Origin: Nitrososphaerota archaeon | GTDB taxonomy: Archaea > Thermoproteota > Nitrososphaeria > Nitrososphaerales > Nitrosopumilaceae | Direction: 5' to 3' | Length of the DNA: 53,571 nt | Assembly (NCBI GenBank): GCA_022564515.1 | Contig: JADFLH010000004.1 | Coordinates: forward strand, 1 to 53,571 | Part shown: one piece after another, positions 1 to 53,571 of the stretch | Layout: each line of letters starts with the position of its first letter | Numbering within the stretch: position 1 is the stretch's first letter | Notes under the pieces: model-generated | The model's input: the letters and a program-made list of their open reading frames with translations, nothing else | Databases searched by the model: none | What the model was told of the DNA's origin: nothing | Translations under genes and position numbers: made by a program

Positions 1-2576
1 TATCAGACTCTGTCACAATCACAGATACAATTACAAAATCTATCACAAAATCACTATCTGATACCATAACCATATCAGATCAGATAGTTACATCAGCTGT
101 AAAACTAATCTCATTATCTGACTCTGTCGCAATCACTGACACAATCACAAAATCTGTTACAAAACCACTATCTGACTCTATAGCTGTATCAGATCAGATA
201 GTTACATCAGCTGGAAAACTAATCTCACTATCTGACTCTGTAACAATATCTGACTCTATTGTTACAATATTAACAAAATTACTATCCTTATCAGATACGA
301 TCTCAGTTACAGATGATTTGTCAAAGTCAACATCCAAAACATTCTTGGATTCATCTAGTATCGCAGATAGTAATACGAATTTTAAGAACATAGGAATCAA
401 TCAAAACCTAATAGAAAATGAGCAACAAGAAATGCCAATAGAAGAAGATAATACACAACTTCTAATTGTAAGTGGGAATGCACTTTTGCATACCATTACT
501 GTTGAACCATCTATCACAGATGTTTCCATAAATTATACAGAAATATTAGTTGAAGTTGGTAACTTGGATCAAGCAACTATTGGAACCGAATTGACCATTA
601 CCTCTCTTAATACCGATGTAACGGTCACAACTGTTATACCCGCAAATACTGTAATATCTGGAATCAACTGGGATGGCAAACTAATCTTACCAATAGATGA
701 TACAGTATCTATACCAAATGTTGATGTTTCCACTTCAATAAAGTTTGGTAGTGATGATGTTAGCTTGACATTTAGTAATCCAGTAAAGTTCACTTTTGCA
801 GGAGAGACTGGAAAGAATGCTTACAAGACTGATGGAGGCACCACACTTGAAATTACAACAATATGTGACTCTCTTGATCCTTCTTCAGTATCCAACATTC
901 CAAGCACAGAACCCCAAGCATGTAAGAATGATTCGGGCAACAATCTAGTCATCCTAACCAAGAGTGCTTCGAGCTTCTCTACCGGTAGGCCTTCAGCACC
1001 ATCTTCAGGACCTTCTCCAGGACCATCTCCATCTGGACCAGCTGGCAGCGGAAGTGGTGCTACTGGAGTTGGTCCAAGTGGTGGCGCCGGATTTGGTGGC
1101 ATTCTTGCCTCACCTCTCGTGATTCACGAAATATCATATGACGTGTGTACGGAAAACATCGCAAGAATATTGGTTGCAAGTGATTCTGAAGTAACCTCGG
1201 TTGAGTTTATTACAACAAAGTCAGGAATCGTTCTTGCAACACTAGCTGATGAACAACCATATGCAAAACAAAACCAACTCACAAAGGTAGACAGGTACCT
1301 ATATGAAGTACCACTTGATCCGCAGGAGGCCGTCTTTATCGTTCGAGTTACAGAAATTAGAGATAATAGGCCAAATACAGTACAAGTTGTTATCCATATA
1401 ACAGAATGTAAAGACTCAATTATCTTTGTAGAAGAAATTCCAAAGGAATTTGAAGAGTTTGAGTTTACTGGCCCAAGAATATTTGATACCAAATTCCAAA
1501 TTGATAATGGTACACAGCACAGAGCTGAAACCGAGTCAGAACTTTACTATCTTGATGATGAATCTCTAACCATCTCTGCCATTGTAACTAGTCAGATTCC
1601 ACTCAAACGAGCAGAACTTCGATTTGTGATTACAGGACAACTGGAGAAGGAATACATAGGATTATTCATGGAAGCAACTCAAATCAAATCACTAAATTCA
1701 ACATCAATTGTATCTGCTACAATTCCAGCTGAGCTACTCCTGTCACCTGCTATAACATATTGGATATATGTAACAGATGAGAACCTGGATGAACAAGAAT
1801 CAAAGCATTCCAGTATTGGTGTTAAACCATCATTTGATGTAGATGCTTCAATAGAATTAGATATTACAACGAGCAAACCTGAAGGCACAACAATAAAACC
1901 CTTGGCCTACCTCAAAAACAAAGGTACAAGTGCAGCCTACGGAACAGTATCTTTGGTTGTAAACGGAGAAAAAGTCTCATCTAAAGCACAGCTATTCAAA
2001 CCAGGTCAGACAAAAGTTGAACTAGAGTGGGCAATTCCAAAGGTAGGAAAGCAGATGTTCTACAACGTTCAGGCACAAGCAGATCTATATGACGTATCAT
2101 TGAGCACAGATTCAGCAAAATTAAACTCATTTGCAAGAAGCCAGATAATTCCATTATCACAAATGAGGCCAATTGAGATACTTACTGATGATTCTGGTAA
2201 TCCAGTAGCACAACCTGCATTACTATATGCCTCTGATCCCTTCAATGAAAACTTGAGATTCAGAGTAGTTGATAGTGAAGGACATTGTATCATTGGTGGA
2301 ACTAAAGATTGTATAGTTACAGACTCTACCTATGATCAACGTGGTGGTATAGTTAGCATTGAGCAGGGAGAAACAATTTACAGAGTAAAGTACTCAGGAC
2401 CACAAAGTGCCCTAGAACGATTCTCTATTACTTCAATAGATCCCCTCCCAAGTGAATGGACGATAACTCTAGAAACAATTGATGACTATGTCCAGCAAGC
2501 CTATGCATTAAAGGACATCAATCTCAAGGTAAAGTATAGAACCATCAGTAAAATAGAAACTGTAAAATCAGAATAA
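1..2576 (+). CDS. Repeat-rich secreted/cell-surface protein, 5' truncated
   Basis: The frame beginning at base 3 is open from the window edge to the stop at 2574-2576, so this is the last ~857 residues of a longer protein; the TTG at 318 is not a real start. The first ~110 residues are Ser/Thr/Asp-rich tandem repeats of 38 residues (LSDSV, ITDTITKS, ISDQIVTSA blocks). A beta-rich stretch (~150-290) follows, then a Pro/Gly/Ser linker (~320-370, GPSPGPSPSGP type), then ~480 residues of probable beta-sandwich modules. There is no C-terminal membrane helix, and the N-terminal signal peptide would lie outside the window. Ser-Asp repeats of this kind are common in large surface proteins of marine Thaumarchaeota; an adhesin or S-layer-associated role is inference. 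I do not recognise a catalytic domain. Confidence 0.75.
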   Translation, partial: SDSVTITDTITKSITKSLSDTITISDQIVTSAVKLISLSDSVAITDTITKSVTKPLSDSIAVSDQIVTSAGKLISLSDSVTISDSIVTILTKLLSLSDTISVTDDLSKSTSKTFLDSSSIADSNTNFKNIGINQNLIENEQQEMPIEEDNTQLLIVSGNALLHTITVEPSITDVSINYTEILVEVGNLDQATIGTELTITSLNTDVTVTTVIPANTVISGINWDGKLILPIDDTVSIPNVDVSTSIKFGSDDVSLTFSNPVKFTFAGETGKNAYKTDGGTTLEITTICDSLDPSSVSNIPSTEPQACKNDSGNNLVILTKSASSFSTGRPSAPSSGPSPGPSPSGPAGSGSGATGVGPSGGAGFGGILASPLVIHEISYDVCTENIARILVASDSEVTSVEFITTKSGIVLATLADEQPYAKQNQLTKVDRYLYEVPLDPQEAVFIVRVTEIRDNRPNTVQVVIHITECKDSIIFVEEIPKEFEEFEFTGPRIFDTKFQIDNGTQHRAETESELYYLDDESLTISAIVTSQIPLKRAELRFVITGQLEKEYIGLFMEATQIKSLNSTSIVSATIPAELLLSPAITYWIYVTDENLDEQESKHSSIGVKPSFDVDASIELDITTSKPEGTTIKPLAYLKNKGTSAAYGTVSLVVNGEKVSSKAQLFKPGQTKVELEWAIPKVGKQMFYNVQAQADLYDVSLSTDSAKLNSFARSQIIPLSQMRPIEILTDDSGNPVAQPALLYASDPFNENLRFRVVDSEGHCIIGGTKDCIVTDSTYDQRGGIVSIEQGETIYRVKYSGPQSALERFSITSIDPLPSEWTITLETIDDYVQQAYALKDINLKVKYRTISKIETVKSE
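6..254 (+). repeat. 114-nt coding tandem repeat (two full copies plus partial)
   Basis: Copies start at 6, 120 and 234 with the same opening (gactctgtnncaat) and an exact 114-base period, i.e. 38 codons. They are in frame with the surface protein. The array begins upstream of the window, so the copy number is unknown. Confidence 0.85.
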
Positions 2577-2588
2577 AGCGATTATTTC

Positions 2589-4046
2589 TCAGGGATACGA
2601 AGTTTCTTTTAAAAGATACGATTCTATCTCTGAGATCTTAATTCTATTTTGTTTCATTGAATCCCGCATCCTCATTGTTACAGTATCATCTTCCAAGGTT
2701 TGATGATCAACGGTAATGGCAAACGGCGTACCAATCTCATCTAATCTTCTATATCTTCTTCCAATTGCTCCAGAATGATCCAAAAACACATCAAATTTAC
2801 TTTTTATTGCTTGGTATATCTCATCAGTTTTTTCTTTAAGACCATCCTTCTTTACAAGAGACAAGATGCCAACATGAATTGGAGCCATATATGGTTTTAA
2901 GGATAAAACAATTCTTTCATTTTCTTTATCATCACGTAAACTATGTTCCAAAATAGAATACAAGCTCCGGTCTATTCCCATAGAAATCTCAAACACATGA
3001 GGAAGAACCTTAACATCACCATCCATTACCTCAAATTTTTCTTTACTTTTTTTGGCATGACTTGCTAAATCATAATCAGATCTGTAGTTACATGCCACAA
3101 GCTCAAGCCAGCCAGCAGTTGTTTCTACTTCAAAATCAAACGCCACCTCCGCATAAAATGCCTTTTCCTTTTCGGATAGTTTTCTGAATTTACTCCTAAT
3201 AATATCAATACCACTTTTTTCATAAAACTCCAATAGAATACCCAAGTAATATGCAACAAACCTGTTAGGAATTGTCCCATTTTCCACAGCTTCTTTGCAG
3301 GTCATTTGTTTTGGAGTGTCATCCACTTGAATTCTAATTAAGACATCTTGAACCTCTGAAAATTTTTCAAATTCATTTAATTTATCAGGATTACAAAATA
3401 TCTCAATCTCAGCTTGATAAAATTCTCTTAATCTAAGAAGACTTTGTCTTGGAGAAATTTCATTTCTGAAGCTTTTTCCAATTTGAGCAATTCCTATAGG
3501 AAGCTTTCCACGCATTGTTTTGTAAAGTCTTGGAAAATCAACAAAAATAGATTGACAAGTTTCTGGTCTAAGATATGCTGGTTCTCCATCAGGACCTATC
3601 CCAACTTTGAACATCATGTTAAATTTTCGGGATGACTCAAATTCACCTTGACAACTTGGGCATTTTATATTATTTTCAGAGATCGCTTTATCAAAATCTA
3701 TCAAATCTGCACTTTCAGGAATCTCAATCTTTGTGGTATCAGAAATTAATTTGTCTGCTCTAAATGTTGATTTACAATTTTTGCATTTAATTATAGGATC
3801 AGCAAAGCTTGAAAGATGTCCTGAGGCTTCAAAAACAGATTGCGACATGATCTGTGAGCCATCAATCTCAAGCATGTTATCACGTCTAACAAGCTCTCTT
3901 CTCCATAGCTCCACAAATTTATTTTTCAATCCAACACCAGCCGGTCCATACTCCCAAAAACCAGCTTGTGCATCTGCATAGACCTCACAACTAGGAAAGT
4001 AAAAACCTCTTTCTAATGCAAGTTTCATTACATTATCATAATTCAT
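2589..4046 (-). CDS. glyS: Glycyl-tRNA synthetase (class II, archaeal/eukaryal type)
   Basis: Charges tRNA-Gly with glycine in the cytoplasm. The N-terminus (GFYFPSCEVY...GFWEYGPAG) is the class II GlyRS motif 1 region. An insertion carries two CxxC pairs (CKNC ~87, CPSC ~129), a likely zinc site. Motif 2 region reads YLRPETCQ and FRNEISPRQ (~158-200), and motif 3 lies in EISMGIDRSLY (~345). The last ~100 residues are the anticodon-binding domain (HVGIL...RYRRLDEIGTPF). At 485 residues it is at the short end of archaeal GlyRS, with compact inserts and no missing core motif. It ends 12 bases from the convergent surface-protein gene. A tRNA-Gly(CCC) gene is at 10.9 kb. Confidence 0.96.
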   Translation of the reverse strand: MNYDNVMKLALERGFYFPSCEVYADAQAGFWEYGPAGVGLKNKFVELWRRELVRRDNMLEIDGSQIMSQSVFEASGHLSSFADPIIKCKNCKSTFRADKLISDTTKIEIPESADLIDFDKAISENNIKCPSCQGEFESSRKFNMMFKVGIGPDGEPAYLRPETCQSIFVDFPRLYKTMRGKLPIGIAQIGKSFRNEISPRQSLLRLREFYQAEIEIFCNPDKLNEFEKFSEVQDVLIRIQVDDTPKQMTCKEAVENGTIPNRFVAYYLGILLEFYEKSGIDIIRSKFRKLSEKEKAFYAEVAFDFEVETTAGWLELVACNYRSDYDLASHAKKSKEKFEVMDGDVKVLPHVFEISMGIDRSLYSILEHSLRDDKENERIVLSLKPYMAPIHVGILSLVKKDGLKEKTDEIYQAIKSKFDVFLDHSGAIGRRYRRLDEIGTPFAITVDHQTLEDDTVTMRMRDSMKQNRIKISEIESYLLKETSYP

Positions 4047-4077
4047 AATAAAATGACTTTACTAATGAAATAAATCC

Positions 4078-4917
4078 TTATGCAAGCTCCTTTGCCTTTT
4101 TGACATTTTCAAAATCACCACGGATGTCATCAATTGGAGTTTCTAAAATCATAGGAATTTTTTTCTTATTCATGAATTTTATAACTGCACTCAAACCTTT
4201 CTCACCGATGCCACCAAGGCCAATATGATAATGCCTGTCTATATTAGATCCCAGAGTTCCTTTGGAATCATTCAGATGTAAAATCTTCAAATGTTCAAGA
4301 CTAACAACCTCATCGAATTTTTCCATAGTATCCTTTACTGCATTATCTGTCCGAAGGTCATATCCTGCAGAGAAGGTGTGACATGTATCAAAGCAAATTC
4401 CAAACCTCTTTGTAGGTTTTAATTGAGAAAAGATTGAAGCAAGCTGATCAAAGTCTGATCCAACAGAATTTTTTTGTCCAGCGGTATTTTCAAGTAAAAT
4501 CATAACATCATTTTTTACCTCTGCAGCTTTTTCCAAGCCCTTCACAAGTCTTTTAATGCCATTCTCCTCTCCAGTTCCCAAATGACTACCGAGATGAGTT
4601 ACAAGAAATGGAATTCCTAATTTCCCACATCTTTCTACCTCCTTCATCAGTGTATTCACAGATTTTGAATAAACATCATGGTTAGGTGTTGCAAGATTTG
4701 GCAAGTATGGCATATGTGCAACTGTCGCAAATCTGTCAATTTTACTGTCATCAAGTTTTTGCTTGAAGCTTTTAACATCATTATCACTAAGATCCTTTAC
4801 ATGCCAACTTCTAGGACTTCGAGTAAAGATTTGAAAAGCAGAACAATCTATCATCATTGCATTATCTACTGCTTTATCAATCGAGCCTGATATTGATACA
4901 TGACAGCCGATCTGCAT
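4078..4917 (-). CDS. nfo: Endonuclease IV (AP endonuclease)
   Basis: Cleaves DNA 5' of abasic sites in base excision repair, using a three-metal TIM barrel. Family signatures are all present: IGCHVSISG at the N-terminus, H in THLGSHLG, ENTAGQKN, CFDTCHTFSAGYD, HLNDSKGTLGSNIDRH and the terminal ETP segment, giving the His/Glu/Asp zinc ligands. Length ~279 residues is normal. I chose the ATG at 4915-4917 (MQIGCH) over the upstream 4926 start because a TATA-like TTTAAAT (~4939-4947) lies ~25 bases upstream and family proteins start just before IGCHVS. Divergent from priL, with a 100-base shared promoter region. Confidence 0.95.
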   Translation of the reverse strand: MQIGCHVSISGSIDKAVDNAMMIDCSAFQIFTRSPRSWHVKDLSDNDVKSFKQKLDDSKIDRFATVAHMPYLPNLATPNHDVYSKSVNTLMKEVERCGKLGIPFLVTHLGSHLGTGEENGIKRLVKGLEKAAEVKNDVMILLENTAGQKNSVGSDFDQLASIFSQLKPTKRFGICFDTCHTFSAGYDLRTDNAVKDTMEKFDEVVSLEHLKILHLNDSKGTLGSNIDRHYHIGLGGIGEKGLSAVIKFMNKKKIPMILETPIDDIRGDFENVKKAKELA

Positions 4918-4987
4918 ATAGCCCAACTTTGAAAAACTTAATTTAAATGAGTTTACTCAAAAACCAGAAAATCTATTTCCGAACCAA

Positions 4988-4996
4988 ATTTTTAAG
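4988..4996 (+). promoter_or_regulatory. TATA box of priL-priS
   Basis: ATTTTTAAG centred ~26 bases upstream of the priL ATG, the archaeal spacing from TATA to start site; it implies a leaderless priL mRNA. Confidence 0.5.
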
Positions 4997-5017
4997 GAAA
5001 GATTTGCAACAGAGTAT

Positions 5018-6046
5018 ATGATAACTCTTGGTCAAGACGAGCTGGCAAAATATCCTTTTTTGGCCGATGCCGGACAATACCTTAAGGATAAGGGCTTTAC
5101 GTTAGAACAATTTGGTTCTGATCCTGATTTGAAATTAATTGTAGACAAAGCAGTTCATAGAATTGAAGTAGCTGCTGATGGAAAGATCTACAAATCAGAT
5201 ATTGTAGATGCTCATGCAGCAAAGGATGCCTCTTTACCTAGAGAGGTTTTTTCTTTTCTTCTTGCTGTAGTTTTGTTAAAATTAAGTGGTATGAATACAC
5301 TAATCAAAAGATTTGCCCTAGCTGAGGCAAGACGAGCAGAAAAATACTTGGAAAAAGATTTGGTAAATATTTCTGAAAGGGATGATTTAGCGATCGAAAT
5401 ACTTCGGGATCTTTTTTACATGAACGTGAAAAAACATGATGAAAATTTCGTAATTCCAGCTTCTGATTATCTAAAACATGCAGTCAGTTTTCATGAACGT
5501 GAGTGGAAGCTTGTTAACAGAAGAGTAGAAAGAGGACTTGTTTTTTTGACTCCACATGAAACGGTTAGACTTGTTAGAAAAGAACTAGGCAATTACATCA
5601 ATTCAAAAATTCATAATGCCACTATTCCCACAATGTCAGATGCATTTAAAGAACCAGTAAAAAGATTAAATTCAATAGCAAAAAAATTTCCCACCACAAT
5701 AGTTTCATCTACAGAATATCCACCTTGCATTAAACATGCAATTGAAGTATTAGAAAAAGAGGAAAATTTGTCTCACTCTGGAAGATTTATGCTTGGCACC
5801 TTTTTGTTAGGGAGGGGACAGTCTGTAGAACAAATAGCTCCATTATTCAAAAATGCTCCTGATTACAACGAAAAAGTTACATTGTACCAACTTAATCATC
5901 TTGCAGGAAGTTCTGGCAGTAGGACAGAATACGTTTGTCCTTCATGTGAAAAATTAAAAAGACAAGATCTTTGCTATATTATTCCTGAATGTGATGGAAT
6001 AATAAACCCCATTCAATTTGGAAAGAAAAAGACAATAAATGCATGA
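5018..6046 (+). CDS. priL: DNA primase large subunit PriL
   Basis: Regulatory [4Fe-4S] subunit of the archaeal/eukaryotic-type primase; it partners PriS to make replication primers. The N-terminal helical domain begins with the typical TLGQDELAKYPFL. The C-terminal domain has the conserved Cys in YPPCIKHA (~235), the helical HSGRFMLGTFLLGRGQ segment and the cluster CPSC-x7-C-x5-C (~307-325), which together supply the iron-sulfur ligands. 342 residues is the normal size. It overlaps priS by 8 bases, so the two are co-transcribed and probably translationally coupled. Confidence 0.96.
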   Translation: MITLGQDELAKYPFLADAGQYLKDKGFTLEQFGSDPDLKLIVDKAVHRIEVAADGKIYKSDIVDAHAAKDASLPREVFSFLLAVVLLKLSGMNTLIKRFALAEARRAEKYLEKDLVNISERDDLAIEILRDLFYMNVKKHDENFVIPASDYLKHAVSFHEREWKLVNRRVERGLVFLTPHETVRLVRKELGNYINSKIHNATIPTMSDAFKEPVKRLNSIAKKFPTTIVSSTEYPPCIKHAIEVLEKEENLSHSGRFMLGTFLLGRGQSVEQIAPLFKNAPDYNEKVTLYQLNHLAGSSGSRTEYVCPSCEKLKRQDLCYIIPECDGIINPIQFGKKKTINA

Positions 6047-7163
6047 AAACGATTTAAAATTATTAGAAGAAACCTTCAAAAAATATTACTTTGATCATTT
6101 TGATTTAATCCATGTACCTCCCAGATCTGCAGAAAGAGAATTTGGTTATCAAAAATTTAATTCAGGCATGATAAGACATCTTACAATAAAGAATGACAAA
6201 GAATTACATTTGATGTTGATGAACAACGTGCCTTCAGATGTTTATTGTTCAAACGCTTACTACTCATTTCCAAATCTCCCTATGGAAGAAAAAGATTGGA
6301 AAGAAGCAAATTTAATTTTCGATATAGATGCAAAAGATCTAAACCTTGATTGCAGAAATGATCACATTTGTAAAAAGTGTCGATCATGCCAAGAAGTGTT
6401 TGTAAACCTCTCAGAATGTCCAAACTGTCAATCTAAAAAGCTTGATCAAAGATCATTAACGTGCAAGAATTGTATTCATGCTGTAAAACAAGAAGTAAAA
6501 AAACTGTTTAGTATCCTTATTGATGACTTGGGAATAGAGCAAAATAACATTCAAGTGTTTTTTTCTGGAAACGAAGGATTTCATATTTATGCATTAAACA
6601 CCCAATATGAAAAATTAGGTTCCAGAGAAAGAGCAGATTTAGTTGATTATCTGATGCTTCGTGGCACAATTCCAGAAACTTTTGGTTTTAAGAAATTCAA
6701 ATCAGAAAGATCATCTTTCCCAGATTTTGATGAAAAGGGATGGAAAGGCCGAGTTGCAGAATATCTTTTTGGCTCAAAATCAAAAAGATCAAAATTAATT
6801 ACAAAAATTTTGGCTGACGGTTATTCTTCCTTTCAAAAACAACTTGAAGATGTGAAAGAGGCAGTTGGGATAAAGATTGATCCAAATGTTACAATAGATA
6901 TACACAGAATTTTTAGATTACCAGGTTCACTTAACAGCAAAAGTGGCTTGACAAAACAAAAATGTGAAAATGTAGATACGTTTGATCCATTTTCAGACGC
7001 ATGCTTTATTGATGATAAGCCAACTGAGGTTTTAGCAAACTGTCCATCTTCATTCGAATTAAAGAATAAAAAATTTGGACCATTCAAAAATGAAAAGGTC
7101 TTAATTCCAAAATTTGCAGCAATCTACATGATTTGTAAAGGATTGGCAACCTCTACTTGGTAA
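6039..7163 (+). CDS. priS: DNA primase catalytic subunit PriS
   Basis: Catalytic primase subunit. Visible active-site elements: the metal-binding DID in NLIFDIDAKDL (~95), a zinc-knuckle region with CKKC/CPNC/CKNC (~105-145), SGNEGFHIY with the conserved His (~180), and DIHRIFRLPGSLN (~290), which carries the third carboxylate and nucleotide-binding Arg. 374 residues matches archaeal PriS. It begins inside the 3' end of priL (8-base overlap), which supports a stoichiometric PriSL operon. Confidence 0.96.
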   Translation: MHENDLKLLEETFKKYYFDHFDLIHVPPRSAEREFGYQKFNSGMIRHLTIKNDKELHLMLMNNVPSDVYCSNAYYSFPNLPMEEKDWKEANLIFDIDAKDLNLDCRNDHICKKCRSCQEVFVNLSECPNCQSKKLDQRSLTCKNCIHAVKQEVKKLFSILIDDLGIEQNNIQVFFSGNEGFHIYALNTQYEKLGSRERADLVDYLMLRGTIPETFGFKKFKSERSSFPDFDEKGWKGRVAEYLFGSKSKRSKLITKILADGYSSFQKQLEDVKEAVGIKIDPNVTIDIHRIFRLPGSLNSKSGLTKQKCENVDTFDPFSDACFIDDKPTEVLANCPSSFELKNKKFGPFKNEKVLIPKFAAIYMICKGLATSTW

Positions 7164-7276
7164 TTTAAGCGTTAACAAAATTCTTGAAAAAATTGTTGCA
7201 ATCATTAGTTTTTTGTTAATGCCACATTTTGATATTTTAGCTGGTAAGACATTAATTTACGAAATTATAAGTTATA

Positions 7277-10135
7277 TTGATTTTGTATAGCGAGACTACT
7301 GAAAAAACTCCTCCGCCAGATTCTGGTAAGTATATTCGTCTAGGAATAATAGTTGCTATCGCACTCGTAATTTTAGCTATAGTTAGTAATCAGGGAATAA
7401 TTTTATCAATGAACTTTAGTGAATTTGGGGATCAATTCACAAAGCCGTTATACTATTCTACTATTTCAGCTATAATTCTTTCTGCAATCGTCTTAGTAAG
7501 AGTAAACATAGTTGCCCGTTCTTCAATTTTTTGGTATATAATAAACACAGGAATTTCATTCCTAAGTAATAGTGGCCAAGAACCCATTACAAAAATTATC
7601 TCTAGATTTGGAGATTTCCACTTAAGCCTACCACGATTTGTTATTTGGCAAATAACCAAAGTTCTCCTTTTTGGCGCTTTCTTTTCAAACATAATGTTTG
7701 GTTTTGCAGCTTCAGAATTCTTTGCTGGAAATTATCTTGGCATCGAAAATTTACCAACTCTGTTTTCATTACCCTTTGTAACTCCCCCAATAGACTCTTC
7801 TTATTCATTAGAAAAGGTTGTTCCAATGTTTCCCTCTCTATTAATTCTAATCCCTCCACTTCTATCTGCAGTTGGATTACGTCTTGTTTTGTATGTTGGG
7901 TTGCATTATATAATAAAAACAATAACATCTTATTTTCAAGATATATCAAAAGGCAAGCCTAGATACCTACGTTATTTTTCTACAGTAACTGCAATCATTG
8001 GTATAGGTACTCTTTGGGTCGGCTTTAATCTTTTTTTTACTAGCGACATTGATTACAATACAAGATATGTAATTGCAGGAGTCTTGGTAATAGGATTCGC
8101 CTTAATTGCATTTTCGTTTTTTGATCGAATTAGAGCTCGTGTACTAACACACATGCTCAAAAAAGATCTTTACATAAGAATTTTGATAGTTATTTCAATA
8201 ATAATTATTGTTAGTGGTATTGTGACAATGAATAACAGTATAGCTGATGCAAAAAAGATTGAGTATCTCGGCCCATACACTGCCCAACAAATTGGAGTAA
8301 ATCGATACATAGGAGAACTAGACAAAATTATAGAAAACACTCATTACGTACAATTACAATCAGTTCCTCCTAATAACATAAAAAATTACATCCAACAAAA
8401 CCACGATGTACTTGATGTTATACGAGTATGGGATTGGGAAGCAGCATTTGCAAAATTGAAACCAGAAATTGGGTTGATTCCATATGTTGATTTTGAGGAT
8501 AACGATATTCTTAGATTCAATAACACTTTGTACTGGACAGCTTCTATGAAACCAATATTACCTCCCTCTGTTAGTGCAGAAAATATATGGTATAACGAAC
8601 ATCTCGTTTACACCCATGTTCCCAATGGTTTTCTTACCTTAGAGGCTACTAATGGTCAGATTGTTGATAGCTCCAAATTCTTCTCACAAAGATCGATCTA
8701 TTATGGTGAAGGAGGGTTATTAGAACAAACATGGACCGGATATCCAATAAACAGGGGAGAAACCACTGATGAACTAAATGGCGCATTTTATGATGGTATA
8801 GGTGGTTTAACAATACCACCACCACTAAGCTGGTTTTTTGAACCAAACTTTATGATATCATACCCAACAGAATCCATCCATATAATGCGCTACAAGGATA
8901 TCGAGCAAAGAATGCAAACACTCTATCCATACTTTTTGTATAATTTGTTTGGAAAAGAACTAGATTCCATTCCAGTTACCGATGGAAAAAACTCCTATTG
9001 GCTAATACCGCTTATAGTGGCTTTTGATACACGAGATGTTCCTTGGTCAGCAAATAACCCATACCTAAGATTGGTAGGATATGCCTTGATTGATACCTAT
9101 GATGGAAATATCACTCTACTAAAGTCAGGAGATGATTTCTTTGCTGAAATGTTTGAAAGTCAATATTCGAGTCAAATAGAACCAATACCTGCCTGGCTTG
9201 AAAAACAAATTCGCTATCCTGTAGAGCTGTTTAATTGGAAAACTGAGATGTACAACATATATCATGTTGAGGAGGTTGACACGTTTATTCAAGCAAATGA
9301 GTTCTATGAAGTTCCAAGAGGCTTAGACACCTACTTTATTGAAGCAAAACCTCCGGGATTTGATCACACTGAATTCATTGGATTACTATCTCTTGAGCTA
9401 AAAGGTTCGCAAGGAAGAAACTTGGCAGGATTTATGATTGTAGAAAATGATCTTCCTAATCTTGGAAAAATGCAATTTTATGAAATTCCTTTAAACTCAA
9501 CTACCAAACTTATTGGACCTACCGCGGTTCGTGAAGCACTTGATAGAGATCCTGATTTTGCACAACTAAAAACTCTATTGAGAAATCCTAGAATTGGTGA
9601 TAACATCTTATATCGTATAGGTGAACAAGATACCTACTTTATCCCAGTTTACACTGCTGGTGCAGGAGGTGTTGTAGCTCAACTAGGTACTATAGCTGCA
9701 ATAGGTGCTGCATTCACAGGAGAGTATTATGTTGGTCTTGGGGATACGCAAGAAGAAGCGTTTGAAGCTTACCTACAAAAACTTTCAGGAGTTGTAACTC
9801 CCTCTCCAGTGTTAAATGGTGAAATAATTAAGTTAGATAAAGCAGATAGAATAGAATACGTCAAATCTCTTTTTCAACAACAAGACATAGAAATCTTAGA
9901 ACCAGCTTCCATTCAAATTCCATTATCATTCAAAGAAAGTGAAATCTTCTTTTTCACTGCAGTAGAACAAAGTGCTACTGAGACTCTAGTCACAGACTTC
10001 ATAGATGACTTTGTAAAACCTCGGACTGATAGAGTATATGTGTGGCAAGATGATAATATTCTCAATTTTGGTACACTTATTGTAAGAAATAGTATACTGG
10101 AAATGCATTACATCTCAATTGAGTTTGGCATCTAA
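7277..10135 (+). CDS. UPF0182 family multi-pass membrane protein
   Basis: 952 residues. The first ~325 hold about seven hydrophobic helices (e.g. around 25-45, 62-80, 130-150, 185-215, 235-255, 262-282, 300-322). The remaining ~620 residues form a large soluble part beginning with IEYLGPYTAQQIGVNRYIGEL. This is the architecture of COG1615/UPF0182, a family known mainly from actinobacteria and cyanobacteria and present in some archaea; its biochemical function is unknown. The start is a TTG (another in-frame TTG lies 6 bases later). The next gene starts at the base after the stop codon, so the two are probably one operon. Confidence 0.85.
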   Translation: MILYSETTEKTPPPDSGKYIRLGIIVAIALVILAIVSNQGIILSMNFSEFGDQFTKPLYYSTISAIILSAIVLVRVNIVARSSIFWYIINTGISFLSNSGQEPITKIISRFGDFHLSLPRFVIWQITKVLLFGAFFSNIMFGFAASEFFAGNYLGIENLPTLFSLPFVTPPIDSSYSLEKVVPMFPSLLILIPPLLSAVGLRLVLYVGLHYIIKTITSYFQDISKGKPRYLRYFSTVTAIIGIGTLWVGFNLFFTSDIDYNTRYVIAGVLVIGFALIAFSFFDRIRARVLTHMLKKDLYIRILIVISIIIIVSGIVTMNNSIADAKKIEYLGPYTAQQIGVNRYIGELDKIIENTHYVQLQSVPPNNIKNYIQQNHDVLDVIRVWDWEAAFAKLKPEIGLIPYVDFEDNDILRFNNTLYWTASMKPILPPSVSAENIWYNEHLVYTHVPNGFLTLEATNGQIVDSSKFFSQRSIYYGEGGLLEQTWTGYPINRGETTDELNGAFYDGIGGLTIPPPLSWFFEPNFMISYPTESIHIMRYKDIEQRMQTLYPYFLYNLFGKELDSIPVTDGKNSYWLIPLIVAFDTRDVPWSANNPYLRLVGYALIDTYDGNITLLKSGDDFFAEMFESQYSSQIEPIPAWLEKQIRYPVELFNWKTEMYNIYHVEEVDTFIQANEFYEVPRGLDTYFIEAKPPGFDHTEFIGLLSLELKGSQGRNLAGFMIVENDLPNLGKMQFYEIPLNSTTKLIGPTAVREALDRDPDFAQLKTLLRNPRIGDNILYRIGEQDTYFIPVYTAGAGGVVAQLGTIAAIGAAFTGEYYVGLGDTQEEAFEAYLQKLSGVVTPSPVLNGEIIKLDKADRIEYVKSLFQQQDIEILEPASIQIPLSFKESEIFFFTAVEQSATETLVTDFIDDFVKPRTDRVYVWQDDNILNFGTLIVRNSILEMHYISIEFGI

Positions 10136-10675
10136 TTGTTATTGGTTATAGACAATGATTCTGTATACACCAAACATCTTATTGATTTTCTTATGAAGAA
10201 AGTTCAGTTTGAAGTAATACAAGAACATAAAGTAAAATTTTCTAATCTAATCAATTATGAATCATTTATCTTGTCAGGTAGACGTAAAAATAATCAATTA
10301 ATGAACAGCTTAAACTCAAAAATAATAAAACATGCTATCCTAGAACGAAAACCACTTTTAGGAATTTGTTACGGAGCAGAGATTTTAACACTTACTTTGG
10401 GAGGAACAATAAAGAAATCAATTTTACCTCAAAAAGGTCATCAAATTGTAACTATTTCTAAGAAAAATCCTCTATGTGAAGGCAAAATAGATGTCTTTGA
10501 AAGTCATCATTATGAGATTTCAAGATTGGGTGAATCATTGGAACGTATTGCCTATTCTGATACTTGCCTAAATGAAATCATAAAGGTTAAGGGTTCAAAC
10601 ATTTTTGGAACCCAATTTCATCCAGAAATGACAAGCGATGGTAAAGACATAATTAAAAATTTTATCAAAAATTAA
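10136..10675 (+). CDS. Class I glutamine amidotransferase-like protein
   Basis: 179 residues with the GATase1 triad: nucleophile Cys in GICYGAE (~80), and His/Glu in FGTQFHPEM (~162). The ESHHYE segment matches the GuaA-subunit/TrpG-like core. It resembles the stand-alone GMP synthase glutaminase subunit (GuaA A chain) but the N-terminus (VIDNDSVYTKHL) is also like TrpG/PabA, and I cannot decide the partner. The TTG start directly abuts the stop of the UPF0182 gene with zero spacing, so it is probably read from the same mRNA. Confident as GATase1, uncertain in pathway. Confidence 0.8.
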   Translation: MLLVIDNDSVYTKHLIDFLMKKVQFEVIQEHKVKFSNLINYESFILSGRRKNNQLMNSLNSKIIKHAILERKPLLGICYGAEILTLTLGGTIKKSILPQKGHQIVTISKKNPLCEGKIDVFESHHYEISRLGESLERIAYSDTCLNEIIKVKGSNIFGTQFHPEMTSDGKDIIKNFIKN

Positions 10676-10681
10676 TTTGTG

Positions 10682-10690
10682 GTATATAAG
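10682..10690 (+). promoter_or_regulatory. TATA box of the 41-aa ORF
   Basis: GTATATAAG, a near-consensus archaeal TATA, ~36 bases before the TTG of the small ORF at 10722. It is the best TATA in this stretch and argues for a separate transcript here. Confidence 0.45.
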
Positions 10691-10721
10691 TTGAAATATA
10701 GTAAAAAATTATGAAAAGAAA

Positions 10722-10847
10722 TTGATTAAAAAATTAGAACTTACAGTAAATGAAAAAGGGGAAATCACATCACCAACTTATCCTGAACTTATTTCAAAAA
10801 TAAATGAACTTATTGAGAAAGGTAACAAAGAAAGTAAGCAAGAATAG
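10722..10847 (+). CDS. 41-residue charged microprotein (hypothetical)
   Basis: A TTG-started ORF encoding a Lys/Glu-rich peptide (begins MIKKLELTVNEKGE, ends NKESKQE) behind a good TATA box. The LTVNEKGEITSPTY stretch looks like a beta-hairpin and the last 20 residues like an amphipathic helix. No family recognised. It could be a real small gene or a 5' segment of a non-coding transcript. Confidence 0.35.
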   Translation: MIKKLELTVNEKGEITSPTYPELISKINELIEKGNKESKQE

Positions 10848-10877
10848 ACAGTAGCTTTAGAAACAAAATTATTAAAA

Positions 10878-10952
10878 TGCGGAGTGCGAGATTTGAACCC
10901 GCGGCCTTCAGCTTGGGAAGCTGACGTCATAACCAGGCTAGACTAACTCCGC
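10878..10952 (-). tRNA. tRNA-Gly(CCC)
   Basis: On the minus strand a 7-bp acceptor (GCGGAGT/ACTCCGC), D-arm, a 5-bp anticodon stem TCAGC/GCTGA around loop TTCCCAA (anticodon CCC), and T-arm GCGGG-TTCGAAT-CTCGC. Discriminator A included. No intron and no encoded CCA. Confidence 0.95.
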
Positions 10953-10976
10953 GTAAGACCAATTTTTAGCTTAGTG

Positions 10977-10984
10977 TTATATAG
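10977..10984 (+). promoter_or_regulatory. TATA box of the 57-aa zinc-ribbon gene
   Basis: TTATATAG centred ~25 bases upstream of the ATG at 11005, consistent with a leaderless mRNA. Confidence 0.5.
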
Positions 10985-11004
10985 ATTGATGAGGAAATAA
11001 CAAC

Positions 11005-11178
11005 ATGGATGCAAAATGTCCCGAATGTGAAAAAGTAGCTATCTTGGACGACGATTTGAAATCTGTAAAATGCCCACATTGTAATTTTGAAGCAGACTAT
11101 GAAAGCTATCTTGAAATTATGAAAGAAAATATAATTAATATGACAGCTGATTATATTCCAGATAGACCGGGATTCTAA
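11005..11178 (+). CDS. Small zinc-ribbon protein (57 aa, hypothetical)
   Basis: ATG ORF of 57 residues. Two CxxC knuckles (CPEC at 5-8 and CPHC at 23-26) form a compact rubredoxin-like zinc ribbon, followed by an acidic helix and the tail PDRPGF. It has its own TATA box. Such ribbons often act as small adaptors in transcription or translation, but nothing here fixes a role. Zinc binding is well supported; function is unknown. Confidence 0.7.
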   Translation: MDAKCPECEKVAILDDDLKSVKCPHCNFEADYESYLEIMKENIINMTADYIPDRPGF

Positions 11179-11235
11179 TTACAAACACTTCCTTTTTTAG
11201 AACAATCAAAAAACATATCACACTTTGGATAAAAC

Positions 11236-11274
11236 ATATGACAAGATCACAAATTTATTTCCATGTTGTCATAT
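11236..11274. promoter_or_regulatory. 9-bp perfect inverted repeat upstream of S6e
   Basis: ATATGACAA at 11236-11244 and TTGTCATAT at 11266-11274, separated by 21 bases. It lies ~100 bases upstream of the S6e start in the 195-base gap after the zinc-ribbon gene; it could be an operator with half-sites three helical turns apart, or an RNA hairpin ending the upstream transcript. Confidence 0.4.
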
Positions 11275-11373
11275 TAAGATACTTGATTTGCTCAACTACA
11301 AATTTTTTGAAGCGTTTTAGTTTAAAAATAATGTCCAAACGTTAATTAGTAGTTCAAATTTTTTTGTGAATGC

Positions 11374-11787
11374 TTGGCTAACTTCAAGTTAATCATATCT
11401 GATAAACAAGGAAAGTCCCAAACAAGGGAATTGAAAGATAATGAGGCTAATGCATTATTGGGTTTGCAAATTGGACAAGAAACCGATGCAGCAATTGTAG
11501 GACTAGGTGGAAAATTGAAAATTACAGGCGGTAGCGATAAATCAGGAGTTCCAATGAGGGCTGATATTCATGGTGGTTCAAGAAAATACGTTTTATTATC
11601 TAAAGGAGTTGGATTACAAGATGCCATTAAAGGAGAAAGAGTTCGTAAATTAATTCGTGGTAATACAATTTCTGAAGAAACTTATCAAATTAATTGTAAA
11701 TTTGATGGTATAATAAGTGTAGAAAAAACTCCAGAAGAAAAAACTGATTCACCTCCTAAAGATAAAAAACAAAAGAAAAAAGAATAG
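11374..11787 (+). CDS. rps6e: 30S ribosomal protein S6e
   Basis: 137-residue archaeal S6e. Diagnostic segments are FKLIISDKQGKS at the start, the KITGGSDKSGVPM core and the RADIHGGSRKYVLLS/RKLIRGNTISEE region. It lacks the long phosphorylated tail of eukaryotic S6 and ends in a short Lys-rich tail. The start is TTG. aIF2-gamma follows 31 bases downstream, a conserved archaeal pairing. Confidence 0.95.
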   Translation: MANFKLIISDKQGKSQTRELKDNEANALLGLQIGQETDAAIVGLGGKLKITGGSDKSGVPMRADIHGGSRKYVLLSKGVGLQDAIKGERVRKLIRGNTISEETYQINCKFDGIISVEKTPEEKTDSPPKDKKQKKKE

Positions 11788-11818
11788 GTTAACATAGCCC
11801 AATTCTACATTTTGACCA

Positions 11819-13081
11819 TTGCACTGGAAAGAAACTCTACCTGATTGGTACATAAAAAAATATGGATATCAACCCTGTGTAAATATTGGAACTACTGGAC
11901 ATGTAGATCATGGGAAAACTACTCTTGTTCAATCAATTACTGGAACTTGGACAAGCGTTCATAGTCAAGAGCTCAAACGGGGCATAACAATCAGGGTAGG
12001 TTATTCTGATGCTGCTTTTTATAAATGTAAAAATTGTGAAGATCCATTAGGCTATTCAACAAGCCCTAAATGCCCTAATTGTGGTAACGAAAGTGAATTA
12101 TCTAGAGTAGTAAGTTTTGTTGATAGTCCAGGTCATGAGAGTCTTATGGCCAACATGTTATCTGGCTCTGCCCTAATGGATGGTGCCTTGTTGATAATTG
12201 CAGCAAATGAGAAAGTTCCAAGACCACAAACAAAAGAACATTTACTTGCTCTGGAAACCCTTGGAATAAAACAGATTGTAGTAGTACAAAACAAAGTGGA
12301 TTTAGTTTCTTACAAAGAGGCCATGGCAAATTATTCTGATATTGCAAAATTTGTAAAAGGTACAAATGCTACAAAATCTCCAATAATACCGATTTCTGCT
12401 CAATCAGGCCTTAATATTGATGCTCTAATTGGTGCAATTGAAACAACCCTTGAAACACCAAAAAGAGATGAATCTAAAAGTGCAGTAATGCACGTATTAC
12501 GTTCTTTTGATGTAAACAAACCTGGTTCCGAAATTAAAGATATCAAAGGTGGAGTAATTGGAGGAAGTCTAACGCAAGGGAAATTCACGGTAGGAGATGA
12601 AATCGAAATTAAACCCGGTTTTTTGAATGAGAAGAAGAAAACCTATCAAACCATACACACAAAAATTGTGTCTCTAGGAACTGGTGTTGGCATTGTTGAT
12701 TCTGTAAAGCCTGGTGGTTTAATAGCAATTAGAACCCAACTAGACCCTTCAATGACAAGAATCGATTCGTTAATTGGTTCTGTGATTGGAAAACCTGACA
12801 CACTTCCTGAAATCTCCTCTACAACAAAACTTAGTATCAGCTTATTTGATTCAGCAGTAGGAATGACAGGTGAGACAAAAGTGTTACCAGTTCAGATGGG
12901 AGAACTGTTAAGGCTAAACATTGGTACTGCACCCGTACTTTCTAAAGTAATAAAAGTAAAAGATGACATCATTGAAATAGAATTTAGAAGACCAGTATGT
13001 CTCTTTAAAAATGAAAATGTTGCAATTAGTAGAAGAATTGAAGATAGATGGAGATTAATTGGAGCAGGAATAGTTGGTTGA
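11819..13081 (+). CDS. eif2g: Translation initiation factor aIF2 subunit gamma
   Basis: GTPase subunit of the heterotrimer that carries Met-tRNAi to the small ribosomal subunit. G1 is GHVDHGKTT (~27), switch 1 contains KRGITIRVGY, a zinc knuckle is CKNC...CPNC (~60-82), G3 is DSPGHE (~96), G4 NKVD (~146) and G5 SAQSG. Beta-barrel domains II and III fill the second half. 420 residues is the normal size. TTG start. The 3' end overlaps the PIN gene by 8 bases. The alpha subunit is encoded at 16.4-17.2 kb. Confidence 0.97.
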   Translation: MHWKETLPDWYIKKYGYQPCVNIGTTGHVDHGKTTLVQSITGTWTSVHSQELKRGITIRVGYSDAAFYKCKNCEDPLGYSTSPKCPNCGNESELSRVVSFVDSPGHESLMANMLSGSALMDGALLIIAANEKVPRPQTKEHLLALETLGIKQIVVVQNKVDLVSYKEAMANYSDIAKFVKGTNATKSPIIPISAQSGLNIDALIGAIETTLETPKRDESKSAVMHVLRSFDVNKPGSEIKDIKGGVIGGSLTQGKFTVGDEIEIKPGFLNEKKKTYQTIHTKIVSLGTGVGIVDSVKPGGLIAIRTQLDPSMTRIDSLIGSVIGKPDTLPEISSTTKLSISLFDSAVGMTGETKVLPVQMGELLRLNIGTAPVLSKVIKVKDDIIEIEFRRPVCLFKNENVAISRRIEDRWRLIGAGIVG

Positions 13082-13463
13082 CGTTATCTGTGATACAAGT
13101 TTTCTCATACACTTAGCCACAAAAAAGATAAAAAACATTAACAGTTTTGAAACGGAAATAGGACAGATTCAATTTGTTGTTCCAGAAGTTGTTAAGATCG
13201 AATTGGAAAAACTTTCAAAAAATGAAAATAAAAAGCATGAAGCAACTTTAACCCTAAATCTGATCAACAAACTACAAACAATTTCAATTTCAGGAAATTA
13301 TGTTGACGAATCACTAATTTCATATGTTAAAGATCACGGTGGAATAATTGCTACAATGGATATAGAATTAAAAAACAAAATAAAATCACTCGGTGGTAGC
13401 ATAATAACGCTATATAATGATAGAATTATTTTAGATTCCCAGAAAAATTTAACTTACAGATGA
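13074..13463 (+). CDS. PIN-domain protein (Fcf1/VapC-like RNase)
   Basis: 129 residues. Acidic residues expected of a PIN nuclease are present: CDTSFLIHL near the start, E in VVKIELEKL, and the late IIATMDIELKNKIKSLG (D/E). PIN proteins cut RNA with Mg2+. A single PIN gene directly after aIF2-gamma, without an antitoxin, is a conserved archaeal arrangement and argues for an RNA-maturation role rather than a toxin-antitoxin pair; that is inference. Starts with TTG inside the 3' end of aIF2-gamma. Confidence 0.8.
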   Translation: MVDVICDTSFLIHLATKKIKNINSFETEIGQIQFVVPEVVKIELEKLSKNENKKHEATLTLNLINKLQTISISGNYVDESLISYVKDHGGIIATMDIELKNKIKSLGGSIITLYNDRIILDSQKNLTYR

Positions 13464-13478
13464 ATAATCATAAGAATA

Positions 13479-13934
13479 ATGACAGATTTTGAATTAGAAA
13501 GTTCTGAATTTTATACTGGACAAGAAATTCCTAAAAAATATGGATACAAAAACGATAATGTAAATCCCCCATTAACTATAAAGGGAGTTCCCCCTGAAGC
13601 AAAATCATTAACACTAATAATGGATGATCCTGATGCTCAGGCAGCTGTTGGAAAGGTTTGGGTGCATTGGGTTCTTTCAAACATTGAACCCACAATTACT
13701 GAAATCCAAGAATCTTTTACACCATCAGGAGCAACTGATGGGAAGAATGATTTTGGAGAATTAGGTTATGGTGGACCAGCACCTCCTGACAAAAGACATA
13801 CTTATATCTTCAAACTTTATGCATTGGATACAAAATTAGAACTACAAAAAGGAGTAACGAAAGAACAAGTCGAAAGTGCAATGGAGGGTCATGTGATTGA
13901 ACAAACAATTCTCAAAGGCACCTTTGCTCCATAA
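13479..13934 (+). CDS. PEBP / YbhB-YbcL family (Raf-kinase-inhibitor-like) protein
   Basis: 151 residues with the phosphatidylethanolamine-binding fold signatures: NVNPPLTIKGVPPEAKSL, MDDPDA (ligand pocket), VHWVLSNI, YGGPAPPDKRHTYIFKLYALD and a C-terminal GTF. Prokaryotic members have no settled function; they bind anionic ligands. It lies 15 bases after the PIN gene and may share its transcript. Confidence 0.9.
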   Translation: MTDFELESSEFYTGQEIPKKYGYKNDNVNPPLTIKGVPPEAKSLTLIMDDPDAQAAVGKVWVHWVLSNIEPTITEIQESFTPSGATDGKNDFGELGYGGPAPPDKRHTYIFKLYALDTKLELQKGVTKEQVESAMEGHVIEQTILKGTFAP

Positions 13935-14059
13935 GCCAGAAAAACAATTTGGTAATTAAGAACTAATTTTACAATTTAGAATTTTTCATTTATTCAGATC
14001 TCCTATTAATTGTAATTCTTACAAAAGAGTAATAAACAATTTAAAATCACACACGATAG

Positions 14060-16219
14060 TTGGTATCTAATTTAAAATTATTCTCTACTGGAAAATTTGA
14101 CTTTCGTTTACATCATCTTTTAATAATTGGAATTCTTGCAATTAGTTTCTCTATTTCTTTTCTTATTAGATCACAATCTGCCGCATTTGGTTTTGAATTA
14201 AATGAATTTGATCCATTTTTCAATTATAGGGCAACACAGTTTATCGTAGATAATGGCTTAGGTGCATATTTTGAATGGCACGATGACATGACTTGGCATC
14301 CTATCGGGAGAAATGTCTCTGCAACATCTCAAGTGATGTTGCATGTTACAGCTGCAGTAATGTATCAAATTTTTGGAAGCTCTTCAAGCCTTTACGATTT
14401 TACAATATTATTTCCCGTTGTTTTTGGATCCCTAACAACCATAATCATTTTTGCTTTGGTGAGGGTAATTGGAGGTACAACTGCGGGTCTTTTTTCATCA
14501 TTATTTTTTGCAATCTCTTTACCCATAATTGTTCGTGGTAATCTAGGATGGTTTAAATCAGAACCATTAGGGCTTTTTTATGGTCTTTTAGGACTCTATC
14601 TATTTCTAAGTGCTATAAAATCTGACAACAAAAAACACGCCTTAATCAAACTTATTGGAGGAGGAATCATCATTGCCCTTGGACTAGCTTCTTGGGGAGG
14701 AATCCAATTCTTCATTATTCCCTTAGGATTATTTTTCTTAGTAATACCATTTGTTAGAAAAGATCACAGATTTTTGATTTGGTCAATTCCAGTTTTTACT
14801 GCTATATTATTACTGACAGCTATGGCCTTTGAGAGACCTGGAATAGATTTTGTTTTTGGTGTGGGAGGTTTTTTGTTGATTGGACCATCAGCGTTTTTAG
14901 TAATTTGTATTTTAATTCAGAAAATCAGCAAAGAAGAAAAGAAACTACGAAATGGGCTTTCTTTTTTAGCTGGTACAATCATTGCAGGAATTACCATGAT
15001 CTCTGTGAGTGAAATCTTTCCAATCATAAACATGCCATCCTTCAGGTACCTAAATGCAATCAATCCTTTTCTTACAACAATAGATCCATTAGTTGATTCA
15101 GTTGCAGAACACGCAACTACAACGATTGATCAATCATTCTTCTTTCTTTCAGTTTTTATGATTTTTGCAGGGTTAGCAATTTGGTTAATTTTAAGAAATC
15201 AAGAAAAACAAACAGCTTCATCCATTAAAATACATAATGATATGATTGCTTTTACATTAATTATTGGAATAATTGGTGTTCATGTTAGCTCTGCATTTAT
15301 AAGATTGGAAGTCTTTGCAGCACTTTCTGTAATAATACTATCTTCTATCGGCCTTTCAATATTAACTAGTGAATTATTTAGAACTTACAAGCCATCAAAG
15401 AAAAAACTTATCAAATCTACTAGAACGATTACAAAGATTTCATATGTTGTAATTATCTTGATATTGTTTATCTTACCTCTCTCAATTCCGGCTAAAGGAA
15501 ATTGGATTAATAGCCAATTGATACCTGCTACTATTTTGAATGGAGGAACCGGTTTTGGTATAGCTACAGATGATTGGCTTTCAGCTTTAGCATGGTTAAA
15601 AAATAATACTCCACAGGACGCTGTAATTGCCTCTTGGTGGGATTATGGTTATTGGATTTCAACATTAGGTGAGAGAAAATCGTTGGCTGATAATTCGACT
15701 ATCCATACTAGCATAATTAAAAATATTGCAAAAATGTTACTCAGTGAACCAGACCGTGCATGGCAAATGTTGCAAGAAATGGATGCTGATTATATCTTAA
15801 TTTTTATTTCGTCACAAAAAATACAAAAAGATCCTAATAGCATTTATATCCTCTCTGGCGGCGGTGATGAAAGCAAAAAACAATGGTTCATGAGGATTGC
15901 AGAGGTACCTCTTTCGAAATTTTTACAAAATGATGGAATTAGTGGAACTGATCATTTTTGGCAAAATACTCTATTTGGTAAAATGATCCCATATTCTCCT
16001 ATTGGTTATATAGATAGTGGCTCAGGCCTATTTTCAGAAACTTATCAACCGGGATCTGTTGGAATTTATACAAAGGACATAAAATTTCCATCTGATGGAA
16101 ATGGACCTTTGAGATTAGCTTACTCTTCTACATCTTTTGAAGACGAAAACATTGGACCAATACTGGGCATCTTCATTTATGAAATAAACAAAGATTACAA
16201 TCCTAATTCAGAATCATAA
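14060..16219 (+). CDS. aglB: Oligosaccharyltransferase catalytic subunit AglB (STT3)
   Basis: Transfers lipid-linked oligosaccharide to Asn in N-x-S/T sequons of surface proteins, on the outer face of the membrane. The first external loop has the metal-binding NEFDPFFNYR (~50). About 12-13 hydrophobic helices follow up to ~470. The soluble domain contains the sequon-recognition motif WWDYG in ASWWDYGYW (~530) and RKSLADNST. The C-terminal part is short, so this is a compact AglB. 719 residues. TTG start. Its likely substrates include the sequon-containing surface protein at the start of the window. Confidence 0.95.
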   Translation: MVSNLKLFSTGKFDFRLHHLLIIGILAISFSISFLIRSQSAAFGFELNEFDPFFNYRATQFIVDNGLGAYFEWHDDMTWHPIGRNVSATSQVMLHVTAAVMYQIFGSSSSLYDFTILFPVVFGSLTTIIIFALVRVIGGTTAGLFSSLFFAISLPIIVRGNLGWFKSEPLGLFYGLLGLYLFLSAIKSDNKKHALIKLIGGGIIIALGLASWGGIQFFIIPLGLFFLVIPFVRKDHRFLIWSIPVFTAILLLTAMAFERPGIDFVFGVGGFLLIGPSAFLVICILIQKISKEEKKLRNGLSFLAGTIIAGITMISVSEIFPIINMPSFRYLNAINPFLTTIDPLVDSVAEHATTTIDQSFFFLSVFMIFAGLAIWLILRNQEKQTASSIKIHNDMIAFTLIIGIIGVHVSSAFIRLEVFAALSVIILSSIGLSILTSELFRTYKPSKKKLIKSTRTITKISYVVIILILFILPLSIPAKGNWINSQLIPATILNGGTGFGIATDDWLSALAWLKNNTPQDAVIASWWDYGYWISTLGERKSLADNSTIHTSIIKNIAKMLLSEPDRAWQMLQEMDADYILIFISSQKIQKDPNSIYILSGGGDESKKQWFMRIAEVPLSKFLQNDGISGTDHFWQNTLFGKMIPYSPIGYIDSGSGLFSETYQPGSVGIYTKDIKFPSDGNGPLRLAYSSTSFEDENIGPILGIFIYEINKDYNPNSES

Positions 16220-16229
16220 TAGGTATTAA

Positions 16230-16385
16230 CTACTTGTATCGTTCAACAAGTCTATATCGAATATACTTATCATCTGGAGAAAATTTTGCGGGGTGTACTG
16301 AAAAAGTATCTTGTCCACAATGTGGACACTTTAATTTCAAAGTGTATTTTTTACATTTGTCGCACCTTCGTAATTGAAAACGCAT
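16230..16385 (-). CDS. nop10: H/ACA RNP protein Nop10
   Basis: 51-residue ORF. The N-terminal zinc ribbon is RRCDKCKKYTL...CPHCG, followed by FSVHPAKFSPDDKYIRYR, the diagnostic Nop10 sequence. It binds Cbf5 in H/ACA particles that make pseudouridine in rRNA. Its ATG is one base beyond the stop of aIF2-alpha, the classic archaeal aIF2a-nop10 operon. Confidence 0.95.
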   Translation of the reverse strand: MRFQLRRCDKCKKYTLKLKCPHCGQDTFSVHPAKFSPDDKYIRYRLVERYK

Positions 16386-16386
16386 T

Positions 16387-17190
16387 CTAACCCTCACGTG
16401 TTTTTCGTGATTCTTCTCTAGTAAACTTGAATGTGCCTTTTTTATTTTCTATTATTCGTTGAATTTCTTCCAGAATTGGTTTCATAATTTTCTCAGCTGA
16501 CTTGAAATCCTGAGCTTTAACAGCTAGTCTGTACTTTGGCGCACCTACATAAGTGATTTGTATATTCTTATCCTTATTTTCTTTCAATACATCAAGAAGT
16601 GTATTTTTAATAATTTCAACTCCATCAGATTTGTTGTTAATGATTTCTAAAATGCCTCTGATTTCAACTGACGGGACTTTTATTTTGGAACTTATTTCTT
16701 CTAAAGCAGAAAGAGTCTTTTTGGGCACCTTTAAATCCTTAATAACAGATATTCCGCTTCGAGCTAAATCAATAAAAGCATCATAAATAGAATCATATTT
16801 TGAATAAAGAGAATCTTCTAATTTTTCTACATCATCATCTGATAACTTTGCTTTTACTTGAACATCTTTCATTAAGGTTTTTGCTTTATTCTGTCGTTTT
16901 ACACCCAGTAGTTTCTTCTTTTTTTGATCAATTGAAACCTGTTTTAGTGACAGGTCAATATCTGCTCTTTTAGGATTTACTTTTTTTACAAGAAAAACTT
17001 TTTTCTCGCCCTTTTTAACAAATTTGCCAACAGATCTAATCCATCCTGGTGCAATTTCAGATACATGTAAAAATCCTTGCAAACCGTCGTACTCATCAAG
17101 ACTAACATATGCCCCATGTTCCATAACTTTAGTTATTGTTGCAATTACAATCTCTCCCTGCTCAGGTAATTCTTGAATTTCGGTTGACAT
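16387..17190 (-). CDS. eif2a: Translation initiation factor aIF2 subunit alpha
   Basis: 267 residues. Residues ~10-85 are an S1 RNA-binding domain (IVIATITKVMEHGAYVSLDEY, GFLHVSEIA). A helical domain and a C-terminal alpha-beta domain (ITYVGAPKYRLAVKAQDFKSAEKIM) follow; the C-terminal domain docks on the gamma subunit. The Ser phosphorylated in eukaryotes lies in the S1-loop region, and here the sequence is SEIAPGWIRS. It is followed after one base by nop10. Confidence 0.96.
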   Translation of the reverse strand: MSTEIQELPEQGEIVIATITKVMEHGAYVSLDEYDGLQGFLHVSEIAPGWIRSVGKFVKKGEKKVFLVKKVNPKRADIDLSLKQVSIDQKKKKLLGVKRQNKAKTLMKDVQVKAKLSDDDVEKLEDSLYSKYDSIYDAFIDLARSGISVIKDLKVPKKTLSALEEISSKIKVPSVEIRGILEIINNKSDGVEIIKNTLLDVLKENKDKNIQITYVGAPKYRLAVKAQDFKSAEKIMKPILEEIQRIIENKKGTFKFTREESRKTREG

Positions 17191-17229
17191 TGGCTCTAAA
17201 TTTTGTGATGTGTAAATTAATGTTGCTAA

Positions 17230-17772
17230 TTAAAAATCAATTCCTTTTTTTGCTTTTATTCCCAACTGAAATGGATGTTTTACTTCTTTCATTTCAGTTA
17301 CTAGGTCAGCTACTTGAATAATTTCTCTTTTTGCATGATTCCCAGTAAGAATGAGATTGAGTTCTATAGGCTTTGACTTTATAAAATCCAAAACAGCTTC
17401 AACATCAATCAATCCAAGATTTATTGCATAATTCACTTCATCTAAAATAATGATATCATATTTTCCAGATTGAATTTTTTCTTTACAAATCTTAATGGCT
17501 TCTTGTGCGACTTTTTTGTGTTCTTCTCTTGGACTATTATCATCTATGATTCCAACAAAACCTTTTCCAGCTGCTATTATCTCAAAATCTGGTTCTAATC
17601 TTTTAAAGGAATCCAATTCACCATAATGCCATGAACCCTTGATAAATTGAATCATGCAAATTTTTTGATGATATCCTGCTGCTCTTAATGCTATTCCTAA
17701 CGCCGCAGTAGTTTTTCCTTTTCCCCCTCCAGTGTAAACTATTACTAAACCATCTTTTCTCATCCTAAACAC
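17230..17772 (-). CDS. cobO: Cob(I)alamin / cob(I)yrinate adenosyltransferase (CobO/BtuR type)
   Basis: Attaches the 5'-deoxyadenosyl group to Co(I) corrinoids. P-loop is YTGGGKGKTTAALG (~13-26), with the CobA-family QFIKGSWHYGEL, DIIILDEVNYAINLGL (Walker B, ~110) and LTGNHAKREII. 180 residues is typical. It is divergent from cbiA across 88 bases and begins the window's cobalamin block. The gene is 39 bases upstream of aIF2-alpha on the same strand, so it may be co-transcribed with it. Confidence 0.94.
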   Translation of the reverse strand: MFRMRKDGLVIVYTGGGKGKTTAALGIALRAAGYHQKICMIQFIKGSWHYGELDSFKRLEPDFEIIAAGKGFVGIIDDNSPREEHKKVAQEAIKICKEKIQSGKYDIIILDEVNYAINLGLIDVEAVLDFIKSKPIELNLILTGNHAKREIIQVADLVTEMKEVKHPFQLGIKAKKGIDF

Positions 17773-17829
17773 TTCTCCAAAAGACCAACTAAAAAGATAA
17801 CTAATCCAATTTTTTTCATTCTGCTACAA

Positions 17830-17837
17830 TTTAAATA
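17830..17837 (+). promoter_or_regulatory. TATA box of cbiA
   Basis: TTTAAATA centred ~27 bases before the TTG start of cbiA; supports that TTG and a leaderless message. Confidence 0.5.
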
Positions 17838-17860
17838 AAAAACTGCTCTATTGATGCGAA

Positions 17861-19216
17861 TTGAAAATTCCAAGATTGATAATTGGGGGAACAACTAGTG
17901 GAGTTGGTAAAACATCAATTTCATGTGCAATCATACACGGAATGAAAAAAAGAGGATATTCTGTTCAACCATTTAAAGTAGGACCAGATTATATTGATCC
18001 AAGTTATCTTTCTTCAATTTCAAAAAATAAAACAAGAAATCTTGATGCTTGGTTAATGGGAGAAAAAGAACTAGTTACTTCATTTACTAAAAACTCAAAC
18101 TCTGACAGTTCTATTATCGAGGGAGTTATGGGATATTACGATGGATTCACAGGAGCATCAAACTATTCTAGCACTCATCATGTAGCATCTTTACTAAAGG
18201 CTCCAGTAATACTGGTTTTAGATGCTAGCAAAACTGCTCGCTCAATCGCCGCAACGGCATTAGGATTCAAAAAATTTCATAAAAATTCTCGAATTACTGG
18301 TGTTATTCTAAATAAGCTTGGAAGCAAAAAACATGAAATCCTGTGCAAACGTGCTCTAGAATCTGTAAGAATTCCTGTTGTAGGTTCAATTCCTAAGGAT
18401 TCAATTCTTTCGTTACCATCAAGACATTTGGGACTTGTACCTGCAACAGAACAAAAATCAATGAAAAACAAAATTCTTACCATTGCAAAAAAAATCTCAG
18501 ACCATATTGATATTGACAAGCTAATTGACATTAGCAACAACACTTTATCAATTTCAAAACAAAATGTCAAAAAAATAAAAAAACCAAAAACTACAATTGC
18601 TGTTGCACTTGATAACTCTTTTAATTTTTATTACCAAGATAATTTAGAAGCATTAAGGCGTGAAGGAGCAAAAATCAAATTTTTCAGTCCCATCTCAGAT
18701 TCAAAAATTCCCTACTGTAATGGCATCTATGTTGGTGGAGGCTTTCCAGAAGTTCTTGGTAGTTCACTTGAAAAAAATCATAAAATGAAAAAAATAATTA
18801 AAGATTTAGCTGAAAGCGAAATTCCAATTTATGCTGAATGTGGAGGACTAATGTACCTCACCAAATCAATTGATTATGGAATCAAAAAATATAAAATGGT
18901 AGGTTTGTTTGATGCAAAAACAAAGATGACAAAAAGAATGAAGCTGAACTATACTAAAGGAAAAATAAAATCAAATTGTATCGTCTCAACAAAGTCAAAA
19001 AATCTTAGAGGCCACGAATTTCATTATTCCGAAATTCATTCATTACCACGAGATTCTAAATTTGCATATAATCTTTCAATTGGTGAGGGCATAAAAAACA
19101 AACAAGATGGTATGATGGAATATAACACTTTGGCTTCTTACGGCCATCTCTATTTTGACAGCTCAGACTATGCACAAAGATTTGTTGAAAATTGTATCAG
19201 AGTGTCAAGAAGATGA
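17861..19216 (+). CDS. cbiA: Cobyrinic acid a,c-diamide synthase
   Basis: ATP- and glutamine-dependent amidation of the a and c side chains of cobyrinate. The N-terminal dethiobiotin-synthetase-like domain has IIGGTTSGVGKTS and VGPDYIDPSY. The C-terminal class I glutaminase domain (from ~245) has YVGGGFPEVLG, nucleophile Cys in YAECGGLMYL (~330) and GHEFHYSE (~390). 451 residues is normal. TTG start with a matching TATA box. Its 3' end overlaps convergent cbiC by 12 bases. Confidence 0.95.
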   Translation: MKIPRLIIGGTTSGVGKTSISCAIIHGMKKRGYSVQPFKVGPDYIDPSYLSSISKNKTRNLDAWLMGEKELVTSFTKNSNSDSSIIEGVMGYYDGFTGASNYSSTHHVASLLKAPVILVLDASKTARSIAATALGFKKFHKNSRITGVILNKLGSKKHEILCKRALESVRIPVVGSIPKDSILSLPSRHLGLVPATEQKSMKNKILTIAKKISDHIDIDKLIDISNNTLSISKQNVKKIKKPKTTIAVALDNSFNFYYQDNLEALRREGAKIKFFSPISDSKIPYCNGIYVGGGFPEVLGSSLEKNHKMKKIIKDLAESEIPIYAECGGLMYLTKSIDYGIKKYKMVGLFDAKTKMTKRMKLNYTKGKIKSNCIVSTKSKNLRGHEFHYSEIHSLPRDSKFAYNLSIGEGIKNKQDGMMEYNTLASYGHLYFDSSDYAQRFVENCIRVSRR

Positions 19217-19846
19217 TTCTTTGATTAGCTTGTAAAGTGCATTAACAATTGCAGCGGCAGATGCACTTCCGCCCTTTCGACCCTTGTTGGTGATATAGGG
19301 AACATCGATTTTACTCAATTCATCCTTTGATTCTGCTGCTGAAATAAACCCAACAGGCATACCAACTACTATTGCTGGCTTGATTAGTTTTTCTTGAATC
19401 ATGTGGATCACCTCAAGAAGAGCTGTTGGAGCATTTCCAATCACAACTATACCATCATCAATCTCTGATGAGGCCATTCTCATAGACATCTGAGATCTGG
19501 TTTTGTTCTCTTTTTGTGCTTGCCGTGTAATTTCAGGATCTGAAATATTGCAGATGATATTGTTGCCAAATTCCTTAACATGTTGCTTGTTAATCAAACC
19601 TACAACCCCATTTACATCAACCACAATGCTGCCGCCATCTTTGAGTGCGTTTAGTCCTCTCTCAATTGCTTCTATGTGGAAAATTACTGCGTTTTCTCCT
19701 GCAAAATCAAAATCAGCTGTTGAATGAATTACTCTCTTAACTATTGCCCATTCTTTTTCATTATAAGGATGTGAACCAATCTCATTTTCAATAACTTGCA
19801 TACTTGCATCTTCAATGGATTGCCCCTTTCTAGTTTGCATTTTCAA
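19205..19846 (-). CDS. cbiC: Cobalt-precorrin-8 methylmutase
   Basis: Moves the C-11 methyl group to C-12 to give cobyrinate. Family signatures: VKRVIHSTADFDFA with the catalytic His (~46), IVVDVNGVVGLIN, IVVIGNAPTALLEVI, VGMPVGFISAAESK and the C-terminal NKGRKGGSASAAAIVNAL. 213 residues is normal. It starts inside the 3' end of cbiX (17-base overlap) and is last in the cbiD-cbiG-cbiX-cbiC operon. Confidence 0.95.
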   Translation of the reverse strand: MKMQTRKGQSIEDASMQVIENEIGSHPYNEKEWAIVKRVIHSTADFDFAGENAVIFHIEAIERGLNALKDGGSIVVDVNGVVGLINKQHVKEFGNNIICNISDPEITRQAQKENKTRSQMSMRMASSEIDDGIVVIGNAPTALLEVIHMIQEKLIKPAIVVGMPVGFISAAESKDELSKIDVPYITNKGRKGGSASAAAIVNALYKLIKESSS

Positions 19847-20582
19847 CCTTTCTTGCTCGCTCGATAATCAAATCAATCATTTTTTCATCAGTACCAATGT
19901 GTTTTGTTATCAACACTTTGTTGAGTTTTGATTTTTCAAGTGCTGGATTGAGGTCTTCATAGATGTCTCGCTTTACATGAGCACCTTCATGAAGAAAATA
20001 GAACACAATCACCAAAACCTTTGGATTGTCTTTTTCACACTTTGAAATTCCTTGAGAAATGTTTGGTTCTTCAATTTCCAAAAAACAATGACTCACGTTT
20101 CTGTATGTTTTTTTTAATCCATCAACTACATACTTGATTGAAAGCTGAGCATTAGGATCCTTACTTCCATGCCCAACTATTAAAACATCGACATCTTTTT
20201 TGGAAATTTTTGTTCCGTTTTTTTCTAATGCAGTTGTTATTCTGTTATCTGCCAATTCAATCATCGTTTTGTGCATGCTCATTGGCTTTGAGACAATGAA
20301 TTTTACATTTGTTGATGCTTGAAATTTTATTGCATCATTTACTGCGGCCTTTGCCTTTTTACCAGGATACAGAAAGTAGGGAACAATTGTTAGAGAATCA
20401 ATGTCATTTGCAAGGGATTTTTTGATTCCCTCTTCGATGTATGGTGGAATTACCTCCAAGAAACAAAAATCCGTAAACTGATAATTTCCTTTTTCCTTTA
20501 CTCTTTTACAGATAACACAAAGTTCGTTTTTTACTTCTTCCTCTCTACTACCTCTATCTATTAATAGTAGTCCTCTTTTCAA
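19830..20582 (-). CDS. cbiX: CbiX-type sirohydrochlorin cobaltochelatase, two-domain
   Basis: Inserts cobalt into sirohydrochlorin at the entry to the anaerobic cobalamin pathway. Two tandem CbiX domains (~1-120 and ~130-250). The C-terminal domain keeps both metal-site His residues (IVGHGSKDPNAQ and FLHEGAHVKRDI). In the N-terminal domain both are replaced: LLLIDRGSRE has Arg for His, and FLYPGKKAKAA lacks the second His. So only the C-terminal half should be catalytic. Overlaps cbiG by 4 bases and cbiC by 17. A ferrochelatase role for siroheme is an alternative. Confidence 0.88.
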   Translation of the reverse strand: MKRGLLLIDRGSREEEVKNELCVICKRVKEKGNYQFTDFCFLEVIPPYIEEGIKKSLANDIDSLTIVPYFLYPGKKAKAAVNDAIKFQASTNVKFIVSKPMSMHKTMIELADNRITTALEKNGTKISKKDVDVLIVGHGSKDPNAQLSIKYVVDGLKKTYRNVSHCFLEIEEPNISQGISKCEKDNPKVLVIVFYFLHEGAHVKRDIYEDLNPALEKSKLNKVLITKHIGTDEKMIDLIIERARKVENAN

Positions 20583-21634
20583 TTTATTATTCTCGCTATT
20601 GCAATTGTCAAATTTGGAGGAAATTTCTGTTTTTGTACAACTAATTGGCCTCCAGACGCCTTTATTGCAGAAGCTTCTGAAACACTTGGGGTTCCCTCAA
20701 AGGCTTTGACAGTTTGAGATGGGTTTGGCACCTCAACATTTACCAAATCATCTTTTTCAAAATATTTCACTGGAATGTTCATCTCTTTTCCAATTCCTAT
20801 CAAGCCTTTAATATCCTGTGTTTTCTTTAATGAAACAAACTTTGCAATAGACAAAGGACTGAGCTTGTTTTTTTCAAGGCATAATTGTAAGCCTTCTTTA
20901 ATTGTTTCTTTTGATGTATCCCAATGAAGACCAACTCCTACAACAAGACTTGGGGGTCTATACACAACAGCATCATGTAAAATTTCCGATTCAACAATTT
21001 TGTCTGATATAACCAAAAATCCTTTTGAATCAGAATTTTTTAATTCATCAAACGAAGAATAAATTGTAACATTTTTTGGTAAATCAGCTTTCCACCAATT
21101 CTTGTTTCCAGAATCTTGATACACCCCAATTTTTTCTTCATTAACCATTAGCGCACTAACTTTGGTTACTGTCGAATCATCATCAATCTTCCAGCCAAAC
21201 TCTTTTCCCAAAAGATCAACAGGAATGGTTTTGTTTACATCAGCTGCAGTAGTGATTACAGGTGTTGCACCCAGTTTTTTTGCAATCCGTTCAGCTAATT
21301 CATTTGCCCCTCCTAGATGACCAGATAGTACACTTATCACAAAATTCGTCTTATCATCGATTACTAGAACTGCAGGATCGGTCTTTTTGTCTTTGATGTG
21401 TGGTGAAATCAGTCTAATTACAGCACCAAGAGAAAACAAACAGATTAACGCGTCATTTGTTTTGAAAAGCTCTGCAATTTTTCCAGCAGTAGACTCAGAA
21501 TACCATTCTATTTCAGAGCTAGTATCAGAGAATTTTACGGGTGCAAAAACCCTCCATGATGGATACAGTTCTTTTAATGACATTCCAATTTTTATTCCGT
21601 TTTTTGTGATTGCCAGAACCGAAATTTTTTCCAC
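20579..21634 (-). CDS. cbiG: Cobalt-precorrin-5A hydrolase
   Basis: Opens the delta-lactone of cobalt-precorrin-5A and releases acetaldehyde. The N-terminal and central domains show LFSLGAVIRLISPHIKDK, DPAVLVID and VISVLSGHLGGANELA, with PVITTAADVN. The C-terminal domain has LVVGVGLHWDTSKETI and a terminal PSVSEASAIKASGG. 351 residues. It follows cbiD by 31 bases and overlaps cbiX by 4. Confidence 0.95.
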   Translation of the reverse strand: MEKISVLAITKNGIKIGMSLKELYPSWRVFAPVKFSDTSSEIEWYSESTAGKIAELFKTNDALICLFSLGAVIRLISPHIKDKKTDPAVLVIDDKTNFVISVLSGHLGGANELAERIAKKLGATPVITTAADVNKTIPVDLLGKEFGWKIDDDSTVTKVSALMVNEEKIGVYQDSGNKNWWKADLPKNVTIYSSFDELKNSDSKGFLVISDKIVESEILHDAVVYRPPSLVVGVGLHWDTSKETIKEGLQLCLEKNKLSPLSIAKFVSLKKTQDIKGLIGIGKEMNIPVKYFEKDDLVNVEVPNPSQTVKAFEGTPSVSEASAIKASGGQLVVQKQKFPPNLTIAIARIIN

Positions 21635-21665
21635 GGTACGATCCTTTCTAATTTAATAAAATACC

Positions 21666-22757
21666 TTACTTTTCAGGATATTGAGACAGAATAATGCCAT
21701 CAAAATCATATAGAATGACCTCAAGGGAAACTTTATTCTCAGAGTGATCTCTCATATGGTCATAAACATTAGAACAAATTTTTGTAAAAAATTCATTTAA
21801 TTCATTCTCCTGAATTATTTCCTTAACATGTCTAGCTGTATTGGCCTGTTTTATTTGATTAACTAGTCCTTCGTTTGCACCACAATTTTTTGCCAAATCT
21901 GCAAGAAAGTTCATATCCACTTTAGAGCCTTTGACATGGGTCTGCTTGATACCCATTGCCATTTTTGAAAGCTTTCCAATAAATCCTACAACATACGCTT
22001 TTTTAATTCCTTTTTTTGCACACTGTTGAATTGTATAACCTGAGAAATCTCCCATTGTAACAAAACAGTGTTCAGGTAAATCCACAAGTGTTTTTGAAAA
22101 TTCCTCGCTTCTTCCACCCGTTGTTAAAACAACTGTATAATCACCTAACGCTAATGAAACATCAAGATTTTGTCTGATTGATGCAGCAAATGATGCAGTT
22201 GAATATGGTATTACAATGCCAGATGTTCCAAGAATTGAAATGCCACCAACAATTCCTAGTCTAGGATTGTCAGTTTTTATTGCAAGTTCTTTTCCTTTTG
22301 GAACTGAAATTATAACCTTGATTCCATTTTTTATGAGTATGTCTTTTGCAACCTCTTTTAGGTTTTGGTTAATCATTTGTTTTGGAACAGGATTAATTGC
22401 AGGTTTGTTAATCTCTAATCCAAGACCTGGTTTTGTTACAACTCCTACACCTTCTCCACCATCAATTTCAATCTGATCAGCTTTATCAGTCAATGATAAA
22501 TCCACAATAATTTCAGCTCCATGTGTTACATCTGGATCATCCCCAGCATCCTTTATCACAGAACATTTTGAAGAATTTTTATTAAATTTACAACTATGAA
22601 TTTTTAATTCTATTGAATTGCCTTTTGGTAAAGAAACATCAATAGTTTGAATTTTTTGTTGTTTTATTATTGATAATATGGCAGCTTTTGCAGATGCAGC
22701 AGCACATGTTCCAGTTGTAAAACCTGTACGAAGTTTTTTCTGTTGAACCTTTTCCAC
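21666..22757 (-). CDS. cbiD: Cobalt-precorrin-5B (C1)-methyltransferase
   Basis: Methylates C-1 of the corrinoid ring using SAM. The N-terminus LRTGFTTGTCAAASAKAA is the CbiD hallmark. Further signatures are KDAGDDPDVTHGAEI, GGEGVGVVTKPGLGL, INPVP, GGISILGTSGIV and LTTGGRSE. 363 residues is normal. First gene of the cbiD-cbiG-cbiX-cbiC operon; a TATA-like GAATTAAAAC sits ~26 bases upstream. SAM would come from MetK, encoded 1.1 kb away. Confidence 0.96.
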   Translation of the reverse strand: MEKVQQKKLRTGFTTGTCAAASAKAAILSIIKQQKIQTIDVSLPKGNSIELKIHSCKFNKNSSKCSVIKDAGDDPDVTHGAEIIVDLSLTDKADQIEIDGGEGVGVVTKPGLGLEINKPAINPVPKQMINQNLKEVAKDILIKNGIKVIISVPKGKELAIKTDNPRLGIVGGISILGTSGIVIPYSTASFAASIRQNLDVSLALGDYTVVLTTGGRSEEFSKTLVDLPEHCFVTMGDFSGYTIQQCAKKGIKKAYVVGFIGKLSKMAMGIKQTHVKGSKVDMNFLADLAKNCGANEGLVNQIKQANTARHVKEIIQENELNEFFTKICSNVYDHMRDHSENKVSLEVILYDFDGIILSQYPEK

Positions 22758-22777
22758 ACTGAAATCATCTCATTTTG

Positions 22778-22787
22778 TGTTTTAATT
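22778..22787 (-). promoter_or_regulatory. TATA box of the cbiDGXC operon
   Basis: GAATTAAAAC on the minus strand, ~26 bases before the cbiD ATG, consistent with a leaderless operon mRNA. Confidence 0.45.
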
Positions 22788-22835
22788 CTTGTCGGATTTT
22801 TTTCAAATTTTTCTAGAATTAACCTAGGTAATATG

Positions 22836-22863
22836 TCATGATATTTGGTGTAATTTATCATGA
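22836..22863. promoter_or_regulatory. Inverted repeat upstream of the cobalamin operon
   Basis: TCATGATA (22836-22843) and TATCATGA (22856-22863) are perfect 8-base inverted copies 20 bases apart start to start, and each contains the palindrome TCATGA. They lie ~80-105 bases upstream of cbiD in the 252-base divergent gap with the SDR gene. Spacing of two helical turns fits a dimeric regulator. No riboswitch-like cobalamin box is visible. Confidence 0.4.
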
Positions 22864-23009
22864 TTATACCATAGTCCTCAATGAGAGGTAAGATAAACAA
22901 CACAACCTTTTTCTTTTTTTTGCATTTGATATGAACCATCAGATAGCATTCTTTTCAAAATAATCGCAGTAATTCATAACAAAATAATACATACAATTTT
23001 GATGTATCA

Positions 23010-23885
23010 ATGAGTATCATGAAAAATTCCCTACAAATTGCGATCACTGGTGCTAACGGTTTTGTAGCAAGAAACTTTCGCAGAATTTTAAATGAAAAGA
23101 AAATCAACACAATTTGTATTGCTAGGAGAAATTTTAGAAGTTATAAATCTGAAACCAAAATTATTTCTAGAGATCTTTCTGAAAAACTGGTACCCAAACT
23201 AAAAAACTGTAATGTACTAGTTCATTTAATTGGCAGTGGTCGAGAAACCACTGAAAACAGTTACCAGTATACCAACGTAGAAACCACTAAAAAAATTGTT
23301 AACCTGTGCAAAAAGGCAGGAATTAAAAAAATTATTTACAATAGCGGTCTGGGAGTATCAAAAAATTCTACTTCAAGTTATTTCATATCAAAGTTCAAAG
23401 CTGAACAAACAATAATCAATTCAAGATTAGATTACACAATTTTTAGACCATCATACATTATTGGTAAAGATGATCTTCTTTCTCAAAGTCTTAAAAAACA
23501 AATCAAAAAAGGAATAGTAATTATTCCTGGCTCTGGAAATTATAAACTTCAACCAATTTTTGTAAATGATGTTTCAGAAATATTTTTTAAAGCAATAACA
23601 ACAAAAAAATTTTCAAAAAAAACTGTTGATCTAGTTGGACCTCAATTTGTAAGCTTTGAAAACTATATTCATGATTTCATTGACTCAAAGAATGTAAAGA
23701 TTCAAAAAATAAAATTGGAAAAAGCCTATTTTGATGCTCTTCATAATTCAAAAAGCATCTTTGGTGTAGATGACCTGAATATCTTAATCGGTAGCTTTAC
23801 TGGAAATTTTAGAAAATTGAAAAAATTATCTGGTTTGAAATTTAAATCGTATAAGGAAATTCTAAAGTCCCGCAGCTTGTCGTAA
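23010..23885 (+). CDS. NDUFA9-like atypical short-chain dehydrogenase / NAD-dependent epimerase
   Basis: 291 residues with an N-terminal Rossmann motif [12 protein letters not shown] (TGxxGxxG). The central [13 protein letters not shown] resembles NDUFA9/complex I 39-kDa-type SDRs. [11 protein letters not shown] segment supplies the Tyr-x3-Lys pair, and FRPSYIIG matches the extended-SDR substrate region. It could assist quinone/complex I functions or act on nucleotide sugars; the substrate is not readable. The C-terminus is Lys-rich. Its 3' end overlaps convergent metK by 24 bases. Confidence 0.75.
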
Positions 23886-25037
23886 AATATTGGCCTTGTC
23901 GGTTTTTTCCCATCTGAATTCAGGTTCATTTCTGCCAAAGTGACCATAAGCAGCAGTTTTTTTGTAAATTGGTTTTTTCAAATCCAACTGAGAAATTATG
24001 GCAGATGGCCTCATATCAAAGTGCTTTCTAACTATATTTTCAATATCTTCTTCTGGAATTTTGCTTGTACCAAAAGTATTAACCATTAAAGAAACTGGTT
24101 CTGCGACACTTATTGCATAAGCTACTTGAACTTCACACCTTTCGGCTAATCCACCTGCTACTATGTTTTTTGCTATGTATCTACACATGTAACCAGCCGA
24201 TCTGTCAACTTTAGATGGATCCTTTCCAGAAAAAGATCCTCCGCCGTGACGTCCAAAACCACCATACGTATCTACAATAATTTTTCTTCCAGTAAGACCT
24301 GCATCTCCATGAGGACCGCCAATCTCAAATTTTCCTGTTGGATTTACATGAATTTCAATATCATCACTCCATAAATTGACACACACCGGTTTGATTACTT
24401 TTTCAATCATTGCATCTTTTATCTCACGATTTGAAACTCTTGGTTCATGTTGAGTTGAAATTACGATAGTTTCAATTTTTTTGGGTTTATTATCTTCATA
24501 AAGAACAGATACTTGAGATTTTCCATCAGGTCTTACCCATAGTAGTTCTTTTGTCTTTCGTACCTCTGCAAGTTTTTTGGTGAGCTTATGTGCAAGCAAT
24601 ATTGGCAAAGGCAATAATTCATCAGTTTCATTTGTTGCATATCCAAACATCAACCCTTGATCACCAGCACCCTGTTCTTTATTCTCCGATGCTGATATCC
24701 CTTGACTAATATCTGGACTTTGAGAATGTAATCTAAGCATAACTTCACATGAATTAGCATCAAACTGTAAATCGGGATTTTCATAACCAATTTCTCTAAT
24801 TGTTTCTCTAACCACTTTTTCTTGGTCTTCTTTACTAAAATTAGCATTTGATGTAACCTCACCAGCTACCACTACAAACCCTGTAGTGACCATTGTCTCA
24901 ACTGCAACTCGTGAATCTGGATCCTGCTTAAGATATTCATCTAAAATGGCGTCTGAAATCTGATCACAAATTTTGTCAGGGTGCCCCTCAGTAACAGATT
25001 CGGAGGTAAAAAGGAAATTTCTTACCATAATAAACAC
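23862..25037 (-). CDS. metK: S-adenosylmethionine synthetase, bacterial-type MetK
   Basis: Makes SAM from methionine and ATP. The sequence is of the bacterial/eukaryotic MAT family, not the divergent archaeal [26 protein letters not shown] at the start (the conserved His and Asp), [41 protein letters not shown] and [16 protein letters not shown]. 391 residues is normal. Met at residue 4 (MVRNFLF) is an equally good start. Seven bases downstream of the Sm-like gene on the same strand. It supplies SAM for nearby CbiD, the radical SAM enzyme and RNA methylation. Confidence 0.95.
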
Positions 25038-25044
25038 TTAGAAA

Positions 25045-25305
25045 TCAGAGTTCAGTTTCTAATCTGATAAATAATACATTACTTCCTCTGAGAATGACTC
25101 TACCATAATTGGCTACTACTTTGTCTTCACGTAATTCTTCAGCATCGGTCATTATCAAATTCATATAGGAATCAACATTCTCCATTTTTCCTTTATATTC
25201 TACTTCATTTTTTAGCCTAACAGTTACTTTTTTCTTTGTACTTTTCTGAAGTATTGCCAGAGGTCTTTTAGCAGTTGATTGTGACAAAGAATTTTCCCTT
25301 GTCAT
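25045..25305 (-). CDS. lsm: Sm-like archaeal protein (LSm)
   Basis: 86 residues. Sm1 covers KKVTVRLKNEVEYKGKMENVDSYMNLIM (~24-52) and Sm2 YGRVILRGSNVLFI (~67-80). It forms hexa/heptameric rings that bind U-rich RNA. The ~20-residue Ser/Thr-rich N-terminal extension is not part of the fold. Upstream member of an lsm-metK operon (7-base gap) and divergent from the RecA-family gene. Confidence 0.93.
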   Translation of the reverse strand: MTRENSLSQSTAKRPLAILQKSTKKKVTVRLKNEVEYKGKMENVDSYMNLIMTDAEELREDKVVANYGRVILRGSNVLFIRLETEL

Positions 25306-25395
25306 GCCTACGATGCTACCCTGAATAAAAACTTTGATTCAAGATTTTGAAACAAATCCCTTTTAATTTTTAGAGCTTTGTAAATAATTGAATAC

Positions 25396-26043
25396 ATGAT
25401 CCCTACTGGTATTAAAAAATTGGATGAATTTCTTGGTGGTGGCATTAAAAATGGAATAATCACCGACATTTTTGGTGCTAGTGGTACTGGCAAGACACAA
25501 CTTGCGATACAAATTTCTATTAATTCTCTTCTCCAAGGAGGCCACGTCTTCTTTCAAGATACAACTGGAAATTTTAAACCTGAAAGGATGCATCAAGTTA
25601 TGAAAAACCGAAATATGGACCTATCCCTAATGGATGAAGTAAAGGTGAGTAGGATCACTAATACTTCTGAACAGATTCAATTTCTGTCAAAAATTGAATC
25701 ACATTTTGATTTAATAGTAATTGATAATATCAGTGACTTGTTTTCATTTGAATATTCCAAAGATGAATTATCTTTAGAAAAAAATCAACTATTTATGAAG
25801 TATATGCATTCATTATCTCAAATAATAATACAAAACAAAATACCTGTGGTAATCACAAATATGATCAGAAACATAGATCAAAAGGAGATAGAAAATTTGG
25901 AAAAATCAATTAGCATGTTTACTCACATGAAAATTAGACTTTCAAAAAAAGGCACAAAATATGTTGGAAATGTATATTCACCATTCGAAGAAATTGAATT
26001 CTATTACGAGATTTCTTCAGACGGATTACATGATTTTTCTTAA
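25396..26043 (+). CDS. RadB/KaiC-like RecA-family ATPase
   Basis: 215 residues, only the RecA core. Begins IPTGIKKLDEFLGGGI (typical of RadA/RadB/KaiC), Walker A is GASGTGKTQ (~31), Walker B LIVIDNISDL (~107) and a IPVVITNMIRN segment follows. There is no N-terminal HhH domain, so it is a RadA paralogue rather than RadA itself; RadB-type recombination mediator or a KaiC-like regulator are both possible. ATG start with a divergent lsm-metK operon upstream. Confidence 0.75.
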   Translation: MIPTGIKKLDEFLGGGIKNGIITDIFGASGTGKTQLAIQISINSLLQGGHVFFQDTTGNFKPERMHQVMKNRNMDLSLMDEVKVSRITNTSEQIQFLSKIESHFDLIVIDNISDLFSFEYSKDELSLEKNQLFMKYMHSLSQIIIQNKIPVVITNMIRNIDQKEIENLEKSISMFTHMKIRLSKKGTKYVGNVYSPFEEIEFYYEISSDGLHDFS

Positions 26044-26044
26044 G

Positions 26045-26054
26045 CTATTTAACC
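26045..26054 (+). promoter_or_regulatory. TATA-like box of the 39-aa membrane protein
   Basis: CTATTTAACC centred ~26 bases upstream of the ATG at 26076, right after the stop of the RecA-family gene. Confidence 0.35.
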
Positions 26055-26075
26055 ATGAAACTAATGAGGTAAATT

Positions 26076-26195
26076 ATGGCTGGAGTTTTTGATTCAATTC
26101 CAATTATTACAGTAATTCTATTTTCAATTGGATTAGTTAGCATAATGGTTTATGAAAGATCAAGGTCAAAACAAACAGAAGAATCAACTACTTGA
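26076..26195 (+). CDS. 39-residue single-pass membrane microprotein
   Basis: ATG ORF encoding MAGVFDSIP, then a ~17-residue hydrophobic helix (IITVILFSIGLVSIMV), then a charged tail YERSRSKQTEESTT. The sequence follows the layout of a small bitopic membrane protein (short N-terminus outside, Arg/Lys-rich inside). A TATA-like box sits at leaderless distance. Its last 44 bases overlap the start of the Lhr helicase in another frame. No family recognised. The overlap also means the helicase start could lie further downstream. Confidence 0.55.
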   Translation: MAGVFDSIPIITVILFSIGLVSIMVYERSRSKQTEESTT

Positions 26196-28905
26196 TCCAA
26201 TCCTTGCAACAAAGTTTAGCGTTTTAGGATTCAAAGAGTTAAAAGAAATTCAGAAAAAAGCCATTCCAATAATACTTCAAAAAAAAGATTCATTGATAAT
26301 AGCACCAACAGGATCTGGGAAAACTGAATGTTCAGTTATTCCGATCTTTACACTTCTCAAGGAATCAAAAAAAATCGGAAAAATTAAAGTATTATACATT
26401 ACACCCTTACGAGCACTAAATCGTGATGTATTTAGAAGAATTACAGGTTATGCAAAAAATGATGGATTGACCATAGAGATTCGACACGGTGATACATCCC
26501 AAAAACTTAGGAGACAGATAACAAAATCTCCCCCAGATATTTTAATTACTACGCCTGAAACACTGGTCATACTTTTAACACAGAAAAAAATGTTGGATGC
26601 ATTATCTGAACTAGAATGGGTTGTTATTGATGAAGTTCATGAATTATTATCCAGTGAAAGAGGTTCACAACTATCTATTAGTCTTGAAAGATTACAATTA
26701 ACTTCAAAATTGCCTATTACTAGAATAGGGTTATCAGCAACGATTGGAAATGTTGAAGAAGCCGCAAAGTTTGTTGTAGGCACCAAAAGAAAATGTAAGG
26801 TGATTAGTGATAATTCCCTTCGTAATTATGATGTTGAAGTAAAGTATGTAGATGGAACTATATCTGATGTAGCTGACTCTATCATTTGTTATATAACGAA
26901 ACTAAAGCTAAATTCTCCTGTTTTACTTTTTACAAATACCCGTGGCGAATCAGAATTTTTAGCATCTATCTTAAAAGAAAAATCGGATATCAACATTGAA
27001 TTACATCACGGTTCGTTATCAAGGCAAGTCAGAGAAGAAACTGAATCTATTCTAAGAGAAGGAAAATCTGGAATTGTAGTATGCACTTCTTCACTTGAGT
27101 TAGGTCTTGATATAGGTTCAGTCGAATTGGTAATACATTATGGTTCCCCCCATCAAGTTTCAAAACTTGTACAAAGAATTGGAAGAAGCAAGCATAATAT
27201 AGATTCTTCAGCACAAGGTCTGATAATTACTAACAATGCTGACGATGAATTCGAAGCTTATGCAATATTAGAACAAATCAAAGAGGGTTATATAGAAGAC
27301 CAAAAAATTCATGATGGCTCATTAGATGTACTTGCGCATCATATTGTTGGTTTGACTTTACAATTAGGCGAAGTCTCGGTTGAAAATGCATTTAAGACAG
27401 TTATCAAAGCTTTTCCATTCAGAAATCTAAAGTTGAAGGATTTTTTTAACGTGTTAGAGCTTCTTGACTCTAACTATTTGTTATTTTTTGACAAAGAAAA
27501 CATGACGTTTTGGAAAAAAGGAAGAGCATTTAGATACTATTTCGAAAATCTCTCAACCATTCCTGATATTTTGAAGTTTAAAGTATTTGATTCAGTTGGA
27601 AAGAAAATAATTGGTACTTTAGATCAGCGATTTGTAGGGGATTTTGGCGAATCTGGAAATGTTTTCGTGCTAAGAGGAATGCAATGGAGAATATTAAACA
27701 TAGATGAAAAATTATTTATGGTAAACGTTGAACCAATAACAGCTGGTGGCATAACTGTTCCCTACTGGGAAGGGGAAAGTATACCTGTAGATTACAATAC
27801 CGCACAAAAAGTCGGCATATACAGAACAAAAGTACAACAGGGTTCTTTGAAAATTACTAACAATATAATTTCGAAATTAAATTTTGATACCATACCAAAT
27901 GAAAAAACCATTGTAGTTGAGGCCTTGAAGCCTCAGGGAACCATAGTTTTACATGCTTGTTTTGGTACAAAAATAAACACAACATTAGCAACTCTGCTTT
28001 CTACGATGCTATCCTCTTTGCTTGGATTTGTTGTTGAAGAACGTTCTGATGCATATAGAATAGTTTTATCTTCACGATCTCCAATATCGGAAAAATTATT
28101 GAACAAAGTGTTAAAGGATGATTATCATTTATCTTCCATCATTTCAGCATCACTAGCTGGAACACATAATGTTAACTGGAGAACATGGTGTGTCGCTAAA
28201 AAATTTGGAGTTGTTGGTCGTGAAGCGATATATGAAAGAAAATCTGCAAGATTCCTTTTTGAGAGATATTCAAAAACCCCATTGGTTGAAGAGGCTTTAA
28301 GAGAATTATTTCATGATAAATACGATCTGGGTAAGACAGAAAAAATTCTAGAAAAAATAAAAAATGATGAAATTCATATCAAATGGTTTTCAATGGAAAA
28401 ATCTTCCAAGTTGGCTGAACCTATATTAGATCATACAACGAGATACTATTCTTCACCATCAAATGTTGATAAAGGAATTTTAGACTTGGTAAAATCTAGA
28501 CTTTTTAAAACTAAACACAGATTGGTATGTGTTAGGTGTGGAAAGTGGGTTAGAGTGGTTGAAACAAATGAAATAATTAATTCTCTTTCTTGCCCCTATT
28601 GTAAAGCACGGCAAATCACTGCAACTTTTTACTCGGATTATGATCTTTCTAAAATCGTACAGAAAAAACATAAAGGAAAAAAAATATCTGCCGAGGAAAA
28701 ACACAAATTTGAAAGAGCTTGGAAAGTTTCTTCACTAATAGAAAATTTTGGTAAAACTGCCCTTATTGTGTTATCAGGATATGGTATCGGTGCTGATACT
28801 GCAGCCAGAATTCTAAGAAATATGATCGATGAGGATAGTCTCTATAAACAAATCTACGAAGCAGAAAGACAATATATTATAACAAGAGGATTCTGGGATT
28901 CCTAA
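26152..28905 (+). CDS. lhr: Lhr-family superfamily 2 helicase (archaeal Lhr2-like)
   Basis: 917 residues. Helicase motifs in order: Q-like FKELKEIQKKAIP, Walker A APTGSGKTE (~50), motif Ib, DEVHELLSSERG (II, ~160), LSATIG (III, ~190), TNTRGESEFL (IV), HHGSLSRQVREETE and VCTSSLELGLDIG (V), LVQRIGRSKH (VI, ~345). Winged-helix and Lhr core domains follow. Near the C-terminus CVRCGKW...CPYC (~785-820) is a zinc ribbon, a feature I associate with the aLhr2 branch. These enzymes unwind DNA/RNA hybrids and take part in repair or RNA metabolism. Convergent with the RPA gene by a 4-base overlap. Confidence 0.92.
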   Translation: MKDQGQNKQKNQLLDPILATKFSVLGFKELKEIQKKAIPIILQKKDSLIIAPTGSGKTECSVIPIFTLLKESKKIGKIKVLYITPLRALNRDVFRRITGYAKNDGLTIEIRHGDTSQKLRRQITKSPPDILITTPETLVILLTQKKMLDALSELEWVVIDEVHELLSSERGSQLSISLERLQLTSKLPITRIGLSATIGNVEEAAKFVVGTKRKCKVISDNSLRNYDVEVKYVDGTISDVADSIICYITKLKLNSPVLLFTNTRGESEFLASILKEKSDINIELHHGSLSRQVREETESILREGKSGIVVCTSSLELGLDIGSVELVIHYGSPHQVSKLVQRIGRSKHNIDSSAQGLIITNNADDEFEAYAILEQIKEGYIEDQKIHDGSLDVLAHHIVGLTLQLGEVSVENAFKTVIKAFPFRNLKLKDFFNVLELLDSNYLLFFDKENMTFWKKGRAFRYYFENLSTIPDILKFKVFDSVGKKIIGTLDQRFVGDFGESGNVFVLRGMQWRILNIDEKLFMVNVEPITAGGITVPYWEGESIPVDYNTAQKVGIYRTKVQQGSLKITNNIISKLNFDTIPNEKTIVVEALKPQGTIVLHACFGTKINTTLATLLSTMLSSLLGFVVEERSDAYRIVLSSRSPISEKLLNKVLKDDYHLSSIISASLAGTHNVNWRTWCVAKKFGVVGREAIYERKSARFLFERYSKTPLVEEALRELFHDKYDLGKTEKILEKIKNDEIHIKWFSMEKSSKLAEPILDHTTRYYSSPSNVDKGILDLVKSRLFKTKHRLVCVRCGKWVRVVETNEIINSLSCPYCKARQITATFYSDYDLSKIVQKKHKGKKISAEEKHKFERAWKVSSLIENFGKTALIVLSGYGIGADTAARILRNMIDEDSLYKQIYEAERQYIITRGFWDS

Positions 28906-30299
28906 TTTTTCTTGGTAATAATAGAAAAAGGTGTTAAAATTAACTCAACTCTTCCTTCTAACCCTGATTTGGCATTTACACCTGTTACTGAAATGATCTC
29001 TCCAATTGAGCATTTATCAATAAACCTTGCTTGCTTTCTCCAACCCTTTATCCAAATTTGCCCACTGTCATCCTCTATGAACATTTCAGATAATACAACA
29101 GATTCACCATTCTTTGTTTGAATTTCTCTCCTTTCAGGAACCTTTAAAATTATTGCTTCAACACAATAATTTCCACCAATTTTTACATCTGAAATTTTTG
29201 TTCGCAAATTAGATTTATTTGGAATAGACGAATTATCATCTACTTTGCGAACAAATGAATTTTCATCTAATGTGATAGAATTTCCAAAAACTTTTGTGGG
29301 CATACACTCAATTACATCATTTTCTTGGAATTGTAACATTTTTTCAGAAGAATCAGAAATATTGAACAATTGTTCCTGATCATCTGCGCCAAGTATCATG
29401 GTTTCTCCAGAATCAAGTTTAGCCATGGAAATTATTCGAAATGTTGTTGGTTTCGCTTCTTGCTTGCCTTCAATCTCAATGATTGTTGATTCATTACCAT
29501 GAATTTCGAGTCCTTCAATCCCAGATTTTGTTCTAACACCTAAAAGTCGAACTTTGACATCTACAGGAATTATTTTTGGAATATTACTTTCATCTTTTCC
29601 CCATAAGACAACTCTTAATGAATCTCCATCAGTACCCTTCAGTCTTAATCTAAGAGCTTTTCCTGGCTGTCCTCTAGAATTTGTAAATTCCATAGAATTA
29701 ATCATTCCATCGATCTTACCTGAAACTACCAAATCTGTTTGCCCTTCTTTAACAGAGCTCACATCTACTGTGATATCGTGTATTGATGGGATATCACTTT
29801 CTTCATGAGACGATTCTATATGGGAACCAGAACCAATGTTAATGGTAGGCCTCCCATTGAGATCAGATTTAATATATGCTTTTATAATTTTGACAAGATC
29901 GCCCGGTTTTAGCTCTTCGATTCCAGGAAGATTAGCCTTTTCATCCCATAATTTTACACTTGCCGTAGAATCAATATCATAAACTGTCATATTTCTTAGA
30001 AGAAAAGGAGAGCCATCTTTTCTCGTGAACTGCTTTGGTGGTGCTAAATTTAAAATTCTAGTTTCCAAGGAAACCTCTTTTGCACCTACATACAAATCTT
30101 TGATATCCATCTCTACTTTAAGGGGCTCAGATAATGCTACTTCAAGTTCTGCGGCAATTAAAAAAAGCGCACCTTGATCAGTTAGATATCCAGCACCAAT
30201 CTTGTCTTTTTTTTGTTTAATCATCTCTTCAATACCTGATCGAGAAAATTCAGGTTTTAGTTCTAAAAGTTTGTTAATTAGAGTTTCAAATTCAGACAA
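28902..30299 (-). CDS. rpa: RPA-like single-stranded DNA-binding protein
   Basis: 465 residues with several OB-folds: one around 68-160 (FLLRNMTVYDIDSTASVKLWDE, LKPGDLVKI), a second ~180-275 (ALRLRLKGTDGDSLRVVLWGKD), and a third ~380-460 (VVLSEMFIEDDSGQIWIKGWRKQA, IGEIISVTGV). The xxxWxx pattern in strand 3-4 loops is typical of RPA-type OB-folds. No zinc finger. It coats ssDNA in replication and repair; proximity to primase and Lhr genes is suggestive only. Confidence 0.85.
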   Translation of the reverse strand: MSEFETLINKLLELKPEFSRSGIEEMIKQKKDKIGAGYLTDQGALFLIAAELEVALSEPLKVEMDIKDLYVGAKEVSLETRILNLAPPKQFTRKDGSPFLLRNMTVYDIDSTASVKLWDEKANLPGIEELKPGDLVKIIKAYIKSDLNGRPTINIGSGSHIESSHEESDIPSIHDITVDVSSVKEGQTDLVVSGKIDGMINSMEFTNSRGQPGKALRLRLKGTDGDSLRVVLWGKDESNIPKIIPVDVKVRLLGVRTKSGIEGLEIHGNESTIIEIEGKQEAKPTTFRIISMAKLDSGETMILGADDQEQLFNISDSSEKMLQFQENDVIECMPTKVFGNSITLDENSFVRKVDDNSSIPNKSNLRTKISDVKIGGNYCVEAIILKVPERREIQTKNGESVVLSEMFIEDDSGQIWIKGWRKQARFIDKCSIGEIISVTGVNAKSGLEGRVELILTPFSIITKKN

Positions 30300-30410
30300 G
30301 TCAGTATCCGTAGTAAGATTCTCTTAATAAAAATTTATTAACTAAACAAAAAGATCTTTGATCGGAACTACAGTACTCCTATACTGTGTACCTAATTGAA
30401 ACCCTTTTTA

Positions 30411-31163
30411 CTAATTTTTACCCTCATTGGATTTTTTTATAAATATAGAGTTAATTTGCTTTATAGTTTCAATAATTAACTTTTCATATTTAGAGTCTCC
30501 AAACAATTCTAAATTTGGTATAATACAATGACCGCCAATGCCTTTTGGATCGGTGTAAAATTTGGGCCTGTTTCCTAAATATTTATGGGGCTCTTCTGCG
30601 AATTGCCACATTTCATCATAATCAACTCCATGTTTGTCAGAAATCATTTTTGATAAATATGCGTAAACAATCATCCATCCATAATAAGTCGTATCCGTTA
30701 CAATTTTAGCTAATTCACAAGTGATAGCACTAGTCATCTGATGGATTTTTTGGAACCTTTGTTGTATGGCAGTTTCTAAACCATCAAAATCATGTTGTTT
30801 ATCATAACCGTAGAATTTTATGTACCTCTCTATATCAAACAAAAACCTTTTATGAACTCCTCGTGTTGGAGCACAAATAACTGGAATTTTGTAATTTTTT
30901 TGAACAGCTTGTGTTGTACCTGGTGAAATTGTACTATGGAGAACTACCGCTTTTGGATTATATAGTTTGGTATAATGATGTACTTGTTCCATGAAATTTG
31001 AATCATATGGAAAACAGATATGAAGAAAGTTAACTTCATCAGTTGGTAATTCATTACTTTTATTCTGCTTAATATCAACACCATGAACTTGAAATCCTCG
31101 TTTTTCAAGAAGCTGGAATATGGTGGAACCAACTTCACCCATTCCCACAATGATATCTTTCAA
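30411..31163 (-). CDS. Truncated UDP-glucose/GDP-mannose dehydrogenase-like protein
   Basis: 250 residues. N-terminal Rossmann motif IIVGMGEVGSTIF (GxGxxG), then LHSTISPGTTQ (the conserved ST-PGT region), and near the end GIGGHCIIP, which matches the catalytic-Cys loop of the family. It stops about 37 residues later, so the C-terminal nucleotide-sugar-binding domain found in ~430-residue members is absent. Function is therefore uncertain: a reduced dehydrogenase or a related NAD enzyme. TTG start overlapping a 32-codon ORF by 3 bases. Next to DUF354 and another Rossmann gene. Confidence 0.7.
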   Translation of the reverse strand: MKDIIVGMGEVGSTIFQLLEKRGFQVHGVDIKQNKSNELPTDEVNFLHICFPYDSNFMEQVHHYTKLYNPKAVVLHSTISPGTTQAVQKNYKIPVICAPTRGVHKRFLFDIERYIKFYGYDKQHDFDGLETAIQQRFQKIHQMTSAITCELAKIVTDTTYYGWMIVYAYLSKMISDKHGVDYDEMWQFAEEPHKYLGNRPKFYTDPKGIGGHCIIPNLELFGDSKYEKLIIETIKQINSIFIKKSNEGKN

Positions 31164-31258
31164 TTAATATCACCATCAAGTATAATGATTTCTCGGCTTA
31201 TATTTTCACGATAATCTATCATTGTATCTAAAGCCACTAAATTAGTTATTTCTTTCAT
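31160..31258 (-). CDS. 32-codon ORF coupled to the dehydrogenase-like gene
   Basis: ATG ORF (starts MKEITNLVAL, ends ILDGDIN) whose TGA overlaps the TTG start of the next gene as TTGA, the usual signature of translational coupling. It fills most of the gap between tRNA-Gln and that gene. The peptide is amphipathic with no recognised family. It may be a leader peptide or a chance ORF. Confidence 0.3.
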   Translation of the reverse strand: MKEITNLVALDTMIDYRENISREIIILDGDIN

Positions 31259-31302
31259 AGATTTTCTATCTTTATCATGTTTATTTTTACGTTCATATAT
31301 TA

Positions 31303-31392
31303 TAGCCCGGCCCAGATTCGAACTGGGGTCAAGGGCTTCAAAGGCCCCTATGCTTGACCTCTACATTCGGCGGAATAATCCTCTACCGGGCT
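31303..31392 (-). tRNA. tRNA-Gln(UUG) with a 17-nt D-arm intron
   Basis: Acceptor AGCCCGG/CCGGGCT, anticodon stem GGGGC/GCCCT around loop CTTTGAA (anticodon TTG), and T-arm CCCAG-TTCGAAT-CTGGG; the discriminator A is included. A normal D-arm appears only if 31366-31382 is removed between positions 10 and 11. The excised piece makes a bulge-helix-bulge: exon CGGU pairs with intron GCCG, flanked by 3-nt bulges AG^A and AA^U, with a small intron hairpin GGA-UUAU-UCC. Confidence 0.93.
31366..31382 (-). other. Noncanonical tRNA intron (position 10/11)
   Basis: 17-nt intron inside the D-stem of tRNA-Gln. The bulge-helix-bulge geometry fixes the cut sites and is the substrate of archaeal tRNA splicing endonuclease. 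The position is unusual: canonical introns sit at 37/38. Confidence 0.8.
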
Positions 31393-31428
31393 GCCGGACG
31401 ACGAATCTAATTTTTTTCCCTTAAAATG

Positions 31429-32496
31429 TTATTCTGTAATTGATTGAATCGTTTCAAGAAGTTTGATGTATGGATCTTCCATTTTACTGAGTTCAACTTT
31501 TGCTTTCTTTTTAAACTTAGTTTTATTTGACTTCAGAAGTTTACCTATTAATTGTATAATCTTATTGGGACTTTCTTCTCTATTAATTAACCCTTTTTTC
31601 ACTAAGTAATTTTCAACAAGATTTGGAACGGCATTATAAGAAATAGTAGGTATTCCTTTTAATGCAGCTTCAGCAGTCATAGTACCACCCGAACCAATGA
31701 AAACATCCGTTCGTGAAAGTACTTGATTGCTATCTACAACATTATTTAAAATTGTAATTTTTTTCCCAAACTGATTTTTTAATTTTTTAATTTGTTTCGA
31801 ATATCTTCCCAAAAGGACTACATTATAATCAGAAAATGCATAAGTGATTTTTTGGATTATTGGAATAATTTGGAATTCTTTGTCTTGAGCATATGATGCT
31901 TGTGATTCATAGGTTCTAATCAATAATATTCTTTTTTTAGAATTCTTTAACCTAGAAAGAGTAGAATTCCGAGCTTTTCCTTTTACTATGATCGATGCAT
32001 CGATTGCCCTGTATTGTTTGATCTTACTCTTTGGTATTCCAAACTTTGTAAATTCTTTTTTTGGAATAATCCATGGGATCAAAAGTCTATTTACTAATGG
32101 AACAGTAAGCCTCATAACGGCCTCGGCATGGGGAGAATCACTAAAAGCAATATGTTTTATTCCCAATCCATACGAAATTCTAGCTGCCTCTGGTGAGCAA
32201 AAACTCACTGTAATGTCTGGCGAAAATTTTATGATAATTTTTGTTAATTCATTCATTCTGCTTAGACTAGCTTTTAATTTATGGAATTTTTCTTTGCCCC
32301 CATGGCTACCAACAAAGGTTAGACTCATTTTCCGTATTTTTGCAAGCTGACTTACTTCCCTATATCGCCTTGACGTACAAACCACTCGATGTTTTTTACC
32401 AAGCTTATTTATCATAGGTTCAAAAAACAAGATCTGCTTTGGGGTTAGAACATCAAACCAAATTTTCAAGTATTTTTGATTGATTTGTAAGTTCAA
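31429..32496 (-). CDS. DUF354 family glycosyltransferase-like protein
   Basis: 355 residues with a GT-B-like fold related to UDP-GlcNAc 2-epimerase. Conserved DUF354 segments: IWFDVLTPKQILFF near the start, FVGSHGG, FSDSPHAEA and the C-terminal VDSNQVLSRTDVFIGSGGTMTAEAALKGIPTIS nucleotide-sugar site (~270-305). Function not established; a role in surface glycan assembly is likely from the family and neighbours. Divergent from the Rossmann gene by 38 bases. Confidence 0.82.
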   Translation of the reverse strand: MNLQINQKYLKIWFDVLTPKQILFFEPMINKLGKKHRVVCTSRRYREVSQLAKIRKMSLTFVGSHGGKEKFHKLKASLSRMNELTKIIIKFSPDITVSFCSPEAARISYGLGIKHIAFSDSPHAEAVMRLTVPLVNRLLIPWIIPKKEFTKFGIPKSKIKQYRAIDASIIVKGKARNSTLSRLKNSKKRILLIRTYESQASYAQDKEFQIIPIIQKITYAFSDYNVVLLGRYSKQIKKLKNQFGKKITILNNVVDSNQVLSRTDVFIGSGGTMTAEAALKGIPTISYNAVPNLVENYLVKKGLINREESPNKIIQLIGKLLKSNKTKFKKKAKVELSKMEDPYIKLLETIQSITE

Positions 32497-32534
32497 TAAG
32501 TTTTTCTTGGTCTTAATGCCTCATCTCAATAGAA

Positions 32535-33671
32535 ATGAGGGGGACCAAAGTTGTTGTTTATGGACTTAGTACGGAAGGTTATGCTTTAGCCTGTCAAATG
32601 GCCATTAATGGATCTGAGGTGTCTATTATTGATGAATCAACAGCATCTGCAATTACATTAAAATCTGAAATTGCGAAAATCTACCCAACTATATCATCCT
32701 TAAAAGAAGATGCATTAGTGTCAATGGAATCAATTGATGCAGCTATTTCAAAAACAAAATATCTTTTTTTTGCCCCTACAATTAGAAAAACTGGTCAAGA
32801 TATAAAGACAGAAATTAATTCGAAATTTAAAGATGCGATCTCTCCCCTAAAGAAGAAGAGCTCCATAATCTACAATCTTCCAACTGGATTTGGCGGAAAT
32901 GACGAAAAAATATCCTTACTTGAACATGTCACAGGTTTTCAAGTAGGTAAATCAATTTCATATTACTATTTTCCAATAAGAGATTTAACTAATACTCCAA
33001 ATGTTATTGGTTCTTTTGATAGTATTCACGATGAAGTTCTAGCAGAATTGTTGAAAAGTGGAAAAAAAGAAAAAAAATTTGTATCACTTTCATCCGCTGA
33101 ACATTTTCATGCAATAGAAACTCTTTCTAGATTTTCAACTCTTTGTAGTATTTTGGAGGTATGCAAATTTGCTCAAGACGATGTTACCAAGTCAGATCTT
33201 TCTTCAAATGAGCTCAATAATCTTTTCTTGGATGATATGATTAATGGTTTGTACGATCTTAAAGTACTAGGTTCATCTTTTGAAGGGGCAAACACACTCA
33301 TGTATTTGATTAATGGAAGCATCAAAGGAATAGATGGTTACATAAAAAGGTTAATCGATGAAATTCGTACTACATTAAAGAAAAATGATCTTAAGGCAAG
33401 TAGAACAAAAATTGTATTGTCATGGAACTTAGATCAACACGAAATGAGAGGTGATAAGATAGAATTGTTACAAACTTTGATTTCACGATTACGAGATTAT
33501 ATTGGTGATGTGGAGTCATTTAATACCCCCAATTTTGATTTATTTCATAGTGATAAGACAACACTAGTTGTTGCCTGTTCAAAATCTGACTATGAAAGTG
33601 TTGTGAAGAATAAAAAAGATTTAGACTTATTACTAATTAAAGCCAATCCTCTATGTGATTTAATACAATAA
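32535..33671 (+). CDS. Rossmann-fold protein, lineage-specific (UDP-sugar dehydrogenase-like N-terminus)
   Basis: 378 residues. The N-terminus VVVYGLSTEGYALACQMA is a GxxxxG dinucleotide-binding motif followed by EVSIIDES, where the acidic residue suggests NAD. The layout (Rossmann domain, APTIRKTGQDIK, then helical YYYFPIRDL segment) resembles the first two domains of nucleotide-sugar dehydrogenases, but no catalytic Cys motif is seen. The C-terminal part (~290-378) could be a regulatory or binding domain. I do not recognise a specific function. Precedes grpE by 34 bases on the same strand. Confidence 0.6.
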   Translation: MRGTKVVVYGLSTEGYALACQMAINGSEVSIIDESTASAITLKSEIAKIYPTISSLKEDALVSMESIDAAISKTKYLFFAPTIRKTGQDIKTEINSKFKDAISPLKKKSSIIYNLPTGFGGNDEKISLLEHVTGFQVGKSISYYYFPIRDLTNTPNVIGSFDSIHDEVLAELLKSGKKEKKFVSLSSAEHFHAIETLSRFSTLCSILEVCKFAQDDVTKSDLSSNELNNLFLDDMINGLYDLKVLGSSFEGANTLMYLINGSIKGIDGYIKRLIDEIRTTLKKNDLKASRTKIVLSWNLDQHEMRGDKIELLQTLISRLRDYIGDVESFNTPNFDLFHSDKTTLVVACSKSDYESVVKNKKDLDLLLIKANPLCDLIQ

Positions 33672-33705
33672 ACATAAAATTAGCTAAAGAAAAAACAATT
33701 TTGAA

Positions 33706-34278
33706 TTGTCCGAAGAAGAATCAAAGGAAGTACCAATCCCAGTAGAATCAGAATGTGAATCAAATAATCTTTCTCTAGAGGAAGAATCAGAATCACCCTC
33801 GGAAGAATTAAAAGAACTCTTGTCACAAGAAAAAGAAAAATCCAAAGAATACGAATTAAAACTTAAACATACATTAGCTGATTTTCAAAACCTAGAAAAA
33901 AAAACAAATTCAGAAATACAAAATCGAGTCAACACTAAAATCGATCAATTAATGATTGAATTTCTTCAAATCTATGATGATTTTGTTCGTGCAAAAGAAG
34001 TCTTTTCGAAAAAAAATATTAATACAGAGGGTCTTGACTCAATTTTAAAAAATATGAATTCTCTTTTTTCAAAAAACGATGTTTCTCCTATAGATGCCTT
34101 AGGAGAAATCTTTGATCCTAAATTTCATGAGGCTATTTCAGTCATTGATGATCCTACACTTGATGAAAATACAATTACAAAAGAAATCAGGAAAGGATAT
34201 ATTTCTCAAAACAGAGTTATTAGACCAACGTTAGTGGAAATATCAAATAAACAAAAATCTGAACAAGTAGGTGAATAA
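33706..34278 (+). CDS. grpE: Nucleotide exchange factor GrpE
   Basis: 190 residues. An acidic Ser/Glu-rich N-terminus (~1-40) precedes a long coiled coil (~40-95, [16 protein letters not shown]) and a C-terminal beta-wing with [15 protein letters not shown] and [20 protein letters not shown], the family signature. It releases ADP from DnaK. TTG start. Overlaps dnaK by 8 bases, so the two are coupled. This chaperone set is bacterial in origin in mesophilic archaea. Confidence 0.95.
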
Positions 34279-36232
34279 TATAGCTAAAATTATCGGAATA
34301 GATCTTGGAACAAGCAACTCCGCAGCTGCCATTATGATCGGTGGAAAACCAACTATGATTTCTTCCGCAGAAGGTGTAACGATTGGAGGGAAAGCATTTC
34401 CTTCAGTTGTTGCATTCAAAGATGGTGAACTAATTGTTGGAGAACCCGCAAGGAGGCAAGCTGTTACCAACCCTGAAAATACAATAGTCAATGCAAAAAG
34501 AAAAATAGGCACTGACTACGTTTTCAAAGTTAACGATAAAGAATACAAACCTCAACAAATTTCAGCATTTATTTTACAAAAAATAAAAAAAGACTCGGAG
34601 GCTTTTATAGGAGAGAAAATTGAAAAGGCCGTAATCACAGTTCCTGCCTATTTTGATGATAACCAACGTCAGGCAACTAAGGATGCTGGAATAATTGCAG
34701 GACTCGATGTTGTACGAATCATCAATGAACCAACAGCAGCTTCGTTGGCATTTGGTTTAGATAAATCAAAAGAAGATATGAAAATTATGGTATTTGATTT
34801 TGGAGGAGGAACACTTGATGTAACCTTGATGGAAATGGGTGGAGGCGTTTTTGAAGTTATGAGTACTTCAGGAGATACCCAACTTGGAGGAACCGATATG
34901 GACACAGAAATAGTCAATTATGTTCTTGACGAATTTAAGAAAAAAGAAGGAATTGATCTTTCACAGGATAAAACCGCAATGACTAGAATTCAAGAAGCTG
35001 CTGAAAAAGCAAAGATTGAACTATCCGCTGTAATGGAAACTGATATCAATCTACCGTTCATTTCACATAATCAATCTACTGGTGCACAAAATCTTGAATT
35101 ACGATTTACAAGAGCAAAGCTGGAAGAATTGGTTAAACCTATAGTTGAAAGATGTAAATCTTCAATTGAAAAGGCATTTGAAGATGCTAAACTATCTCCG
35201 TCTGATATATCCAAAATTGTAATGGTAGGTGGCCCAACTAGAATGCCTATTGTAAGAAAATTTGTTGGTAGTGTAGTAGGGAAAGAACCTGAATCAGGAG
35301 TTGATCCTATGGAGGCAGTAGCTTCTGGCGCTGCCATTCAAGCAGGAATTATTAGTGGAGATGTAACCAGTGATATTGTTTTACTAGATGTTACACCATT
35401 AACACTTGGAATTGAAACGATAGGAGGAATACGTGAACCATTAATTGAACGAAACACAACAATTCCAACCTCAAAAAACAAAGTTTTCACAACAGCTGCT
35501 GATAATCAAACATCAGTTACAATTCATGTTGTTCAAGGCGAGAGACCCATGGCGGCAGATAATGTATCACTAGGAAGTTTTAATCTTACTGATTTACTAC
35601 CTGCACCACGAGGTGTGCCTCAAATTGACGTAAAATTTGATATTGATGCGAATGGAATCATAAATGTAGCAGCCAAAGATTTGGGCACGCAAAAAGAAGC
35701 TAAAATAACCATTGAATCTCGTACCAAATTATCAGATGAAGATATTGAAAAACTTAAACAAGATGCAGAAAAATTTTCAGACGAAGACAAAAAGAAAAAA
35801 GAAAAAATAGAACTAAACAATGAAGCTGAAAACTACATTTACACTACAGAAAAATTAGTTAATCATGATCTTAAAGATAAAATTTCTCAGGAACAAGGAA
35901 TCAAAATAACTGATGCAATAAAAGAGCTAAAAGAAGTTTTAGATAAGGATGTAGAACAATTAAAACCAAAATTTGATTCACTAAAAACAATCGTTAATGA
36001 AATTACCACAGAACTTTACAAGAAGGTAACACCTTCACCTGATCAAGCAGAACAAGCAGGCACTGCTGAACAAGGAAAAGCAGAACAAGCAGGCACTGCT
36101 GAACAAGGAAAAGCAGAACAAGCAGGCACTGCTGAACAAGAAAAAGCAGAACAAGCAGGCACTGCTGAACAAGAAAAAGCAGAACAAGCAGGCACTGCTG
36201 AACAAGAAAAAGCAGAACAGGATAACAAATAG
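34271..36232 (+). CDS. dnaK: Chaperone DnaK (Hsp70) with repeat tail
   Basis: 653 residues. ATPase domain: [73 protein letters not shown]. Substrate-binding domain follows the linker [17 protein letters not shown], then a helical lid. The last ~60 residues are a five-copy Ala-Glu-Gln repeat (see repeat entry) not found in standard DnaK. GTG start inside grpE. It is the centre of the grpE-dnaK-dnaJ operon and refolds client proteins with ATP. Confidence 0.97.
36047..36211 (+). repeat. 33-nt tandem repeat in the dnaK 3' end (5 copies)
   Basis: Five head-to-tail copies of a 33-base unit, each giving 11 residues ([11 protein letters not shown] or [11 protein letters not shown]). Copies 1-2 read Gly and copies 3-5 read Glu, from a single G/A difference. 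Near-identity points to recent expansion by slippage or recombination. A partial sixth copy (AEQ) precedes the stop. Confidence 0.95.
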
Positions 36233-36278
36233 AACGATTAGATAATTTATACCTCAATTATAATTATAAAAATTATCC

Positions 36279-37394
36279 ATGAGCTCAAAACGTGATTATT
36301 ATGAGGTTCTAGGAGTTTCAAAAACAGCCTCAGACAATGAAATAAAATTCCAATATAGAAAACTTGCTTTAAAATTTCATCCTGATAGAAATAAATCAAA
36401 AGATGCAGCAGAACATTTTAAAGAAATTTCAGAAGCATACGCAGTATTATCAGATTCTAAAAAAAGAAAAATCTATGATCAATACGGTCACGCAGGTGTA
36501 GATGGAAAGTATAGTACTGAAGATATTTTTCGAGGAGCCAGTGTAAACTTTAGTGATATTTTTAGTGATCTTTTTGGCAGATCGGGTGCAGGATTTGATT
36601 CCATCTTTGAGACTCTATTAGGACAAGGTGGAAGATTTGGTGAATTCCGGGGTTTTGGAGGATTTGAACGAAGAAAAGGGGCAGATATACTATATGAAAC
36701 AACCATTACTCTTGAGGATGTTTTTCATGGAAAAAAAATACAAGTTGATGTTAAGAAAGACGTTGAATGTGATTCGTGTAAGGGTTCAGGATGTACCCCC
36801 GGCACATCAAAGATCACCTGTTCATCTTGTAATGGGCAAGGCCAAACAAGACAATCACGAAAAATGGGATTTACTGCTTTTGTAACCGTAGTTTCATGCT
36901 CAATATGTAAAGGCCAAGGAAAAGTAGTGGAAAAACCTTGCAAAAATTGTAAAGGAATCGGAAAAAGAAAAGGAACCAGACATGTCTCATTTGATGTTCC
37001 AGCTGGTATTGATACTGGTGATTATACCATTCCAGGTGAAGGTGAATATGTCCCAGATGGTATAAACGGTGATTTGATAGTCCGAATAAGAGTTAAACCA
37101 CATTCACAATTCAAAAGTGATGGAGCAGATATTTTTTATGATCAGGAAATTTCAATGATTGATGCGGTTTTAGGAAAGGAAATTAATATTCCAACCCTGG
37201 GTAGTACTGAAAAAATCAAGGTTGAGCCAGGTTGCCAACCAAATACTATAATAAAATTGAAAGGAAAAGGACTTCCACGTCAAAATTCATGGGGACATGG
37301 TGATCAATATGTACGATTAATAGTAAACATACCGAAAAAATTGAATAAACATCAAAAACAACTTCTTGAGGAATTTAAAAACTCATTAGATTAG
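36279..37394 (+). CDS. dnaJ: Chaperone DnaJ (type I Hsp40)
   Basis: 371 residues. J-domain (~5-70) with the HPD triad in KFHPDRNKS, a Gly/Phe-rich linker, four CxxCxGxG-type zinc repeats ([32 protein letters not shown], ~150-215) and the C-terminal client-binding domains ([19 protein letters not shown]). It stimulates DnaK ATPase. 46 bases after dnaK, same operon. The 3' end overlaps the convergent 55-residue ORF by 4 bases. Confidence 0.97.
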
Positions 37395-37558
37395 GATTTT
37401 GTAGATACTTTGCTTATACGAATTTCATGCCCTTGTCTTACATGTGAACCATAATTAGATTTTATCATATCGTTAACTTTATCATCATTATAGTACTTGA
37501 TATTATATTTTCCTAGAACCTTTTTACAATTGTAACAATAAATTTCTCTAAATTCCAT
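37391..37558 (-). CDS. 55-residue CxxC microprotein
   Basis: ATG ORF on the minus strand, convergent with dnaJ. It begins [19 protein letters not shown] with one CxxC pair and a basic body ending ISKVSTKS. One knuckle suggests a metal bridge between two copies or a second ligand set from His (SHVRQGHE). Half-zinc-ribbon proteins of this size recur in Thaumarchaeota. Function unknown. Confidence 0.55.
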
Positions 37559-37643
37559 TACTAAGTAGTATCACACTAGATTGTTTGTATTTTACTATTT
37601 TAATCAATAAACAAACTTATTCTAGAATTCAAAATGCTACGAT

Positions 37644-37728
37644 GCGGGAGTCGCCCAGCTTGGTCAACGGCGTAAGGTTCAGGTCCTTATCTCTTAGGAG
37701 TTCGTGGGTTCAAATCCCACTTCCCGCA
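37644..37728 (+). tRNA. tRNA-Leu(CAG)
   Basis: Class II tRNA. Acceptor GCGGGAG/TTCCCGC (one G-U), anticodon stem TAAGG/CCTTA with loop TTCAGGT (anticodon CAG), long variable arm typical of Leu, T-arm GTGGG-TTCAAAT-CCCAC, discriminator A. No intron. Confidence 0.95.
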
Positions 37729-37766
37729 TAAATAATAACTTCAAAATTTTCCTCACAAATGAACAG

Positions 37767-37774
37767 CTTTAAAC
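37767..37774 (+). promoter_or_regulatory. TATA box of the 85-aa basic protein
   Basis: CTTTAAAC centred ~27 bases upstream of the ATG at 37798. It falls inside the longer reading that starts at 37759, which argues for the later start. Confidence 0.5.
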
Positions 37775-37797
37775 GTTTGAAGAAGGTAAGGATAGAT

Positions 37798-38055
37798 ATG
37801 GGTAAAATTGTACGAGTGGGATCTAGAGGGACATCACGACGAATTGCAGAAAAAGAGAGTGACAATTGGACTGGTGACTCGTACAAAGAAGTTCAGAAAA
37901 AAGCCAAAGAAGCTGCAAAAGATAGGTACATTTCATTTGGGCGTGGTACCAAGAGAATAAAATTTAGTGAAATTCCAGAAACTTCTGGAAGACCTACCGG
38001 GAAAGGCTTGTGGATCAGCACAGGCAGAGGAACTGGTAAACGAAAATTACAATAA
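37798..38055 (+). CDS. Small basic protein with GRGT repeats (85 aa)
   Basis: Starts MGKIVRVGSRGTSRRIAEKE. It holds two Gly-Arg-Gly-Thr elements (FGRGTKRI ~50 and STGRGTGKRK at the end) and many Lys/Arg, so a nucleic-acid-binding role, possibly ribosomal or RNP, is reasonable. No family recognised. A longer reading from ATG 37759 exists, but the TATA box lies within it, so I use 37798. It sits 70 bases after tRNA-Leu and convergent with gatE. Confidence 0.7.
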   Translation: MGKIVRVGSRGTSRRIAEKESDNWTGDSYKEVQKKAKEAAKDRYISFGRGTKRIKFSEIPETSGRPTGKGLWISTGRGTGKRKLQ

Positions 38056-38089
38056 TTTCAAAAAGGACTTTTTTCTTTCCCACTAATTT

Positions 38090-39997
38090 TTAATTTTTAT
38101 TATGTAATTTTGATTCTATGTTTTTCTTTAATATTTGATTAATTGTTTCACCTGATGCCTTTCCACGAAGTTCCTTCATAGCTATGCCCATCAATGTCCC
38201 AATTGAATGCATTCCTTGTTCATTAATTATTTGTACATTATCATCTACAATTTTTCCACAAATTATTCCTAATTCATTTTCGTCAATATATTCAAGAGCT
38301 AACTTTTCAAGTGCCTCATCTACAGATTTTGCTTTATCTGACATAATTTTTTCAAAAATGGTTTCTATCGTTTCTTTTTGAATTTTTCCTTCAGATAGTA
38401 ATTCAAATGTTTTTAGAATTTCTTCATTTTTTAATAACTGTGAATTTAATCCCTGACGTTGTAAATTTGTAATAGTTGAACAAAGTATTGAAGCAACAAA
38501 GGTCGGAGAATTATTTTTATCTTCGCAGATCTTTTCAAATAATTCTAAATAGTCTGAATCAAAAATCTGTTCTGTTAGTTGAGTATTAAGCTTGTATTGG
38601 TTTTGTAGATCGGAAAAAGACTCGTCCCATGACTTCGGAATTTGCTTTCTTGCAATTTCTAATTCATTACTTGAAATAATTATTGGAGGAATGTCTGTTT
38701 CTGGATACATTCTAGATGCACCTGGACGTGGCCTCAGATATACTGTCTCTCCAGTTTGTGTAGCTTGTCTAGTTTCTGCTGGCACACCTTTTTTTGCATC
38801 TTCAACTCGATTTATAATGGAATTTATAGCAAAATCAATTTTAGATTCATTTGCAGCAATTATTAGAAAACCATCTTCAGGACCAACATCTAAAATCTTC
38901 TTTATCTCTTCAACGTTAGAATCCTCGATTCCATAATTTGGAAGCTCATCAGAATGAAAAACTCCGCCAATTCCAAAAAATCTTACCAGTTGACCAATCT
39001 CTTTTCCTAATCTAATCTCTTCGTATGGTGAATAGCTGAACATGCTTGCAAAATTTTTGATTCTAATTGCTTTGATAATAGCATTTTCTTTCAAGGCCTT
39101 TTGAATAACTTTTGATTTGCAATTACTAAATGCTTGAGTGATATCAAAAACATCATCATCTTTTAATATTTTTTTTAGTTTTCGTTCTTTTAGTTTTTCA
39201 GAAATTAGTATTAAACCATGTTGACGTTTAGCTTCATATTCAATCACTTTTTCCAGTTGTTCAAGTTGTTGGACGCCTTTGACTTCTACCACTTCACCAT
39301 CCATAATTGATACATTAACATCCTGTCTGATTGAACCTAATCCTCTAGTAACCATTTTCGTTGTTCGAAGAAGTCTGCCAAGAGTTAAAGCAATTTTTTT
39401 TATTTTTGATGGACTAGCAGTTACTGGTTCCAAAGCAATTTCTATCAGCGGCACTCCCAAACGATCAAGACTAAATTCTCTTATCGAGTCCTTATCATTA
39501 AGTAATTTTGCTGCATCTTCTTCAAGACAAATTGATTGGACTCCAATCTTTTCACCATTAACATCAAGATTCCCTCCCATAGAAACAAGCATTGTCCTTT
39601 GAAAGCCAGACGTATTAGAACCATCAATCACGATCTTCCTCATTGCGTAAATTTCATTGAAAATTTTGGAATTGAGCGTACTTGCAATCAATAACGCTAT
39701 TTTCTTAGCATCACTATCAATTGGATGTGGAGGCTCGTCATCTTTTTCTACCAAACAACTACTTTCTGGATTTGCATAGTAAACAATTCTCTTAGATTTT
39801 GTTCTTTCAAAAAGCGCTGCAGGGTCATATTCACCTAATTCACTCTTTGATAGCCTTAATTTACGAACGAATTTGGAGGCATATTCATCAGATCCCATTG
39901 GAGTACAATTACAAAATAATTTTTTTTTTGTGGCTAACTGTTGATGAACTTCTAAACCTACTTTCATACCAATTTGTTCTATTGGTACTTTTGCCAT
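38090..39997 (-). CDS. gatE: Glutamyl-tRNA(Gln) amidotransferase subunit E
   Basis: 635 residues. With GatD it converts Glu-tRNA(Gln) to Gln-tRNA(Gln) in archaea lacking GlnRS. Opening GMKVGLEVHQQLATKKKLFCNC is the GatB/GatE hallmark; RPRPGASRMYPETDIPP (~420) and a C-terminal YqeY-like helical domain ending KELRGKASGETINQIL (~615) follow. The GatE-specific AspRS-like insertion lies in the middle. It follows gatD by 31 bases; the cognate tRNA-Gln is encoded 7 kb upstream in the window. Confidence 0.96.
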   Translation of the reverse strand: MAKVPIEQIGMKVGLEVHQQLATKKKLFCNCTPMGSDEYASKFVRKLRLSKSELGEYDPAALFERTKSKRIVYYANPESSCLVEKDDEPPHPIDSDAKKIALLIASTLNSKIFNEIYAMRKIVIDGSNTSGFQRTMLVSMGGNLDVNGEKIGVQSICLEEDAAKLLNDKDSIREFSLDRLGVPLIEIALEPVTASPSKIKKIALTLGRLLRTTKMVTRGLGSIRQDVNVSIMDGEVVEVKGVQQLEQLEKVIEYEAKRQHGLILISEKLKERKLKKILKDDDVFDITQAFSNCKSKVIQKALKENAIIKAIRIKNFASMFSYSPYEEIRLGKEIGQLVRFFGIGGVFHSDELPNYGIEDSNVEEIKKILDVGPEDGFLIIAANESKIDFAINSIINRVEDAKKGVPAETRQATQTGETVYLRPRPGASRMYPETDIPPIIISSNELEIARKQIPKSWDESFSDLQNQYKLNTQLTEQIFDSDYLELFEKICEDKNNSPTFVASILCSTITNLQRQGLNSQLLKNEEILKTFELLSEGKIQKETIETIFEKIMSDKAKSVDEALEKLALEYIDENELGIICGKIVDDNVQIINEQGMHSIGTLMGIAMKELRGKASGETINQILKKNIESKLHNKN

Positions 39998-40028
39998 CTA
40001 TGATTTATCAATTATCTCTCTTTAAAAC

Positions 40029-41318
40029 TTAATCAGAAAATTCTGAAGCAATATTTTCTAACATCAAATTCTTCATTCCCTCAATGTCTTCACAATTTCC
40101 TAATGCCCACATAGCTTTTACTAATGCTGTTTCTGGAATCATATTAGATAAAGGAGTAATTCCAAACTCTAAAAGATCTCTTCCACTTTCATAGACATTC
40201 ATGTTTATTCTACCGTCCATACACTGTGAAGTCATTCCCATGAACAGACCTTTTGCTTTTGCATTTTTTACATAATCATACATTGATTTTCCAATATGAC
40301 CAAGACCAGTACCCTCAAAAATTATTGCTTTGTATCCAGAATTTATTAGATTATCAATTAATTTCCCATCAAAACCTGGATAGTATTTTACCAAAGCTAC
40401 ACGAGTATCAAGTTTTATCCGTGGTTGGTAATCATTGTTTTTAAAAAACTCATCATGTAGATTATTTTTAATTTTTTTATCCATCACAAGAAACGCTGGG
40501 TCACCACCAATTGTTTGAAAGGCACCTCTTTTTGATGTATGATTTTTCCTAACTCTTGTACCTAAATGACAAGAAATCAAATCATCACTTTCATTGTGGT
40601 GCATTACTACGAACACTCCTTTTTTATTATAATTTAAAACAAAATTTGCAGCTGCAATCAAATTCATTGCCGCATCTGACGAAGGTCTATCAGAAGATCT
40701 TTGTGAACCCACCAAAGCTATTGGTATGGGGTATCCATCTAATGCAAAGGATAGAAAAGCGGAGGTATAATGCATTGTATCGGTTCCATGGGCAATAATT
40801 ATGCCCTTGTAATCTGAACTGGCTAAACTATCCAATCTTTCAGCAATTTTTTTCCAATGCTCTGGCATCAAATTTTCAGAATACTCCGAAAATAATACTT
40901 CAGCATCGACATTCGTTATTTCAGCTAATTCTGGAACGTATGCATTTAGGTCTGCAGCACTTAATGCTGGCGTAACACCTCCTGTCCTATAATCTACTTT
41001 GCTTGCAATAGTACCTCCAGTCGATAATAGAAGAATTTTTGGTAAGGAGGAATTTTTCTGTATCTTGGGCTCAGTTTCTATTTTTGATTCCTTTTTTGAT
41101 ATCAACTCTACACTCTTTATTTTGTTTATTTCTAATCCACAATTATACCCACTTTTTAATTTCAGAACAATATGTTCATCATCTGTGTATTCATACCTGG
41201 GCATCAATATACCATCATAAGTCAAATCTGATTTGATTTTTATAAAATCCCCAACCTTTATCTTGTTATCTTTGAGAAATGCAAGAGACATTTTTTCATA
41301 GCCTCTAAATTCAGACAT
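40029..41318 (-). CDS. gatD: Glutamyl-tRNA(Gln) amidotransferase subunit D
   Basis: 429 residues. L-asparaginase-like glutaminase that feeds ammonia to GatE. An N-terminal ~70-residue beta domain precedes the catalytic domain: LLLSTGGTIASKVDYRTGG with the nucleophile Thr (~98), AHGTDTMHYTSAF (~180, the T-D pair), and GSQRSSDRPSSDAAMN. The presence of gatD and gatE confirms indirect Gln-tRNA(Gln) synthesis. Confidence 0.96.
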   Translation of the reverse strand: MSEFRGYEKMSLAFLKDNKIKVGDFIKIKSDLTYDGILMPRYEYTDDEHIVLKLKSGYNCGLEINKIKSVELISKKESKIETEPKIQKNSSLPKILLLSTGGTIASKVDYRTGGVTPALSAADLNAYVPELAEITNVDAEVLFSEYSENLMPEHWKKIAERLDSLASSDYKGIIIAHGTDTMHYTSAFLSFALDGYPIPIALVGSQRSSDRPSSDAAMNLIAAANFVLNYNKKGVFVVMHHNESDDLISCHLGTRVRKNHTSKRGAFQTIGGDPAFLVMDKKIKNNLHDEFFKNNDYQPRIKLDTRVALVKYYPGFDGKLIDNLINSGYKAIIFEGTGLGHIGKSMYDYVKNAKAKGLFMGMTSQCMDGRINMNVYESGRDLLEFGITPLSNMIPETALVKAMWALGNCEDIEGMKNLMLENIASEFSD

Positions 41319-41349
41319 TTAGTGCTATTGTGGGTCTATTTTATTAAAA

Positions 41350-43536
41350 CTACCTGTAGTAGGAAGCAACTAGCTTTTGACCAGTCTTGAGATCCTTTTG
41401 GTCCCGAATCTTTTTTATAGATTCTTCATAATGTTTCATTGTTACTTTAGTTCCACTAACCTTTTTTTCTACCTCTTTGACATCTGGATGGGCGTCGAGA
41501 AATTCATGAATGACCAAAGATACAGCAGTATTAGATATAGCAGCAACATCTGCACCACTCATTCCATCTGTATTTTCTGCTATTTTTTCCAAATTGACAT
41601 AACCAGGATCTTTAGGATCTGTTACAGTTGGAATGTCCTTTGCTTTTATCTCCAAAATACTCTTTCTGCTATCCTTATCAGGCATAGGTACTTGGACTAT
41701 TTTATCAAATCGACCTGGTCTTAGTAATGCTGTGTCAATCATATCTGCTCTATTGGTTGCAGCAAGAACTACAACATTATGCATATTTTCCATTCCATCT
41801 AATTCAGTGAGAAGCTGACTTATCACTCTTTCAGTGACAGCAGTTTCACCACCAGCTCCTCTAACTGGAGCAATTGAATCAATTTCATCGAAGAATATTA
41901 CACTTGGAGCAGCTTGTCTAGCTCTTCTGAAAATTTCTCTAATTCCTCTTTCTGATTCACCAACCCATTTTGATAACAATTCAGGGCCACGTACAGAAAT
42001 AAAGTTTGCCTCACTTTCGGTTGCAACAGCTTTTGCTAGAAGAGTTTTACCGGTTCCACTTGGCCCATGTAACAAAATACCACGTGGCATTTTGTGACCT
42101 AATTCTTCATACAGCTTTGGATATTTCATTGGCCATTCTACAGCTTCTTGAAGTTCACGTTTTACCTCTTGAAGCCCTCCTATATCATCCCACTTTACCT
42201 CTGGATTTTCAATAAAAACTTCTCTCATACCTGACGGTGTAACTTCAATAAGCGCTTTTGAAAAGTCATCTTTGTTAACTATCAGTTTGTCTAGAGTTTC
42301 AGGCGGCAGTTTCGCATCCTCCATATTTAACTCTGGCAGCAATCTTCGCAAACATTTCATCGCAGCTTCTTTACACAAATATTCCAAATCAGCACCAACA
42401 TATCCATGACTAACTCCTGATATTTTTGTCAAGTCCACATCATCAGTTAGAGGCATGTTTCTTGTATGAATCATAATAATGTCTTTTCTTCCCTTTTTGT
42501 CGGGTACTTTGATTTCAATTTCCCTGTCAAAACGTCCAGGTCTCCTAAGAGCAGGATCAATTGCGTTTGGTCTATTTGTCGCTGAGATAACTATAACTTT
42601 TCCTCTAGATTCTAATCCATCCATTAAGGATAACATTTGTGAAACAACTCTTCGTTCCACCTCGCCAGTTACTTCTTCTCTCTTTGGTGCAATAGAATCA
42701 ATTTCATCGATGAAAATTATTGATGGTGATTTTTCTTTTGCCTCTTTGAAAATTTCTCTTAATCTTGCTTCACTCTCACCATAAAATTTGCTCATAATTT
42801 CTGGTCCAGATATGCTAATAAAATGAGCATTACTTTCATTTGCAACAGCTTTTGCAAGTAGAGTCTTACCGGTACCTGGAGGACCATATAGGAGTACTCC
42901 TTTTGGTGCTTCAATTCCTAATTTTTCAAATATTTCTGGATGCCTTAATGGCAACTCAATCATTTCTCTAACTTTCTTAATTTCGTCAGTCAATCCACCG
43001 ATGTCTTCGTATGATACTTGTGGAACCCCACGTAACGTTTCTCCTTTTTCAGCTATGTGGAAAACTGTTTTTTGAGTGACAAGAACTGCATCAGCAGCAG
43101 GTGTAACACCAATTACTTGAAATGTCAAACGACCTCCAAAATATGGAACCATAACATTATCTCCTTTGATCAATGGAACACTTTCTAATGCATCCGCTAG
43201 GTAACGTTCATCGATCGGAGGAATTGCTTCTAGTGGTGCAACAACAATCTTTTCAGCAGCTGCTGCTTTGATTTTTCTTACAGCAATTGTATCTCCAATT
43301 GCAATTCCAGAGTTATTTCTTCCAAGTCCATCGATTCTAATGATTCCTTTTCCTTCATCTGATGGATATAGTGGAAGACACTTTGCTACAGTTCTTCTTT
43401 TCCCTTTAATCTCAATTACATCACCGGTTGAAGCATTAAGCGTATCCATAGAATCATAATCAATTCGAGCAACACCTCTACCTACATCTCGTGTATAAGC
43501 TTCTAAGACCTTGAGGGATTGAGCATTTTGACTCAT
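41350..43536 (-). CDS. cdc48: Cdc48/VCP-type AAA+ ATPase
   Basis: 728 residues. N-domain (~1-180) with a double-psi barrel, D1 ATPase (Walker A GPPGTGKT ~218, Walker B FIDEIDSI, arginine fingers in RRPGRFDRE) and D2 (Walker A GPSGTGKT ~495 with Ser for Pro, FFDEIDSI). The tail ends in SYYR, which fits the hydrophobic-Tyr-X motif used to dock on 20S proteasome. Hexameric unfoldase. Divergent from rpl2 by ~107 bases. Confidence 0.96.
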
Positions 43537-43610
43537 AACAAAACTCTCTTTACCTATTTTTTATATCTTTGGCGTTCTATTTTGTAACATACAAACAATT
43601 CAATCATAAG

Positions 43611-43618
43611 CTTAAAAT
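43611..43618 (+). promoter_or_regulatory. TATA box of rpl2
   Basis: CTTAAAAT centred ~29 bases before the ATG at 43644. It supports that start over the upstream 43569 reading. Confidence 0.5.
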
Positions 43619-43643
43619 CAGTAAAGAACAAAAATCGATCAAA

Positions 43644-44375
43644 ATGGGTAAAAGACCTTTAGTTAGAAGACGTGGCCGTGGAGGCATGCAATTTAGAGCA
43701 GCAAGAACTGGAAAAATCAAACAAGCAAAATATCCTAATTTTCCATTATCAGAACAACATGAGGGAACTATAATCGATCTTGTACATGAAAGAGGAAGGG
43801 ATGCTCCTTTAGCTAAAGTTAGATTTGAGGATAATTCTATATCATTTATTCCTGCAGTTCTTGGGACAAAAGTTGGTACAACAATACAATTTGGTTTAAA
43901 ATCAGAAATTGAAAACGGAAATATAATTAGTATTCAAAACATTCCTGATGGCACAATCGTTTGTAATGTTGAAAAAACCTTTGGCGATGGGGGTTCTATT
44001 GTAAAGTCGGCAGGTGGCAACGCAATAGTTTTTTCACACGGTGAGGAGGGTGTGACTCTTAAACTTCCCTCAAGAAAATTCAGCACTCTAAATAAAAAAA
44101 ATAGAGCGATGATTGGCACTCTTGCTGGTGGTGGTGTTGGAGAGAGGCCTCTAATGAGTGCTGGAGGAGCATGGCGAAGATTCAGATCCAAAGGACGAAA
44201 GTACCCAATTGTACGAGGAGTTGCGCAGGCTGCATATGTTCACCCACATGGTGGAGGTAGACATCAACATGTGGGACAAAGCTCAACTGTTTCAAGAAAC
44301 GCTCCGCCTGGAGCTAAAGTTGGTAGCATTGCAGCTAGAAAGACCGGTAGAGCAAGGATCAAAGAAAGAAAGTAA
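43644..44375 (+). CDS. rpl2: 50S ribosomal protein L2
   Basis: 243 residues. MGKRPLVRRRGRGGMQFRA start, and the C-terminal hallmark HPHGGGRHQHVG with the peptidyl-transferase-proximal His. IPDGTIVCNVEKTFGDGG and MIGTLAGGGVGERPLMSAG complete the family pattern. A longer reading begins at 43569, but it crosses the TATA box and its extra 25 residues have no L2 similarity. Stand-alone here rather than in a ribosomal operon. Confidence 0.97.
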   Translation: MGKRPLVRRRGRGGMQFRAARTGKIKQAKYPNFPLSEQHEGTIIDLVHERGRDAPLAKVRFEDNSISFIPAVLGTKVGTTIQFGLKSEIENGNIISIQNIPDGTIVCNVEKTFGDGGSIVKSAGGNAIVFSHGEEGVTLKLPSRKFSTLNKKNRAMIGTLAGGGVGERPLMSAGGAWRRFRSKGRKYPIVRGVAQAAYVHPHGGGRHQHVGQSSTVSRNAPPGAKVGSIAARKTGRARIKERK

Positions 44376-44430
44376 TCTTTTCGAATCTTCACCTAATATT
44401 GATTAATGACAAGTGAAATTAATTTTTTAG

Positions 44431-44709
44431 ATGGCGAAACAAAGAGTAAGGCTTTTTGTGAAAGGTAAGGTTCAAGGAGTTTTCTTTAGACAAGCCCTCA
44501 AGGTCAAGGCAAAAAAACATAACATTTCTGGTTGGGTAAGGAATCTAAAAAACGGTGGCGTTGAAACATTACTTGAAGGAGATGATGTGGACGTAAGCCA
44601 TGTTGTGGAATGGTGTCATGGGGGACCTGCTAATGCACTAGTAAATGATGTCGAAATAAGACATGAAAAGTTTAAGGGAGAATTTTCAAAATTCGAGGTT
44701 TTGTATTAA
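44431..44709 (+). CDS. acyP: Acylphosphatase
   Basis: 92 residues. VKGKVQGVFFRQALKVKAK with the catalytic Arg (~20) and ISGWVRNLKNGGVE with the catalytic Asn (~38). It hydrolyses acyl phosphates; a small ferredoxin-like cytosolic enzyme. It follows rpl2 by 55 bases. Confidence 0.95.
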   Translation: MAKQRVRLFVKGKVQGVFFRQALKVKAKKHNISGWVRNLKNGGVETLLEGDDVDVSHVVEWCHGGPANALVNDVEIRHEKFKGEFSKFEVLY

Positions 44710-44932
44710 TGAATTGTAAAGGCATTTTGAAAGGATTTTAAATTAATCAAGGTTGCCTTCAAAAAAATCATCATGCATCAACAACATTCTCTTCTTAGGA
44801 ATAACAAAAATTTCTTAACAAATCAAATAACAGAAAGATTTGTGGTGAAATTTGTTTTTTGAATTAATCATATAGTCAAGAATTTCAAAAGAAACAGCCT
44901 CCTCATAATTGACAATGTTGAGTATTCTATAT
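44710..44932. other. 223-base gap before SRP RNA; no supported gene
   Basis: Holds a TATA-like TTTAAATTAA (~44738) and a 29-codon ATG ORF at 44773-44862 that I do not trust. There is no RNA structure that I could defend. Confidence 0.4.
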
Positions 44933-45248
44933 GGTAGTAGCCCTACTGGCTCTAGTCTAGATTGATAACCCCTTTTCAAGGTATACAAGATCCGCCACGT
45001 TGACGAGGAAGCGTGGATGCCCCAACTTAGGATTGCTCCCTCCCGGACCTCATCCCTTTCGATGGTTCGGTCATAGAAGTTATCCCTTCGGATAATTCCA
45101 GTCCTGCAACCACCCGCCTCGGCGTGATTTCATTTCCGCACACCAAGCGGGAATAACCCTTCTAGAGATTTACCCAGTAGTTACTGATCTCTGCATATAG
45201 CCGGTTTCAGAACAGGGCACGGCTAGCACCCCAATCCTCCCTACTACC
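44933..45248 (-). ncRNA. ffs: 7S signal recognition particle RNA
   Basis: ~316 nt, GC-rich against AT-rich flanks. The ends pair (GGTAGTAG with CTACTACC). The helix 8 SRP54-binding loop is visible on the minus strand as GGTCC-GGGA-GGGAGCA at 45033-45050, with the GNRA-like tetraloop and the AGCA asymmetric loop. It lies between acyP and the thiolase gene, with its own TATA box. It assembles with SRP19/SRP54 to target membrane proteins. Confidence 0.93.
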
Positions 45249-45268
45249 AATCTTTGTTACAAAAGAAT

Positions 45269-45277
45269 GTTATATTT
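45269..45277 (-). promoter_or_regulatory. TATA box of the SRP RNA gene
   Basis: AAATATAAC on the minus strand, centred ~25 bases before the predicted 5' end at 45248; correct archaeal spacing for an RNA gene. Confidence 0.55.
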
Positions 45278-45280
45278 GCA

Positions 45281-46195
45281 TTAGCTATGATTTGCCTTCA
45301 ATTTTAAAACAATCTTACAAACAGAACAAATTTTCCCGGTACAATCATTTCCACAATTTTCACAAGAATTTGTTTCTTTGAAGCTTGCAATTCTGAGATT
45401 CTGGGATATTCTAAGTACAGAATTATACAAATTATTTTTAATTCCAGCATGTTTATTTTCTAATGAATTAAGAAACTCACGAATCTCTGTTCTAATTCCT
45501 TCGTTCATGTAGGGACAAGGCTCAGTTTGAAAGGGAATTTTATTGGTAAATGCATAAAAGACTATTTCAGACTCGTAAATTTCACAAAATGGCTTTATTT
45601 TTCTCAAAGTTTTTTCAGAAGTATCTGGATCCATCCATCCAATCTTTGTTGTATCTCCTGATGTCATATTGATTAGAAATGTTTGTAGTGTATCATCTAA
45701 ATTATGAGCAGTAGCAATTACGTTGGCACCAACTTCTTTTGCAGCATGATCCATTGCACGTCTTCTGAAAGTTCCACAAATAGAGCATGAAGACATCTTT
45801 TCATTCTCTCGTATTTGTAGGGCTTCTTCAATAGTAAGTTCAAATAATTCCTTATACGAAAAAATTTTGTGTTCTATTTTCAATTCTGAACAAAAACTCT
45901 TAATGATCTCCAAGGCCTCATTTCTGTAACCTGGAATACCTTCATCTATGGTAATAACCTTAATTTGAAAATTATGAGTTTTTGACATTTTATCAAGTAT
46001 GTGTAATAAGGCAAGAGAATCCTTACCGCCTGAAACAGCTACACAAACAAGATCTCCATTTTTAATCATCTTAAATTTTGAAATTGTTTTGGCAGTTTTC
46101 CGTATTATAGAAGAAGAAAAACACTTAGAACACAGGTTTTCTCCAGAGTATTTTCTAGAATATGCTGCTTCATTATCACACCTATAACATTTCAA
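45281..46195 (-). CDS. TtuA/Ncs6-type tRNA-thiolation enzyme
   Basis: 304 residues. An N-terminal zinc ribbon (CYRCDNEA...CSKCF), the PP-loop AVSGGKDSLALL (~55) that binds ATP, CSICGTFRRRAM and CPYMNEG with cluster-ligand Cys residues, and a C-terminal ribbon CENCGNDCTGKICSVCK (~280-295). It adenylates tRNA and inserts sulfur, at U34 (Ncs6) or U54 (TtuA); the sequence alone does not separate these. The two terminal zinc ribbons are typical of the TtuA/Ncs6 branch. Confidence 0.9.
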   Translation of the reverse strand: MKCYRCDNEAAYSRKYSGENLCSKCFSSSIIRKTAKTISKFKMIKNGDLVCVAVSGGKDSLALLHILDKMSKTHNFQIKVITIDEGIPGYRNEALEIIKSFCSELKIEHKIFSYKELFELTIEEALQIRENEKMSSCSICGTFRRRAMDHAAKEVGANVIATAHNLDDTLQTFLINMTSGDTTKIGWMDPDTSEKTLRKIKPFCEIYESEIVFYAFTNKIPFQTEPCPYMNEGIRTEIREFLNSLENKHAGIKNNLYNSVLRISQNLRIASFKETNSCENCGNDCTGKICSVCKIVLKLKANHS

Positions 46196-46243
46196 ATTTA
46201 GTTCACTTTTAACAAAATTGATTCTTTAATATCTGATTTAATT

Positions 46244-47446
46244 CTATATGGTAATCCAACCAGATTTTGAATATGATAATGCGATGTTTAAGCCAAATAC
46301 GGCAAAAGTAAATGCGTATATGCCCCACATTAATCTATTTACCGCCTTATCAGAAATTTTTTTATCAATAATAGTGTGAATAAATTTTCCCCCATCAAGA
46401 ATTGGTAATGGAAGCATATTGAGTACTCCAATGAAAAATGAAATCATCCATAGCCACAATAAAAACATAGATACTTGTGGATTATTCCATTCAATGAAAT
46501 TGTATACTGGTTTGTATGCAAATGTGTTATCACGCATTATGCCTATCAAACCACGTTCCGGATCATCTGGAGATTGCATTATTTCAACAGGAAATTGTAA
46601 TTCTTGTTCATCACGTAGAATTGTTACTAAAACTGTATCTCCAGGTTTCAAATCTACTTTTTGAAAATCTAATGCCGAAATGATCTGAACATCATTAATT
46701 TTTGTAATAATGTCATTTGGTAGCAAACCAGCCTTTTCTGCTCCCGATCCTTCAATTGTTGAAATAACCATTACTCCATCTGGCAATTCGTAAAATGAAC
46801 TTAGTAGTGGTTCTGGAAGGACTAACCCAAAAAGAGGATTTGTAAGCAATATCGCACCCAAAACAAATGAAAAAAGCACATTTGATGTTGCTCCAGCCCC
46901 AATAACTCTTAACTTTGAAATTTTCTTTGCATTGTTGAATTCTTCTTCATCTGGTTCTACAAATCCAGCAAATAATGCAATAAATATTGCAAAACCACCA
47001 GTTTTGATCTTAATTTTTTCTAATGTTGCAACAATACCATGAGCGCCTTCATGAATTACTAAAACTATTGGAACTGAAAGTATGAAATACATAAGTGCTG
47101 GTGCAGAAGTTAAAGTTACTCCAGGAATTAGTACAGTTAATTGAGCAAACTCGGATGGTTCAACAAAAAATTTTGAAATATTGGATAATAAGAACCAAAA
47201 TGCAAATCCCATCATGAGAAAACCTGCAACAACACTTACATCTGCAAATATTTTGATCCCTCTTCTGGTTCGTGATAATATTCGGGTTAAAACCGATTGA
47301 ACACTTCGATTCTTGTAAACTAGGCTGTACACTTTTATTTCAAATCCATGATTTTGTAATTTTAGAGCCTTGGCTGTTACTATAATTATGACCCAAGCTA
47401 ATAAGACGTAAATAATTGCATTTTCTGTTAAAAAGTCAAGTTCCAA
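46244..47446 (-). CDS. Site-2 protease family (M50) zinc metalloprotease with PDZ domain
   Basis: 400 residues. About six hydrophobic helices. The metal-binding HEGAH is at ~134 (VIHEGAHGIVA). A PDZ domain occupies ~215-285 (VISTIEGSGAEKAGLLPNDIITKI). The second metal motif LPILDGGKF is at ~345. It cuts substrates within the membrane. The HEGAH form (His-Glu-x-x-His) is functional. Probably in regulated intramembrane proteolysis; no partner anti-sigma-like gene is nearby. Confidence 0.9.
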   Translation of the reverse strand: MELDFLTENAIIYVLLAWVIIIVTAKALKLQNHGFEIKVYSLVYKNRSVQSVLTRILSRTRRGIKIFADVSVVAGFLMMGFAFWFLLSNISKFFVEPSEFAQLTVLIPGVTLTSAPALMYFILSVPIVLVIHEGAHGIVATLEKIKIKTGGFAIFIALFAGFVEPDEEEFNNAKKISKLRVIGAGATSNVLFSFVLGAILLTNPLFGLVLPEPLLSSFYELPDGVMVISTIEGSGAEKAGLLPNDIITKINDVQIISALDFQKVDLKPGDTVLVTILRDEQELQFPVEIMQSPDDPERGLIGIMRDNTFAYKPVYNFIEWNNPQVSMFLLWLWMISFFIGVLNMLPLPILDGGKFIHTIIDKKISDKAVNRLMWGIYAFTFAVFGLNIALSYSKSGWITI

Positions 47447-47488
47447 ACTAACTGTTACTTTTTTTAATCCGTAAATTTATCGGTTACT

Positions 47489-47800
47489 ATGAATCCAGTG
47501 ATAATAGTGTCAACATATCCAAACAAGAAATCCTTAAACACGATTGCGATTCAAATAGTCAAAAATAAACTTGCAGCATGTGTTAATATTTCAAAAATTT
47601 CATCAATTTATACCTGGAAAGGAAAAATTGAAAATACATCCGAATATCTTGCATTTTTTAAAACCACCCAAAAAAATAAGAAAAAACTAAAAGAAAAAAT
47701 CCAAGCAACTCATCCATATGATGTTCCCGAAATTGCAGAAATTAATGTAATTTCAATTAACAAATCCTATTTAAAGTGGCTTATTGAATCAACACTTTAA
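47489..47800 (+). CDS. cutA: Divalent-cation tolerance protein CutA
   Basis: 103 residues of the trimeric CutA1 family: AACVNISKISSIYTWKGKIE, EYLAFFKT, and ATHPYDVPEIAEI. Ferredoxin-like fold. Named for copper tolerance, but its physiological role is unsettled. Divergent from the protease; convergent with pelA by a 4-base overlap. Confidence 0.95.
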   Translation: MNPVIIVSTYPNKKSLNTIAIQIVKNKLAACVNISKISSIYTWKGKIENTSEYLAFFKTTQKNKKKLKEKIQATHPYDVPEIAEINVISINKSYLKWLIESTL

Positions 47801-48846
47801 GTATAAATTGGAAATCGCAATAAAGAAACAATTCCACCCAAACCTGTAACTCTTAAACCAAGATCTGTCGTAGAATCAACGCTGAAAACTTTGGAACCTT
47901 TACCATCTACATCATTTAAGAATTCTATGATCTTTTCTTCATCTTGGCTTTGCATAATTTTGTCTGAGAACACTAAAGATTCAATCGCACCAAACTGGTT
48001 TGCTTTTTGCGTTTCTTCAAAACCCATGGTAAATTTGCTACTCCTTTTGTTTGCTCTAAACATTATCTCATCGATTATTGAAGATACAGTAGCCAGTTTA
48101 CTCTCTGACATTATTTCTTTCATTACGTCTGACTTTGTGAATGTGTAAATGCCATCCTCACCACCAGAATCAATCCCTTCAACTAATTCGATTTTGTGTT
48201 TTTTTAAAAAAGTTTTTTCTAGGAAATTTACAAATTTTTTCTTTGTTTCACCTGGACCAAAGATAATTAGAATTTCATTCTCTCTAATAGAAGAAGAAAT
48301 TGCAAGGTATACATTCTCGAAAAACTTCTCAATATTGAAATTTGTTTTGTAACGTTTTCCACTAGAATCAGAATAAATATTTGGCACAATTTGTAAATGT
48401 GTTCCTTTCAAGATTCCAATACCACACTCTGTCGTATCAATAGCAACTAGCAAAAATCCTAATTTTTGATTTTTTAAACGGACTAGTTTTATTTCTATTC
48501 GCGTCCATTTTTTTTTGAATATAGTTATTGCATCGTTTATTTTTATTATGAACGAATGGTGTGACCCATGCGGAACAGATTCATTTGATGATTCAGCTAT
48601 TATTCCTCTTATTCGTAATCTATCTAAGACATTATCTAAGGATGGTTTTTCAACATCTAAACTAATTCTAATTCTTATTCGTTCACCTTTATCCGGTCTC
48701 GCAAAGTCTTTTTCTTGTTTTATTACACGTGTTGTATCTCCAATAATTCTGTCTCCCTTCTTAATGATTCTACGGAGCGTTAACAAATCATCTGAATCTT
48801 CAGGAATAACTGAAACAGAATTATTATCAATAACTTTTGAAATCAT
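47797..48846 (-). CDS. pelA: Pelota (aPelota/Dom34), ribosome rescue factor
   Basis: 349 residues: Sm-like N-domain, central domain (FLLVAIDTTECGIGIL), C-terminal eRF1-like domain with the IDSGGEDGIYTF region. It recognises stalled ribosomes with ABCE1 and aEF1A. No catalytic GGQ, as expected for Pelota. Full length. Confidence 0.95.
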   Translation of the reverse strand: MISKVIDNNSVSVIPEDSDDLLTLRRIIKKGDRIIGDTTRVIKQEKDFARPDKGERIRIRISLDVEKPSLDNVLDRLRIRGIIAESSNESVPHGSHHSFIIKINDAITIFKKKWTRIEIKLVRLKNQKLGFLLVAIDTTECGIGILKGTHLQIVPNIYSDSSGKRYKTNFNIEKFFENVYLAISSSIRENEILIIFGPGETKKKFVNFLEKTFLKKHKIELVEGIDSGGEDGIYTFTKSDVMKEIMSESKLATVSSIIDEIMFRANKRSSKFTMGFEETQKANQFGAIESLVFSDKIMQSQDEEKIIEFLNDVDGKGSKVFSVDSTTDLGLRVTGLGGIVSLLRFPIYT

Positions 48847-48884
48847 ACAAAATCTTTCATATACATGATAAAAAAGAGAATTAA

Positions 48885-49307
48885 CTAGTTTGCTATCTCA
48901 TTGACTTTAGTATCGTCCTCATTACTCTTTTTTCGTACGTAATTTTCTACCCAATCAAGGGTTATTACACCTGCCTCAGACAAGTTTACAAGAGAATTTG
49001 ATGAGGCTTCTCCGGTAACCTTACCATTATTCCTTCGAATTTGACGCCACTTCAAAGATGTGTTCCCACTCTTTGAATTATAGATGACTCCTAAAACATC
49101 TAGTGCATTTACAAAGGTAATCTCCCTAATTTTTTTCAAGGTAACTTTATCTGCTGCTTCAACATAGATTGAACCCAAACTTTCATCTCTTTCTGGAAAA
49201 ACCTCGGAATCTTCCAAATAACTTTTTGGAGCAAATGAATTACATGTACTAGCTATTATGAATCTTCTAAAGCTTTCTAAAGATGCTGGAGTATTCATTT
49301 TTACCAT
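48885..49307 (-). CDS. Conserved hypothetical protein, 140 aa
   Basis: Starts MVKMNTPASL, with a second Met at residue 4. Mixed alpha/beta, with Lys/Arg around 90 (KWRQIRRNNGK) and a C-terminal acidic tail. No known motif. Just upstream of pelA on the same strand (38 bases), so it may be co-expressed and linked to translation quality control; that is only context. Confidence 0.55.
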   Translation of the reverse strand: MVKMNTPASLESFRRFIIASTCNSFAPKSYLEDSEVFPERDESLGSIYVEAADKVTLKKIREITFVNALDVLGVIYNSKSGNTSLKWRQIRRNNGKVTGEASSNSLVNLSEAGVITLDWVENYVRKKSNEDDTKVNEIAN

Positions 49308-49383
49308 ATCTACTCAACTAGACTTTACGCTACTTATCAAGCTTTTTGAAAAATTCAATTAGGATTCTATCCCAATTTGGAAT

Positions 49384-49443
49384 GCAGGCAGTGATGAACA
49401 TATCCCTATGATTGATGATATGGATCTTGAGTTCTGAGCCTGC
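49384..49443 (+). ncRNA. Candidate C/D box sRNA (2'-O-methylation guide)
   Basis: 60 nt. Terminal stem GCAGGC/GCCTGC, C box GTGATGA (49391-49397), D' ATGA (49408-49411), C' TTGATGA (49412-49418) and D box CTGA (49434-49437). The guide before D (49419-49433) is complementary to 12 nt of tRNA-Leu(CAA) anticodon arm (G/A-ACUCAAGAUCC), and the fifth base from D pairs with wobble C34. Lies in the 165-base gap upstream of yjbQ. Prediction from box order and guide fit. Confidence 0.7.
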
Positions 49444-49472
49444 CCTTAGTATTTTTATGGCTGAAAAGAAAT

Positions 49473-49901
49473 TTGTATGATGTGAAGTCGTTAACTGAAT
49501 ATCTAATCTTTAATACAAAAACTAGGAGAGAATTTGTAAATATTACACTAGATATAGAAAAATTAGTAAAGAAAAGCAAAGTCAACGAGGGTCTTTGCCT
49601 TGTAAATGCAATGCATATCACTGCAAGTGTTTTCATCAACGACAACGAAAGTGGTTTACATAATGATTATGATAAATGGTTAGAAGGTCTGGCACCTCAC
49701 GAGCCAATTGATCAATACGATCATAATAAAATCGGAGAAGATAATGCAGATGCACACCTTAAACGGCAAGTCATGGGAAGAGAAGTTGTTGTTGCTATCA
49801 CCGATAGTGAACTTGACTTTGGACCTTGGGAACAAATTTTTTATGGTGAATTTGATGGACGCCGTCAAAAACGAGTACTTGTAAAAATAATTGGAGAATA
49901 A
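49473..49901 (+). CDS. yjbQ: YjbQ/UPF0047 family protein
   Basis: 142 residues. Family motifs: [74 protein letters not shown]. Members show a thiamine-phosphate synthase side activity in vitro; physiological role unclear. Start is TTG at 49473 or GTG at 49482. Confidence 0.9.
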
Positions 49902-49938
49902 ATTTACTTAACTAAAATCATTTTTTCTTTTCTAACTC

Positions 49939-50070
49939 TTATTCATTAGCTCTAGCAGTAGCTCTGAATTCATCATCATGATTTTGAGGACCATGATCAC
50001 AGCTCATACAAGCAATTTTAAAGCCATTTGGATTTTTTTTATAAGTTTTACATCCACAAAAACATGCCAT
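49939..50070 (-). CDS. Cys/His-rich metal-binding microprotein, 43 aa
   Basis: ATG ORF directly after dtxR (4-base gap). Starts MACFCGCKTYKK with a CxCxC cluster, then ACMSCDHGPQNHDD with CxxCxH-x3-H. Seven Cys/His ligands in 43 residues suggest one or two bound metals (Zn, Fe or Cu). No family recognised. Position behind a metal-responsive regulator suggests metal buffering, sensing or insertion. Confidence 0.7.
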   Translation of the reverse strand: MACFCGCKTYKKNPNGFKIACMSCDHGPQNHDDEFRATARANE

Positions 50071-50074
50071 TTTC

Positions 50075-50539
50075 TTAATCCTTATTTGATTCCTGAACTA
50101 TACAACACTCGCCTTTTGGAACATCGTTATCATGAGGGCATTTTCTTGGATGTTTTAACATAGTACAAAGTGCATCTGTAAATTGTTTGTTCATATGATG
50201 TTCTATTCCGCAAACCATTTCTTCATCAATTTCAATTTTCAGAGCACTCTCCATTAAAACTTCTAAAAGCCTACTGTTTCTCATCATAACAGCTCCAATC
50301 CTTTCACCTTCTTCTGAAAGTGTTACTCCAGATTTGTTGTAGTTTACAAGGTTTTGTGAATTGAGTTTTTTTAGCATCTGGACAACACTTGGTTGCCTAA
50401 TTTTGAGCATTTCGGCAATTGTACTTATTTTTACGGTTTGATTTTTTTCCCTCATATGCCAAATTGCTTTTAGATACATCTCAACATGCTCTGCTTCTGC
50501 CGTTCCTACAAAAAGTATTTCTTGGTTTAATACATCCAT
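50075..50539 (-). CDS. DtxR/MntR-family metal-dependent transcription regulator
   Basis: ~154 residues. N-terminal winged helix (AEHVEMYLKAIWHMRE, IAEMLKIRQPSVVQMLKKL) followed by the metal-binding dimerisation domain (VCGIEHHM, HPRKCPHDNDVPKGECC). The Cys/Glu/His pattern matches DtxR-type Fe2+/Mn2+ sites, and the tail adds a Cys-Cys pair. I chose the ATG at 50539 because AGGAAGGT lies 6 bases upstream; a start at 50557 is also possible. In operon with trmB (upstream) and the microprotein (downstream). Confidence 0.88.
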   Translation of the reverse strand: MDVLNQEILFVGTAEAEHVEMYLKAIWHMREKNQTVKISTIAEMLKIRQPSVVQMLKKLNSQNLVNYNKSGVTLSEEGERIGAVMMRNSRLLEVLMESALKIEIDEEMVCGIEHHMNKQFTDALCTMLKHPRKCPHDNDVPKGECCIVQESNKD

Positions 50540-50540
50540 A

Positions 50541-51308
50541 TCATACCTTCCTTGCATCTTTTAATAAATATTCAAAATATTCTCTTGCAAAGCGAGCAAG
50601 ACCAGCATGATCTGCCCAGATTGCAACAGTATCTCCAGAATCTTGGCCCCCAATTTCTGGTCCAAGAATTATCACTACATAGCGTTGATCAGCAATTATC
50701 CCTCCGCCAAACATCCCTTTTCTAACCTTTACTTCCGAAACTCTTGACATAGTTTTTAATGATTTTTTATCCATTTTATCAGAGGTTAAAATTGTGATTC
50801 CTATTCCCCTATCGTGTAATAATCTAAGTTTTGGTAATGCTTGTTTAACTAATTCGCCACTTGCTTCAGGTAATGCAATTAATACCTCATTTCTGCAGGT
50901 TTCCACCATCTCCAAAATTTTCGCTACAATATTCATGGCACCTGATAATACCCAAATGTCTGGTTTTTCACTAACTCCACTTTTTTCGTAAAGAGGACTT
51001 AATTCGTTTAAAATAATTTGTTGATTTTCTTTAAACTCTGTTTCTGTTCTTTGTTTGGTAGTTTCAACACATGTTGAAGGAGATTTTGCAAAATATCTTG
51101 TTGGTCTTGAATCATCCAAACCAATCCAACCTTTTTCTTCAAGAACTCCTAAAACCTCATAAATCTTTGAATATGGAACTCCTGATTTTTGACTTAGATC
51201 AGAAGCAGTTTGTTCTCCAGCCTTTAGTAAAGAAGAAAATGTTTTGATTTCATAACTGGTTAAACCAATCTTTTCTAAGGCCTTTCGAGTCCTGTCAGAA
51301 ATGCTCAT
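50541..51308 (-). CDS. TrmB-family transcription regulator
   Basis: 255 residues. N-terminal winged helix (LTSYEIKTFSSLLKAGEQTASDLS, VPYSKIYEVLGVLEEKGWI), then a PLD-like effector domain (LIALPEASGELVKQALPKLRLL, GITILTSDKM). TrmB proteins often bind sugars, but thaumarchaeal members are diverse. First gene of a TrmB-DtxR-microprotein operon, divergent from the tetraether-synthase-like gene across a short gap. Confidence 0.9.
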   Translation of the reverse strand: MSISDRTRKALEKIGLTSYEIKTFSSLLKAGEQTASDLSQKSGVPYSKIYEVLGVLEEKGWIGLDDSRPTRYFAKSPSTCVETTKQRTETEFKENQQIILNELSPLYEKSGVSEKPDIWVLSGAMNIVAKILEMVETCRNEVLIALPEASGELVKQALPKLRLLHDRGIGITILTSDKMDKKSLKTMSRVSEVKVRKGMFGGGIIADQRYVVIILGPEIGGQDSGDTVAIWADHAGLARFAREYFEYLLKDARKV

Positions 51309-51331
51309 GCGATCTAAATCGTTAAGCGTTA

Positions 51332-51343
51332 TTATTTAAATAA
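51332..51343 (-). promoter_or_regulatory. TTATTTAAATAA palindrome, probable TATA of trmB
   Basis: Perfect 12-base palindrome centred ~29 bases upstream of the trmB start; works as a TATA box and possibly as an autoregulatory operator. Confidence 0.45.
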
Positions 51344-51390
51344 GCATGCATACATTCCGAAAATCCACACGATGAGGAGTGTGAAAGCCG

Positions 51391-51398
51391 TTATATAC
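51391..51398 (+). promoter_or_regulatory. TATA box of the radical SAM gene
   Basis: TTATATAC centred ~30 bases before ATG 51426. It lies inside the longer reading that starts at 51372, so the start codon is probably 51426. Confidence 0.55.
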
Positions 51399-51425
51399 TA
51401 TTTCAGAAAAATGCCAAATGAAGGC

Positions 51426-53090
51426 ATGGCACTAATTCAAATTGCTAATCAATCTATTAAAAACCTAAGTAAGAAATCTACTATAAGATTTACTCAGAGC
51501 ATCTGTCCAGACTGTAACATGATTCTGGATGCTGAGGTCTTTGAGAGAGACAGTAAAGTCTTCATGACAAAAACATGCCCAACTCATGGTGAATGTGAGG
51601 AGCTTTACTTTGGTTCTTATGAACTGTACAAGAAATTTAGTACTTATTGGCAGGATGGAAAAGGCGCCCATGCTCCAAATGTTATGATTGAGAAATGTTC
51701 ATGTCCAAATAACTGTGGACTTTGTTCTAATCACCTATCCCATAGTGGACTTGCAAACATGATTGTTACAAACAGATGTGACCTTACGTGCTGGTATTGT
51801 TTCTTCTATGTAAAGAAAGGTCTTGAGGGTGCTTACATGTATGAACCTTCACATGAACAAGTAAGGGCAATGATGAAGACTCTGAGGGCAGAAAGACCAA
51901 TTCCAGGTAATTCTATGCAAATTACCGGTGGAGAACCAATGCTTAGAGAAGATATCGCTGACATAATCAAAATAATGAAAGAAGAAGGCGTCGATCATAT
52001 TCAGATGAATACGAACGGTATTAGACACGCAATGGATCCAGAAGCTGCTCGTGAAGTAAGACTTGCAGGATGTAACAACCTTTACCTCAGCTTTGATGGC
52101 GTAACTGCAAGAACAAACCCAAAGAACCACTGGGAGATTCCTTATGCACTTGATAGTTGCAGAAAAACAGGAACCTCTGTTGTTTTTGTTCCAACCGTAA
52201 TAAAATCAATCAATGACCATGAACTTGGTGGAATTATTAGATATGCACAAAAGAATTTGGATATTGTTCATGCTGTAAACTTTCAACCAGTGTCACTAAC
52301 TGGAAGAATGGGAAAAACAGAACGTGAAAAATACAGAATTACAGTTCCAGATTGTATTCAAAGAATTGAAGAGCAGACAAATGGTCAAGTAACAATTGAT
52401 GACTGGTTCCCAGTTCCAAGCTGTATGCCTCTGACAAATGTTATTGAAGCGTTTTCTAGCAAACCAAAGTACGAATTATCAATTCACTTTGCATGTGGTG
52501 CAGGCACTTACATCTTTGAGGACGCAGATACCAAAAAGTTTGTTCCATTAACTAGATTCTGTGATATTCAAGGAATGCTAGAACTCTTTGAAGATAAAGC
52601 AGAAGAAATCCGCTCTGGTAAGAACAAGTACTTTACAATGCTTGAGGTTGTCAGAAAACTTTCTAGTTTTGTTGATAAGAAGAAACAACCAGCAGGACTA
52701 GACCTTGCAAAAATGTTTGGCAGCATTTTGATGAAGAGATCATTTGAATCTATAGGTTCATGGCATGTCAAAGGGTTGTTCTTGGGCATGATGCACTTTC
52801 AGGACAAATACAATGAAGACCTTGAAAGATTACAAAGATGTGATATTCATTATGTTACTCCTGATCTTCGAATAATTCCATTCTGTGCCTTTAATGTCAT
52901 TCCAGAATGGTACAGAGATAGAATTCAAAAGAAATTTTCTATTACTGTAGAAGAATGGGAGAAAAGAGAAGGCGTTAAACTTGAAGACGGACTCTACAGA
53001 GGTCTTATGAGACGTGGAGCAGGCGATGATCTTGCATCTGGTTGTGCAAAAAGCCAGATGTTTCATGAAGCATCTCAAGCGTTAGTGTAA
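51426..53090 (+). CDS. tes: Tetraether lipid synthase (Tes)-like radical SAM protein
   Basis: 554 residues from ATG 51426. Radical SAM cluster CDLTCWYC (CxxxCxxC, ~105-112 of this start), further Cys clusters: N-terminal SICPDCN, CPTHGEC, CSCPNNCGLCSNH, and C-terminal CDIHYVTPDLRIIPFCAFN. ITGGEPMLRED is the SAM-site GGE. This Cys layout is that of Tes (MJ0619/MA_1486), which joins two archaeol lipids to give GDGT membrane lipids. Thaumarchaea make GDGT lipids, so the role is likely, though other members of the family exist. Earlier starts 51372 and 51411 are possible. Confidence 0.85.
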   Translation: MALIQIANQSIKNLSKKSTIRFTQSICPDCNMILDAEVFERDSKVFMTKTCPTHGECEELYFGSYELYKKFSTYWQDGKGAHAPNVMIEKCSCPNNCGLCSNHLSHSGLANMIVTNRCDLTCWYCFFYVKKGLEGAYMYEPSHEQVRAMMKTLRAERPIPGNSMQITGGEPMLREDIADIIKIMKEEGVDHIQMNTNGIRHAMDPEAAREVRLAGCNNLYLSFDGVTARTNPKNHWEIPYALDSCRKTGTSVVFVPTVIKSINDHELGGIIRYAQKNLDIVHAVNFQPVSLTGRMGKTEREKYRITVPDCIQRIEEQTNGQVTIDDWFPVPSCMPLTNVIEAFSSKPKYELSIHFACGAGTYIFEDADTKKFVPLTRFCDIQGMLELFEDKAEEIRSGKNKYFTMLEVVRKLSSFVDKKKQPAGLDLAKMFGSILMKRSFESIGSWHVKGLFLGMMHFQDKYNEDLERLQRCDIHYVTPDLRIIPFCAFNVIPEWYRDRIQKKFSITVEEWEKREGVKLEDGLYRGLMRRGAGDDLASGCAKSQMFHEASQALV

Positions 53091-53115
53091 AGAAACTGAT
53101 TTTTTAATCGTACAC

Positions 53116-53123
53116 CTTAAAAG
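53116..53123 (+). promoter_or_regulatory. TATA box of the terminal glycosyltransferase gene
   Basis: CTTAAAAG centred ~27 bases before the TTG at 53146; supports this start and a leaderless mRNA. Confidence 0.45.
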
Positions 53124-53145
53124 CTTTACAACTTTTTCTTGTTTA

Positions 53146-53571
53146 TTGAATATTGGTATAATTCATGGTTTTGTTGGTGGTGGTGGAGGAACAGAAAAAA
53201 CGTTATCGACAATTATTGAAGCATTATCCGAAACAAAACATAATGTAACTTTGTATACCTTTTCAAAACCAAAATTATCAAATAAAAAAATTACTATAAA
53301 GAGCTCATTACCATTTTCTATACCTGTATTTGGATTATATCAAAGAGCTATGGAATCGAAATTAGTTTCTAAAGCAAAAAATGAAGATATCATAATTCAA
53401 GCTTCAGGCGGATTAAGCTTACCACATAATCCTCAACAAAAAATAATTGTTTATTGTCATAATGATTTCAAAAGTGAACTTGAAAAAACTAATACTAAAT
53501 ACAAGGGATTATGGTCCATATATTACAAATCATATTATAATTTAGTTAAGAAATTTTTCGAAAAAATTCAT
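53146..53571 (+). CDS. Glycosyltransferase family 4-like protein, 3' truncated
   Basis: First 142 residues only; the frame runs off the window. TTG start: LNIGIIHGFVGGGGGTEKTL, the Gly-rich donor-loop start of GT4 enzymes, then IIIQASGGLSLPHNPQQKIIVYCHNDF, with the YCHND region as in ALG11-like mannosyltransferases. Probably acts in N-glycan or surface polysaccharide assembly. Confidence 0.75.
   Translation, partial: MNIGIIHGFVGGGGGTEKTLSTIIEALSETKHNVTLYTFSKPKLSNKKITIKSSLPFSIPVFGLYQRAMESKLVSKAKNEDIIIQASGGLSLPHNPQQKIIVYCHNDFKSELEKTNTKYKGLWSIYYKSYYNLVKKFFEKIH

Follow-up and report, generated by a model that had tools for sequence, protein, structure and literature searches.

What is encoded by a 60-base element that lies between two divergent genes on contig JADFLH010000004.1, from an archaeon of the family Nitrosopumilaceae? 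The leftward neighbour, on the minus strand, specifies a 140-amino-acid protein without a Pfam family, and the rightward neighbour, on the plus strand, is a UPF0047 gene. The whole stretch of DNA analysed, 53,571 nucleotides of this contig, is referred to below as the window. Judged by its sequence, the intervening element of this ammonia-oxidising-type archaeon is a genuine guide RNA gene and belongs to a known kind of RNA; very probably, its product is a box C/D sRNA that guides fibrillarin to the 2'-O-methylation of C34, the wobble base, in tRNA-Leu(CAA). Such an assignment links a specific guide RNA to a predicted wobble modification in archaea of the ammonia-oxidising type.

The element is arranged as GCAGGC A GTGATGA ACATATCCCT ATGA T TGATGA TAT GGATCTTGAGTT CTGA GCCTGC (Table 1), which is the architecture of an archaeal box C/D sRNA, with C (RUGAUGA) and D (CUGA) boxes near the ends, C' and D' boxes in the interior, and a terminal stem of 6 bp. 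A first-pass annotation had described four boxes in order between complementary GC-rich ends. All of them were located, and the strict C...D'...C'...D pattern with its stem occurs once in the whole window and in none of 150 random sequences matched to the window's trinucleotide composition. The single-strand folding energy (z of -1.4) is uninformative, as expected for a C/D sRNA. An Rfam scan over the span of the sRNA returned no family above its cut-off: snoPyro_CD (RF00095) reached 21.9 bits against a curated cut-off of 45, other sR families likewise fell below theirs, and the sub-threshold matches were almost all to C/D snoRNA families.

Table 1. Window coordinates of the sRNA, its parts and the neighbouring downstream gene.
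Feature	Position	Strand	Remark
C/D box sRNA, predicted guide for C34 of tRNA-Leu(CAA)	49384..49443	+	85.2 bits with model R1
Terminal stem, 5' strand, GCAGGC	49384..49389	+	3 of 6 pairs altered on both sides in relatives
C box, GTGATGA	49391..49397	+	
D' guide region, ACATATCCCT	49398..49407	+	
D' box, ATGA	49408..49411	+	weak; TTGA or CTGA in relatives
C' box, TGATGA	49413..49418	+	
D guide, GGATCTTGAGTT, pairs with G30-C41 of tRNA-Leu(CAA)	49422..49433	+	49429 opposite C34
D box, CTGA	49434..49437	+	
Terminal stem, 3' strand, GCCTGC	49438..49443	+	
UPF0047 protein gene, downstream neighbour, syntenic, separate from the sRNA	49482..49901	+	

The target had been deduced in the first-pass annotation from the guide alone, and the tRNA exactly as deduced is present elsewhere in the same genome. 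A search of that genome for RACTCAAGATC found three places, namely the guide itself, a non-tRNA site in L002, and one tRNA (G000:C60:12388-12488) that scores 39.7 bits with the Rfam tRNA model and is called tRNA-Leu(caa) by ARAGORN when introns are allowed. This tRNA carries a canonical 16-base intron, ATCGGTTCAATGGGAA, at 37/38 (after G37), and once the intron is removed it folds into a normal cloverleaf whose anticodon arm, AAGGA-CUCAAGA-UCCUU, contains the GGA at 29-31 and allows the G-U pair at position 30 that had been foreseen. By the criterion given in PMC4644070, guide and target should share an unbroken run of at least nine Watson-Crick pairs that includes the D+5 position; the guide forms 12 pairs with the mature tRNA, 11 Watson-Crick and one G-U at G30, and C34 faces 49429, the guide base five positions ahead of box D, as the annotation had it. 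The 12-base match that was to be sought in the genome's tRNA-Leu(CAA) is therefore found, though it holds in full for the mature tRNA and shortens to 11 bases on the precursor, owing to the 37/38 intron; the precursor still pairs over 11 bases because its intron begins ATC. Introns at 37/38 of tRNA-Leu(CAA) usually begin this way, copying the 3' exon (L003 1468-1570, family tRNA list), and in several other families the intron seems to lie near position 30/31 instead.

Following transcription of the sRNA gene and assembly of the ribonucleoprotein, the terminal stem together with the C/D and C'/D' boxes would fold into two kink-turns, to which L7Ae, Nop5 and fibrillarin would bind. Once the D guide has paired with the anticodon arm of tRNA-Leu(CAA), fibrillarin would methylate the 2'-hydroxyl of C34, which the duplex places at the D+5 position, and the resulting Cm34 may favour accurate reading of UUG. 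A fibrillarin gene is present in the same genome (E = 9.3e-89). Bacteria form Cm34 in the same tRNA by means of the protein-only enzyme TrmL.

Conservation within the order bears on which parts of the element matter. By DNA comparison, 11 genomes, close relatives included, carry the element, and in several of them it adjoins the UPF0047 gene; a covariance model gave matches in 77 of the order's 101 genomes (58 of the 70 good ones), some of the weakest being a sister sRNA, described below, rather than the tRNA-Leu(CAA) guide. Across 57 aligned orthologues the guide core GATCTTGAGT is near-invariant, the exception being a C-to-T change, compatible with G-U pairing, in two (L009 and L141); stem, spacers and box bases vary across the same 57. 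The terminal stem covaries, half of its pairs having changed on both sides (Table 1). Conservation of the boxes in relatives, on which the first-pass annotation had staked its proposal, was thus borne out, and stem and guide are kept along with them. Compensatory change in the guide duplex can hardly be assessed, because the target region of the tRNA is itself invariant. When tRNA position 41 was compared by eye, lineages with U41 were found to have a guide A or G, always pairable, a pattern that is not significant since several C41 lineages also carry an unpaired guide A; position 41 lends slight weight to the predicted guide-tRNA pairing.

Covariation also involves the boxes themselves. Some families of the order have AGGA, AAGA or GGGA in place of CUGA as box D, at an unchanged distance from the guide (L117, L125, L126, L128-L131, L133, L134, L136, L138, L141 and L142), and bases of the C box often compensate, as where ATGACTA accompanies AGGA so that C-G and U-A replace U-U and G-C. 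Among the 57 orthologues, the first facing C/D position has standard pairs or U-U in 49, against about 37 in shuffles, and the second has standard pairs in 44, against about 34. None of 10,000 shuffles reached the observed pairing, and when only distinct box combinations were counted 50 and 5 of 10,000 did so, both figures coming from shuffles that ignore shared ancestry. The tandem GA is kept at fixed spacing in 53 of the 57, and the facing positions covary as in a kink-turn. These replacements suggest that scans for the consensus CUGA overlook real C/D sRNAs in some families.

The same guide also occurs beyond the order. When one genome per species was scanned for exact matches to the pattern TGATGAN{2,8}GATCTTGAGTNCTGA, at least 119 contigs had one. 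Outside Nitrososphaerota, the matches listed include Thermoplasmatota, Methanomethylicota and Micrarchaeota, in all of which a C box precedes the matched segment and completes a C/D sRNA, and a tRNA-Leu(CAA) containing ACTCAAG, mostly followed by ATC, is present in seven of the 12 such genomes among the matches listed. A match in Saprospiraceae, also among those listed, looks like chance; a contig labelled Proteobacteria (L194) bears a copy of the sRNA typical of Nitrosopumilaceae and is probably misbinned. The repertoires of C/D sRNAs usually differ greatly between lineages. We give roughly even chances to a combined reading in which a guide for Cm34 of tRNA-Leu(CAA) arose very early in archaeal history and has kept its D guide nearly unaltered, some families of Nitrososphaerota exchanged box D for AGGA, AAGA or GGGA and adjusted the C box to match, and the conserved D' guide has a second target. 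The sRNA, found as it is in several archaeal phyla, offers a marker by which to ask whether Cm34 of tRNA-Leu(CAA) is an old archaeal trait.

The D' guide reads TATCCCT in Nitrosopumilaceae and GAACCCT in Thermoplasmatota; TAGCCCT is common to other families and Methanomethylicota (L201), so that a CCCT core is kept across phyla. Comparison with the 16S and 23S rRNAs of G005 and G066 and the 16S rRNA of G019 revealed no site common to the lineages, and an 8-base match in the 16S rRNA of G066 was set aside because it is missing from G005 and G019. Against the tRNAs and SRP RNA of its own genome the D' guide made matches of only 7-9 bases; a search of that genome for LSU rRNA found none, the gene probably being missing from the assembly.

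Might the D' guide nonetheless be the principal business of the sRNA, with some other target, leaving the match of the D guide to the tRNA secondary? The conservation of the D' guide is what speaks for this. Conservation of the D guide is much stronger, however, no single rRNA site fits every lineage compared, and G006, in which an AT repeat has taken the place of the D' guide, retains the D half intact; we regard such a division of labour as very improbable. Only marginally better placed, and still very unlikely, is the idea that the sRNA serves chiefly as a chaperone or timer for pre-tRNA-Leu(CAA) while the intron is still present, holding the anticodon loop until splicing, and that methylation is secondary. 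The 11-base pairing of the precursor, made possible by an intron that repeats the 3' exon, speaks for such a role, and the ATC intron start is kept in most family genomes. The guide, however, is also kept where there is no 37/38 intron (Thermoplasmatota, G115, and the families with an intron further upstream) and where the intron opens with ATA, ATT or AGT, and in some species intron hairpins such as ATCTT...AAGAT account for the ATC. Because the guide persists without a 37/38 intron or with a different intron start, its main role is unlikely to concern the intron.

The position of the element, just upstream of the UPF0047 gene and on the same strand, could also be read as that of a regulatory motif, or the boxes as a chance arrangement. 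The failure of all 150 random sequences to produce such an array, the independent match to a target, and conservation across phyla leave this the least credible of the alternatives, and its probability is close to negligible. The sRNA is moreover followed by a conserved TATA-like ATTTTTAT (about 49450-49458), and the UPF0047 gene therefore probably has its own promoter. The start codon of that gene is probably GTG at 49482, not TTG at 49473, as judged from relatives, and the conserved ATTTTTAT ahead of it resembles its TATA box.

A guide for C34 of tRNA-Leu(CAA), the function favoured here, was already predicted in Pyrococcus (Clouet d'Orval et al. 2001, as recounted in the review PMC7994747), and the present sRNA is not the first of its sort. 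The same base of the same tRNA is the predicted target in both; the present sRNA differs in belonging to Nitrosopumilaceae and further lineages, of which many are not hyperthermophilic. For P. furiosus, the snoRNAdb prediction of C34 methylation in tRNA-Leu(CAA) is cited in PMC7668247, and the predicted Cm34 was undetected in the tRNAs analysed, not every tRNA having been sequenced (PMC7668247). The sR49-type sRNA of Pyrococcus and haloarchaea is likewise a stand-alone C/D guide for a wobble C, and its target in Haloferax carries an intron as tRNA-Leu(CAA) does here, but that target is tRNA-Met (PMC2584109). The C/D RNA of the pre-tRNA-Trp intron (sR50) shares C/D-guided Cm34, predicted in the present case, and differs in residing within a tRNA intron, the present sRNA being a separate gene. 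Box C/D-guided Cm34 of a tRNA is shared, again by prediction, with human SNORD97/SCARNA97, a eukaryotic system in which two cooperating guides act on C34 of another tRNA, tRNA-Met (PMC6601510). A literature search of an incomplete collection turned up nothing on C/D sRNAs of Nitrososphaerota. What is new here is the unusual breadth and the conservation of the sRNA, the replaced D boxes with C-box compensation, the conserved D' guide, and the sister sRNA.

The sister sRNA, a second conserved C/D sRNA picked up by the covariance model in several relatives (L139, L140 and L143 to L148), has a D guide, GATTATGAGT, complementary to ACUCAUAAUC. By the D+5 rule it is predicted to guide methylation of C34 in a tRNA with a CAU anticodon, either Met or Ile; the genome from which the window comes yielded no copy. 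Upstream of the tRNA-Leu(CAA) guide, at 49335-49366 of the window, a block CTTATCAAGCTTTTTGAAA...TTCAATTAGGA is kept in relatives and possibly comprises promoter elements, either for the sRNA or for its leftward neighbour. Elsewhere in the window, an archaeal SRP RNA lies on the minus strand at 44935-45246 (104.7 bits).
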